Part shown: positions 1 through 46,435 of the stretch, piece after piece | Layout of the letters: each line of letters starts with the position of its first letter | Numbering within the stretch: position 1 is the stretch's first letter | Assembly (NCBI GenBank): GCA_903882875.1 | Contig: CAIRYQ010000125.1 | Span: 1 to 46,435 of the forward strand | DNA length: 46,435 nt | Reading direction: 5' to 3' | Origin: an uncultured Spartobacteria bacterium | Lineage (GTDB): Bacteria > Verrucomicrobiota > Verrucomicrobiia > Chthoniobacterales > Chthoniobacteraceae | Program-made: the position numbers and the translations under genes | The notes under the pieces: model-generated | The model's input: only the letters and a program-made list of their open reading frames with translations | The model's database searches: none | What the model was told of the DNA's origin: nothing

Positions 1-177
1 CGCGGCCGCGTCCAGAGCCGCGACGTCCTCCTCAGCGACGTGTGGAGCTACGACAGCGTCATTGACACCCGCACCGTGGACACCCACGTCCGCCGCCTCC
101 GCGAAAAACTCGGCAAGGCAGGCTCCCACCTCGAGACCGTCCGCGGCTTCGGCTACCGCATGGCGAACATTCAGTAG
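1..177 (+). CDS. OmpR/PhoB-family response regulator, C-terminal fragment
   Basis: Frame 1 is open from the window edge to a TAG at 175-177 and gives the last 58 residues of a winged-helix DNA-binding domain. The diagnostic segment is RTVDTHVRRLREKLG followed by ETVRGFGYRM, the recognition helix and C-terminal wing hairpin of OmpR/PhoB-type regulators. The receiver domain and start lie outside the window, so the signal and the partner histidine kinase cannot be judged. It converges with the WD40 gene, whose stop lies 11 bp away, so it is not part of that operon. The family call is firm; target genes are unknown. Confidence 0.9.
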   Translation, partial: RGRVQSRDVLLSDVWSYDSVIDTRTVDTHVRRLREKLGKAGSHLETVRGFGYRMANIQ

Positions 178-188
178 CGAGGAAACTG

Positions 189-3059
189 CTACTTCGCGAA
201 AGTCACCACGGACTTTCCATCCGCGGCATTCCACACGCGCAGGACGCCGTCCTGCCCGCCGGCGACGACCGTCTTGCCATCCGCGCTCACGGCGGCGGAC
301 TGCATGAAATCCGCGACGTCGGGAAAACTCCGCACATCTTTGCCGTCCGCGCCCACGAGCCGGATCTTGTTGTCACCGGAACTCGTGATCATCTGCTCCG
401 CCGCGCCGACGAAATGCACCGAGGTGACCTCCTTTTCGTAGCCTTCGACATTTTTCTTCCGATCGCCGGTCGTGAAATCCCAGACCTTCACGACATTGTC
501 CGCTCCGGAGGTCGCGAGCGTGCGTCCGTCGAGGCTCCACGAGATGCCGAGGATGTGATGCGTGTGGCCCTCAAATGATTTCACGATCTTGCCCGATGCG
601 AGATCAGTGACCTTCGCAAGCTTGTCCGCCGCACCGGATGCGAGAAATTTTCCGTCGGCGGAAAATTCGAGCGCAAGCACCGCGTCGCTGTGGGTGATTG
701 GAAATTCGCGTGAAAACTTTCCGCTCTGGAGATCCCATATTTTGATCTCACCGCCGCGCGAAGGCTCGCCACCCCCGATGGCGAGAAATTTTCCATCCGG
801 CGAAAATGCGAGCGACTCGACACGATCCGTGAACGGCGACTTACCCGTGCTCGCGCCGATCGTGCGATCGAGCTTCCATCCGGTATTCATGTCCCACGCG
901 GTCACCGCGGAATCCTGCGCAGCGGCGATGATTTCCCCGCCTGGCGCGATGGCGAGCGACTTCACGGGTGCCTTCGCGGCTTTCACGACGGTGAATGCCG
1001 CGCCGGTCTCGCCGTTCCACGTGTGGATGGCCATGTCTTCGCCCGCAGTCGCAAGCGTCTGTCCGTCCGCGGAAAATGTGATCGCGAAAATCGGTTTCTC
1101 GGTGTCGGTCGCCGCCTTCTTCGCGGCTTGGAATTCGTCGTCTGCCTTTTTCTTCGCAGCTTCGGCGGCAGTCACGTCAGTCTTAGCTTCGGCGAGCGCC
1201 GCGGTCAGTTTTTGCTCCTCTTCCTTTGCGAGCTTGATCTCCGACTCAGCGACGGTCACGGCGGTCTCCGCCTTTTTCACCGCGTCGTCGGCAGCGGCAA
1301 GCGCCTTGTCGAGCGGTTCGAGTTTGTCGGCGGCTTCCTTGCGCTTCACGGTTTTCTGATCGCGCTCGGCCTTCGCTTTCTCGGCGTCCTTGTTCTTCGC
1401 AGCGAGTTCGGCGTTCGCCTTTTCAATCGCAGGCTGATCCGTGGGCGACTTGGTCTTGACGTCCTCCGCAGCGGTCTTCGCCTGCGCGGCGGCTTTCTCC
1501 GCGGCGTCGGCGGCTTCCGTGGCCTTCTTCAGATCGTCGTCGGCGGCTGCCAGCACCTTGTCGCCTGCGGCCTTCGCCTCTTTCGTGGCAACGAGAGCCT
1601 TTTGCTTCGGCTCGATTTCCTGCTTCTTCACCGGCACCGCTTCGACGGCTTTCTTGATGCGATCCTGCGAGGCCTTGAGTTGCTTGTCCGTGTTCTGCTC
1701 GGCGGCCTTGCGGAAGGCGACGGTGCCGGTCGCGACCTGAACCGCGCGATCACGGGCCTGAGCAACTTCCACCGCAAACCGGTCGCCGCGCAATTCCGCG
1801 ACAGGCTTGCCCGCGGAGTCCCAGAGTTTCGCGAGATTGTTTGCACCCGCCGAAGCGATGCGCTTTCCATCGGCACGAATCGCGACGGCGGTCACCGCGG
1901 CCCCGTGCTTCGCCTGCACGGTGCTCTTTCCTTTCTCGGTGTCCCACAGTTGCACGCTGCCATCGGCCCCACCGGAAACTAGCTGCGTCGGCGTCGAATC
2001 GAGAGCCGTCACCGCGCCCTTGTGTCCGGCCAACTCCTTCGGATTCGCGAGCGAAGCGTCCCAGACGCGGATGATGCCATCGGCTCCACCCGATGCGATT
2101 TTTTCGCCGAGCCACGCGACGGCATTGACCTCGGTCGGAGTTGTGACCGTCGCAACTTGCTTGCCATCGGCGACGTTCCAAAGCGTGAGCGATTTGTCCG
2201 CGGAGCCGCACACGAGCTTCGCGCTGTCGGCGGAAAACCTGAGCGCGCGAACGGCACCCTTTGCGGCGGCGATCGTCGGGCCGGGCTTGCCATCGGGAAA
2301 AGTGAACAGCTTCACGCTGCCGTCCTCTTTGCCCGTCGCGATCCATTTTCCATCGGGGCTCACGGCGACCGTCGTGCCCGCATCCGCGATCTGGAATTTC
2401 TGCGTCTCGCCCGTGCGCTTCCAGAGCTTCACCTCGCGGTATGCGCCGGATGCGATCAGCGATCCGTCCGGGCTCGACGCGAGCGCGTTGATCTGGTCGT
2501 TGTGCGCGATCTCGGAAGACAGCGCGCGCCCGGAAGGGACGTGGTAGAATGAAATCCGGTTTGCCCGCGCACATGCGGCGAACTGTCCGTCCGGTGTCAT
2601 CGCGACTGCGAAGATTGCATTCACGCCCTCGGGCACCGGCTGCCACTGCAGCACGCGCTCGCTCTTCTCGGACGCCTTCGCGCCCTGATCGATCCAGAGC
2701 TTGAGCAGTGCGAGCTGCGGTGGTGTTAAATTTTTAGCCTTCGCCTTGTTGTCGCGCGGCGGCATTTTCAGGTCGTCGTCCTGATGCGCCGCGGCCTGAA
2801 GCAGCAGGCTCTCCGCGCCCTTGCCGGCCTTGAGCGCGGGGCCGGTATCGCCGCCTTTGATCATCAGCTCCGCCGTCTCCATGTTCAGGCCGCCCTTCGT
2901 AGTCGTCTTGCAATGGCACGAGAAGCAGTTGTCGCGCAGGAAGGGTGCGACTTCGCGCTCGAAGTCCACGGGCGTTTTGCGGTCGAGCGGCGCGATCTCG
3001 ATCGGTGCGGCTTGCGCTCCGGTAAATGCGGCGATGGATGCGAGGAGGATGCGTTTCAT
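189..3059 (-). CDS. Secreted WD40 propeller protein with N-terminal cytochrome (PSCyt1) domain and internal coiled coil
   Basis: A 956-residue protein with a signal peptide (MKRILLASIAAFTGAQA), then a PSCyt1-type domain (about 28-115) holding a CFSCH heme-type site at C45-H49 and the family motif GGDTGPALKAGK. WD40 repeats with GHKGAV and VKVWD/RVWD signatures occupy about 125-430 and again about 655-956. Between them, about 435-655 is an Ala/Lys/Glu-rich segment with strong coiled-coil character, so the propeller blades are split by a long rod. The start overlaps the stop of the upstream PPC gene by ATGA, implying translational coupling. It is probably periplasmic or surface-exposed. The substrate is unknown; in PVC bacteria this domain set accompanies secreted DUF1549/DUF1501 proteins. 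The fold call is strong, the function is inference. Confidence 0.88.
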   Translation of the reverse strand: MKRILLASIAAFTGAQAAPIEIAPLDRKTPVDFEREVAPFLRDNCFSCHCKTTTKGGLNMETAELMIKGGDTGPALKAGKGAESLLLQAAAHQDDDLKMPPRDNKAKAKNLTPPQLALLKLWIDQGAKASEKSERVLQWQPVPEGVNAIFAVAMTPDGQFAACARANRISFYHVPSGRALSSEIAHNDQINALASSPDGSLIASGAYREVKLWKRTGETQKFQIADAGTTVAVSPDGKWIATGKEDGSVKLFTFPDGKPGPTIAAAKGAVRALRFSADSAKLVCGSADKSLTLWNVADGKQVATVTTPTEVNAVAWLGEKIASGGADGIIRVWDASLANPKELAGHKGAVTALDSTPTQLVSGGADGSVQLWDTEKGKSTVQAKHGAAVTAVAIRADGKRIASAGANNLAKLWDSAGKPVAELRGDRFAVEVAQARDRAVQVATGTVAFRKAAEQNTDKQLKASQDRIKKAVEAVPVKKQEIEPKQKALVATKEAKAAGDKVLAAADDDLKKATEAADAAEKAAAQAKTAAEDVKTKSPTDQPAIEKANAELAAKNKDAEKAKAERDQKTVKRKEAADKLEPLDKALAAADDAVKKAETAVTVAESEIKLAKEEEQKLTAALAEAKTDVTAAEAAKKKADDEFQAAKKAATDTEKPIFAITFSADGQTLATAGEDMAIHTWNGETGAAFTVVKAAKAPVKSLAIAPGGEIIAAAQDSAVTAWDMNTGWKLDRTIGASTGKSPFTDRVESLAFSPDGKFLAIGGGEPSRGGEIKIWDLQSGKFSREFPITHSDAVLALEFSADGKFLASGAADKLAKVTDLASGKIVKSFEGHTHHILGISWSLDGRTLATSGADNVVKVWDFTTGDRKKNVEGYEKEVTSVHFVGAAEQMITSSGDNKIRLVGADGKDVRSFPDVADFMQSAAVSADGKTVVAGGQDGVLRVWNAADGKSVVTFAK

Positions 3060-5221
3060 TGGATCGCGATGCGGATAGGCGCGGAGTAGATCGTCGTCGC
3101 GACATCCTTGCCGCGGTATTTGCCCTTGGTCTGCGTGGAGAGAAAGATCGTGTGCTCGCCTGCGGGGATTTTCAGCGCCTTGAGATCGAGCGAGACGGTC
3201 GCGGTCGAGGCCTTTGCGTCCACGTCAATTTCCTTCACCGCATCCACGGCGGCGATGCCCGCAGCCTTGAGCTTCAGCGCCTCCTTGAATTCGCCGCTGC
3301 GCTTGATCACCAGCGGAATGTCGAGCTTCGCATCCTTCGCCGCCTGCCACACTTTGTCCTCGGCGGACTCGATGCGGATCGGCGCGGCCTCGGCCCCGTT
3401 CACGGCGATGGAAAAATCGGCGGTGAGCCGCGAGGGCACGGCATCAATGTTGTAGTCGGCCACAGTCCAGACGACGGCGCCGCCGGAAGCCTCGCGCTGC
3501 ACTTCGCCGTCGCCGATCTTCGCCTTTCCGACTATCTGGATCGCCGAGCAATTTTTTGCAGGCTTGTCGCCCGCGGTGAGCAGCAGAACGCCCTCGGTTT
3601 TTCCATCGGCAATCTTCATCGGCACGCATTTCACGCCTTCCGGGAGATTCGTCGCACTGAGTTCGATCGCCCCGTTGAATCCATCGCGGCGAATTGCGAT
3701 CACCCTCACGGCAGTCGTCTCGCCGGATCGCAGCATCACGCCGCGCGGCGCGGCGGCGCGGTCGTTCTTGTTCGCCGCGTTCGCGGGCGGCTCCACGACG
3801 GCGACCAGACGGAAGTCCGGCGTCTCCTTGCGGATCACGAGGCGGTAAGTGCTCGCGGGATTGCTGCGCGTCGCGCCGAAAAGATCGCTCACGGAGACGC
3901 GGTACGTGCCGTCATCCTTCGCTTGGAAACGGAACGCGGGATCGTTGCTCAGCGTGCTGAATTTCTTCCCGCCGGGGTCCGCGTCCGAGGCATACACTTC
4001 CTTGATGTCCGTGCCCTCACGCTGCACGAGCAGGAACGGGCTCGTCGTGCGGCCGGTGCGATGGGAATAAACTTCAAGCCAGTACACGTCGCCCTTCTTC
4101 GCGTCGAACGCGTAGCAGTCCACGTCCGCCGCCGGGTAAAACTGCCCGGCCACCTCGCACGGCACGGAGATTTTCTGCGCCTGCCCCGGCTTGTTGTTCG
4201 GCTCGACTTCCCTGCTCAGTGGCTCGGTGGAAAAGCCGATGAAGACGGGATTCGACGAGCCGTCCGCGGATTTGACGGAGTAAAAAATGCCGTCGTCCAC
4301 AGCCGACATAGGGCGTGAGAACCGCTTGTGCGCCGCATCGTCCACCGTGGGCAGAGCGATTTCGACATCAAGTTTTTCCAGCGGCTTCTTGTCGCCGCCA
4401 GAGAGATTCGCAGGTTTTCCGCCGGGCAGCCCGCGTCCGTAAATGGTGAAAGCGGCCTTGCTCCCCGGAGCGCCTGCGGGCGGGAAAATGAATTCCACAT
4501 GCGGGCCTTTGGAAATCGTGAGCCGGTAAAAATAATCCGGGCCACCGGCAAAGGTGAGGTCGTGAACCGTCGCGAAGAACTGCCCGTCGGACGGCGCGGT
4601 GAAATCGAGCACGCCGCCCTTGCGCGCGGATTCGATCTCGCGTCCGGCGGCATCGAGCACCGCGAGCACCGGGCTCATGCGCGAATCAATTTCCTTCGTG
4701 GCGCAGACGATGATCACGCGTTCACCCTTCTTTGCCGGGAATTTGAAAAAATCCGACGCGGCGGCGGTCACATTGCCATTGAAGACACTGCCCATCGGCA
4801 TCTGAACCGCAGCCTCGGCCTTGTCATGCGCCTTCGTGCCCGTGATCTCAGGACGGTCGCCCGCGACGAACGCACGCGGGTTCGAGACGCCGAGTTTCCC
4901 GACCACACGCACATCGTAATTTCCGACCGGAACCTCCGGCGCGATTTTCACGGCAAAGTGATTCGGTGATTTCAGCGTCGCAGTGATCCCTGGGTGGGAA
5001 AAGTGCAGCGCATCCGCCTCGTCCAGATCGGCACCGGCGATCGTGATCTCTGTTTCCGTTCCGATTTTCCCGCCCATCGGCGTGACGGAATTCAGCAGCG
5101 GGACCGGCAGTTCTGCCACGCTGCGCACCGTGATCGCTGTGCAGATAAAGGCGATTGCGAGAAGCAGTCGGGAGCGAATCGCGCTGCGGCAAGCTGGCCG
5201 TACAGGGGAATTGCTGACCAC
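3056..5221 (-). CDS. Secreted IPT/TIG and pre-peptidase C-terminal (PPC) domain protein
   Basis: 721 residues. After an Arg-rich leader there is a hydrophobic signal segment (LLLAIAFICTAITV, about 20-33). An IPT/TIG-like beta domain follows (about 43-125, VTPMGGKIGTETEITIAG), then two PPC-like beta sandwiches (about 130-245 and 330-425). Markers of the second are SREVEPNN and a VDCYAF core that matches the usual D-x-D-x-F/Y pattern. The rest is beta-rich Ig-like sequence. No catalytic motif is visible, so it is most likely a binding or scaffolding component working with the adjacent DUF1549/DUF1501 proteins. It starts 3 bp after the stop of the DUF1549 gene and its stop overlaps the WD40 gene start. 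The exact start is uncertain because the leader before the hydrophobic segment is long. Confidence 0.82.
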   Translation of the reverse strand: MVSNSPVRPACRSAIRSRLLLAIAFICTAITVRSVAELPVPLLNSVTPMGGKIGTETEITIAGADLDEADALHFSHPGITATLKSPNHFAVKIAPEVPVGNYDVRVVGKLGVSNPRAFVAGDRPEITGTKAHDKAEAAVQMPMGSVFNGNVTAAASDFFKFPAKKGERVIIVCATKEIDSRMSPVLAVLDAAGREIESARKGGVLDFTAPSDGQFFATVHDLTFAGGPDYFYRLTISKGPHVEFIFPPAGAPGSKAAFTIYGRGLPGGKPANLSGGDKKPLEKLDVEIALPTVDDAAHKRFSRPMSAVDDGIFYSVKSADGSSNPVFIGFSTEPLSREVEPNNKPGQAQKISVPCEVAGQFYPAADVDCYAFDAKKGDVYWLEVYSHRTGRTTSPFLLVQREGTDIKEVYASDADPGGKKFSTLSNDPAFRFQAKDDGTYRVSVSDLFGATRSNPASTYRLVIRKETPDFRLVAVVEPPANAANKNDRAAAPRGVMLRSGETTAVRVIAIRRDGFNGAIELSATNLPEGVKCVPMKIADGKTEGVLLLTAGDKPAKNCSAIQIVGKAKIGDGEVQREASGGAVVWTVADYNIDAVPSRLTADFSIAVNGAEAAPIRIESAEDKVWQAAKDAKLDIPLVIKRSGEFKEALKLKAAGIAAVDAVKEIDVDAKASTATVSLDLKALKIPAGEHTIFLSTQTKGKYRGKDVATTIYSAPIRIAIQ

Positions 5222-5224
5222 GGC

Positions 5225-7696
5225 TCAGTGATTGAAGAGGAATTCCTTCGTGTTCAGGATCGCCCACAGGACATCTTCGTAGCCTTGGCGCTTCGCAGCA
5301 ATCGGATCGAGAGGCTTGCCCTCGGCGTCCTTGCGGGGCTTGTCGAGGTGCGCCTTCGCGAGCGTGAGTTCCGCGGAGTCCGGCTGGCGCGAATACGCGA
5401 GCTGGTAGAGGTCGCCCAGCTTCTGGTCATCGGGACGCGGATCTGCGGCGAGCTGCGCCGAGCGTCCGCTGTTCGACGACAGTTTGTCCTGAATGTCCTT
5501 CGCGTTGAGAAGGTGCAGGCACTGCGCGAGGCTCGCCTCCTGCGTGCGCTCGCACTCGCAGGCGCTCGACGACTCGGGGCGGCCGAAGACGACGAGGAAA
5601 TACGAGCCGGCATTGAAGCTGTTGTCCGGCAGCGAAATCGCACGCGTGCCCGCAGGCAGGCCTGCGAAACTGCTCGGAGCATTCGTGAGCTGGTTCACGG
5701 CATCATAGAGAACCTCGGCGGGCAGGCGGCGCGGATAGTAGCGCGAAAAATTCTGCCGGTCGTTCTTGTTGAACTCATTCGGCATCGCGCTGAACTGATA
5801 CGCACGCGAGCGCGTCATCTCGCGGATGAGCCCCTTCATGTCGTAGCCGCTCTTCACAAAATGCGCCGCGAGCGCGTCGAGCAGTTCGGGGTTCGACGGC
5901 GGGTTCGTCTCGCGCATGTCGTCCTCGGGCTCGACGATGCCGCGGTTGAAGAAGTGCTTCCAGTAGCGGTTCACGAGCGCCTTTGCGAAGAACGGGTTCG
6001 CCTTGTCGCTCATCCAGTCCGCGAGCACGATGCGCGGGTCTTCGTCGGCGGCGATTTCCTGCGGCACCGCGCCGAGACCGGCGGGCTTCACAGGCTGTTT
6101 GGTCTTCTTGTTCACCGCCGTCGCCACGCCGCGCTTGTGGAAAATCATCTCATTCTCCTTCACCGCCGAGGGCTTGCGCCCGACCTGCGAGAAGAACGCC
6201 GAGAAACTGTAGTAGTCCTGCTGGCTCCACTTTTCGTACGGGTGGTGATGGCACTGCGCGCACTGGAGCCTCATGCCGAGGAAAAGCTGCGCCGTGTCCT
6301 CGAGCTGCTGCTGCGGATCCTTCACCTGGCGATACCACGCGACCGGCGGATTCTCCTCGATCTCGCCGCTCGCCGCGACGATCTCGCGCACGAACTGGTC
6401 ATATGGCTTGTTCGCCTTCATCGCGTCGCGAATCCACGAGTGAAACGCGAAATTGCCGCGCGCGTCCGTCGGCTTCGAACGCTTGTTGCGCAGCAGCGCG
6501 CTCCATTTGTTCGCGAAAAAGTCCGCGTATTCCGCACTGTCGAGCAGCGAATCAATCAGCTTGTCGCGCTTCGCGGGATCGGCGTCGGCGACAAATTTGC
6601 GCGTCTCATCGAGCGACGGCACGCGGCCCGCGATGTCGAGGCTCACGCGGCGGAGGAAGGTCGCGTCGTCGGAGTCCGGCGACGGCGGCATGCCGATGCT
6701 GCGGAGTTTTGCAAAGACGATCTCGTCCACGAAGTTCACGGGCTTCGGAAGGTTCTCCACTTTTTGTCCGAGCGGCACCGTCGCGCGGAAGACCGAGACC
6801 TTGCCCTGGTAACGAACCATCACGCCGACATCGCCAGGCTGATCCAGCATCGTCACGCGTCCGTCCTCCTCCGTCTTCGCCATGCTCTTGTCGTTCGGCT
6901 CGTAGAGCGCGCTGCGCGTCACGTCATGCACCGAGCCGTCCGTAAAATGCGCGAGCACGACGAGCTGCTGCTCGCCGTTCAACGCCATCGTGCGCACCTT
7001 CGGCAGCACCTCGACGGATTCGAGTTTCGGATCCGTGTCCTTGCCGTAAGGCATGCCCTGCGCGATCCAGCGCACGAGCAGGCGGTAGTCGTCGGAATCC
7101 TGATCAATGCGCCGCCCGCCGCCGTGCGGAGTCGAGCCGATGCCCTTCATCAGCAGCAGGCTGTTGTCCGGCGCCGCAGGGAAGACGCGGCGTCCGCGCG
7201 CTTCCTTCACGAGATGCTCGTAGTCCTCCATCGGCTCGAAGCCGAGGAGCGAGAGCTTGAATCCATTTTGCCCGCTCGCCTTGCCGTGGCATCCGCCGGA
7301 GTTGCAGCTCGCCTTCGTGAAAATGGGGACGATCTGGTTCGGAAAATTGATCGGCTCGACGGTCGCGGCCTTCTCGACTTTCACCGGCAGCGATGCCGAC
7401 ACGCCCTCGACATCCGCGGTGACCGTCGCCATGCCGTCCGCAAGCGGCGTCACGACTCCGTCTGAGTCCACTTTCACGATGCCCGCAGGCGAGGCGGCGT
7501 AGTTCACCTTGTGCGTGAAGTCGCGCAGCGCGCCGTCGTCGAGCTTCGCGGTGACGAGGAGTTGCTGGCGCGCGTCCTTGCCGCGCAGCATGAGCTCCGG
7601 CTCACCGGTGGCTTCGACTTGCAATGCCGCGGGCTTCGCGTACGCGCCGGCTGCGAACGAGAGGATGCAGGCGAGGAGGATGGAGGGTCGTTTCAT
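5225..7696 (-). CDS. DUF1549/DUF1553 (PSCyt2-PSD1) secreted protein with BIG2-like domain
   Basis: 823 residues with a signal peptide (MKRPSILLACILSFAAGAYA). A BIG2-like Ig domain (about 25-108) precedes the N-terminal cytochrome-like motif CNSGGCHGKASGQNGF (C131, C136, H137), where the two Cys are four residues apart instead of two. A second BIG2-like stretch (about 235-310) leads to DUF1549 (about 320-540, DIAGRVPSLDE) with the conserved CAQCHHHPYEKW site. DUF1553 fills about 575-815 (ALVNRYWKHFFNRGIV, TNPPSNPELLDALA, RRLPAEVLYDAVNQL). This set is typical of Planctomycetes and Verrucomicrobia; the biochemical role is unproven, with polysaccharide catabolism suggested by genomic context elsewhere. 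It sits in the operon between the DUF1501 genes and the PPC gene. Confidence 0.92.
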   Translation of the reverse strand: MKRPSILLACILSFAAGAYAKPAALQVEATGEPELMLRGKDARQQLLVTAKLDDGALRDFTHKVNYAASPAGIVKVDSDGVVTPLADGMATVTADVEGVSASLPVKVEKAATVEPINFPNQIVPIFTKASCNSGGCHGKASGQNGFKLSLLGFEPMEDYEHLVKEARGRRVFPAAPDNSLLLMKGIGSTPHGGGRRIDQDSDDYRLLVRWIAQGMPYGKDTDPKLESVEVLPKVRTMALNGEQQLVVLAHFTDGSVHDVTRSALYEPNDKSMAKTEEDGRVTMLDQPGDVGVMVRYQGKVSVFRATVPLGQKVENLPKPVNFVDEIVFAKLRSIGMPPSPDSDDATFLRRVSLDIAGRVPSLDETRKFVADADPAKRDKLIDSLLDSAEYADFFANKWSALLRNKRSKPTDARGNFAFHSWIRDAMKANKPYDQFVREIVAASGEIEENPPVAWYRQVKDPQQQLEDTAQLFLGMRLQCAQCHHHPYEKWSQQDYYSFSAFFSQVGRKPSAVKENEMIFHKRGVATAVNKKTKQPVKPAGLGAVPQEIAADEDPRIVLADWMSDKANPFFAKALVNRYWKHFFNRGIVEPEDDMRETNPPSNPELLDALAAHFVKSGYDMKGLIREMTRSRAYQFSAMPNEFNKNDRQNFSRYYPRRLPAEVLYDAVNQLTNAPSSFAGLPAGTRAISLPDNSFNAGSYFLVVFGRPESSSACECERTQEASLAQCLHLLNAKDIQDKLSSNSGRSAQLAADPRPDDQKLGDLYQLAYSRQPDSAELTLAKAHLDKPRKDAEGKPLDPIAAKRQGYEDVLWAILNTKEFLFNH

Positions 7697-7780
7697 AGGT
7701 TCAGATCAGTTCGGGCATTGGCAGGGCGCCGTCTGCGAGGCATTGCAGGCGGCGGAAAAAATCGGCGAGCGAGGGCATCG

Positions 7781-9091
7781 TCAGACGAGTTCCTTCATCG
7801 GAGTGCAGCCGGGATCGACGATGTACTGCGGACGACCCGCGAGGTCAGGGATGGTCAGCTTCGCAGCGTCAATTCCCATGTTGTGATAGAGCGTCGCAAA
7901 GACTTCACCGAAGCGCGTCGGGCGATCCGCGGCCTCGCCGCCGGTGCGATCCGTCGCGCCGATCACCTGGCCGGTCTTCATCCCTCCGCCGGCGAGCAGC
8001 ACGCTGGAAACACGCGGCCAGTGGTCGCGGCCCGCGTTTCCATTCACGCGCGGCGTGCGGCCAAATTCGCCCCACACCACGACCGTCACGTCCTTTTCCA
8101 TACCGCGGTCGTGCAGGTCGCGCACGAGCGCCGTCACGCCCTGATCGAGCACGGGAAGCTGCTTCTTGAGCGTCTCGAAATTTTTTGAATGCGTGTCCCA
8201 ACCCCCAAAATTCAACGTCACAAAACGCGCGCCCGCCTCGACGATCCGGCGTGCGACAAGGAAGTCGTTCAGATTGCGATCGCCGCGTGTCTTGTATGCC
8301 TCGGCGACCTTTTTGTCCTCGGCGTTCACGTCGAGCGCCTTCACGAGCTTGTTCGAGGTCACGACGCTGAACGCCTCCTGGTTGAACGCGTCCATACCGT
8401 TCATCTGCCCGCTCGTGTCCGCCTCGCGGCGGAAACGGTCCACGCCTTCGAGCAACGACTTGCGATCCTCGAGCCGATCGAGCGTGACGCCGTTCAGCAC
8501 CATGTCGCCCCGGCCTTTTCCGCTCGGCGAAAATGCTCCGTACGACGCGCCGAGGAAACCGCCGCCAGCGCCGCCTTTGGGATCCGATCCATTCAGCCCG
8601 ACGTAAGCCGGAATGCCGCTGCGACCGCTGCCCTGGAGCTTCCCGATGACCGCGCCTGCGCTCGGCCATCCGCCGGACGGCTGCACCGCGTCCTTGCGCG
8701 AATGCCCGGTCAACGGCTGAAACGAACTGTGATCGCTCGCCGAATCCGTGATCGATCGGATGACCGCAAACTTGTCGAAATTCCGCGCAAGCTGCGGCAT
8801 GTGCTCGCAAATGCGGACGCCCGGCACGCAAGTCGGGATCGCATTGAACTCACCGCGGAATTCACGCGGCGCCTCCTCCTTGATGTCGTACATGTCCTGA
8901 TGCGACGGCCCGCCCGGCAGGTAAATCATGATGATCGCCTTCTGCGCCGAGACGCTGCGGCCCGCCTGCGACTCCGCACGCAGCAGATCCGGCAGCGCGA
9001 GACCGCCGAGGCCGAGGGCGCCGATTTGGAGGAAATTGCGACGCGAGACGCCGTCGCAGAACGACTGTTTTTTTCCGAGGATGGTAAGCAT
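7781..9091 (-). CDS. DUF1501 protein with Tat-like leader (tandem copy 1)
   Basis: 436 residues. The N-terminus carries a twin-arginine-like motif SRRNFLQIG (R17-R18) and a hydrophobic stretch rich in Gly and Leu, so folded export through Tat is likely. The body has DUF1501 signatures: GGPSHQDMYDIK, ITDSASDHSSFQPLTG, and the C-terminal block [12 protein letters not shown]...GRDHWPR. DUF1501 is related to the alkaline phosphatase/sulfatase fold, but substrate and chemistry are not established. It ends with GRPQYIVDPGCTPMKEL, nearly repeated in the neighbouring copy, so the pair arose by tandem duplication. The gap to the other copy is 46 bp and to the DUF1549 gene 84 bp, consistent with one transcript. 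Confidence 0.92.
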   Translation of the reverse strand: MLTILGKKQSFCDGVSRRNFLQIGALGLGGLALPDLLRAESQAGRSVSAQKAIIMIYLPGGPSHQDMYDIKEEAPREFRGEFNAIPTCVPGVRICEHMPQLARNFDKFAVIRSITDSASDHSSFQPLTGHSRKDAVQPSGGWPSAGAVIGKLQGSGRSGIPAYVGLNGSDPKGGAGGGFLGASYGAFSPSGKGRGDMVLNGVTLDRLEDRKSLLEGVDRFRREADTSGQMNGMDAFNQEAFSVVTSNKLVKALDVNAEDKKVAEAYKTRGDRNLNDFLVARRIVEAGARFVTLNFGGWDTHSKNFETLKKQLPVLDQGVTALVRDLHDRGMEKDVTVVVWGEFGRTPRVNGNAGRDHWPRVSSVLLAGGGMKTGQVIGATDRTGGEAADRPTRFGEVFATLYHNMGIDAAKLTIPDLAGRPQYIVDPGCTPMKELV

Positions 9092-9137
9092 GTTGTGGGG
9101 TGGTTTTTGTTCCGGGGTGGTTCGTTTTCGCTGCGAA

Positions 9138-10481
9138 TCAAATCAGTTCCTTCATCGGCACACAGCCGGGCTCGACGAGGTATTGCGGGCGCCCGCTGAG
9201 GTCGTCCACGGTCGTCTTCGCGACATCAATTCCGAGATTGCCGTAGAGCGTCGCGAAGACTTCGCCGAATTTTACAGGCCGCTCCGTCGCCTCGCCGCCG
9301 AGGCGATCCGTCGCGCCGATGACCTGCCCGTGGCGCATCCCGCCGCCCGCGAGCAACGCGCACGAAACGCGCGGCCAGTGGTCGCGGCCCGCGTCCTTGT
9401 TGATCGTCGGCGTGCGGCCAAATTCGCCCCACACCACGACCGACACATCCTTCTCCAATCCGCGCTGGCGCAGATCCGTGAGCAGTGCCGTGAGCCCCTG
9501 ATCGAGCATCGGCAAGTCCTGCCGCAGCGCGTTGAAATTTTGCCCGTGATGATCCCAGCGACTGAACGCCACCGTCACACAACGCGCACCGGCCTCGACG
9601 AGCCGCCGCGCCGCGAGGAAATGCTCCATGAGCTTCGGCCCGCCGTCGTCGCGGTTCTTCGGATCGCCCTTGCCGTAGCTCTCGCGGATGCGCGTGTCCT
9701 CCTTCGAAATGTCGAGCGCATCAAGCAGCTTCGACGACGTGAGCACGCCGAACGCCTGCTGATTGAACGCATCCATGCCATCCATCGCGCCGCTGCGATC
9801 AATGTCGCGGCGGAAACGGTCGAAATTCATCAGCAGCGAGCGGCGGTCCGCAAGACGGTCCAGCGTCACGCCGTTCAGCGTCATGTCGTCCATGCCGCTG
9901 CCCCTGTTCGGCTCGAAGGGCGCGTGCTTCACGCCGAGGAAACCCGGCTCGCCCGTGCGCGCCCATTCCATATGCCCCATTTTCGGAGCGAGCCCGACGA
10001 AAGGCGGCACCGACGGATCGAGCGCGCCCTTCACCTTCGCCACGACGGAACCAAAAGACGGCCATCCACCCTGCGGCTGATTTTTCAACTCGCGCCCCGT
10101 GAGGCACTGGAAGGCATCGTGCCGCGTGTCGCAGTCGCTCATCGAGCGGATGAGCGTGCAACGATCCATCATCTTCGCGAGCTTCGGCAAATGCTCCGTG
10201 ATTTGGATTCCCGGCACATTCGTCCCGATCGGCTTGAACTCCCCGCGCACCTCGCTCGGCGCATCCATTTTCAAATCGAAAATGTCCTGATGCGAAGGCC
10301 CGCCCGGCAGGAAAATCATGATCACCGCCTTGTGCGATTTCTTCGCGCCGCTCGCGGATTCCGCACGCAAAATCTGCGGCAGCGAAAGCCCGCCCAGCGC
10401 GAGCCCGCCGATGCGCAAAAAGTCACGGCGCGCGACGCCGTCGCAGAATCGTCCGTTCGGATGTCCGTTGATCGTGAGCAT
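9138..10481 (-). CDS. DUF1501 protein with Tat-like leader (tandem copy 2)
   Basis: 447 residues from ATG at 10481. The frame stays open upstream to 10601, but [10 protein letters not shown] at this ATG aligns with MLTILGKKQS of the tandem copy and puts the Tat-like motif ARRDFLRIG at residues 18-26, so the shorter start is preferred. DUF1501 signatures: [39 protein letters not shown]...GRDHWPR and the tail [17 protein letters not shown]. It is the first gene of the five-gene operon running to 189. The two copies differ mainly in a segment around residues 225-260, where this one has an insert containing [10 protein letters not shown]. Function as for the family: secreted, chemistry unknown. 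Confidence 0.92.
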
Positions 10482-10590
10482 GGGTATTGGAAAAAGGGTG
10501 CTGCTTGCTGCATGGAAGACCCGCTCAGATGAAAAAACTGAGGGACGGATTTTTTCACCCGCAACCTGAAAAGATTGCCGGCTCCATTGC

Positions 10591-10618
10591 GCTGAACGCA
10601 CCGGCGACTTGGTTCAGC
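10591..10618. repeat. Short hairpin between bufC and the DUF1501 operon
   Basis: GCTGAAC at 10591-10597 and its exact complement GTTCAGC at 10612-10618 form a 7-bp stem with a 14-nt loop. It lies 58 bp past the bufC stop, where transcription of the buf operon would be expected to end. There is no T-run on the minus strand after it, so a Rho-independent terminator is not well supported. Confidence 0.3.
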
Positions 10619-10675
10619 AGCCGTTGCCTTGCCGCGCGATTCTGACGTGCCGTAGCTGCACCGGCCCGTTTCCGC

Positions 10676-11569
10676 TCATTTCCTCGGAGGCTCGCAAAAC
10701 CAGCCGAACTCCGCCCAGCGCGAGAACCATTCGCGGATTTTTGCAACGCACTTCCCCGGCGAGTCCTTGCTGCCGGTGAATGCAGTCTCGCACGCCGCGC
10801 CGAGCGTCGCGCCGCCGCGCAGCGCGAGCAGGAGCGCGTGGGCCTCGGGGTCGTGGCGCTTGAAATAGACCGAGTTGTCCACGCGATGCACGGTGAGGAA
10901 GACGGGCTTGCGGCTGCGGCGCACGGCGAACGTCCGTGCGCGCTTTTTTTCCGAGGACGAGACGGCGTTGCTTAAGGCGGAGAATTCGGCGCGCTTGAGC
11001 TTGCTCATGAAGTCGTCCACGGGATGCGAAAGCTCCAGCAGGACAATGTAGGGCTGGAGCGCGAGGCGCAGACGTTCCGGTGCGGTGCGTGCCATTTTTT
11101 CCGGCGAGATGATCTTTTGCGAAGGCTCGTCGAAGGCGAGCACGCGCGCCCACTCGACTCGCGCGACATCAATGGCGAGCGCGCTGCGCGGGTGCGTGAG
11201 CTTCGGGTTTGCCTCGATGAATGCGGTGAGCTTCGAGCCGATGTTGCGCAGCGTCCACGAGGTGGACGGATGCGCTTCGAGATATGCATTCGCGAGCCGG
11301 TCGAATTTCCGCTCGCCGAGCACGGCGCGCAGTCCGCGGAAATCCTCCGCGAGCGCGCCGAGCAGCCGCCACCAGTATTGCTGGTTGTAAATCTGCAGCC
11401 GCTCGAATGCAGTGAGTCGGTCATTGGGCCTGATGAATTTCTCCGCCACCGTGCGGTTCGCCAGCGTCATGCTTTCGTCCGCGTTGAGCGGCTTCATCAG
11501 CGCGCCGGTGATCGCGCGCTGCAATGCTTCGAGCCCGGAGGCCGGTTTACGCCGCGAGGATTTCGGCAT
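10676..11569 (-). CDS. bufC: BufC/HvfC-like DUF2063 protein, partner of the MNIO enzyme
   Basis: 297 residues. The DUF2063 domain (about 10-105) shows the family's RLQIYNQQYWWRLLGALAEDF and the FEAHP-like region YLEAHPSTSWTLRNIG; a less conserved C-terminal half follows, ending in a segment resembling the bufferin-associated C-terminal domain. In characterised bufferin systems such proteins form a complex with the DUF692 MNIO enzyme and help deliver the precursor peptide. The 5' end overlaps bufB by 23 bp, so the two are almost certainly co-translated. No signal peptide is visible, matching a cytoplasmic maturation role. The family assignment is good; the role is taken from homologous systems. 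Confidence 0.88.
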   Translation of the reverse strand: MPKSSRRKPASGLEALQRAITGALMKPLNADESMTLANRTVAEKFIRPNDRLTAFERLQIYNQQYWWRLLGALAEDFRGLRAVLGERKFDRLANAYLEAHPSTSWTLRNIGSKLTAFIEANPKLTHPRSALAIDVARVEWARVLAFDEPSQKIISPEKMARTAPERLRLALQPYIVLLELSHPVDDFMSKLKRAEFSALSNAVSSSEKKRARTFAVRRSRKPVFLTVHRVDNSVYFKRHDPEAHALLLALRGGATLGAACETAFTGSKDSPGKCVAKIREWFSRWAEFGWFCEPPRK

Positions 11570-12395
11570 GGGGAAGATGGCGGTTGGCTTTCAGCGCCTC
11601 GGTGTGGACTTCGTCGAAGCTCGGGATGCGATCATCCCATTCGAGCAGCGTCGCGGTGCGGCCCGCGCGTCGGATGGCATGCGCGTACAGCTTCCACACG
11701 GGATCGAGCACGGGATGATCGTGCGTATCGAGGAGATACTTTTTGAACTTCGTGTGCCCCGCGATGTGGATCTGCGCGACGCGGTGCGCGGGTACGGCGG
11801 CGAGATACTCGTACGGATCAAAGCCGTGGTTTTTCGAGGAAACGTAAATGTTGTTCACGTCGAGCAGGATTCCGCAGTCGGCGCGCTCGACGACTTCATT
11901 CAGGAATTCCCACTCGGTCATCTCCGACGCGTGAAACTCCGCGTAGCTGCTCACATTCTCCACCGCGACAGGAATGCCGAGCGTATCCTGCACCTCGCGG
12001 ATGTTCCGCGCCGTCCATTCCACAGCCTCCCGCGTGTAGGGCATCGGCAGCAGATCGTGCGTGTAATGCCCGTCCACGCTGCCCCAGCAGAGATGATCGC
12101 TGAGCCACGGCGTCTGCGTGCGCTTCGTGAGTGCCTTCAGCTTTTTCAAATGCTCGCGGTTGGGCCGCGCGGCGTTGCCGAAATACATCGAAACGCCATG
12201 CTGCACGACGCGGTATTGCTCCAGAATCCTGTCCAGCGCCGCGAGCGGGCGCCCGCCGTCCACCATGTAGTTTTCCGAGATGATCTCGAACCAGTCCACG
12301 ACCGGCTTCCTCTCCATGATGTGATCATAGTGCGGAATGCGCAGGCCGATCCCGATGCCGTAATCGGTGAAAGCGTTGAAGCGGTTCGCGGGCAT
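11547..12395 (-). CDS. bufB: BufB/HvfB-like DUF692 multinuclear non-heme iron oxidase (MNIO)
   Basis: 282 residues, a TIM-barrel MNIO enzyme. Visible conserved blocks are GIGLRIPHYDHI, FEIISENYM (E41), LSDHLCWG (H101), VAVENVSSY (E146), LLDVNNIYV (D179), QIHIAGH (H210, H214) and LEWDDRIPSFDEV (E252, D254), which supply the His/Asp/Glu ligands of the iron cluster in this family. Characterised relatives oxidise Cys residues of a precursor peptide to oxazolone/thioamide or thiooxazole-type groups that bind copper. It lies directly between the Cys-rich precursor gene and bufC, the canonical bufABC order. ATG at 12395 is the natural start. Confidence 0.94.
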   Translation of the reverse strand: MPANRFNAFTDYGIGIGLRIPHYDHIMERKPVVDWFEIISENYMVDGGRPLAALDRILEQYRVVQHGVSMYFGNAARPNREHLKKLKALTKRTQTPWLSDHLCWGSVDGHYTHDLLPMPYTREAVEWTARNIREVQDTLGIPVAVENVSSYAEFHASEMTEWEFLNEVVERADCGILLDVNNIYVSSKNHGFDPYEYLAAVPAHRVAQIHIAGHTKFKKYLLDTHDHPVLDPVWKLYAHAIRRAGRTATLLEWDDRIPSFDEVHTEALKANRHLPHAEILAA

Positions 12396-12409
12396 GTGTG
12401 GGATGAAAG

Positions 12410-12487
12410 ATGTGACTGGTGACTAGTGAATGGTGAATGGCATCCGGCCCGCGCCACCAGTCACTTTTCACCAGTCACCAGTCACAT
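12410..12487. repeat. 21-bp inverted repeat between bufA and bufB
   Basis: Arms 12410-12430 (ATGTGACTGGTGACTAGTGAA) and 12467-12487 are reverse complements with one mismatch, separated by 36 bp. The arms are built from shorter direct repeats of GTGACTGGT type, so several foldings are possible. The left arm ends 14 bp upstream of the bufB ATG, so the folded RNA would be close to its ribosome-binding region. It could tune the ratio of precursor to enzyme, or be a small REP-like element. Confidence 0.6.
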
Positions 12488-12493
12488 TCCGCA

Positions 12494-12524
12494 GAGTCCC
12501 CGGCGGTTCGGACACCGGGGACTC
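12494..12524. promoter_or_regulatory. GC-rich stem-loop just after bufA
   Basis: GAGTCCCCGG (12494-12503) and CCGGGGACTC (12515-12524) form a perfect 10-bp stem with an 11-nt loop, 15 bp beyond the bufA stop. No T-run follows on the minus strand, so it is better read as an RNA-stabilising or attenuating stem that protects the abundant precursor message than as a full terminator. Confidence 0.6.
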
Positions 12525-12539
12525 GCGAAATGCCGCTGA

Positions 12540-12827
12540 CTAGCTGCCGTGGACCGGCTTGCCGTCCTTCACTGCGCAGCCGCCCTTGCCCTTGCAGGAG
12601 TTCTTCAGCGCGCAGCCGTTGTCGCCGCTCTTGCAGCCGCCCTTGCCCTTGCAGGAATTCTTGCCTGCGCAGGAGTGTGTTTCGCCCTTCGCGTCGGCGA
12701 GCACGCCGGCCTTGTCGCCGGTGGTCTTGCCCGTCTGCGCGGCGCTGGCGCGGAAGGTTCCGCCCGCGATAAGTCCGGCGAGGGCTGCGCCGGCGAGGAT
12801 GCCCTTGGTGAGGTTCTTTGTCTTCAT
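12540..12827 (-). CDS. bufA: BufA2-type bufferin precursor peptide (Cys-rich RiPP metallophore)
   Basis: 95 residues from ATG at 12827; the frame continues to 12887, but this ATG directly precedes a signal peptide (KTKNLTKGILAGAALAGLIAG, cleavage near ASA-A at about 30). The mature part carries six Cys at 53, 59, 65, 72, 78 and 84, spaced 6-6-7-6-6, arranged as two copies of a unit containing KNSCKGKGGC. Lys and Gly dominate the rest. This matches bufferin-type precursors whose Cys are modified by an MNIO enzyme before export and which then sequester copper in the periplasm. Context (bufB, bufC downstream) makes the call strong. Which Cys are modified cannot be told from sequence. Confidence 0.9.
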   Translation of the reverse strand: MKTKNLTKGILAGAALAGLIAGGTFRASAAQTGKTTGDKAGVLADAKGETHSCAGKNSCKGKGGCKSGDNGCALKNSCKGKGGCAVKDGKPVHGS

Positions 12828-13110
12828 TCGTTGTTCTGTTTTGGTTTGTTGTTTGGTTTCCACGCGCCGCGGCTGGCGATGTCTCACCGGCCACGGCGCG
12901 CAAGAGTCTTAGTCGCGCCGCCTGCCGTTCCCATTCACCGTCATTGCCACCGGAGGAAAATGAAGCGCGCCCGCCGCGGCAAATTTGCGCAGCCCGCTGG
13001 AGACATTCTTCAGCGTCGAGATTTCTGCCGTGATGGAGGCAACAATCATCGTGAGGGAAAGGGGTGCCAAGAGTCGCAATGCAACCCACGCTAGCAAGCA
13101 CAAATCCGGT
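12828..13110. other. Upstream region of the buf operon, no gene supported
   Basis: The 283 bp between the sulfatase stop and bufA should hold the buf promoter. The stretch just upstream of bufA (12830-12860) is unusually rich in GTTT repeats on the plus strand. No metal-regulator operator could be recognised. A minus-strand open frame ending at 12909 has no ribosome-binding site and was not accepted as a gene. Confidence 0.5.
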
Positions 13111-14649
13111 TCACAGCCCGCGGAGCTTCGCAAGCAGTTCCATCATCTCCTTCACCTTCTCCGGCTTCTCCGTCGCGAGGTTCTTCGTCTCGCCGAGGTC
13201 GGTGGCGAGGTCGAAAAGCTGCATGACGCTGGCGGGGGGCTGCACTTTCACGTTATTCCCGTTCGGGGCGGCGTTGCGCCGTGCGATGTTGCCGTTAGCG
13301 CCGAGGAAGACGGTGTTCAGCTTCCAGTTTCCTGCGCGGACGCCGAAGGGGCCGTAGATGCCGCCATTGTGCGCGATGAAAATTTCCCGCGGCGACTTCT
13401 GCACCTCGCCAGAGCCGAGGATCACCGGCAGCACGTTGATGCTGTCGCGGCAGCCGCCGTCGGGGATTTTCACGCCGGTGAGCGCGGCGAAGGTCGCGGG
13501 CATGTCGAGGTGCGCGATGAGCGCGGCGCTCTCGGTGCCGGGTTTGATTTTGCCGGGCCAGCGCGCGATGAAGGGCACGCGGTGGCCGCCTTCGAGGACG
13601 TTGCCCTTGTGTCCGTTCAGCGGCGCGTTCGGGTTGTAGTCGAAGCTGCCGACGTCCTCGTAGCCGTCGTCCATCACGCCGCCGTTGTCGCTCGTGAAGA
13701 TGAACAGCGTCCTGTCCGTGAGCTTCAGCTCGTCGAGCTTCGCCATCACTTTGCCGACTGCGGCGTCGAGTTCGTGGATGGAATCGCCGCGCGTGCCGAC
13801 GGTGCTCGTGCCCTTGAACCGCTCGTGCGGCACGCGGGGCACATGGATGTTATGCGTCGCGTAGTAGAGGAAAAATGGCGCGTCCTTGCTCTCCTCGATG
13901 AACTTCACGGCCCTGCCGGAAAAGGTGTCGCCCATGTCCTCATCGCGCCAGCGCGCGGCGTTGCCGCCGGTCATCCAGCCGATGCGGCCGACGCCGTTCA
14001 CGATGGTGTTGTCGTGGCCGTGCGTGTGCTTGAGCTTCAGCAGCCCGGGATTTTCCGCGCCCGTCGGATCGGTGCCCACTTTCATCTTGTAGCTCACGGT
14101 GATGGGATCCTTCGGGTCGAGGCCGACGACGCGGTGGCCGTCGAGATACACCGTCGGCACGCGGTCGCCCGTCGCGGCCATGATGAACGACGAATCAAAG
14201 CCGATCTCCAGCGGGCCGGGCTTGATGTCATTGTTCCAATCCGGCCCGCCCTCGGGCCCGAGCCCGACGTGCCATTTCCCCACGACGCCCGTGCGGTAGC
14301 CCGCCTGCTTCATGATGGACGCGACCGTCGGCGTGCCCACGGGAATGCTCAGCGGCGCATCCCCCGGCGCGATGCTCGACCCCGGCTGCTGCCGCCACGA
14401 ATACACGCCCGTGAGAAACGCGCGCCGCGTGGGCGTGCAGGTGGACGCCGGCGAATGCGCATCCGTGAACCGGCACCCCTGCGCCGCGAGCCGGTCGAGG
14501 TTCGGAGTCTTCGCATGCTTTGCGCCGTAGCACGAGAGGTCCGCATAGCCGATGTCGTCGGCGAGGAGGAAGATGACGTTCGGCTTTTCGGCGGAACGCG
14601 CAATGGAGGCGACGAGGAGGAATGCGGCGAGGAGGTGGAGGGGTTTCAT
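13111..14649 (-). CDS. Secreted sulfatase (formylglycine-dependent)
   Basis: 512 residues with a signal peptide (MKPLHLLAAFLLVASIARSA). The sulfatase domain begins at EKPNVIFLLADDIGY, with metal-binding D31-D32. The formylglycine motif is CTPTRRAFLTG with C71 as the residue to be oxidised; Thr replaces the commoner Ser at the fourth position, a frequent variant. Further conserved blocks are GVVGKWHVG, TSDNGG and KGNVLEGGHRVPFIARWPGK. The length is normal for the family. It probably removes sulfate from a polysaccharide or other organic sulfate in the periplasm; the substrate cannot be assigned. No maturase (FGE) gene is in the window. It starts 22 bp after the TIR-like gene and may be cotranscribed with it. 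Confidence 0.94.
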   Translation of the reverse strand: MKPLHLLAAFLLVASIARSAEKPNVIFLLADDIGYADLSCYGAKHAKTPNLDRLAAQGCRFTDAHSPASTCTPTRRAFLTGVYSWRQQPGSSIAPGDAPLSIPVGTPTVASIMKQAGYRTGVVGKWHVGLGPEGGPDWNNDIKPGPLEIGFDSSFIMAATGDRVPTVYLDGHRVVGLDPKDPITVSYKMKVGTDPTGAENPGLLKLKHTHGHDNTIVNGVGRIGWMTGGNAARWRDEDMGDTFSGRAVKFIEESKDAPFFLYYATHNIHVPRVPHERFKGTSTVGTRGDSIHELDAAVGKVMAKLDELKLTDRTLFIFTSDNGGVMDDGYEDVGSFDYNPNAPLNGHKGNVLEGGHRVPFIARWPGKIKPGTESAALIAHLDMPATFAALTGVKIPDGGCRDSINVLPVILGSGEVQKSPREIFIAHNGGIYGPFGVRAGNWKLNTVFLGANGNIARRNAAPNGNNVKVQPPASVMQLFDLATDLGETKNLATEKPEKVKEMMELLAKLRGL

Positions 14650-14671
14650 GGAATGGATGAATTGCGGGACA

Positions 14672-15646
14672 TCAAACTACTTTGATTGTCTCATCGCCGT
14701 CATAGGAGAATCGGAACGTTCCTCGGGCATCTGGAAACTCAGCACTACAAACCACGTAGCTGATTTCCACTTCCGCCTTACCCACGATTGGCTCAGGAAC
14801 AAACCCTGACGACTGTGGCGCATCAGTTAAGGTTTCAAAGAGCAGTGTGTTCGGATCGCCCCTTTCAATCACGAAAGCATCGAGTTCGCGCATTGATTCT
14901 TGCCCTTCTTCGTTTGGCCAAATGGTCACCGCAGGCATCCGCACGCCACGCCATTTAAGTTCGGATCGCTTTTGCTGCCGCATTGCTCCGTTGACCACGA
15001 GCCTGTCGATGTAGGCATAGCAGTTCGTGGCACGCTTCCGATGATGAAGGTTCTTCACTTCGAGTTGGAAGCATTTGAGGCTCCTCTGGCCATTCTGTAA
15101 CTCATCTTTGCCGTCAGGTATGAGTTTCAGTTCAAGACGATTCTTACTCGTGTTGCTCCAGAATCCGGCGTCGCATTTTGCCCTTATCACTTCATGAATT
15201 TTGCTCGCAAGTTTGGCTCGGCCGTTGAACCATGTTCCGTTCCCCATGATCGTGGAAGAGATTCCAGCATGAGGCTCCACCCCGACCTCTCTGAATGAAG
15301 CGAACTCAACATTCAGGTAGTTAGCAATCGCCAGTTCTTGGTGAGAATACAGCGACCCGCGGAAAAAGCTCTTCTTACCCTTTTGGATTTTTTCACGACG
15401 GAAATCTACGAAAACAAAGTAGTCGGCATCACGGAGCTTTGGGTGGATGACTTGCAACAGCTCTTCGTAAGTTTCGACCTCTGCCGCTAGAAACACTCGG
15501 AATCCAAGTGTTTTGAGCTTCGTCTTCACGTCTGCAGCATACCTGCGTTCCGTTTTGTTCTGTCCACAGCTCAAAAAGATTTCGGCCTGAACTGATTCCA
15601 ATGACCCATCACGGGAACAAGGCGTGGACTGAGTATCGTTGTTCAT
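14672..15646 (-). CDS. TIR-like domain protein with C-terminal beta-rich domain, putative immune effector
   Basis: 324 residues. The N-terminal part (about 22-155) reads like a TIR/STIR fold: AEIFLSCGQ as the first strand, a KTKLKTLGFRVFLA helix-strand, LRDADYFVFVDF, and YSHQELAIANYL, where E104 sits where the catalytic Glu of NAD-consuming TIR domains is expected. The C-terminal half (about 165-324) is beta-rich (CFQLEVKNL, ELKWRGVRMPAVTIWP) and could be a sensor or ligand-binding sandwich. The gene is visibly lower in GC than its neighbours. It begins 4 bp after the vapC stop, so it is read with the toxin-antitoxin pair. The TIR assignment is from pattern only and moderate; an unrelated nucleotide-binding fold is the main alternative. 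Confidence 0.6.
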   Translation of the reverse strand: MNNDTQSTPCSRDGSLESVQAEIFLSCGQNKTERRYAADVKTKLKTLGFRVFLAAEVETYEELLQVIHPKLRDADYFVFVDFRREKIQKGKKSFFRGSLYSHQELAIANYLNVEFASFREVGVEPHAGISSTIMGNGTWFNGRAKLASKIHEVIRAKCDAGFWSNTSKNRLELKLIPDGKDELQNGQRSLKCFQLEVKNLHHRKRATNCYAYIDRLVVNGAMRQQKRSELKWRGVRMPAVTIWPNEEGQESMRELDAFVIERGDPNTLLFETLTDAPQSSGFVPEPIVGKAEVEISYVVCSAEFPDARGTFRFSYDGDETIKVV

Positions 15647-15650
15647 CTTT

Positions 15651-16088
15651 TCACGGCCTGACGCTCAGGCCAGCAAACTGGGCCAGTCGGCGCTGGCGGG
15701 CGTCAAATGTGCAGAACTCCGTTGCCCCTGAAACCAGCGCCAACGCCACATGCAGAATGTCCAGACTCCGGCTGCCAATCGTCGGCGTGTGATTCTCCAC
15801 CAAGCTCTCCGCTTCCGGGATCAGTTTGTCCCACGAATCCGGCATGGGTGCCAGCAGCCCGTCCGCGAGATCCGTTTCCACATCCTGCCACGCGGCCTGT
15901 GCCTCCGCGGATGTCAGGCGCTGCTGGAATACCGCAAGGCCCAACGCATTTCGGAGTTCGATGCGATGGAGGCCGGTGAAGCCGATGGCAGCGGGATTGG
16001 CCTGCCGCCACGCATCCGCCTGGGGTGAGTTCGCGTCCGGGATGTAAAGGGAGACGCGGACGCTGGTATCCACGTAGGTTTTCACCAC
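15651..16088 (-). CDS. vapC: PIN-domain ribonuclease toxin (VapC-like)
   Basis: 145 residues covering a complete PIN domain. The acidic metal-binding residues are in place: D7 in YVDTSV, E44 in HRIELRNAL, D110 in SRSLDILHVA and D129 in FCTFDARQRRLA. PIN toxins of this type cleave RNA, usually tRNA or rRNA, when not held by the antitoxin. The start overlaps the end of the upstream antitoxin-like gene by 7 bp, the usual coupled arrangement. The second open frame over the same region lacks these motifs and is a shadow. Confidence 0.9.
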   Translation of the reverse strand: MVKTYVDTSVRVSLYIPDANSPQADAWRQANPAAIGFTGLHRIELRNALGLAVFQQRLTSAEAQAAWQDVETDLADGLLAPMPDSWDKLIPEAESLVENHTPTIGSRSLDILHVALALVSGATEFCTFDARQRRLAQFAGLSVRP

Positions 16089-16315
16089 CGATCCTGCTCA
16101 CGGCCCAGCGTGACCATGTTCGGCAGCACCTTCTCGCCCGCGATCCTCCGCCTGCGCGCGGCGTAACCGGGCAGCCTGCATTTCTCCGGGGAAGGCTGTG
16201 TTTTGTCGGCGGCGCTCTGCCGGGCCACGTAATTCTGCAACCACTGGGCGAGTTCCTGCACCTCGTGAATGGGCAGTTTCTTTACGGCAGACTCGATTTC
16301 CAGCACGGTGCTCAT
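16082..16315 (-). CDS. Antitoxin-like protein paired with the PIN toxin (VapB role)
   Basis: 77 residues from ATG at 16315 (MSTVLEIESAVKKLPIHEV); the open frame extends upstream to 16378, but the preceding residues look non-coding. The N-terminal helical segment LPIHEVQELAQWLQNYVA resembles small antitoxin families that precede PIN toxins, and the C-terminal part is Arg-rich (YAARRRRIAGEKVLP), suitable for wrapping and neutralising the toxin. The call depends mainly on position and overlap with the toxin; the exact antitoxin family was not recognised. Confidence 0.75.
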   Translation of the reverse strand: MSTVLEIESAVKKLPIHEVQELAQWLQNYVARQSAADKTQPSPEKCRLPGYAARRRRIAGEKVLPNMVTLGREQDRW

Positions 16316-16414
16316 GGCGGGAAGTCTATCGAGACAGCCAAGTTTGCCAATCCCATTTCGCTGTTCGCCCCGAAGCACGGGGAACGATTATTTTGCCTCC
16401 GCTTTAGCCGGAGC

Positions 16415-16618
16415 TTATTTCGCCGGAAGCCGAGGGCTTTCCCAGCGCGGCGCGATCATCTCGGCATTCCACGCGTCGTGGCCCTTGCGGAGTTGCTCGG
16501 CGAGGTCGGGCCTTTCGCCTGCGAGGTCTTTTGCTTCGGCGATGCCGACACCCAGATCGTAAAGCTGCTCCGCGCCTGCGGCGAGATGCACGAGCTTGTA
16601 TGGTCCGTTGCGAACGGC
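16415..16618 (-). pseudogene. Orphan C-terminal fragment of a sulfatase
   Basis: Read on the minus strand, 67 codons end in TAA at 16415-16417 and encode a typical sulfatase tail: VRNGPYKLVHLA, then AEQLYDLG, KDLAGERPDLAEQLR and WNAEMIAPRW. In intact sulfatases the R-(D/N)-G-P-(W/Y)-K-L and LYDL...DLA blocks lie in the last 100 residues. No catalytic part exists upstream: the codon immediately before it is the TAG that ends the MFS small subunit, in the same frame. It is a decapitated remnant, probably left by a deletion, and differs from the tail of the intact sulfatase at 13111-14649. Confidence 0.8.
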
Positions 16619-16813
16619 CTATCCCGGCGACGGCGGCGCGGGCGCGGCGGCAGGCCGCCCTTGGAAAAGTGGCAGCGATTTCTCGACGGACTTCACGACT
16701 CCCCATCCAAGCGGGATGCCGACGACCAGCCATGCGATGCAGAGCATCGGGAGATTTGATTGATCGGACTGCCGCGAGGTTTCGCCGGTGGTGGGTTCGT
16801 GATTGGTGCTCAT
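16619..16813 (-). CDS. MFS transporter small subunit
   Basis: 64 residues from ATG at 16813: a polar N-terminus, then one transmembrane helix (about 22-40, LPMLCIAWLVVGIPLGWGVV) and a short tail KSVEKSLPLFQG rich in Pro/Ala at the end. Small single-helix proteins with this W-x-x-V-G-I-P-L-x-W-G-V core are found just downstream of OFA-type MFS transporters and are regarded as accessory subunits. Here it starts 16 bp after the stop of such a transporter. The longer open frame over the same DNA is not supported. Confidence 0.82.
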   Translation of the reverse strand: MSTNHEPTTGETSRQSDQSNLPMLCIAWLVVGIPLGWGVVKSVEKSLPLFQGRPAAAPAPPSPG

Positions 16814-16829
16814 CGTTTGCGGAGAAAAA

Positions 16830-18176
16830 TCACGACGGCTTGTCGCCTTTCCAATGATGCCGGCTGTCCACGGCACGGATGCACGCATTGCAGCACGCGC
16901 CGATGACGAGCAGCGCGGCCATGAGGTACATCGTGAAATTGTAAGACTGTGCGACCGGCACGTTGCGCGACTTTTGATACTCGGAAATGTAGGTGACGAG
17001 CTGCGGGCCGAGAACGGCGGCCATGGACCACGCGGTGATGAGCCGCCCGTGAATCGCGCCGACCTGCATCGTGCCGAACATGTCGCGCAGATACGCGGGG
17101 ATCGTCGCGAAGCCGCCACCGTACATCGAGATGATCAGCGCGGTGACGCCGACGAAGAACGCCACATTTCCCATCCGCTGCGTAAGCGGGACGAGGCAGT
17201 AGAGCACTGCGCCGAGGAGAAAATAGATGAAGTAAACGTGCTTGCGCCCGGTGTAGTCGCTCGTGCTCGACCAGAAAAATCGGCCGCCCATATTGAAGAT
17301 GCTGAGGAATCCCGCGAAGCCGTCGCCGACCGTCTTCGGCACGCCGAACATGCTCTGGCACATGTTCGACGCCTGCCCGAGGATGCCGATGCCCGCCGTG
17401 ACATTCAGGCAGAGCACCGCCCACAGCAGCCAGAATTGCGGAGTCTTGATCGCCTCGTCGGCGGTGACATTTGCGGTGGTGACGAGTTCCTGCTCGACGG
17501 TGCGCGGGACGAAGCCCTCGGGCTTCCAGCCGGGCGGCGGCACGCGGACGGTCATCGAGCCGAAGACCATGAAACAAAAATACGCCACGCCCATCACGAG
17601 GAATGCCTCCATCACGCCCGTGGAATGCGGCGTCGCAAAATGCCGGAGCAGTTCACTGCCGAACGGCGCACCGATGAGCGCGCCTCCGCCGAAGCCCATG
17701 ATCGCCATTCCCGTCGCCATACCGGGCCGGTCGGGAAACCATTTCACGAGCGTGGAGACGGGCGAGATGTAGCCGAGGCCCAGGCCGATTCCTCCGATGA
17801 TTCCGTAGCCGAGCAGCACGAGCCAGAACTGGTGCAGCCTCACGCCGAGGCTCGCGACGAGGAATCCCCCGCCCCAGCAGCACGCGCTCACGAACATCGT
17901 CTTGCGCGGCCCATTTTTCTCGACCCACTTGCCGAAGAACGCGGCGGACAGCCCGAGCAAAATCAGCCCCGTCGAATACAGCCAGCTCACCTGCGGGATC
18001 GTCCAGTCGCCGGGCGCGGACTGCGTGATGCCGAGCAGCCGCGTGAGCGGGACATTGAAGACGCTGAATCCGTAGATTTCGCCGATGCAAAGATGCACCG
18101 CGAGCGCGGCGGGCGGCACGAGCCAGCGCGTGAAGCCGGGCCGGGCGACGGAGCGTTCGCGATCGAGGAATTGCAT
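16830..18176 (-). CDS. OFA-family MFS transporter (oxalate/formate antiporter-like)
   Basis: 448 residues with about 12 transmembrane helices, starting at ATG 18176 (MQFLDRERSVARPGF). The frame is open far upstream to 19547 but runs antisense to the PKS there, so the long version is rejected. OFA features: N-terminal HLCIGEIYGFSVFNVPL, IGGIGLGLGYISPVSTLVKWFPDRPGMATG, and in the second half KTPQFWLLWAVLCLNVTAGIGILG and GRFFWSSTSDYTGRK. The family moves small mono- or dicarboxylates; the substrate here is not predictable. It is divergent from the PKS gene across a 192-bp region, so shared regulation is possible but unproven. Confidence 0.9.
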   Translation of the reverse strand: MQFLDRERSVARPGFTRWLVPPAALAVHLCIGEIYGFSVFNVPLTRLLGITQSAPGDWTIPQVSWLYSTGLILLGLSAAFFGKWVEKNGPRKTMFVSACCWGGGFLVASLGVRLHQFWLVLLGYGIIGGIGLGLGYISPVSTLVKWFPDRPGMATGMAIMGFGGGALIGAPFGSELLRHFATPHSTGVMEAFLVMGVAYFCFMVFGSMTVRVPPPGWKPEGFVPRTVEQELVTTANVTADEAIKTPQFWLLWAVLCLNVTAGIGILGQASNMCQSMFGVPKTVGDGFAGFLSIFNMGGRFFWSSTSDYTGRKHVYFIYFLLGAVLYCLVPLTQRMGNVAFFVGVTALIISMYGGGFATIPAYLRDMFGTMQVGAIHGRLITAWSMAAVLGPQLVTYISEYQKSRNVPVAQSYNFTMYLMAALLVIGACCNACIRAVDSRHHWKGDKPS

Positions 18177-18368
18177 GGGGAGATGTCGGATGCTTTCGCT
18201 CCGATCATCGCTGCGATTATGCGGAACATCGGGCGTTGGCGAGCGTGCGATTTTGCGCGCGGGGAAAAGTCGCGCCAAACATGCCTGCGTCCTGCCAAAC
18301 ACTTCCACTCGCTTCCGCGTGAATTGTTGCCGAGCCTCCCTTGCATCCGACGCGCTCTTTGACCATGA
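18177..18368. promoter_or_regulatory. Divergent intergenic region, MFS transporter / PKS operon
   Basis: The 192 bp between the two divergent starts must contain the PKS operon promoter and probably that of the transporter. It is locally less GC-rich around 18285-18340. No convincing -35/-10 pair or operator palindrome was recognised. An ATG at 18365 opens a ten-codon frame overlapping the PKS start, most likely by chance. Confidence 0.5.
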
Positions 18369-21300
18369 GTGGAAAAGATGATCCGCCATTTTCCTAACGA
18401 ACCGATCGCCATCATCGGCATCGGTTGCAGGTTCCCAGGAGGCGCGCGCGGGCCGGAGGCGTTCTGGAAACTGCTCACCGACGGCGTGGATGCGGTGTCG
18501 GAGGTGCCGGCGGATCGCTGGAATGCGGAGACATTTTTCGATCCGCGCGCCGGGCAAAAAGGAAAATCCATCTCGCGATGGGCTGGCACCGTGGGCGCGA
18601 TCGATCGGTTCGATGCGGGGTTCTTCGGCGTCTCGCCGCGCGAGGCGGAGTGCATGGATCCACAGCAGCGGATGCTGCTTCAGGCGGCGTGGGAGGCGAC
18701 CGATGACGGCGGCGTGGTGATCGATCCCGTGCGCGGTTCCGGGGCGGGAGTGTTCGTGGGAATCTCGACCTACGACTACGCGCTGCTGCAGTCCACGATG
18801 GGCGATCAGAGCGGCATTGACGTGTACACAGCCACCGGTGGCGCGGTGAGCATCGCGGCGAATCGCATTTCCTACTGCCTGAACCTGCACGGCCCGAGCG
18901 TCGCCGTGGATACCGCGTGCTCGTCGTCGCTCGTCGCGCTCCACCTCGCCTGCGCGAGCATCTGGAAAGGCGAATGCCCGATCGCATTTGCGGGTGGCGT
19001 GAATGCGATCCTCACGGCGACGCCGTTCATCAGTTTCAGCCGGAGCGGAATGCTTTCGCCGGACGGCCGCTGCAAGGCGTTCGACGCGACGGCCAATGGC
19101 TTCGTGCGATCGGAAGGTTGCGGAGTCGTGCTGCTGAAGCCGCTCTCCGCCGCGCTCGCGGACGGCAATCCGATCTACGCCGTGGTCCGCGGGACGGCAT
19201 CGAACCAGGACGGCCGCACGAACGGCATCACACTCCCGAGCGCGACCGCGCAGGAGGCGCTCGTGCGCGAGGCGTGCCGCGCCGCCGGTGTCTCGCCGTC
19301 GCAGGTGCAATACGTCGAGGCGCACGGCACCGGCACGCTCGTCGGCGATCCGATCGAGGCCATCGCGCTCGGCACCGCGCTCGGCGATGGACGCGATCCG
19401 CGCACACCGCTCGCGATCGGATCGGTGAAGACCAACATCGGCCACATGGAGGCGGGTGCGGGCATCGCCGGGATCATCAAGACCGCGCTCGCACTGCGTC
19501 ACCGGCAGATTCCGCCGAGCCTGCACTTCCGGAATCCAAATCCGCACATTGATTTTGAAAAGCTGAAGCTCCGCGTGGTGCGGGAGCTGGAGCTGTTTCC
19601 CGACGGAACGGAACTGCCGATCGCGGGCGTGAATTCATTCGGCTTCGGCGGCACAAATGCGCATGCCATTCTCCAGGCACCTCCCGTTTCCGCAGGACGC
19701 CGCATTTCAAAAAACGGAGGCCCGAAGGATCGCGCGCACCTGCTCGCGCTCTCCGCGCGCTGCGAAGAATCACTTCGCGGACTCGCGGCTAAATACACGG
19801 CATTCCTCTCCGATGGCGGCAAAGGCTCGGCGACGAGCCTCCACGACATTTGCTTCACGGCAGGCGCGCATCGCACATGGCACGCATTCCGTCTCTGCGT
19901 CGCAGCGGGATCGCGCGCGGGCATGGCGGAAAAACTCAGCGCATGTGCAGCGGGAGACTCGCGGCCCGGACTTTCGACCGCACACGATTTTGCACCGCAG
20001 TCGCCGGTGTTTGTTTTCTCTGGCCAGGGCCCGCAGTGGTGGGCGATGGGACGCGAACTGCTGGAGCGCGAGCCCGTGTTCCGCGCAAAGATCGAGGAGT
20101 GCGACGCGCTGCTGCGCGAGTTCGGTGACTGGTCGCTGATCGAGGAGATGAAGCGCGGCGAGGCGGAGTCGCGCATGGACGAGACGGCGATCGCGCAGCC
20201 CGCGATTTTCGCTCTGCAAGTCGCGCTCGCCGCGCTCTGGAAGTCGTGGGGAATCCGGCCCGCTGCCGCCGTCGGACACAGCGTTGGCGAGGTCGCCGCC
20301 GCGCACCTCGCAGGCGTGCTCAGCCTGCGCGAGGGCGCGCGGGTGATCTTCCAGCGTGGCCGCTGCATGGACGCCGCGCACGAACGCGGAAAAATGCTCG
20401 CGGCAGCACTGACGTGGGAGCAGGCTGAGGAGGTGATCGCACCGTGGGACGGACGCGTCTCGATCGCCGCGCTGAACAGCCCCGCATCCGTCACGCTATC
20501 CGGCGAGTCCGCCGCGATCGAGACCATCGCGACGCAGCTCGAACAGCGTTCCGTTTTCGCCCGGCTGCTGCGCGTGAACTACGCCTTTCACAGCCACCAG
20601 ATGGATCCCGTGCGCGACGAATTGCTCCGCTCGCTCGGCAAGGTCGAGACCGCACCCGCATCGCTCCGGCTGTTCTCGACAGTGAGCGGGGCCGAGTGCG
20701 CGGGCGATGATTTCGCTGCGGGCTACTGGTGGCGGAATGTGCGGATGCCCGTGCGATTCGCCACGGCGATTGATGCGCTGATTGAAAAAGGCCACACGCT
20801 TTTCCTCGAAATCAGCCCGCACCCGGCACTGACCGGATCGCTACAGGAGTGCATGACGCACCGCTCGGTGAACGGCACGGCGATCGCATCGCTGCGCCGG
20901 AAGGAACCCGAGCAGGAGACGATGCTCGGCGCGCTCGGCGCATTGCACACACACGGCTGCGATGTGAATTGGAAGACGCTGCACCCGTCCTCATCGGCGG
21001 TGCGGCTGCCGTCCTACGCGTGGCGCGAGGAACGATACTGGCATGAAATCGCCGAGAGCCGCGAGGCACGGCTCGCCGCGCCCGCGCATCCGTTCCTCGT
21101 GCGGAAAGTGGATGCCGCCGACCCAACGTGGCAAACCGCGCTCGATCTGAACGCATCCCCATTCCTGAAGGATCACCGCGTGCAGGAGCACGTCGTGTTT
21201 CCCGCCGCCGGCTATGTCGAGATGGCGCTCGGCGCGGCGCGCGTCCTGTTCGGCGGAAGCGCGAGCGTGATCGAGGAGATTGATTTTCAAAAGGCGCTCG

Positions 21301-24300
21301 TCATCAAGGAATGCGACGCCGGAGCGCGCATCCAGCTCTGCCATCACAGGCAGGATTCCACGTTCACCATTTCGAGTTGCAGCGGAACGGGAGGCGAAAC
21401 ATGGGCGGTGAATTCCATCGGAAAAATCCGCGCGTGTCCCGAGGCGAAAATCCCGGAGCCCATCGCGCCGCGTTCGCTGGACGTGGCGAACGCGCAGCAG
21501 GTGAGCAGCGATGAAATCTACGATCGCTTCCGTGGACTCGGCCTGCCGTATGGCCCGATGTTCCGCTGCATCGAAGCCGCATGGCGGCGCGATGGCGAGG
21601 TGCTCGGCCGCATCCGGCTGCCGTCGTCGCTCGAGGCGGAATCGGGAAAATATCAGATCCATCCCACAATCCTTGATGCCTGTTTTCAACTGCTCCTGCT
21701 CGCAGTGCCGGCCGCGGATGCAGGTACGCACCAGCCGCTCTGCCTGCCTGTGCAGATTGCGAGGCTGCGATTTTTCGCAAGCCCCGGCGCGAAGCTCTGG
21801 TGCCATGCGCGTCTCGCATTCAGCGGGAGCCGCGCAGTCGTCGGTGACATCCGCATTCTGGATGAAGACGGGCGCGTGCTGATGGATATCACCGGCTTCC
21901 GCTGCCAGGCGATCCATCGCGGCAAAACCGGCGTGCCCGGCGGCAACGATGATCTGCTGTATGAGACGCACTGGAAGGCACGCCCGCTCGCCATCGGTGG
22001 AACCGTGCCCGCACCCACCGAGATCGCGATCCCGCTGCGTAAGATCGCAGCGCAAGTGGAAGAAACGGCGTCGCGCCTGCGCTTGCAGACCGTCGCCGAG
22101 TGCGACGGAAACAAACTCGACGGCCGCCTCGATCAGCTCTGCCGGTTCTACATTCTCAACGCATTCCGCAAACTGCGCTGGCTCCTCCGCGCAGGTGAAT
22201 CCGTGAAAGTGGCGTCGCTCGCGAAACGGCTGCGCATCGCGCCGGGGCACCGGCAAGTCTTCGAGCGGTTCCTTTCCTTTCTCGAAGCGGACGGCTTGCT
22301 CGCCCGATCCCGCGACGGCTGGAAAGTGCGCAAGATGGAAAAGATTCCGGACACGGATTCCACGTGGGGAAGCGTCCTCGGTGAATTCCCCGGTGCTCTC
22401 GCGGAACTCTCGCTCATCCGTAGCTGCGGGGACAATCTCGCGGAAATTCTCCGCGGCGAAACGGATCCGCTGAAGGTGATTTTCCCGGACGGATCGCTCG
22501 TGGGAGCGGAGCATCTCTATCAGGATTCCGTTTCGTTCCGAGGAAGCAATCTGCTTGTGGCCGAGACCGTCGCGGCAGTCGCGAAGCAACTGCCCGAGGG
22601 CAGGACGCTGCGCGTGCTTGAAATCGGCGCGGGCACCGGCGGCATGACTTCGCACGTCCTGCCACGGCTTCCGGTGGATCGCACGGAATACGTCTTCTCC
22701 GATCTTTCGAATGCATTCTTCTCAAAGGCCGAGCAGAAGTTTTTCCATTTCCCGTTCGTCCGATACCAGCTCCTCGACATCGAAAGATCGGCACTCGAAC
22801 AGGATTTTTCGGCAGCCTCGTTCGACGTGATCCTTGCGTCGGACGCGATTCATGCGACGGCGGATCTGCGGAAGACATTGGAAAACGTGCGTTCGCTCCT
22901 CGCGCCCGGCGGCCTGCTCGTGCTCCTCGAAGTGGATCGCCCCGCGCGCTGGCCGGATCTTGTCTTCGGGCTCACCGAGGGCTGGTGGCGGTTTGCGGAC
23001 ACCGATTTGCGCCCATCGTATCCGCTGGTTTCCGGCGATGCGTGGCTGCGACTTCTCGGCGAGATCGGATTCGTCGGCGCGCAGATGATCTCTGACCGGA
23101 ACAAGTCCATGAAATCCCGGCAGGCGATCTTCCTCGCCACCGCGCCGCGCGCGACCGCGCGAGACGCAGCGCCAGCGCAGCTCGACCTGCGCAAAAATGG
23201 GAAGCCGCGGAAATGGCTCGTCTTCGCAGATCGCACCGGCACGGCGGACAAAGTGCTGCAAACACTCCGCGAACGCGGCGACGATGTCGTGACGGTTCAT
23301 GCCGCCACAAATTTCCGGCGTGCCGCCGACACGTCATTCGAGATCCATCCCGAGTCGCACGAAGACATGGCGCGGCTGATCACGGATGTCCGTGCGAGTG
23401 GGGCGTTCCCGATTTCCAGCGTGCTGCATTTCTGGAGCTTGGACTCTGCAATGCCGCCATCGCTCACCCCGGCGCTGCTGCTGAAGGCGCAGTCGGAAGG
23501 CTGCTACTCGCTGCTGCATTTCGTGCAGGCGATCACGGCGGAATCCTCCGTCGAGCTGCCGCAGCTTTTTGTTGTAACCCGCGGCGCGCATGCAGTGCTT
23601 CGTGCGGACAAGGTCGCTGTCGCCCAAAGCCCGGCGCAAGGGCTCGCGCGCGTCATCGCGAATGAATATCCGAAATTCCGCTGCCGCACGATTGACCTCG
23701 CACCGGAGCAGCCGGACGACGAGGCGCGTTTCCTGTTCGGCGAACTTTTCGCGAACGACGGCGAGGATGAGATCGCGCTCCGTGGCCCGGCGCGCTTCGC
23801 GAGCCGGATCACACGCACGAAGGCTGATCCGAGTCTGCCGCACGCAGGTCACGGCAGAGGCACGGTGCCGTGGCGTGTGGAAATTGATGCGCCCGGCGCA
23901 CTCGATCATCTCGCGTTCCGCGAACGCAAGACACGCAGGCCCGGTCCCGATGAAGTCACGATCGAAGTCCGCGCGGCGGCGCTGAATTTCCGCGACGTGA
24001 TGAAGGCGCTCGGCATCTACCCGGGCGACAACGACGACGATGCCCTGCTCGGCGACGAATGCTCGGGCGTGATCACCGCCGTCGGGCGGAATGTGAAATA
24101 CCTCCGCGTCGACGACGCAGTGCTCGCCGTCGGCCCCGGCTGTTTTTCCTCGCATCTCACGATGCCCGCCGCGCTCGTGTTGCGGAAGCCCGCGCGGATT
24201 CGCTTCGGCGAGGCGGCCACGATCCCCATCACTTTTCTGACCGCGTGGTATGCGCTGCACCATCTCGGGCGGATGAAAAAGGGCGATCGTGTGCTCATCC

Positions 24301-26888
24301 AGGCCGCGACCGGCGGCGTCGGTCTCGCCGCGGTGCAGATTGCGCGGCTCGCGGGCGCGGAGATTTTTGCGACTGCGGGAAGCCCCGAGAAGCGCGGCCT
24401 GCTCCGCGCGCTCGGCGTGCAACACGTCATGGATTCCCGCTCGGTGGCCTTTGCCGACGAAGTGCTCGCGATCACCGGCGGGCGCGGCGTGGACATCGTC
24501 CTGAATTCACTCGCGGGCGACGCGATTCCCGCGGGTGTTTCGACTCTCGCGACCGGCGGACGGTTCCTCGAAATCGGCAAGCGCGACATCTACCAAAACG
24601 CGCGCCTCGGCCTCCGCGCGTTCCGAAACAACATCTCGTTCTTCGTCATAGACCTCGCGCAAATCATGCGTGATGACCCGCCCTTCGTCGCCGCAATGCT
24701 TCGGCGGCTCATGCCGATGTTTGCCTCGGGGAAACTGCGTCCGCTCCCGTTCCGCACGTTTCAGGCATCGCAGGTCGTCAGCGCATTCCGCCACATGTCG
24801 CAGGCGCGGCACATCGGAAAAATCGTGCTCTCGATGGAAAACTGCCGCGCCGTCCCGCTCCCCGCGCCGCGCACAAAGCCGATCCATTTTCGCAGGGACG
24901 CGAGCTATCTGATCACCGGCGGCCTCGGCGGCTTCGGCCTTGCGACTGCGGAGTGGCTTCTGAAAAATGGCGCGGGCCATGTGGTGCTCGTGAGCCGCAA
25001 CGGAGCAACAAGCGACGACGCACGGCGCGCTGTCACCGCGCTGAAAAAAATCGGAAGCGTGCTCGTGCTGAAAGCCGATGTGTCGGATGCACGCGACGTG
25101 TCGCGCATCTTCCGGACGATCTCAAAGAAGCTGCCAACACTGCGCGGGATCATGCACGCCGCGATGGTGCTCGACGACGGCGCGCTCTCGCAGCAGACGG
25201 CAGCGCGATTCAGCCGCGTGATGGCGCCGAAGGTGAGCGGCGCGTGGAATCTCCACGTCGCCTCCGCGCAACTGCCGCTCGATTTCTTCGTGCTGTTTTC
25301 ATCCATCGCCACGATCGCCGGGAGTCCCGGCCAGTCGGCCTATGTCGCCGCAAACAGTTTTCTCGAATCGCTCGCGCATCACCGGCGCGCGTGCGGCCTG
25401 CCGGGGCTCGCGATCAACTGGGGCGTGCTCGGCGAGGTCGGATTCGTCGCCCGCAACAGGAAGGTTGGCACGCTCCTCGAAGGCACCGGCCTCGGCTGCA
25501 TCACGCCCGCGCAGGCACTCGGCATCCTCGGCAAACTGATGCAGGGCACCGGCGCGCAATTCGGCGTGGGCCGGGTGGACTGGCAGCGCCTCTCCGAGTG
25601 TTTTCCGAATGTCCGCACATCCCCGCGTTTCTCTGAAATCGTGAAGGCTCGGAATTCCGACGTTCCGGAGGACGGGATGAATTTCCGCGGGAAGCTCCTC
25701 TCGCTTCCCGTCGTCGGACGGCTCTCCGCGGTGACGGCGCAGCTCAGGGAACAACTCGCGAAAGTCCTACGCACTTCCGCATCGAAGCTCGACACCGAGC
25801 GGCCGCTCAACGAACTCGGTCTCGATTCGCTCATGGGCGTCGAACTTCTGAACCGCATCGAGACCGGCTTCGGGGTTTTGCTCCCCGCGGGCAGTCTCGC
25901 CGCGGGCACTGCCGTTTCAAAAATGGCGGTGCAGATTTTGGAAGGCCTCGCAGGCCCGGCTGAATCGCTGGCTGCCGAGGCGAAACCGTTGCCGGAACCC
26001 CGCGTGTCGCCCGGCTGCCTCGTGCCGCTGCGCGCGGGCGCATCCACGCCGCCGCTTTTCTGCATCCACCCCGCCGGCGGCCTTGCGAACATTTACACGC
26101 ATCTCGCGCGGCAGCTTCCTGCGGAACTCCCGGTGTTTGGCATCCAGTCCCGCGCGTTCACCGGAGGGAATGCCGAACACGCGTCCATTTCCAAAATGGC
26201 ACAGGACTACGCGCGCGTCATCGCGCAGCAGCAACCTCGCGGCGCGGTGCATCTGCTCGGGTTTTCGTTCGGCGGCTTTGTGGCAATGGAGATCGCGCGT
26301 CTTTTCGAAAAGCGCGGCAGGACGGTCGGGCTCATCGCTTTGGTTGACGCCGATTTCCGATGGCTCGGCGAGGGCTGTATGAAAAAGGAATTCCTCCGCC
26401 GTCACATCGCCGAAATGTACGGAACCTACTCGCGCGAACTCGGACTGCTGAAGCCGCTCAAACCCGATGAGCTGACGGCGTTCGCCGCGGAGCTGGAAAG
26501 CGAGATCCACCGCTCGGCGCCGCAGGCGCGCGTCGAACAGGTGCTCCGCGCGATCCACACGCGCGGCTACGTGTCATCCGGGCTGCCGGACAGGGTGATG
26601 AAGCTGTATCTTTCGCTGTTTTTCATCCACACTGATCTGCTCGGCGGCTGCACGCCGCCGGTCGTCAGCTCGCCACTTTCCGTGTGGTGCGGAACGGAGA
26701 CAAAAGGCGAAGGCCATCGTTGGCGGCACTGCACGACCGGGGCATTCAGCGAGAGTGTGATTGATGGAAACCACTACGACCTCATGGTTCCGCCGCTCGT
26801 GGATTTGCTCGCCCCGCAGTTGGCCACGGCATTGAAAAAATCGCGCCCGCGAGGCGCGAAGAAAGAGCGCGCGCTTGCGCCGACCTAA
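18369..26888 (+). CDS. Single-module highly reducing type I polyketide synthase, KS-AT-DH-cMT-ER-KR-ACP-TE
   Basis: 2839 residues. KS about 8-430 (DTACSSS, C184; EAHGTGT, H319; H359). AT about 545-850 (GHSVGE, S638; YAFH at 738-741, usually malonyl-type). DH about 905-1190 (H936; D1103 in HPTILDACFQ). C-methyltransferase about 1270-1590 (LEIGAGTGG at 1417-1425, H1495, E1521). Structural KR about 1600-1830. ER about 1838-2150 (NADPH loop ATGGVG). KR about 2175-2360 (GGLGGFG, S2312, Y2325, LDD motif of B-type KRs). ACP about 2452-2525 (GLDSLMG, S2487). TE about 2550-2830 (GFSFGG, S2633; H2802). Every catalytic residue checked is present, so each extension could be fully reduced and alpha-methylated. 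One module with its own TE suggests iterative use. The start is GTG 18369 or, equally plausible, ATG 18378. It is followed 5 bp later by the transporter genes. Confidence 0.95.
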   Translation: MEKMIRHFPNEPIAIIGIGCRFPGGARGPEAFWKLLTDGVDAVSEVPADRWNAETFFDPRAGQKGKSISRWAGTVGAIDRFDAGFFGVSPREAECMDPQQRMLLQAAWEATDDGGVVIDPVRGSGAGVFVGISTYDYALLQSTMGDQSGIDVYTATGGAVSIAANRISYCLNLHGPSVAVDTACSSSLVALHLACASIWKGECPIAFAGGVNAILTATPFISFSRSGMLSPDGRCKAFDATANGFVRSEGCGVVLLKPLSAALADGNPIYAVVRGTASNQDGRTNGITLPSATAQEALVREACRAAGVSPSQVQYVEAHGTGTLVGDPIEAIALGTALGDGRDPRTPLAIGSVKTNIGHMEAGAGIAGIIKTALALRHRQIPPSLHFRNPNPHIDFEKLKLRVVRELELFPDGTELPIAGVNSFGFGGTNAHAILQAPPVSAGRRISKNGGPKDRAHLLALSARCEESLRGLAAKYTAFLSDGGKGSATSLHDICFTAGAHRTWHAFRLCVAAGSRAGMAEKLSACAAGDSRPGLSTAHDFAPQSPVFVFSGQGPQWWAMGRELLEREPVFRAKIEECDALLREFGDWSLIEEMKRGEAESRMDETAIAQPAIFALQVALAALWKSWGIRPAAAVGHSVGEVAAAHLAGVLSLREGARVIFQRGRCMDAAHERGKMLAAALTWEQAEEVIAPWDGRVSIAALNSPASVTLSGESAAIETIATQLEQRSVFARLLRVNYAFHSHQMDPVRDELLRSLGKVETAPASLRLFSTVSGAECAGDDFAAGYWWRNVRMPVRFATAIDALIEKGHTLFLEISPHPALTGSLQECMTHRSVNGTAIASLRRKEPEQETMLGALGALHTHGCDVNWKTLHPSSSAVRLPSYAWREERYWHEIAESREARLAAPAHPFLVRKVDAADPTWQTALDLNASPFLKDHRVQEHVVFPAAGYVEMALGAARVLFGGSASVIEEIDFQKALVIKECDAGARIQLCHHRQDSTFTISSCSGTGGETWAVNSIGKIRACPEAKIPEPIAPRSLDVANAQQVSSDEIYDRFRGLGLPYGPMFRCIEAAWRRDGEVLGRIRLPSSLEAESGKYQIHPTILDACFQLLLLAVPAADAGTHQPLCLPVQIARLRFFASPGAKLWCHARLAFSGSRAVVGDIRILDEDGRVLMDITGFRCQAIHRGKTGVPGGNDDLLYETHWKARPLAIGGTVPAPTEIAIPLRKIAAQVEETASRLRLQTVAECDGNKLDGRLDQLCRFYILNAFRKLRWLLRAGESVKVASLAKRLRIAPGHRQVFERFLSFLEADGLLARSRDGWKVRKMEKIPDTDSTWGSVLGEFPGALAELSLIRSCGDNLAEILRGETDPLKVIFPDGSLVGAEHLYQDSVSFRGSNLLVAETVAAVAKQLPEGRTLRVLEIGAGTGGMTSHVLPRLPVDRTEYVFSDLSNAFFSKAEQKFFHFPFVRYQLLDIERSALEQDFSAASFDVILASDAIHATADLRKTLENVRSLLAPGGLLVLLEVDRPARWPDLVFGLTEGWWRFADTDLRPSYPLVSGDAWLRLLGEIGFVGAQMISDRNKSMKSRQAIFLATAPRATARDAAPAQLDLRKNGKPRKWLVFADRTGTADKVLQTLRERGDDVVTVHAATNFRRAADTSFEIHPESHEDMARLITDVRASGAFPISSVLHFWSLDSAMPPSLTPALLLKAQSEGCYSLLHFVQAITAESSVELPQLFVVTRGAHAVLRADKVAVAQSPAQGLARVIANEYPKFRCRTIDLAPEQPDDEARFLFGELFANDGEDEIALRGPARFASRITRTKADPSLPHAGHGRGTVPWRVEIDAPGALDHLAFRERKTRRPGPDEVTIEVRAAALNFRDVMKALGIYPGDNDDDALLGDECSGVITAVGRNVKYLRVDDAVLAVGPGCFSSHLTMPAALVLRKPARIRFGEAATIPITFLTAWYALHHLGRMKKGDRVLIQAATGGVGLAAVQIARLAGAEIFATAGSPEKRGLLRALGVQHVMDSRSVAFADEVLAITGGRGVDIVLNSLAGDAIPAGVSTLATGGRFLEIGKRDIYQNARLGLRAFRNNISFFVIDLAQIMRDDPPFVAAMLRRLMPMFASGKLRPLPFRTFQASQVVSAFRHMSQARHIGKIVLSMENCRAVPLPAPRTKPIHFRRDASYLITGGLGGFGLATAEWLLKNGAGHVVLVSRNGATSDDARRAVTALKKIGSVLVLKADVSDARDVSRIFRTISKKLPTLRGIMHAAMVLDDGALSQQTAARFSRVMAPKVSGAWNLHVASAQLPLDFFVLFSSIATIAGSPGQSAYVAANSFLESLAHHRRACGLPGLAINWGVLGEVGFVARNRKVGTLLEGTGLGCITPAQALGILGKLMQGTGAQFGVGRVDWQRLSECFPNVRTSPRFSEIVKARNSDVPEDGMNFRGKLLSLPVVGRLSAVTAQLREQLAKVLRTSASKLDTERPLNELGLDSLMGVELLNRIETGFGVLLPAGSLAAGTAVSKMAVQILEGLAGPAESLAAEAKPLPEPRVSPGCLVPLRAGASTPPLFCIHPAGGLANIYTHLARQLPAELPVFGIQSRAFTGGNAEHASISKMAQDYARVIAQQQPRGAVHLLGFSFGGFVAMEIARLFEKRGRTVGLIALVDADFRWLGEGCMKKEFLRRHIAEMYGTYSRELGLLKPLKPDELTAFAAELESEIHRSAPQARVEQVLRAIHTRGYVSSGLPDRVMKLYLSLFFIHTDLLGGCTPPVVSSPLSVWCGTETKGEGHRWRHCTTGAFSESVIDGNHYDLMVPPLVDLLAPQLATALKKSRPRGAKKERALAPT

Positions 26889-26893
26889 CCGAC

Positions 26894-27583
26894 ATGGACT
26901 CACCGCTCATCGAAGCCCGCGACTTGCAGCGATCGTACGACAACGGAACCGTGAAGGCGCTCCGCGGCGTGAGCTTCACCATCGCACCGGGTGAATTTGT
27001 CTCGATCATGGGCCCGAGCGGATCAGGAAAATCCACGCTGCTGCATATCCTCGGCGCGCTCGACAACGGCTTCGACGGAAACATCACGATTGACGGCACG
27101 GACCTTCGGAAGCTCGACGAGCCGGAGCGGTTCCGTGCGCGCGTCATCGGGTTTGTATTCCAGTCCTTCCACCTGCTCCCGACGCTCACCGCCGTGGAGA
27201 ATGTGCAGGTGCCGATGTTTGAGATGCCGTGGAGCGCATCCGAACGGCGTGAGCGCGCACAGTCGCTGCTCGCATCACTGGGGCTCGCCGATCGCGCGAA
27301 CCATCTTCCTTCCAAGCTTTCCGGCGGCGAACGGCAGCGCGTCGCCATCGCGCGCAGCCTCGCGAACAATCCGCGGCTGCTCCTCGCCGACGAGCCGACG
27401 GGCAACCTCGACAGCACCAGCGCCGCAAAAATCATCGAGTTGCTGCACGAGATCCATCAGCGCAACAACGTGACGGTGATCATCGTCACGCACGATCCGA
27501 ATGTCGCCTCGCACGCGCGGCGCACGCTGCACATGCTGGACGGGCGCATCGTCCGCGAGACCTCCAACCCGGCAAAGACCTGA
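26894..27583 (+). CDS. ABC transporter ATP-binding protein, MacB/LolD type
   Basis: 229 residues with Walker A GPSGSGKST (40-48), Q-loop in FVFQSFHLLPTLTAVENV, signature LSGGERQRVAIARS (142-155), Walker B LLLADEPTGNLD (162-173) and the H-loop VTHDP. The sequence around the signature and the short length match the MacB/LolD/FtsE group, which drives mechanotransmission-type exporters instead of channels. Five bases separate it from the PKS stop and six from the permease start, so all are one transcript. Confidence 0.96.
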   Translation: MDSPLIEARDLQRSYDNGTVKALRGVSFTIAPGEFVSIMGPSGSGKSTLLHILGALDNGFDGNITIDGTDLRKLDEPERFRARVIGFVFQSFHLLPTLTAVENVQVPMFEMPWSASERRERAQSLLASLGLADRANHLPSKLSGGERQRVAIARSLANNPRLLLADEPTGNLDSTSAAKIIELLHEIHQRNNVTVIIVTHDPNVASHARRTLHMLDGRIVRETSNPAKT

Positions 27584-27589
27584 GCGGCC

Positions 27590-28711
27590 ATGTCATTCCT
27601 CACGCTCATTTTGAAAAACCTCATGCGCCGCCGTTCGCGCAGCCTGCTGACGATCATCGGCATCGCGATCGGCATCGGCGCGGTCGTCGCGCTCACGAGC
27701 CTCGCGTGGGGCTTCGAGCGAGGCTGGACGAATGTTTACAAGGCGCGCGGCACCGATCTCATCGTGACAAAGACGACCACGCGCAGCGCGATGCCCTCGC
27801 CTTTTTCCGCAGGGATCGGGAACGAGCTGAAGGCCATTCCGAAAATCCGCGAGGTCGCGGGAATCCTGAGCGACATGTTCAGCGTCGAGGACTCGCCGTC
27901 GCTCGTCGTGATCGGGTGGGAGCCGGGCACTTCGCTGTGGGAGCACCTGAATCTCGTGCAGGGACACATGCCCGCGCCCGCGGCAAAAAATGAGCTGCTC
28001 CTCGGCTCCATCGCCGCGGAGATGCTCGGCAAGAAGGCAGGGGGCAAGGTGCAGATCGAATCGGTGGAGTTCATCGTCGCGGGAGTTTTTTCCAGCTCCG
28101 CGCTCGTGGAGAACGGCGCGGCGATCATGCCGCTGCCCGCGATGCAGGCGCTCACGGAGCGCGAAGGGATGGTCAATTTCCTCGACGTCCGCATGAGCCC
28201 GGACACGAAGCCGCACGAACTGGCGCAGATTCGCGATTCGATCAAATCAAAGTATAAGGGACTGACGGCATTTGATCCGGGCACCGTCGCGCAAAGCAGC
28301 GCGGCGATCCAGATCGCAAAGGCCATGAGCCTCGCCACGTCCTTCATCGCGCTGGTGGTCGGAGCGGTCGGCGTGATGAACACGATCCTCATGAGCGTGT
28401 TTGAACGGTTGCGCGAAATCGGCGTGCTGCTTGCCATCGGCTGGCGGCGTGGGAGAATTTTGCGCATGATTCTTTTGGAGTCGCTCGCACTCAGTTTCAT
28501 CGGCGGCATCGCCGGGTGCCTGATCGGCATAGGCGGCGTGAAAATCCTGGAGGCCACGCCGTGGATCCGCGGAAAGCTGGTCGGTGAAGTCACCCCGGAA
28601 CTCCTCGGAGTCTCGATGCTCATCGCATTCGGGCTCGGCGCGCTGGGCGGAGTGTATCCGGCGTGGATTGGTTCGCGGATGTCGCCGGTCAACGCATTGC
28701 GCCACGAATGA
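27590..28711 (+). CDS. ABC transporter permease, MacB/FtsX type
   Basis: 373 residues: an N-terminal transmembrane helix (LLTIIGIAIGIGAVVALTSL) after the family motif LKNLMRRRSRS, a periplasmic domain of about 200 residues (about 45-240), and three C-terminal helices including the FtsX-like core VGAVGVMNTILMSVFERLREIGVLLAIGWRRG. The C-terminus reads YPAWIGSRMSPVNALRHE, typical for MacB/LolC-type permeases. Together with the ATPase it should extract or push a substrate from the inner membrane or periplasm. Its stop overlaps the next gene's ATG (ATGA). Confidence 0.95.
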   Translation: MSFLTLILKNLMRRRSRSLLTIIGIAIGIGAVVALTSLAWGFERGWTNVYKARGTDLIVTKTTTRSAMPSPFSAGIGNELKAIPKIREVAGILSDMFSVEDSPSLVVIGWEPGTSLWEHLNLVQGHMPAPAAKNELLLGSIAAEMLGKKAGGKVQIESVEFIVAGVFSSSALVENGAAIMPLPAMQALTEREGMVNFLDVRMSPDTKPHELAQIRDSIKSKYKGLTAFDPGTVAQSSAAIQIAKAMSLATSFIALVVGAVGVMNTILMSVFERLREIGVLLAIGWRRGRILRMILLESLALSFIGGIAGCLIGIGGVKILEATPWIRGKLVGEVTPELLGVSMLIAFGLGALGGVYPAWIGSRMSPVNALRHE

Positions 28712-29481
28712 AAGCCCTTCTTCCCATTTTGCTCGTTGCCACGCTGATTTTTCCCGCGATGAAAATGCGCGGATCGGATCGCACGGCGGATGATTTGATC
28801 GCGAAGATGCTGGACTCGCAGAACACCCGCGGTGCGGTCATCCGCGCAAAACTCACCGTCGAGGACGACAAGTCCGATCAGAAGTCGTCCGCGCAGATCC
28901 GCATCCGAATCAGACGCGACCCAGGAATGACGCGGATGCTTTTCCAAGTGCTGTGGCCCGACGCTCACAAGGGCGAGGCGATCTGCATCGAGCGCACAAA
29001 CCGCGGCGTGGCGGGCGGCTTCATTTTCCAGCCGCCGGACAAAATCACACCGCTCACCGCGGCGAACATCGGCCGCGCGTATCTCGATTCCGATCTCAGC
29101 ATCGAGGATCTCGCGGATGAATTCTGGCATTGGCCTTCGCAGAAAATCACCGGCGAGGAATCCATCCGCGGAGATGCGTGCAAGATCGTCGAGTCACGCC
29201 CGACCGGTGGCGCGACGGGCACCTATTCGCTCGTGCGGTCGTGGATTTCGCCGGAAAAGCTGCTGCCTTTGCGCATGGAGAAATTTGGCCGCGACGATCG
29301 CCTTGCAAAACGTTTCACCGTGCAGAAAACCACGCGCCACGAAGGAGTCTGGGCACCGATGACCACCTTCGTGCAGACCGTCGGAAAAACCCGGCTGACC
29401 ACGCTCGAACTCTCCCGCGGGGAACGAGACGTGGAAATCCCGCCTGAGGAATTTTCGCCCGAACGAATCCGAAAGCCGTAG
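28708..29481 (+). CDS. LolA-like outer-membrane lipoprotein-sorting family protein
   Basis: 257 residues from ATG at 28708, which overlaps the permease stop; a start 45 bp upstream is possible but lies inside the permease and is not needed. A signal peptide (MKALLPILLVATLIFPAM) is followed by a beta-rich domain with the LolA-like pattern: TADDLIAKMLDSQN, MLFQVLWPDAHKGEAICI, GGFIFQPPDKITPL, SDLSIEDLADEFWHW and RSWISPEKLLPLRMEKFGRD. Such proteins have the half-barrel fold that carries acyl chains across the periplasm. Coupled to a MacB-like pair and a PKS, it is a reasonable carrier for the polyketide product or a lipid made from it; this is inference. Confidence 0.88.
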   Translation: MKALLPILLVATLIFPAMKMRGSDRTADDLIAKMLDSQNTRGAVIRAKLTVEDDKSDQKSSAQIRIRIRRDPGMTRMLFQVLWPDAHKGEAICIERTNRGVAGGFIFQPPDKITPLTAANIGRAYLDSDLSIEDLADEFWHWPSQKITGEESIRGDACKIVESRPTGGATGTYSLVRSWISPEKLLPLRMEKFGRDDRLAKRFTVQKTTRHEGVWAPMTTFVQTVGKTRLTTLELSRGERDVEIPPEEFSPERIRKP

Positions 29482-29766
29482 CGGCGGTTTCACCCAGACT
29501 TCGGCAAAGTTCCGCGCATCGCGAAGCGGTCGGAACGGACTGGCGGCGAAGCAGGATCACACTCGGATTTCCGCCGACGGCAAGCGGCCCCGGACAAGCT
29601 CGTCTTCTCCTGATCGCCGCAGACGTGATTCGTGCAACGGAGTGCAAACTGAGGCGCAGGCACGAGGGGTGCGCGAAGTGATAAGGAACTTGCGCCTGCG
29701 AGATTATGTTTTCACCGCGGTTCCAGCTTCGCAGCAGCCGCGGGCTTTCCAAAATCCCTGACGCCT
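29482..29766. other. Intergenic region after the PKS operon
   Basis: 285 bp without a supported gene. AGGCGCA near 29656 pairs with TGCGCCT near 29694 across a loop of about 30 nt, a weak stem without a T-run. The region must hold the end of the PKS-exporter transcript and the promoter of the following DUF1549 gene, but neither could be pinned down. Confidence 0.4.
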
Positions 29767-31914
29767 TTGCTGAAATCACTGCTCATCCTCTTTTTCGCAG
29801 CCGACTCGCTGCATGCGGCAGCGCCGGCGGGCTTGGATTTTGCACATGATGTGGTGCCGCTGATGAGCCGATTCGGCTGCAACGGCTCGGCGTGCCACGG
29901 GAAGGCCGAAGGGCAAAAGGGATTCAAGCTCTCGATTTTTGGAAACGATCCGGACGAGGACTACCGCGCGATCACACTCCAGTCGCGCGGACGTCGCATC
30001 TCGATCGGCGCGCCGGATGCGAGCCTCTTTCTGCAAAAGGCCGTGGCCGCCGTCCCGCACGCGGGCGGGCCGCGGATGCGCGCGGACTCGCCGGAATATC
30101 GCGTGCTGCGCGAATGGATCGCCGGCGGTGCGCCGTTTAAGATCGCTGACAAGGGCGAGGTGACCGGCGTGCGCATCGAGCCCGAGCGGAAGGTGCTCGG
30201 CTTCGCGCAACGGCAGCCGTTGCGCGTGATCGCGAGCTACTCGGACGGCGGCGAAAAGGACGTGACGTGGCTCTCGGTTTTTTTCTCGAACAACGCAGGC
30301 ATCGCCGACGTGGATGAGAACGGTACGGTGGCGACTGGCAATTCCGTCGGCCAGGCCGCGGTGATGGCGCGTTTCCACGGGCAGATGGGGATTTTTCATG
30401 CGACCATCCCACGCCCCGGCGCACCGGTCGCGGGCAGTGGCGAAAAGGCGTTCAACGCGATTGACGATCTCGTGGATCAGAACCTGCGGCGGATGAACCT
30501 GCGCGCATCCGGGATCGCGGATGACGCGGAATTCCTGCGACGCGTTTTTCTCGACGTGATCGGTAGGCTGCCGACGAGCGGCGAGGCGCGGGAATTTTTG
30601 CAGGACACGCACGAAGGCAAACGCGCGCGGCTCGTGGACCGGCTGCTGGAGATGCCGGAGTATGTGGATTTCTGGGCGATGAAATGGGCCGACCTGCTGC
30701 GTGTGGACCGGCAGGCGCTCGGGCAGCGCGGCGCGTTCGCGTATTTCTCGTGGGTGCGCGATTCGGTCGCGGCGAACAAGCCGCTCGATCAGTTTGCAAA
30801 GGAACTGCTCACCGCCGAGGGGCCGCTCAGCGAGCAGCCCGCGGGATATTTTTACAAGGTGGTGAAAAAATCCGGCGAGATGGCGGCAAGCACGTCGCAG
30901 GTGTTCCTCGGGATTCGCATCACCTGCGCGGAGTGCCACCAACATCCGTATGACCGCTGGACGCAGCGCGACTACCACGGGATGCGCGCGTTTTTCGAGC
31001 AGGTGAAAACCAAGAAGCTCGGCGACGACGAGGCGCTCGTCGCGGAAGGCAGTCCGCAGGTGCGCCACCCGCGCACGAAGGAGCTGCTGAACGCGCATCC
31101 GCTCGGCACGGCGATGCCGGAGACGGCTTCCGAAGGCGACAGGCGACAGGCTCTAGCGACGTGGCTCGTGGCACCGGAAAATCCGTGGTTTGCGCGGAAC
31201 CTCGCGAACCGTTTCTGGGCGCACTTTTTCGGACGCGGCATCGTCGAACCCGTGGACGACATTCGCGCGAGCAATCCGCCGAGCAACCCGGAACTGCTCG
31301 CGGCGCTCACGCGGCAGCTCGTGGACTACCGGTTCAATCCGAAGTCGCTCATCCGTTTCATCACGGCGTCGCGCACCTACCAGACTTCCTCGCACCCGAA
31401 TGAGACGAACGAGAATGACGAGCAAAATTTTTCGCGCGCGGTCTTCCGGCGCCTGCCAGCGGAGGTGCTGATGGATTCGGTCAGCGACGCCACCGGTGTG
31501 CCGGAAAAATTCGCGGGCACGCCCGTGGGATTCCGTGCGGTGCAGCTCTGGGACAGCCAGCAGCAGCACTATTTCCTGAAACTTTTCGGGCGGCCCGCGC
31601 GCGTGACCGCGTGCGAGTGCGAGCGATCCACGGGCGCGAGCGTCGGACAGGCGCTGCATCTTATGAATTCGCCCGCGATCCAGGCGAAGCTCGCGCACGA
31701 GGGCGGGAACATCGCACGGCTCGCAACGCGCACGACAGACGATGCCGCGCTCGCCGACGAGCTTTACCTCTCATTTTTCAGCCGCCTCCCGACGGACGCG
31801 GAAAAATCCAACGCAGTCCGGCATCTCGCGGCGCACCGCGAAACGCGGCGGCAGGCAGTCGAGGATCTCGCGTGGTCCATGCTGAACTCGCTCGAATTTG
31901 TCTTCAATCACTGA
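29767..31914 (+). CDS. DUF1549/DUF1553 (PSCyt2-PSD1) secreted protein, cluster 2
   Basis: 715 residues. The start is a TTG at 29767, chosen because it gives a good signal peptide (LKSLLILFFAADSLHA) and no ATG in frame precedes the conserved domain. The N-terminal motif is CNGSACHGKAEGQKGF (C38, C43, H44), again with four residues between the Cys. DUF1549 follows (about 230-440, DVIGRLPTSGEAREF; CAECHQHPYDRW) and DUF1553 (about 470-710, FWAHFFGRGIVEPVDD, SNPPSNPELLAAL, RRLPAEVLMDSVS). It lacks one of the BIG2-like domains present in the copy at 5225-7696. First gene of a three-gene plus-strand operon with DUF1501 and PPC genes. Confidence 0.9.
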   Translation: MLKSLLILFFAADSLHAAAPAGLDFAHDVVPLMSRFGCNGSACHGKAEGQKGFKLSIFGNDPDEDYRAITLQSRGRRISIGAPDASLFLQKAVAAVPHAGGPRMRADSPEYRVLREWIAGGAPFKIADKGEVTGVRIEPERKVLGFAQRQPLRVIASYSDGGEKDVTWLSVFFSNNAGIADVDENGTVATGNSVGQAAVMARFHGQMGIFHATIPRPGAPVAGSGEKAFNAIDDLVDQNLRRMNLRASGIADDAEFLRRVFLDVIGRLPTSGEAREFLQDTHEGKRARLVDRLLEMPEYVDFWAMKWADLLRVDRQALGQRGAFAYFSWVRDSVAANKPLDQFAKELLTAEGPLSEQPAGYFYKVVKKSGEMAASTSQVFLGIRITCAECHQHPYDRWTQRDYHGMRAFFEQVKTKKLGDDEALVAEGSPQVRHPRTKELLNAHPLGTAMPETASEGDRRQALATWLVAPENPWFARNLANRFWAHFFGRGIVEPVDDIRASNPPSNPELLAALTRQLVDYRFNPKSLIRFITASRTYQTSSHPNETNENDEQNFSRAVFRRLPAEVLMDSVSDATGVPEKFAGTPVGFRAVQLWDSQQQHYFLKLFGRPARVTACECERSTGASVGQALHLMNSPAIQAKLAHEGGNIARLATRTTDDAALADELYLSFFSRLPTDAEKSNAVRHLAAHRETRRQAVEDLAWSMLNSLEFVFNH

Positions 31915-31935
31915 ACCCCGACGAACCTCAAAACT

Positions 31936-33285
31936 ATGAACCGACACCACGAATCATTCTGCGACGGCGTTGCCCGGCGCGACTTCCTGCGCATCGGCGC
32001 GGCTGCCGCGCTCGGCATGAATTTTCCCCTCGCCCGCGTGCTCGCGAACGAAGCCGCCGCCGCACGCGCGGGCACGCTCGACGCCGCGCGCAACGACACG
32101 TCGCTCATCTTCCTTTTCCTCCGCGGCGGGCTCAGCACGATTGACACGTTCGACATGAAGCCCGACGCGCCGGAGAACATCCGCGGGCCGTTCAAGCCGC
32201 GCGGCACGAACGTGCCCGGCATCCAGATCTGCGAGCACATGCCGAAGATCGCTGGCGTGATGGATAAGTTTTCGCTCATCCGTTCCTTCGCGCACAGCAA
32301 TGCAGGGCACGGCCCGGCCGACCACTACATGCTCACGGGCTATCACCCGAACGCGGCATTCAACGCCGGGCTCCTCCCGAACAACCAGCATCCGTCCATC
32401 GGCTCCGTCATCGCGAACAAGCTCGGCCCGCGCGGCAGCATCCCGCCGTACATGTGCCTGCCGACGATGCACCCGAGCGCAAGCTCCGCATACCTCGGGC
32501 CGCAGAGCGTGCCATTCGTGATCGAAGCGGATCCAAATTCACCCGCCTTCGAGGTGCCCGATCTCCAGCCGCCGCTGAACGTGGACGCGCGCCGACTAGA
32601 AGATCGCCGCGGCCTTCTCGCAAAAGTGGATCGCTTCCAGCGGAGCATCGAACAGCGCGCGAATTCCGGCGTAGCGCAGCTCGGCGTCTTCTCCGAGCGC
32701 GCGACCGCGCTCATGACCTCGGGCGACGCGAAGAAGGCGTTCGACCTCCACGCGGAGCCCGAAAAAATCCGCGCCGAATACGGCCGCACGACGCTCGGCC
32801 AGTCGTGCCTCATGGCGCGGCGGCTTGTCGAGGCAGGCGTGCGCTGCGTGACCGTCGAGCACCAAAACTGGGACACGCACTCGGCGAATTTTTCCACGCT
32901 CAAGGACGACCTGCTCCCAAAACTCGACATGGCGATGTCCGCGCTCTTCCGCGATCTGAGCGATCGCGGCATGTTGAAGAAAACGCTCGTCGTGGTGACG
33001 GGAGAATTCGGCCGCACGCCGACGATCAACAAGGACGCGGGGCGCGACCATTGGAGCCGCTGCTTCACCGTCGCCATTGGCGGCGGCGGACTCCAAGGCG
33101 GACGTGTCATCGGAAAGAGCGACCAAATCGCATCCGATCCCGCGGAAAATCCGTACGGCCCCGAGGACATGTTCGCGACGATCTACCAGTCTCTCGGCAT
33201 CAATCCACACGACGAGATGCGGACACCCGAAGGACGCCCGGTGATGCTCACGAACTCGGGCCGCATCATCAAGGAACTGATCTGA
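31936..33285 (+). CDS. DUF1501 protein with Tat-like leader, cluster 2
   Basis: 449 residues. The N-terminus reads [14 protein letters not shown], a twin-arginine-like leader very similar to those of the tandem copies at 7781-10481. DUF1501 blocks: [76 protein letters not shown] and the tail TNSGRIIKELI. The gene starts 21 bp after the DUF1549 gene. Secreted, alkaline-phosphatase-like superfamily; substrate unknown. Confidence 0.92.
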   Translation: MNRHHESFCDGVARRDFLRIGAAAALGMNFPLARVLANEAAAARAGTLDAARNDTSLIFLFLRGGLSTIDTFDMKPDAPENIRGPFKPRGTNVPGIQICEHMPKIAGVMDKFSLIRSFAHSNAGHGPADHYMLTGYHPNAAFNAGLLPNNQHPSIGSVIANKLGPRGSIPPYMCLPTMHPSASSAYLGPQSVPFVIEADPNSPAFEVPDLQPPLNVDARRLEDRRGLLAKVDRFQRSIEQRANSGVAQLGVFSERATALMTSGDAKKAFDLHAEPEKIRAEYGRTTLGQSCLMARRLVEAGVRCVTVEHQNWDTHSANFSTLKDDLLPKLDMAMSALFRDLSDRGMLKKTLVVVTGEFGRTPTINKDAGRDHWSRCFTVAIGGGGLQGGRVIGKSDQIASDPAENPYGPEDMFATIYQSLGINPHDEMRTPEGRPVMLTNSGRIIKELI

Positions 33286-33301
33286 CCGCACTTCGACTCC
33301 G

Positions 33302-35719
33302 ATGTTGAGGCACCCCGCAATTGCACTTTGCGCGACTGCGCTCGCCCTAACCGCGCGTGCCGAGCCGCCGGGCGCGTCTTACATTTTTCCGGCAGGCGGG
33401 CAGCACGGGACGAAGATCGAGTTTCGCGTCGGCGGTTTTTATTTTCACGGCGGCGCGGAGTTTTCGATCGAAGGCGGCGGCATCCACGCTTCGCCGCTCG
33501 TGAAGGCGGTGGAGACGATCTGGTTTGAAGGCCCGATGATCCTCAAGCCCGAGTCGCAGCGAAAGGACGACTACCCGAAGGATCACGCGGGCGAACTCAC
33601 CATTGATCGCGATGCGCCGCTCGGCGTGCATCGCTGGAGTTGCCGGACTTCGCAAGGCGTCGTGCCCTCGATGAAATTCATCGTCGGCGATCTGCCCGAG
33701 ATCGTGGAGAGGGAGATTGACGGCGCGCCCATCCCGCAAAACGTCACGCTGCCGGTCACGATCAATGGCCGCATTTTTCCCCGCGAGAACGTGGACCTGT
33801 GGCGCTTCCGTGCGGAGAAAGGCGAGACCGTGACGTGCGAAGTCGCATCCGCCCGCCTCGGCTATCCGCTGCAAGCCGTGCTGGATGTCACGACGCCCGA
33901 CGGTCGGCCTGTCGCCGGAGTCCGCCGGAAAGCTGCGAAGGACGGCGATCCGACGGCGTGGTTCACCGCGCCCGAGGCGGGCGAATACCAGGTCGCGATT
34001 CATGATGCGGGATTCGCCGGCGGACAGAATTTCGTGTACCGGCTCACGCTGAAATCCGGCCCGCGGATCGAATCATTCTACCCGATCGGCGGACGCCGCG
34101 GCGAGACGGTGCAACTGCAATTCACCGCTTCCGAAACCGGCGTGAAGACCGCGACGCTTTCGCTCGCCGGAGCCGTCGGCGATTCTGCAACACAGCGCGT
34201 GCAGATCAACGACAAGCATTCCGCCCTCGTGACGCTACATGTGGACGACCTTCCGGAAATTCTCGAACACGAGCCGAAAGACGCGCCCGCCGCCGATGTG
34301 CCAGCGGTGCCATTGCCCGCGATGCTCAATGGCAGGATCGATCACCCCGGTGACGTGGATTCGTGGCCGATCGATCTGGAAAAGGGCGCTGCGGTCACTC
34401 TGGAAATCATCGCGGAGAAACTCGGCAGCCGTCTCGATTCCGTGCTCACTGTCAGCGACGCGGACGGCAAGGAACTCGCGAAGAACGACGACCGCGCCGA
34501 TGGCCGCGCGGATTCGCTGCTCGTATTCACCGCACAGAAGGCCGGACGCTACTTCGTGAAAGTGAGCGACCGCTTCGCAGGCCGTGGTGGTCCGGACTTC
34601 GCATACCGCCTTCGCGCAACACCGGTCTCGCCCGCGGAATTTGCACTCACGCTGAATAACGACGCGATCAACGTCACCCGCTCGACGGAAGATGCCCCGG
34701 ATGCCACCGATCCAAAGGCAAAAAAGAGAGGCGGCCCGAAAGTGCCCGGCCTGCGCGTGGATCTGGTTTCCTCCGCGCCGCTCACGAAGGATGTGAAACT
34801 CGAAATCGAAGGGCTTCCCGCCGGAGTCACCGTCGAGAACAACATCATCACGCCGAAACAGAAATTCACCGAACTTCGCTTCATCGCGCCGCCGAAGACT
34901 CCGATCCAGACGGCGCGCGTGACGATCCGCGGCACGACTGAGATTGACGGCAAGGCGGTGACGCAACAGGCGTCCGTACCCGCGACATTCGGCGATCCGA
35001 AAATTGATCAAGTGCGCCTCACGGTCGTTCCTCCGGTGCCGTTCAAGCACGTCGGCGAATATCTTGTCGTCAACGATCATCCCGGCGGGACGACGATGAC
35101 GAAACACTACGAACTCGACCGCGGTGGCTTCGACGGCCCGCTGACTGTGAGCCTTTCCGACCGGCAGATCCGTACGCTCCAAGGCGTGACCGCCGCGCCG
35201 CTCGCGGTGAAGGCTGGGGCGAATGCGTTTGATTTCACCGTACAATATCCCGCCGAAGTCGAACTCGGCCACACCAGCCGCATCCAGATCATGCTCGTCG
35301 GCGAGATGACGGACTTCGACGGCAGCCACCATGTGATCAGCTACACGACCGGCGAGAACGATGAGCAGATGATCTCCGTCGGCGCATCCGGCCTCCTGCG
35401 AATTTCGACGGCACTCTCCTCGCTGCGCGCGGTGCCGGACACCCAGGTGAGCGTGCCTATCGCGATTCAGCGCGGGCCTTCGGTCGGAAAAGGGCCCGTC
35501 CGGATCGAACTGGCCGCGCCGAAGCACATCGCCGGAGTCACCGCACAGCCGGTCGAGATTCCTGCCGGAGCGGACAAGGGCACGATCGCGATCCGCTTCG
35601 GCGACAGCCCCGGCCCGTTCAACATGCCGGTGACGATCGAAGCCCGCGCCACCGGACTCGCGGGCGAGACCTACCTTGGCGAAGTGAAGATCGAGATCGT
35701 CGCTGCGCAGGCAAAGTAG
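33302..35719 (+). CDS. Secreted pre-peptidase C-terminal (PPC) domain protein, cluster 2
   Basis: 805 residues with a signal peptide (MLRHPAIALCATALALTARA). Immediately after it, SYIFPAGGQHGTKIEFRVGG marks an IPT-like domain. Two PPC-like domains follow (about 140-250, with RENVDLWRFRAEKGETV; about 325-440, with HPGDVDSWPIDLEKGAAV and GRYFVKVSDRFAGRGGPDFAYRL). The remainder (about 445-805) is beta-rich, repeating Ig-like sequence. No protease or hydrolase motif is visible, so a carbohydrate- or surface-binding role is likelier than catalysis. It lies 16 bp after the DUF1501 gene and ends the operon. Confidence 0.85.
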   Translation: MLRHPAIALCATALALTARAEPPGASYIFPAGGQHGTKIEFRVGGFYFHGGAEFSIEGGGIHASPLVKAVETIWFEGPMILKPESQRKDDYPKDHAGELTIDRDAPLGVHRWSCRTSQGVVPSMKFIVGDLPEIVEREIDGAPIPQNVTLPVTINGRIFPRENVDLWRFRAEKGETVTCEVASARLGYPLQAVLDVTTPDGRPVAGVRRKAAKDGDPTAWFTAPEAGEYQVAIHDAGFAGGQNFVYRLTLKSGPRIESFYPIGGRRGETVQLQFTASETGVKTATLSLAGAVGDSATQRVQINDKHSALVTLHVDDLPEILEHEPKDAPAADVPAVPLPAMLNGRIDHPGDVDSWPIDLEKGAAVTLEIIAEKLGSRLDSVLTVSDADGKELAKNDDRADGRADSLLVFTAQKAGRYFVKVSDRFAGRGGPDFAYRLRATPVSPAEFALTLNNDAINVTRSTEDAPDATDPKAKKRGGPKVPGLRVDLVSSAPLTKDVKLEIEGLPAGVTVENNIITPKQKFTELRFIAPPKTPIQTARVTIRGTTEIDGKAVTQQASVPATFGDPKIDQVRLTVVPPVPFKHVGEYLVVNDHPGGTTMTKHYELDRGGFDGPLTVSLSDRQIRTLQGVTAAPLAVKAGANAFDFTVQYPAEVELGHTSRIQIMLVGEMTDFDGSHHVISYTTGENDEQMISVGASGLLRISTALSSLRAVPDTQVSVPIAIQRGPSVGKGPVRIELAAPKHIAGVTAQPVEIPAGADKGTIAIRFGDSPGPFNMPVTIEARATGLAGETYLGEVKIEIVAAQAK

Positions 35720-35852
35720 GCGGGGTTTGCAACCTCGCGCGGGCGAGCGCAGCGAGGCGGCGGGCTGGCGCGCAGAGCGCCGACTGCAATCTGCTCCGGC
35801 ACCATCCTGCCGCCTTCGGCGATCCCGTCACGCGAGATTGCAAACCTCACCT
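35718..35852. repeat. MITE-like inverted repeat between convergent operons
   Basis: The ends are imperfect inverted repeats: GTTTGCAACCTCGCG (35725-35739) against the complement of 35831-35845, one mismatch in 15, extending to about 22 bp with three mismatches. The interior (about 90 bp) is rich in short GCG-type inverted repeats. It fills the gap between the stop codons of the two converging operons and may act as a bidirectional terminator or be a small non-autonomous element. Confidence 0.65.
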
Positions 35853-35900
35853 ACTCTGCCTGCGCCTTTCCGATGGCCCGGAGAAATCCGTAGAACCGCA

Positions 35901-36851
35901 TCAGTTCTTTTTCAGAAATTTGTGCAGCCGGCCGAAGGCGCTCCACTCGGTGACGATCAGGTTTCCGTCCTTGTCAATCGAACCACCGTGCGGGGAATTC
36001 GTGATGCCGTCCGTCCATTTGTCCTGCGTGAGGCCGAAATTTGCACGCTGCTTTGCGTCCGTATTGTCGCCGACCTGCGCAGCAATCGAGCCGGATTTGT
36101 CGAGCACGGTCACACGGCCTTGCAACTCGGGAACGATCGCGAGTTCGCCGCGAATTTGGACGGCGGCGGGCATGCGGAGATCCTTCTGGATGACCTTCAC
36201 GAAGTTGCCGTCGAGATCCCAGTATTCGACGCGGTTGTTGTTGCGGTTGCAGACGAAGAGCAGCGGCTTTTCCCCGCGCGTGTCGAGGGCGATGCCGTGG
36301 CACGTCTTGAATTTTCCCTCCTCCTCGCCCGGCCCACCGAACGCCTTCACGAACTTCCGATCCTTGTCGAACTTGTAGATGAAGTTCGAGCCGTAGCCGT
36401 CCGCGACGAAAATGGAGCCGTCCGGCCCGACCGTCACCGCACAGGGATTGAAGCCGCTCGCGTCTTTGCACTTGCCGGATTCCTCTGGGTATTTCAGCGC
36501 CCACTCCTGCGTGCCGTCGAGGCGCAGCTTCACCACCTCATGCTCCCTGCCCCGCGCCCCGTAGATGAACTCCGTGCCGCCCTCTTCGCGGATTTCGAGC
36601 GAGTGGATTTTGCTCGGCCCGCACGCGCGCTGGAATTTTCCGTCATGCGAAAACACGAGGATGCCGCGAGGCGTGTCCGTGGTGACGTAATGGTTGCCCG
36701 CCTTGTCAATCGCGACGCCGCCGTGACACGCGCCCTGCGGCTCTCCGCCGGGCAGCTTGTCGAAAAAGTTCTGGACGTTTTCGTACTTCAGCGTTTCGGC
36801 GAAGGCCTGGACGGAGACCAGTGAGAGGAGGGCGAGCGGGAGGCGTTTCAT
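35901..36851 (-). CDS. Secreted NHL-type six-bladed beta-propeller protein
   Basis: 316 residues from ATG 36851, which opens a signal peptide (MKRLPLALLSLVSVQAFA); the open frame runs upstream to 36914 but has no support there. Repeats of the NHL type recur: HGGVAIDKAGNHYVTTDT, PCAVTVGPDGSIFVADGYGSNFIYKFD, HGIALDTRGEKPLLFVCNRNNNRVEYWD and HGGSIDKDGNLIVTEWS. No catalytic residues can be assigned; such propellers in PVC secretomes are usually binding proteins or lyase-like enzymes of unknown substrate. It is the last gene of the five-gene minus-strand cluster 3. Confidence 0.85.
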   Translation of the reverse strand: MKRLPLALLSLVSVQAFAETLKYENVQNFFDKLPGGEPQGACHGGVAIDKAGNHYVTTDTPRGILVFSHDGKFQRACGPSKIHSLEIREEGGTEFIYGARGREHEVVKLRLDGTQEWALKYPEESGKCKDASGFNPCAVTVGPDGSIFVADGYGSNFIYKFDKDRKFVKAFGGPGEEEGKFKTCHGIALDTRGEKPLLFVCNRNNNRVEYWDLDGNFVKVIQKDLRMPAAVQIRGELAIVPELQGRVTVLDKSGSIAAQVGDNTDAKQRANFGLTQDKWTDGITNSPHGGSIDKDGNLIVTEWSAFGRLHKFLKKN

Positions 36852-36913
36852 AGGCCCGCGCTTTTGCCGCGTGTGCGGATTTTTGCAATCGCGGAGATCA
36901 CATCGCTTCCGCA

Positions 36914-38332
36914 CTATGCAAGCAGCGCCTTCACCACTTCGCCGCTCACATCGGTGAGACGGTAGTTGCGGCCGGTGTGGCGGTACGTGAGCCGCTCGTG
37001 TTCGAGTCCGAGTTGATGCAGAATTGTCGCGTGGAGATCGGGCACGGAAACCGGATTCTCGACGGCGTTGTAGCCGAATTCATCGGTCGCGCCGTGGATC
37101 ATGCCGCCTTTGATCCCACCTCCCGCCATCCACATCGTGAAGCCTTTCGGATGATGATCGCGCCCCTTGCCATTTTCCGCGACCGGCGAGCGGCCGAACT
37201 CTCCGCCCCACACCACTAGCGTCGTGTCGAGCATGCCTCTGGATTTCAGATCATCGAGCAGCGCGGCGATGGGACCATCGGTCTCGGCGCAGTGAAGATC
37301 GTGATTTTTCTTCAGGTCATCGTGTGCGTCCCACGCCTTCGGGCCATCGTTGCCACCGCTGTACACCTGTACGAAGCGCACCCCTCGCTCGACGAGACGA
37401 CGTGCGAGTAGGCAGTTGCGGCCGAAGTGCTGCGTGACGGGTTTGTCGAGGCCGTAGAGTTTGCGGACGGACTCGGGCTCGCGCGCGAGGTCGGTGCATT
37501 CCGAGGCGCTCATCTGCATGCGGAAGGCGAGCTCATACGACGAAATGCGCGCGGCGAGGCTGCTCTCCGCGGGATTCGCGGCGGCGTATTCCTCGTTCCA
37601 TTGCCGCAGCAAATCGAGCCGTGCGCGCTGCTGGCTGCCCGTCACATTTTTCGGCGGCGTGAGATAGGCGATCGGCTCGCCGGCTGAGCGAAATGGCACG
37701 CCCTGGAATGCCGCTGGCATGAAGCCGTTCGACCAGTTCATCGCGCCATTCACCGGCGCGCCCTGGTGATCCAGCATCACGACAAACGCCGGCAGATTTT
37801 CACTCTCCGAGCCAAGCCCGTACGTGACCCACGAGCCCATCGAGGGCCGCCCCGGCTGCGTGAATCCCGTGTTCATCTGAAAAAGCGCGGGCCCGTGATT
37901 GTTGCTCTCCGCGTGGATCGAGCGGATGACACACAGGTCGTCGGCGTGGCGCGCGAGATTCGGAAAAGTCTCAGCCATGTCTATTCCCGCCGCGCCATGT
38001 TTCGCGAAGCGATAGTAGCTTTGCATCGCGATATTCGCCGTCTTGCGGCCCATGAACGCATCCTCGGGCTTCCACACCGGGATGGGCTTGCCGTGCCATT
38101 CGATCAGCCCGGGCTTCGGATCGAAAAGATCCACATGGCTCGGCCCGCCGTACATGAAAAGGAAGATGACCGACTTTGCCTTCGGCGCGAAATGCGGCGG
38201 ACGCGGCGCGAGCGGATTTCGCGAGGCCTCCGACGCGAGAAGCTGATCACCGCCGAGCAAGGAGCGCAGCGCGAGCGCACCGAAACCGCCGCCGGTGAGC
38301 TGGAGCATTTTTCTGCGGGAGAGAAGATTCAT
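36914..38332 (-). CDS. DUF1501 protein, cluster 3
   Basis: 472 residues from ATG 38332, which places the leader LLSRRKMLQLTGGGFGALALRSLLGG (with twin Arg at 6-7) at the N-terminus; longer starts to 38611 would run into the neighbouring gene's DNA. DUF1501 blocks: MYGGPSHVDLFDPKPGL, AESNNHGPALFQMNTGF, VYSGGNDGPKAWDAHDDL, VWGGEFGRSPVAENGKGRDHHP and the C-terminal HERLTYRHTGRNYRLTD. This subtype, with RLTYRHTGR and Y-R-L-T-D, is the one usually paired with PSCyt1-DUF1549-DUF1553 proteins, as here (10-bp gap). Confidence 0.92.
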   Translation of the reverse strand: MNLLSRRKMLQLTGGGFGALALRSLLGGDQLLASEASRNPLAPRPPHFAPKAKSVIFLFMYGGPSHVDLFDPKPGLIEWHGKPIPVWKPEDAFMGRKTANIAMQSYYRFAKHGAAGIDMAETFPNLARHADDLCVIRSIHAESNNHGPALFQMNTGFTQPGRPSMGSWVTYGLGSESENLPAFVVMLDHQGAPVNGAMNWSNGFMPAAFQGVPFRSAGEPIAYLTPPKNVTGSQQRARLDLLRQWNEEYAAANPAESSLAARISSYELAFRMQMSASECTDLAREPESVRKLYGLDKPVTQHFGRNCLLARRLVERGVRFVQVYSGGNDGPKAWDAHDDLKKNHDLHCAETDGPIAALLDDLKSRGMLDTTLVVWGGEFGRSPVAENGKGRDHHPKGFTMWMAGGGIKGGMIHGATDEFGYNAVENPVSVPDLHATILHQLGLEHERLTYRHTGRNYRLTDVSGEVVKALLA

Positions 38333-38342
38333 GCGCGTGGGA

Positions 38343-40568
38343 TTATTCGATGTGGATGAATTCGCTGCTGTTGAACAGCACATGCGCGAGATCCGTGAGC
38401 GCGCGATGGCGGGCCTGCGCAGGCTGCACCTTTTCACCAGCGTAACCATTTTCCCGCGACTGCACGAAGGCGAGCGCCTGCTGCAAGCGCGCATCCGCCG
38501 GCGGGCGCGACATTGCCAGCGCGTAGATGCGACCGACGACACTCGGGAGGTCGCCGCCTTGCTCCGCTGCACGCTCCGCGAGGAAGCCGGCCTGATCCTC
38601 GACAAACTCATCGTTCATCAGCACGAGCGCCTGAGTCGGTACCACGCTCTCGGTGCGCCGCGCGGCGCTCTCCGTCGTCACGGGCGCGTCGAACAGCTCC
38701 ATCATCGGCATGAGCAACTGGCGCTTCACATAGACGTAAACGCTGCGCCGCCACTGCTCAGGCCCCTCGGTGGCGAGCACGGGCCATTTGTTGCGCTGGC
38801 TCGCGGTGAGCAGATCCGCACGGATGCGCGGCTTGATTCCCGCACCGCCCATCTGCGGGTTCAGCTTGCCGCTCACGGAGAGAATGCTGTCGCGCAAAAT
38901 CTCGGCCTCCATGCGCCGGATGTTCATGCGCGAGAAAAGCGTGTTCTGCGGATCGAGACGCCGTCCGGATTCCGTGCCGTGCGACGACTGCCGATACGTC
39001 GCGGAGAGCACGATGAGCCGGTGCACGGGCTTCATCCTGCCGCCGCTTGCGATGAGCTGGCCCGCGAGAAAATCGAGAAGCTCCGGATGGCTCGGACGCG
39101 CGCCGTTGAAGCCGAAGTTGCTCGGAGTGCCCACGATTCCCTCTCCAAAATGATGCTGCCAGATGCGGTTCGCCAGCACGCGCCAGGTGAGCGCATTTTC
39201 CGGCGCACCGATCCACTCGGCGAACGTGCGGCGGCGTCCCGATGACTTCGCATTTTCCGCCGGTGCGGAAAATAGGATCGGCTGCGGCGCGAGCACCGCG
39301 GGTGCGCCGGGCTGAACTTCGGGCCCGCGGTTTTGCAGGCTTCCGCGGCGCAGGAAAAATGTGGGCCGCACTTTCGCGCCCGTCTCGATGAGCGCCTGCA
39401 CGTTGACCTCCTCCTTGCCCTTCGGCTCCTTCGGCACACCGAGTTTTTCCGTGCCGTTGAAGATCGCGAGCAGCCGGTAATAATCCTCCGAAGTGATCGG
39501 GTCGTATTTGTGATCGTGGCAACGCGCGCAGCCCATCGTGAGTCCGAGAAAAACCGACGACGTCGTGGAGATCACGTCGTCGAGTTCATCGAGCCGGTAC
39601 TGCTCCTTGTTGTTGCCCATGTTGTCGTCGTTGCTCGGACCATTCCGGCAAAAGCCCGTGCCCACGAGCGCGTCTTCGTTTGTGCCCTCGACTTCGTCCC
39701 CCGCGAGCTGCTCGGCGATGAAACGCGCGTACGGCTTGTCGTCATTGAAACTGCAGATGACGTAATCGCGATACCGCCAAGCGTGCGGCCGATCGAGGTC
39801 GTTGTGCATGCCGCTGCTGTCCGCATACCGCGCGAGATCCAGCCAGTGCCTTCCCCATCGCTCGCCGTATTGCGGGCTCGCAAGCAGCCGATCCACGATG
39901 CGCTCGTACGCATCTGGCGAAGGATCTTTTGCGAATGACTCCACCTCCTCGGGCGACGGCGGCAGGCCGATCAGATCAAAGCTCACACGCCGAATCAGCG
40001 TCCTCCGATCCGCCTCCGCGGACGGTCGAATCCCCTTCCCTTCCAATCCTGCGAGGATGAAACGGTCCACGTCATTTCGCACCCACGCCACGTCCTTCAC
40101 CGGCGGTGGCCCCGCCTTGCCAAGCGGCTGAAATGCCCAGTGCGTCTTCGCCTGCTCGAAGAGTTTTCCGATGCGCGTCACCTCGCGTTTTCCATCGCGT
40201 GGATCGGGCGCGCCCTTCCTGATCCATTCTTCGAGCGTCGCGATCTGCGCATCGCTGAGCTGCTTCTTCGGCGGCATCTGCAAGTCCTTGTCCGCCCACT
40301 TCACCGCCTTGATCAGCAGCGATTTCGCCGGATCACCCGCGACGATCGCCGGCCCTGTGTCACCGCCCTTCAACGTGCCCTCCTTCGTGTCGAGCAGCAG
40401 GTTTCCCTTCTGCTTTTTCTCCGCGCTGTGGCACTCGTAGCATCGCTCGGCGAGAAGCGGCCGGATCTTGTTTTCAAAAAATTCGGCCTGCGCGGGCGAG
40501 ATGTCAGCGCCGTGGAGAATCGCGAAGAAAAGCGGGGCTGCGAAAAAAGTGCGGAGCGGAAATTTCAC
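38343..40568 (-). CDS. PSCyt1-DUF1549-DUF1553 secreted protein, cluster 3
   Basis: 741 residues from a GTG at 40568. AGGAGG at 40576-40581 lies 7 nt upstream of this GTG, whereas the GTG at 40574 touches it, so the shorter start is preferred. After a signal peptide comes PSCyt1 (about 27-115) with CYECH at C43-H47 and GGDTGPAIVAGDP. DUF1549 (about 150-360) has DLIGLPPSPEEVESF and CARCHDHKYDPIT, and DUF1553 (about 440-720) has VLANRIWQHHFGEGIVGTPSNFG and RRMEAEILRDSIL. This is the full-length three-domain form with an ordinary CxxCH, unlike the CX4CH forms in clusters 1 and 2. Confidence 0.93.
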   Translation of the reverse strand: MKFPLRTFFAAPLFFAILHGADISPAQAEFFENKIRPLLAERCYECHSAEKKQKGNLLLDTKEGTLKGGDTGPAIVAGDPAKSLLIKAVKWADKDLQMPPKKQLSDAQIATLEEWIRKGAPDPRDGKREVTRIGKLFEQAKTHWAFQPLGKAGPPPVKDVAWVRNDVDRFILAGLEGKGIRPSAEADRRTLIRRVSFDLIGLPPSPEEVESFAKDPSPDAYERIVDRLLASPQYGERWGRHWLDLARYADSSGMHNDLDRPHAWRYRDYVICSFNDDKPYARFIAEQLAGDEVEGTNEDALVGTGFCRNGPSNDDNMGNNKEQYRLDELDDVISTTSSVFLGLTMGCARCHDHKYDPITSEDYYRLLAIFNGTEKLGVPKEPKGKEEVNVQALIETGAKVRPTFFLRRGSLQNRGPEVQPGAPAVLAPQPILFSAPAENAKSSGRRRTFAEWIGAPENALTWRVLANRIWQHHFGEGIVGTPSNFGFNGARPSHPELLDFLAGQLIASGGRMKPVHRLIVLSATYRQSSHGTESGRRLDPQNTLFSRMNIRRMEAEILRDSILSVSGKLNPQMGGAGIKPRIRADLLTASQRNKWPVLATEGPEQWRRSVYVYVKRQLLMPMMELFDAPVTTESAARRTESVVPTQALVLMNDEFVEDQAGFLAERAAEQGGDLPSVVGRIYALAMSRPPADARLQQALAFVQSRENGYAGEKVQPAQARHRALTDLAHVLFNSSEFIHIE

Positions 40569-40575
40569 TGACACT

Positions 40576-40581
40576 CCTCCT
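40576..40581 (-). promoter_or_regulatory. Strong Shine-Dalgarno deciding a GTG start
   Basis: On the minus strand the sequence reads GAAAGGAGGAGTGTCAGTG. The AGGAGG core is 7 nt from the second GTG (40566-40568) and one nt from the first, so initiation at the second is favoured. Few other genes in the window show so clear a site. Confidence 0.75.
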
Positions 40582-40611
40582 TTCTAGCGCGAACGCCCAC
40601 GTCCGTCCCAT

Positions 40612-41532
40612 TCATTTTCCCGGCTGCTTCAGTTCATCCCAGAATGCCTTGAAAGTCGTGCGCAGCTTCGCGGTGTCGGCCTCGTTCGGCAGGTTCCACT
40701 CCACGACAAGCTTCGGCATCGCGGCCTTCAGTTTCGCAATGTCCTTCTCGTCGGCCAGCACGTCCTTGAGTTTCAGCGTTTTCAAATTCGGCAGTTTCGC
40801 GAGATGCGTGAAGCCGCCGTCGAACGTCAGCCATGTGCCGGTGATGTTGATTTCTTCGAGCGTCGGGATGTGGCTGAGGATTTCGAGGGAGCGATCCGTG
40901 ATGCGCGGCGTGAATTGCGGGCCGAGGATGATGATTTTCAAATGCGGCAGCACCTGCAACGCACGCACACCCTCGTCCGTCACGCGCGCGGTGTGGAAGA
41001 GGTCCACCTTTTGCAGCGTCTTGATCTGCGCGAGTGCTTTCGGCGCCTCGTCGTCCACGCGGCATCCGCCGAGCCGTACCGCCTCGAGCTTTGGCAGCGC
41101 CGCGAGGTGGACCAGGCCTTTTCCAAAATATCCCTTCGAGTCCGGCGGGCCGAACCAGTGGTCGAGCCCGAAATATTTCAGCTCCTTCCACCCGGCGAAA
41201 CCTTTCAGTCCGTCGTCGGTGAACTGCGCGCTTCCGCCGAAAAAATAATCCACGCCGGTCAGTACACCCATCGCAGCGATGGTCTCGTCATTGAGCCGGA
41301 GCCCGCCGGGACTCATCCAGAGTTTGTGCAGCTTCGGGAATTTTCCGAACACCGCGTAGTCCTCGCGGGTCATCGCGACATTCGATGAAAATGAAATCTC
41401 GCTCACGCTGCCCGCAGCGTCCTTGCGGATTCTCATGCCCCGGGCTTCGAGCTTTGCGGCGAGTTCATTTTCGTCGGCACATGCGGTGAATGGAGCGGCG
41501 AAGATGAGGAGGATTGGGATGAGCGGTTTCAC
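40612..41532 (-). CDS. Secreted leucine-rich-repeat protein
   Basis: 306 residues with a signal peptide (MKPLIPILLIFAAPFTACA). Leucine-rich repeats run from about 65 to 265, with units such as LPKLEAVRLGGCRVDDEAPKAL, LQKVDLFHTARVTDEGVRAL, LPHLKIIILG, IPTLEEINITGTWL and LPNLKTLKLKDVL, matching the bacterial (RNI/cysteine-containing-like) LRR pattern common in Planctomycetes and Verrucomicrobia. It is probably a protein- or glycan-binding component. It begins 6 bp after the esterase gene and is followed 43 bp later by the PSCyt1 gene. Confidence 0.85.
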   Translation of the reverse strand: MKPLIPILLIFAAPFTACADENELAAKLEARGMRIRKDAAGSVSEISFSSNVAMTREDYAVFGKFPKLHKLWMSPGGLRLNDETIAAMGVLTGVDYFFGGSAQFTDDGLKGFAGWKELKYFGLDHWFGPPDSKGYFGKGLVHLAALPKLEAVRLGGCRVDDEAPKALAQIKTLQKVDLFHTARVTDEGVRALQVLPHLKIIILGPQFTPRITDRSLEILSHIPTLEEINITGTWLTFDGGFTHLAKLPNLKTLKLKDVLADEKDIAKLKAAMPKLVVEWNLPNEADTAKLRTTFKAFWDELKQPGK

Positions 41533-41538
41533 GATAGG

Positions 41539-42708
41539 CTATGGATTGACTGGCAGCGCACGCTTGAACCACGCGATCATCTCCTCGTGCATCTCTGGGA
41601 GATATTCGTGGCCGGTGTTCTTGTAGAGCACACTGCGGAAATTCGGGGGCTTGCCGTAAAGCTGGTACACTGCGCCGATTTTCCGCTCCAACACTTCAAC
41701 GCCGTCGGGTGGCGCATTGTAGTCCTGATCCCCGGAGAGCATCAGCATCGGGCGCGGTGCCACGAGCGAATAGATGGCCTCGGTGTCGAAGTGCTTCAGG
41801 ATGCCGGGCACGAAATAATAGATTCCGTGCGACGAACGGTGCGCGAGCAGTTCCGCATAGCGCGTGAAGCATGCGACGCCGACGATGGCGTGGACACGTT
41901 CGTCAATCGCCGCGAGCCACCACGCGCGCGTGCAGCCCATGCTCATGCCAGTCGCGCCGACGCGCGTCATGTCCACCTCGGGTCGCGTCGCGAGGTAGTC
42001 GAGCAGGCATTGCTCGTCGCGCAGCATCAGGCCCCAGAGCGTGTGGCCCTGCCAGAGATGGCGTTTGAAAAGCTCGAGTTCCTGCGCGTCCGCCTTGTCG
42101 CGTTTGCCGCGCGGACCTTTGCCGACGCGCTCGCCGTTGAAGTAGCCGTCAATCGCCGCAACCACGTATCCATTCCGCACGAGCATCCAGCCTGGCGAAT
42201 GCTCGCGATCGGGATTCGGGAGATACTCGTCCTTCGAGCCGCTGTGCCCGTGCATACCGATGACGACCGGCGCGCGGCCGGTGCGCTTTTTCGGAATCGC
42301 GAGGATGCCGGGCACCACCATATCCACGCCGTTGTGAAACTCGAACCGCTCCAACATGAACTCGCCGCGATCCTCGGTGGAAAGCACCTTCACTTTCGAG
42401 GGCGAAGGGCGAGCGGGCATGTCGCCGAGGCACTGTATGAGCGTCGCGCGGATCGCGAGGCGCTCCGTATCCTGCCAACGTTTCAAGTCGGTGGGCACCG
42501 GCCACTCGGGGATTTTCAAATCGCGGAAGGTGTCGGGGATGTCCGTCCATGCGTCGGCAAAATTTTCCACGTAGCGCGGCCCGCCTTTGGATTCCTTCGG
42601 CGTCACACGCGCCTGACCTGTCGCGGATTTCTCCTCGGCATTTGCGGAAAATGTGAGCGCGAGAAAAAGACACGCTCGTGCGAATTGAAGAAGCGGGGGG
42701 ACAGGCAT
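41539..42708 (-). CDS. Secreted alpha/beta hydrolase, acetyl-xylan-esterase/dienelactone-hydrolase-like
   Basis: 389 residues with a likely signal peptide (about 1-24, ending SANA). The hydrolase core has an oxyanion region VVIGMHGHSG (149-157), nucleophile elbow GMSMG with S256, a candidate acid in SGDQDY (D327 or D329) and H367 in KNTGHEY. The large N-terminal extension and the lid region around 285-310 recall the abhydrolase/acetyl xylan esterase families that deacylate plant polysaccharides. As first gene of cluster 3 it gives the operon its only obvious enzyme, which points to carbohydrate ester substrates; that is inference. Confidence 0.86.
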   Translation of the reverse strand: MPVPPLLQFARACLFLALTFSANAEEKSATGQARVTPKESKGGPRYVENFADAWTDIPDTFRDLKIPEWPVPTDLKRWQDTERLAIRATLIQCLGDMPARPSPSKVKVLSTEDRGEFMLERFEFHNGVDMVVPGILAIPKKRTGRAPVVIGMHGHSGSKDEYLPNPDREHSPGWMLVRNGYVVAAIDGYFNGERVGKGPRGKRDKADAQELELFKRHLWQGHTLWGLMLRDEQCLLDYLATRPEVDMTRVGATGMSMGCTRAWWLAAIDERVHAIVGVACFTRYAELLAHRSSHGIYYFVPGILKHFDTEAIYSLVAPRPMLMLSGDQDYNAPPDGVEVLERKIGAVYQLYGKPPNFRSVLYKNTGHEYLPEMHEEMIAWFKRALPVNP

Positions 42709-42787
42709 GGCGACGTGGGACTAAAGCGACAATCCCGAACAGGAGTTCAGCCCGCAAAGTTTTTTGGCGTTCCAATTTCCAAGTTTC

Positions 42788-42807
42788 CCTCACCCGATCG
42801 GGTGAGG
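42788..42807. promoter_or_regulatory. Perfect 20-bp palindrome, candidate operator
   Basis: CCTCACCCGATCGGGTGAGG is its own reverse complement over all 20 bp. It lies 80 bp upstream of the esterase start, a position suitable for a dimeric regulator controlling the cluster 3 operon. It could also be part of the neighbouring hairpin structure. Confidence 0.5.
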
Positions 42808-42842
42808 TGGACGGAGCCCCCCCGGACTCCGCCCACCTTTTT
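42805..42842 (+). terminator. Terminator-like hairpin reading on the plus strand
   Basis: AGGTGGACGGAG (42805-42816) pairs with CTCCGCCCACCT (42827-42838) with one mismatch, and five T follow at 42838-42842 on the plus strand. Geometrically it is a Rho-independent terminator for plus-strand transcription, yet no plus-strand gene lies upstream. On the minus strand it would sit in the leader of the esterase operon. Confidence 0.4.
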
Positions 42843-42853
42843 CCCAACCAACA

Positions 42854-43030
42854 TCAACAAAGTCTCAACGCACCACAATGAACAGCCGCGCCGTGAAGCC
42901 GCGGACGCAGCCTCCCTCCGGAGGCCGACACGATGGCGCTGCCCGGAAGCACGCTCACCGGCATCTCGCGCACACAGGCGGATCCGCCGAGCGGGCGGGC
43001 GGTATTGCGGTCGTGGAGTTGCGTTTTCAT
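42854..43030 (-). CDS. Small hypothetical protein (58 aa), weakly supported
   Basis: ATG at 43030 is preceded by AAGGA at about 10 nt on the minus strand, and the frame gives 58 residues beginning MKTQLHDRNTARPLGG. The first half (RPLGGSACVREMPVSVLPG) looks protein-like; the second half is Arg/His-rich and less convincing. No domain was recognised. The frame is open further upstream but overlaps the M50-like gene there. It may be a real small gene, a decayed one or chance. Confidence 0.3.
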   Translation of the reverse strand: MKTQLHDRNTARPLGGSACVREMPVSVLPGSAIVSASGGRLRPRLHGAAVHCGALRLC

Positions 43031-43098
43031 CGGGTTGCATCCTTGACATAGCCGGAACCGTGCCACGTCCAGCCTGCGCAGAACAAAATCCGCCCGCC

Positions 43099-44001
43099 CT
43101 ACGCGTTTCCCCACAACCGCCCGATGAGATTCACGCACTGCGCGAACACATTTCCCACCCACTCGTAAAACGCCAGCGCGCTCGCCGACAGCTCGCGCAC
43201 GTACGCGCGCAGGCTCACCTCCGGCGCGAAGACGAACAGCGCGCCGCCGAGCAGCATCGCATTCACGAGATAGATCAGCGCGATGGAAAAAATCCGCCCC
43301 GGCCCGAGCAGGTCGCTCTGCCCGCGCGGCAGCACCCACAGCGTGAAGGTGAGATGGAACATCCATGTGAACCCGAGCGCCGCGAGGAAAAATTCGCGCA
43401 GGTAGGGGGCGCCGTTCACAAAGTACGACACGCCCCACGCCGCGAGCACCGGCACCGAGTAGAACGGCCACAGGTACGGCGCGAGCGCGATCAGGAAATT
43501 GTATTTGTTCGTGACGATGTAGCCGCCGTCCGCGCTCACGTGGAATTCCTTGATCCTCCCGCCGAAGACCCGCGCCATCAGCCCGTGCATCACCTCGTGG
43601 CCGAACACATACGCGCGCACCGGGCGCGGGCGTTTCCAGAACAGGAAACAGACGCACGTCCACAGCAGCCACAGCACCGCGCCGAGGCCGAACATCACGA
43701 ACTCATGCGACTTCCAGAACGGCACGCGCCCATGCCGCAGGTTTGCCTTGCTGAAAGTGTTGAAAAGCGCCGCCGTAAAAATCCACACGAACGGCACGAG
43801 ACTCAGACCCGCGAGCGCATTCCACAGCCGGTCGCGCAGCCTCCGGCGCGGACGCTCCGACTCCTCGGCATCATCCGCGATCTGCTCCGCACGCGCCGAC
43901 GCACGCGCCGCGAGCCGACGCGCGGACTGCTCGGGAAATTCGAGCTGTGCGCTATCCCTTTTCCGGGCAGATTTGGATTTGGCGCGGCGCGGCTTGGGCA
44001 C
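43099..44001 (-). CDS. Multi-pass membrane protein with HExxH motif, M50-like putative metallopeptidase
   Basis: 300 residues. A basic, charged N-terminal 55 residues (probably cytoplasmic) precede several transmembrane helices (about 62-80, 103-122, 165-190, 200-225, 235-258). The motif YVFGHEVMHGLMARVFGG has HExxH at H135-H139 with E136 as candidate general base, followed by KEFHVSADGGYIVTNKYNFLIALAPY. This resembles M50-type intramembrane proteases, in which HExxH lies in a membrane helix and a later segment supplies the third ligand, but an NPDG-like motif is not obvious. The 98 bp upstream hold no other gene. Proteolytic activity is inferred. Confidence 0.65.
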   Translation of the reverse strand: MPKPRRAKSKSARKRDSAQLEFPEQSARRLAARASARAEQIADDAEESERPRRRLRDRLWNALAGLSLVPFVWIFTAALFNTFSKANLRHGRVPFWKSHEFVMFGLGAVLWLLWTCVCFLFWKRPRPVRAYVFGHEVMHGLMARVFGGRIKEFHVSADGGYIVTNKYNFLIALAPYLWPFYSVPVLAAWGVSYFVNGAPYLREFFLAALGFTWMFHLTFTLWVLPRGQSDLLGPGRIFSIALIYLVNAMLLGGALFVFAPEVSLRAYVRELSASALAFYEWVGNVFAQCVNLIGRLWGNA

Positions 44002-44099
44002 TGGCGTCGAGCGTGCCGGGTTTGCGGCTTGTTGTCAAAGCGGGGACTGTGACGGCTCTGCCGTTGGACATCCAACGAATCGCATATCCGTAGGCGACG

Positions 44100-45164
44100 C
44101 TACGCCAGACACGCGTCGAGCGCCGCGAGCAGCTCGCGCATCGTCGCCGGCGTCTCGTCGCCCATGTTGGAAAGGCGGAAGGTCTTCCCCTTCAGCTTGC
44201 CGTAGCCGCCGTCAATGATGAACCCGCGCTCCTTCGCCTTCTTCGCCAGCTCCGCGACATCAATGCCCTTGTTGTTCGCGATACACGTCAGCGACTTCGA
44301 GCGGAAGCCCTCCGGCGCGAAGAAATCCAGCCCCTGCTTGCGCACCCACTCATGCACGATCGCGTTGTTCTCCGCGTGCCGCGCGTGGCGCTTGGCAACG
44401 CCTTCGGTGAAAATGTCCTCGAGCTTCGATTCCAGTGCGTAGATGTGGCTGATGCTCGGCGTGCTCGGCGTCATGTCCTCGAGCTGGTTCTTCGCGAACT
44501 CTGCGAAATCAAAATAGTAGCCGCTGCCCTTCACCGTCGCCGCCTTGTCCATCGCCTTTTTGCTTGCGGAGAAAAGCGCGAGCCCCGGCGGCATCGCGAG
44601 CGCCTTCTGCGATCCCGTGAGCAGCACATCAATCCCCAGCGCATCCATCGGGATCGGCACCACGCTGAACGACGACACCGTGTCCACGATCAGGCACACG
44701 TCCGGGAACTCCCGCATCACCGCCGCGATCTCCTCGATGTTCGACATCACGCCCGTCGAGGTCTCGTTGTGAATCAGCGTCACCGCATCGAATCCGCCCG
44801 CCTTCAGCGCCTCGCGGATTTGCTCGCCGCGCACCGGCTGCCCCCATTCCACCTGGAGCGCCACCGCCTCCTTGCCGCACTTCTTCGACACATCGAACCA
44901 CTTGTCCGAAAATGCCCCGCACATGCAGTTCAGCACCTTGCCCGTGCCCACGAGATTGCGCACCGCGCCCTCCATCACGCCCCACGCGCTCGACGTGGAG
45001 AGGAACACCGGCTGCGTCGTGCCGAAGAGTTCCTTCAGCCGCGGCTGGATTCCGCCGTAGAGTTTTTTGAAGTCACCGCTGCGGTGCCCGATCATCGGCC
45101 GGCACATGGCGCGGAAGGTTTTTTCGGAGACCTCGACGGGACCTGGGATGAAAAGTTTCGGCAT
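44100..45164 (-). CDS. Class V PLP-dependent aminotransferase (alanine-glyoxylate/serine-pyruvate type)
   Basis: 354 residues, complete. It begins KLFIPGPVEVSEKTFRAM and MIGHRSGDF, the standard N-terminal substrate/PLP-phosphate region of this family. The PLP pocket is visible: HNETSTGVM (134-140), D161 in LIVDTVSSFS, and LLTGSQKALAMPPG with K187 as Schiff-base lysine. The C-terminal NMGDETPATMRELLAAL is the usual closing block. Relatives act in glyoxylate/serine metabolism, in 2-aminoethylphosphonate use, or as an alternative phosphoserine aminotransferase next to serA; no such neighbour is in view, so the substrate is open. Cytoplasmic, apparently monocistronic. Confidence 0.92.
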   Translation of the reverse strand: MPKLFIPGPVEVSEKTFRAMCRPMIGHRSGDFKKLYGGIQPRLKELFGTTQPVFLSTSSAWGVMEGAVRNLVGTGKVLNCMCGAFSDKWFDVSKKCGKEAVALQVEWGQPVRGEQIREALKAGGFDAVTLIHNETSTGVMSNIEEIAAVMREFPDVCLIVDTVSSFSVVPIPMDALGIDVLLTGSQKALAMPPGLALFSASKKAMDKAATVKGSGYYFDFAEFAKNQLEDMTPSTPSISHIYALESKLEDIFTEGVAKRHARHAENNAIVHEWVRKQGLDFFAPEGFRSKSLTCIANNKGIDVAELAKKAKERGFIIDGGYGKLKGKTFRLSNMGDETPATMRELLAALDACLA

Positions 45165-45325
45165 GGTGTGGATGAATGTTGGAGTCGTTGTTTGATCCCG
45201 AGGGAGCGGCGGAGATACGTGGAAAATGGCGCGTGGGAAACAGAAAATTCCGCCTGTCGGTCAACGGCATCTGCTCCGGAAAGGATTCAGATTGGCTCAC
45301 TCGCCCCTTGGCCCTTTCATAGAAA

Positions 45326-46315
45326 TTAGGCGTGATTTGGTGATACGGAATACGCGACGAAAGATGGCGAGGCGTTCGGCTTTTCTTCTTTCTTTATGCG
45401 CTCCTGTTCTGTGTCGCAAAAACTACGAACCTCACGTGCAATCTCCGTGGGTGAACGTCCGTTTGTAGCGAGGTATCCGACAGCCTCGCGCCATGAAAGA
45501 AGGCGCGTTACCTCCTCGAATGTTGCCTGGGCGGCTTGGAGTTTTTGAGCGGCGTCCTCGCGATCCGATTTTGTAACCCATCTCAAAAATCCGGGACGAC
45601 GGCCGGAATAGATGTTCACACGGTTGGTCTCGAAAACCACTGCCGGGGTAACTCTAATGTCGCTAGACATGCAACCGAGATTCTGTGCCTGCGCTAAAAT
45701 GCCAGAAATGCTTTCGAGGGAAGCAACGTTCCGTAGCTCGGGCGCAAGGTAGGACTCAACCTTCTCCTCAATGGTGTTCTTAAATACCGCTGAAGCTACG
45801 GCCTTTAGGTTGTCTTCCTGCTTGTCGACGCAGGCTTTCACTGAATCGGTATCGCCAAGCGCGAGCAAGCTCCCAAGCTCAATGGATAGCGCTAGAAAAT
45901 ACTTGCGGGAATAAAACTGAATCAGTGAGAAGTTGTCCCCGCTGAACTCCTGACTAAGCGCAAGGCTGCGGAAATAGTGGCCTGCTTTACGTGCTGACTC
46001 TATTGCTTTGTTGTAGTCGTAAGTGCGCTTCGTAATTTCTTTCGCACGGTCCGCAGATTCCAAGTAATTCACGCCAGCATCCAATTCCGCTTCAATTGGC
46101 AGTTCCATTTTGCGGCCGAGCTTCTTGATTTCTTTTTTGAGTTGATCGTGCCGCTTCTTCAAGTAGAGTAATCCTCCCGCGATTACTGCGACTTGGACAG
46201 CGCCAAGGCCAAGGCCAATCATGCTTAAATTCTTGAGGCCGATGAGTCCTGTCGAAATCCCCGCCTGAACAGTGTCAATGTGGTTGATGTGGGTATCTAG
46301 TGCAACGTAACACAT
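45326..46315 (-). CDS. Membrane-anchored protein of unknown function, lower GC
   Basis: 329 residues, not recognised. One transmembrane helix near the N-terminus (about 32-51, MIGLGLGAVQVAVIAGGLLY) is followed by a basic coiled-coil-like segment (KKRHDQLKKEIKKLGRKM) and a long, mostly helical body, ending in a polar tail. The body has no visible enzymatic motif. Its codon use and base composition are closer to 50% GC than those of the surrounding genes, and its start is only 7 bp from an IS630-type transposase end, both suggesting acquired DNA. It may be part of an unseen accessory island continuing past the window. Confidence 0.7.
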   Translation of the reverse strand: MCYVALDTHINHIDTVQAGISTGLIGLKNLSMIGLGLGAVQVAVIAGGLLYLKKRHDQLKKEIKKLGRKMELPIEAELDAGVNYLESADRAKEITKRTYDYNKAIESARKAGHYFRSLALSQEFSGDNFSLIQFYSRKYFLALSIELGSLLALGDTDSVKACVDKQEDNLKAVASAVFKNTIEEKVESYLAPELRNVASLESISGILAQAQNLGCMSSDIRVTPAVVFETNRVNIYSGRRPGFLRWVTKSDREDAAQKLQAAQATFEEVTRLLSWREAVGYLATNGRSPTEIAREVRSFCDTEQERIKKEEKPNASPSFVAYSVSPNHA

Positions 46316-46322
46316 GAATCAG

Positions 46323-46435
46323 CTACGGTTTGATTCTTTGTTTGGGATTGGAGTAAGTCCATTTGATTGGGGTTGCCGTTTTATTGTATTGGCGGATGTA
46401 GCGCATGAGCTTGGAGCGCAGGTCGGCGAGAGAGC
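46323..46435 (-). mobile_element. IS630-family transposase, C-terminal fragment at window edge
   Basis: Minus-strand codons read into TAG at 46323-46325 and give a 36-residue tail: LRSKLMRYIRQYNKTATPIKWTY and a short basic end. The pattern L-x-x-x-(L/I)-x-x-Y-I-x-x-Y-N-x-x-A-x-P-(F/I)-x-W-T-Y is the hallmark C-terminus of IS630/Tc1-mariner-like transposases. The DDE core lies beyond the window, so whether the element is intact is unknown. No terminal inverted repeat could be identified between it and the adjacent gene. Confidence 0.75.

Follow-up and report, generated by a model that had tools for sequence, protein, structure and literature searches.

A thioesterase-bearing reducing polyketide synthase adjoins an ABC transporter and a LolA-fold carrier in an uncultured member of the Chthoniobacterales

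The window analysed here, a whole contig of 46,435 nucleotides, belongs to a genome of 5.78 Mb, 96% complete and with 1.9% contamination, placed in the Chthoniobacterales (Verrucomicrobiota), with a GTDB lineage reaching to Chthoniobacteraceae. It carries a four-gene unit comprising a polyketide synthase (PKS), an ABC ATPase, a MacB/LolC-type permease and a LolA-fold carrier, as the original prediction had observed. Gene coordinates agree with the close spacing described there: gaps of 5 bp between PKS and ATPase and of 6 bp between ATPase and permease, and an ATGA overlap joining the permease end to the start of the LolA-like gene (ATG 28708). An in-frame ATG at 18378 offers an alternative PKS start. 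The features are listed below; PKS domains were assigned from Pfam matches and motifs unless stated otherwise.

18369 to 26888, + strand: single-module type I PKS, 2839 aa, KS-AT-DH-MT-ER-KR-ACP-TE (reading frame, Pfam, motifs)
18399 to 19676, + strand: ketosynthase (KS), C-H-H motifs intact (DTACSSSL, EAHGTGT, NIGHME); CurL is the best single-KS match among solved chains
20007 to 20963, + strand: acyltransferase (AT), GHSVG and YAFH motifs
21087 to 21926, + strand: dehydratase (DH), histidine and D motifs (HPTILD), with E replacing G in HxxxG
22125 to 22319, + strand: HTH_51-like segment 5' of the methyltransferase, under the cut-off (Pfam)
22581 to 23075, + strand: C-methyltransferase (MT), SAM motif LEIGAGTGG; best solved match CurJ
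23244 to 23711, + strand: structural (pseudo) KR subdomain, PF21394 (Pfam)
23943 to 24830, + strand: enoyl reductase (ER), GGVGLA
24900 to 25430, + strand: ketoreductase (KR), TGGLGGFG, LDD and YVAAN
25740 to 25910, + strand: acyl carrier protein (ACP), GLDSL
26049 to 26786, + strand: type I thioesterase (TE), GFSFGG and C-terminal GNHYD
26894 to 27583, + strand: ABC ATPase of LolD/MacB/YbbA kind, 229 aa (domain and profile matches)
27590 to 28711, + strand: ABC permease, MacB_PCD and FtsX domains, predicted LolE/MacB-like fold, 373 aa (domains, structure matches, model)
28708 to 29481, + strand: LolA-fold carrier, PF17131, 257 aa, signal peptide without a lipobox by eye (domain, fold matches)

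GC content is 0.60-0.65 across the four genes and 0.627 for the window. Promoter-like sites numbered 2, against 1.3 +/- 1.1 in shuffles, and terminator-like sites 17, against 11.6 +/- 3.6; the limits of the operon are therefore based on gene spacing only. The unit is flanked by an MFS gene on the opposite strand and a PSCyt2/PSD1 gene, and a scan of the window for RNA families and tRNAs returned none. No LolB-like partner was seen adjoining the operon, and candidate phosphopantetheinyl transferases are encoded elsewhere in the host genome. That the four genes form the complete pathway, as the original prediction proposed, is a possibility to be weighed against these candidates and against the two further enzymes of a related six-gene cluster (below).

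Within the PKS, Pfam places KS, AT, DH, MT, pseudo-KR, ER, KR, ACP and TE in this order, all above their cut-offs, with the HTH_51 segment preceding the MT at 28.9 against a cut-off of 50. Pfam order and motifs bear out the predicted 2839-residue architecture with intact catalytic residues, and the protein, to which the contig's sole PF00109 match belongs, is a reducing PKS of one module with the full reducing domain set. With regard to methylmalonyl specificity of the AT, a Mas-type trait, the motif YAFH is neither HAFH nor YASH; judging by the Phe, the domain may be malonyl-type.

The original prediction regarded this domain order, with a methyltransferase between DH and ER, as that of fungal highly reducing iterative PKSs. 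In a comparison of scores with solved structures, the KS reached 491 bits with cyanobacterial CurL, 413 with Mas and 363 with fungal LovB, and the MT 279 with cyanobacterial CurJ and 126 with fungal LovB. Of 40 loci retrieved from the host's order, some of which lack a PKS or contain only a fragment, 26 showed an MT match. With KS and MT closer to CurL and CurJ than to LovB, and with many bacterial relatives bearing an MT, the fungal reading fails, and a fungal-type highly reducing PKS is thereby ruled out. Comparison with Mas was fair, since Mas is the best solved match over the whole protein (1184 bits; LovB 776), but Mas has no MT. Mas-type PKSs run KS-AT-DH-ER-KR-ACP with neither MT nor TE, as does the Mas of the PDIM system, and the window PKS, bearing both, departs from that architecture, as it does from the architecture of heterocyst glycolipid PKSs. 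MT-less relatives also exist (L092-L095), and the TE-less, MT-bearing PKS with the highest identity to that of the window (49%, L091) is followed by an HlyD-type gene, two permeases and an ATPase.

The ATPase of the operon scores 240 bits with LolD, 227 with MacB and 206 with the darobactin exporter DarD, its 240.5 bits falling short of the LolD equivalog cut-off of 307.75, and the permease reaches 65.2 bits where the lolCE cut-off is 362.45. Against solved structures the permease is nearer MacB (116 bits) than LolC (66), and its model matches LolE and MacB folds. The third protein is a LolA-fold periplasmic carrier whose nearest types are DUF1329 and LolA3 rather than E. coli LolA; its model aligns with DUF1329, with LolA3 and with another two structures of the LolA family (Z 28.5-21.8), with LppX (2byo) among weaker fold matches. 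One weak match represented LolA relatives on plasmids. Description of the system as a MacB-like exporter thus holds for the permease sequence but not for the whole, as the carrier is LolA-fold, ATPase and permease occupy separate genes unlike a MacAB-TolC-type system, and the operon contains no gene for a membrane-fusion protein (HlyD/MacA-type). The same features bear on whether the product might be a diffusible secreted metabolite, such as an antibiotic or signal, with the ABC transporter acting as a MacB-like efflux or self-protection pump. Proximity of the permease to MacB, and ATPase scores for MacB and DarD nearly equal to that for LolD, would suit such a pump; the lack of a membrane-fusion protein, the LolA-fold carrier, and lipid-type enzymes in a related six-gene cluster (below) all argue against it, and we regard it as quite improbable.

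A search of genomes for the predicted gene order located it in one further MAG (G213), with 73% identity to the window for the ATPase, 62% for the permease and 46% for LolA. The G213 PKS is spread over three contigs with its TE frame broken once, and is 61% and 52% identical to the window PKS on its two main contigs. The exporter does stand beside the nearest TE-bearing PKS, but an adjacent triad was not found at the more distant TE-bearing PKSs of G239, G614 and G018, so that the anticipated association held only in part. The closest permeases encoded by these genomes reach 35% identity in G239 (a partial match) and 29% in G614, and neighbours of these TE-bearing PKSs include a glycosyltransferase (G614) and an LPG_synthase_C protein (G239). 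The TE is not unique to the window PKS within the order, as G018, of the same family, encodes a PKS of 2424 aa that has a TE but no MT.

A second arrangement occurs in many Verrucomicrobiota, including cultured Verrucomicrobium and Chthoniobacter strains, in the order PKS, condensation-type acyltransferase, desaturase, ATPase, permease and LolA (type locus L034). Among the cultured bearers are Verrucomicrobium sp. BvORR106 and Chthoniobacter flavus Ellin428, the PKS of the latter reading in two frames. This six-gene cluster shares with the window operon the PKS order KS-AT-DH-MT-ER-KR-ACP and the ATPase-permease-LolA triad, but lacks a TE, encodes a separate acyltransferase and desaturase, and falls in separate KS and permease groups. 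It was complete in 19 of the 22 loci in which a PKS KR, the acyltransferase and 3.8 kb or more of downstream sequence are present, three lacking the full triad; 13 of the 22 were fetched via LolA, which biases this count high, while among nine loci fetched later via the PKS, from genomes not previously fetched at that locus and thus biased low, six were complete. Trees of KS (from selected loci, with matches spanning 85% or more of the domain) and permease (matches of at least 300 residues, the six-gene label including short loci with the PKS off the contig) both separate the TE type from the six-gene type, leaving the window outside six-gene groups with SH-aLRT support of 100 and 99, respectively; in the ER tree, built as for KS, TE types do not form one group. 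Gene content (the 5-bp PKS-ATPase gap, leaving no acyltransferase or desaturase) and the KS and permease trees together rule out membership of the window in the six-gene cluster. Neither arrangement was found described in open-licence PMC literature.

As the acyltransferase (PF00668) stands where the window operon has its TE, the two might perform equivalent tasks, with the TE serving as a transferase that joins the chain by an ester bond to an acceptor such as a sugar or glycerol, and the ester being exported. The TE of Pks13 acts in this way and is among the weak PDB matches of the window TE, and the glycosyltransferase and LPG_synthase_C neighbours of TE-bearing relatives are compatible with it. 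However, the window TE resembles solved TEs over no more than a core of ~90-120 residues, with NRPS TEs giving the best matches, so the reaction cannot be deduced from sequence, and we consider a transferase role unlikely.

How tightly the PKS and exporter are linked was assessed in loci selected on no criterion but permease similarity and having 5 kb or more of upstream sequence: a PKS lay upstream in 31 of 40, a count that leaves out 24 Chloroflexi-type permease loci, none of which has one, and nine had no PKS. The contig scan kept the best 80 matches, some of them near-copies, and these counts are no census. The 31 of 40 count rules out chance adjacency at the level of the family, though not for the single window. 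The original proposal is upheld in that an intact single-module reducing PKS with a TE adjoins a trans-periplasmic carrier system, and exporters of that sort recur beside related PKSs in many genomes. The link is not absolute, given triad-free TE-bearing PKSs and PKS-free triads. Solitary triads (L030, L113 and L114) have related stand-alone alpha/beta hydrolases upstream, which show no detectable similarity to the window TE (L114 E ~0.8; none listed for L113), and L111 and L160 have an ATPase and permease but neither LolA nor a PKS. These exceptions, together with the G239, G614 and G018 loci, would fit a trafficking set that these bacteria use for lipids or lipoproteins in general, placed behind the PKS through co-regulation or chance, with no substrate coupling; but the 31 of 40 count, the presence of one exporter type beside two PKS clades (TE and six-gene types), and the one-operon-like spacing of the four genes make such a set an improbable explanation.

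On balance, we slightly favour interpretation of the operon as a polyketide-lipid synthesis and trafficking unit, for which we infer product, substrate and destination: a reduced, methyl-branched chain, released by the TE and moved by Lol-like transport toward the outer membrane. A single, putatively iterating PKS would extend an acyl starter with malonyl units, KR, DH and ER reducing beta-keto groups and the MT adding SAM-derived methyl branches, before the chain is released by the TE of the same protein, either as an acid or by transfer to a small acceptor. The ABC transporter, as a pair of ATPases and a pair of permeases, may then extract the product, or a lipid that incorporates it, from the inner membrane, and the soluble LolA-fold carrier would receive that lipid and cross the periplasm toward the outer membrane.

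Several known systems offer partial precedents. The mycobacterial PDIM system (Mas, PapA5, DrrABC, LppX; PMC11237470) likewise joins a single-module PKS for methyl-branched chains to an ABC transporter, has a condensation-fold acyltransferase comparable to that of the six-gene cluster, and employs LppX, a carrier with a LolA-like fold like that of the window; it differs in MmpL7, a second PKS set, the lipoprotein nature of LppX and another envelope. The heterocyst glycolipid system (Hgl genes, DevBCA; PMC8064123) similarly has a PKS-made lipid and a MacB-related ABC exporter, which the genes downstream of the L091 PKS resemble, but with a membrane-fusion protein and TolC in place of a LolA-like carrier. 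In aryl polyene clusters (ApeL LolA-like, ApeN LolB-like, ApeM RND) and flexirubin clusters (LolA2/LolB2), the genes for a polyketide-like acyl chain thought to end in the outer membrane lie beside those for dedicated Lol-like carriers (PMC8253772, PMC11885536). Differences are the discrete FAS-like enzymes and RND transporter of the aryl polyene cluster, and a LolB-like partner. The window operon instead pairs a type I PKS with an ABC transporter of LolC/MacB type. Our best reading is that it may work like PDIM, heterocyst-glycolipid, aryl-polyene or flexirubin export, while belonging to none of them.

More broadly, and more tentatively, we suggest as a possibility rather than a probability that an undescribed system for envelope lipids extends across the phylum Verrucomicrobiota, one where methyl-branched chains are produced by single-module PKSs for a dedicated ABC-LolA route with two exchangeable modes of release, a TE, or a condensation acyltransferase and desaturase; such a system might represent a Gram-negative counterpart of PDIM with other transport parts. 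What is known of lipid traffic to the outer membrane concerns chiefly lipoproteins, LPS and phospholipids. If our interpretation is true, export of a non-protein lipid via a Lol-like path would become directly testable in a compact operon, and a new class of branched envelope lipids would be predicted in an abundant soil phylum.

The four-gene operon (18369-29481, +) was confirmed by Pfam domains, motifs and gene spacing, while the interpretation placed on it in the original prediction proved right only in part. The TE-bearing PKS is followed after 5 bp by an ABC ATPase and after a further 6 bp by a MacB/LolC-type permease, whose gene overlaps that of a LolA-like carrier as ATGA. The PKS, in which every motif searched for is present, has an alternative in-frame start at ATG 18378, and is laid out as follows, each domain exceeding its Pfam cut-off unless stated.

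18369-26888, +, PKS frame, 2839 residues
residues 11-387, KS
residues 547-865, AT
residues 907-1186, DH
residues 1253-1317, HTH_51, under its cut-off
inside residues 1405-1569, MT
residues 1626-1781, pseudo-KR piece
residues 1859-2154, ER
residues 2178-2354, KR
residues 2458-2514, ACP
residues 2561-2806, TE

The remaining scanned genes of the window (PSCyt2/PSD1, DUF1501, sulfatase, MFS and others) showed no link to lipid synthesis by Pfam. Candidate phosphopantetheinyl transferases (PF01648) number three in the source genome, one lying on a contig (C44) that also bears another large KS protein. Separately, the window contains a RiPP-like locus (10679-12887, -), which we take to be bufferin-like, encoding a small precursor with a signal peptide and CKGKGGC repeats (inside frame 12540-12887), an MbnB/TglH/ChrH enzyme (PF05114) and a DUF2063 protein (PF09836).

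The domain order had been likened to that of fungal enzymes, a reading that the comparisons contradict. Against solved chains, the whole-length PKS scored best with Mas (1184 bits, vs 776 for LovB); for the KS alone, the two-KS chain 7zma had the highest summed score, ahead of CurL (491 bits), PikA1 (464), GfsA (437), Mas (413) and LovB (363), and the MT scored 279 bits with CurJ vs 126 with LovB. Plasmid-borne PKSs of Deinococcus, Nostoc and Paraburkholderia combine at least 80% query coverage with an MT match, the first adjoining a condensation protein and the second lying close to DevC and HlyD genes on the opposite strand. Together, the higher CurL and CurJ scores and these MT-bearing relatives indicate a bacterial architecture, and not a rare one.

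Recurrence of the four-gene order was found in one further genome, G213, a MAG labelled uncultured Verrucomicrobia bacterium Loc080925-8-8m_bin-163, in which a contig (L112) starts inside the TE and continues into ATPase, permease and LolA genes (73, 62 and 46% identical to those of the window). The rest of this PKS occupies two further contigs; the first pair of ends overlaps exactly over 119 bp, and the second is 99% identical across the 214 bp of overlap compared. A single break, either an assembly error or a genuine lesion, interrupts the reading frame of its TE. Searching with the TE gave matches in 12 of 188 genomes of the class and 3 of 387 of the phylum (the source genome counted in both), including two further full-length matches sitting on PKSs, in G239 (34%) and G614 (30%). 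In the former, the contig is missing the front of the PKS and retains MT, ER, KR, ACP and TE; the latter, a single-contig genome, encodes a 2805-aa PKS with all domains by Pfam except the MT, the SAM motif also being absent. G018, from the window's own family, encodes a 2424-aa PKS (L108, G018:C14, 4701-11975, +) with KS-AT-DH-ER-KR and TE but no MT, partly hidden from the order-wide PKS search by its limit of E <= 1e-250. MT and TE were thus seen in one PKS in the window, G213 and G239. No exporter triad (ATPase, permease and LolA-like gene) adjoins the TE-bearing PKSs of G239, G614 or G018, the best permease relatives being 35% (partial) and 29% identical in the first two; the TE by itself is therefore not tied to the exporter.

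The same order-wide search returned a PKS match in 44 of 213 genomes of Chthoniobacterales, the order in which the host is placed (E <= 1e-250), the MT-bearing full-length relatives listed being about 2550-2670 aa and 42-49% identical to the window PKS; 26 of the 40 loci fetched have an MT match. Most full-length relatives reside in a six-gene cluster ordered PKS, condensation-fold protein (PF00668), fatty-acid desaturase (PF00487), ATPase, permease and LolA_like. It is complete in 19 of 22 loci that have a PKS KR, the acyltransferase and 3.8 kb or more of downstream sequence, a count biased toward intact triads as the first 13 were retrieved via LolA; the triad is incomplete in L098, L100 and L103. 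Completeness among the nine loci retrieved later, via the PKS, was six. Retrieval by permease similarity only, a view independent of both, gave 56 loci outside a Chloroflexi-type set; among the matches listed, 40 have at least 5 kb upstream, with a PKS there in 31 and none in 9. Bearers include Chthoniobacter flavus Ellin428 (its PKS split over two frames), Verrucomicrobium sp. BvORR034 and BvORR106 (LolA lying 5' of the ATPase in both), and MAGs labelled Opitutus, Akkermansiaceae and Prosthecobacter. The set left out of this count comprises 24 Chloroflexi loci (L166-L170, L172-L190) with tandem permease pairs, an ATPase match in 20 and a PKS or LolA match in none.

In a quick KS tree of chosen loci, the window, G213 and G614 grouped (SH-aLRT 96), the six-gene PKSs formed a separate group (100) that includes one truncated locus, and MT-less PKSs from lipid A loci a third (100); the G018 KS, of a different lineage, fell remotely and grouped, through long branches, with a PKS from a Persicobacter plasmid. 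The ER tree likewise joined the window with G213 (81) and held the six-gene PKSs in one group (100). It placed G239 and G614 elsewhere with weak support, such that a single origin of the TE-type PKS is not established. In the permease tree, the window, L112, L111 and L160 clustered (99), with the solitary triads L113 and L114 adjacent (87), and the six-gene permeases formed their own group with six unlinked ones (99), excepting a distant second permease of L133. By the KS and permease trees, two PKS clades thus adjoin the same exporter type.

Other surroundings were also observed. L091 (G125:C30, 3747-15886, -) holds the MT-bearing, TE-less PKS most similar to that of the window (49%); it is followed by an HlyD-type gene and by genes for two permeases and for an ATPase that bears a cNMP-binding domain. 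MT-less relatives in L092 (G108:C56) and L093 (G068:C18) lie directly 5' of a gene for a lipid A acyltransferase (PF03279), after which L092 has genes for an LpxA-type protein and an LptF/LptG permease, an arrangement that looks as if a PKS chain feeds lipid A; a similar PKS in L094 (G104:C119) is close to a contig end. In L095 (G124:C210, 5428-13135), an MT-less PKS adjoins a type III PKS (PF00195), an alkylresorcinol-like pair.

The carrier model (pLDDT 89.6) best matched DUF1329 4z48, P. gingivalis LolA3 (9tp6), 3bk5 and 3buu (Z 28.5-21.8), with LolB and LolA entries scoring lower (Z about 9-15); weaker matches by Foldseek include LppX and LprG. The permease model (pLDDT 84.6) matched MacB, LolE, the S. 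pneumoniae permease 5xu1 and HrtB, and by sequence the permease is closer to MacB than to LolC/E; such matches do not specify a substrate. In the solitary triads near that of the window (L030, L113 and L114, the latter two 55% identical), an alpha/beta hydrolase gene lies 5' of the ATPase. Read by eye across the window and its six nearest loci, the gene preceding the ATPase is, or ends in, an alpha/beta hydrolase in five of seven (L111 and L160 being the others), a hint that what the exporter carries is released in a hydrolase-type reaction. Relatedness between the window TE and the solitary-triad hydrolase was not detectable.

Partial parallels include the PDIM system, with Mas, PapA5, DrrABC and LppX (PMC11237470); heterocyst glycolipids, with Hgl genes and export through DevBCA (PMC8064123); aryl polyenes, with ApeL, ApeN and ApeM (PMC8253772); and flexirubin, with LolA2 and LolB2, a specialization its authors call a first to their knowledge (PMC11885536). 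P. gingivalis LolA3, the nearest named fold to the window carrier, shows only very weak binding to LolB, and a distinct function has been proposed for it (PMC13103446). As described in the excerpts of these articles, none of these systems has a type I PKS together with both an ABC pair of the LolC/MacB type and a LolA_like carrier, and we found no published description of such a system in the open-licence PMC literature.

Gene content and order, motifs, predicted folds and recurrence are what the analysis reveals directly. Beyond these, the YAFH motif suggests that the AT would use malonyl extenders, and methyl branches would derive from SAM; we infer PKS iteration and the chain length. The TE may release the chain through hydrolysis or transfer, whereupon the operon's exporter would transport the product, possibly to the outer membrane. 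The window operon is part of a wider family than a reading of its sequence alone could reveal.
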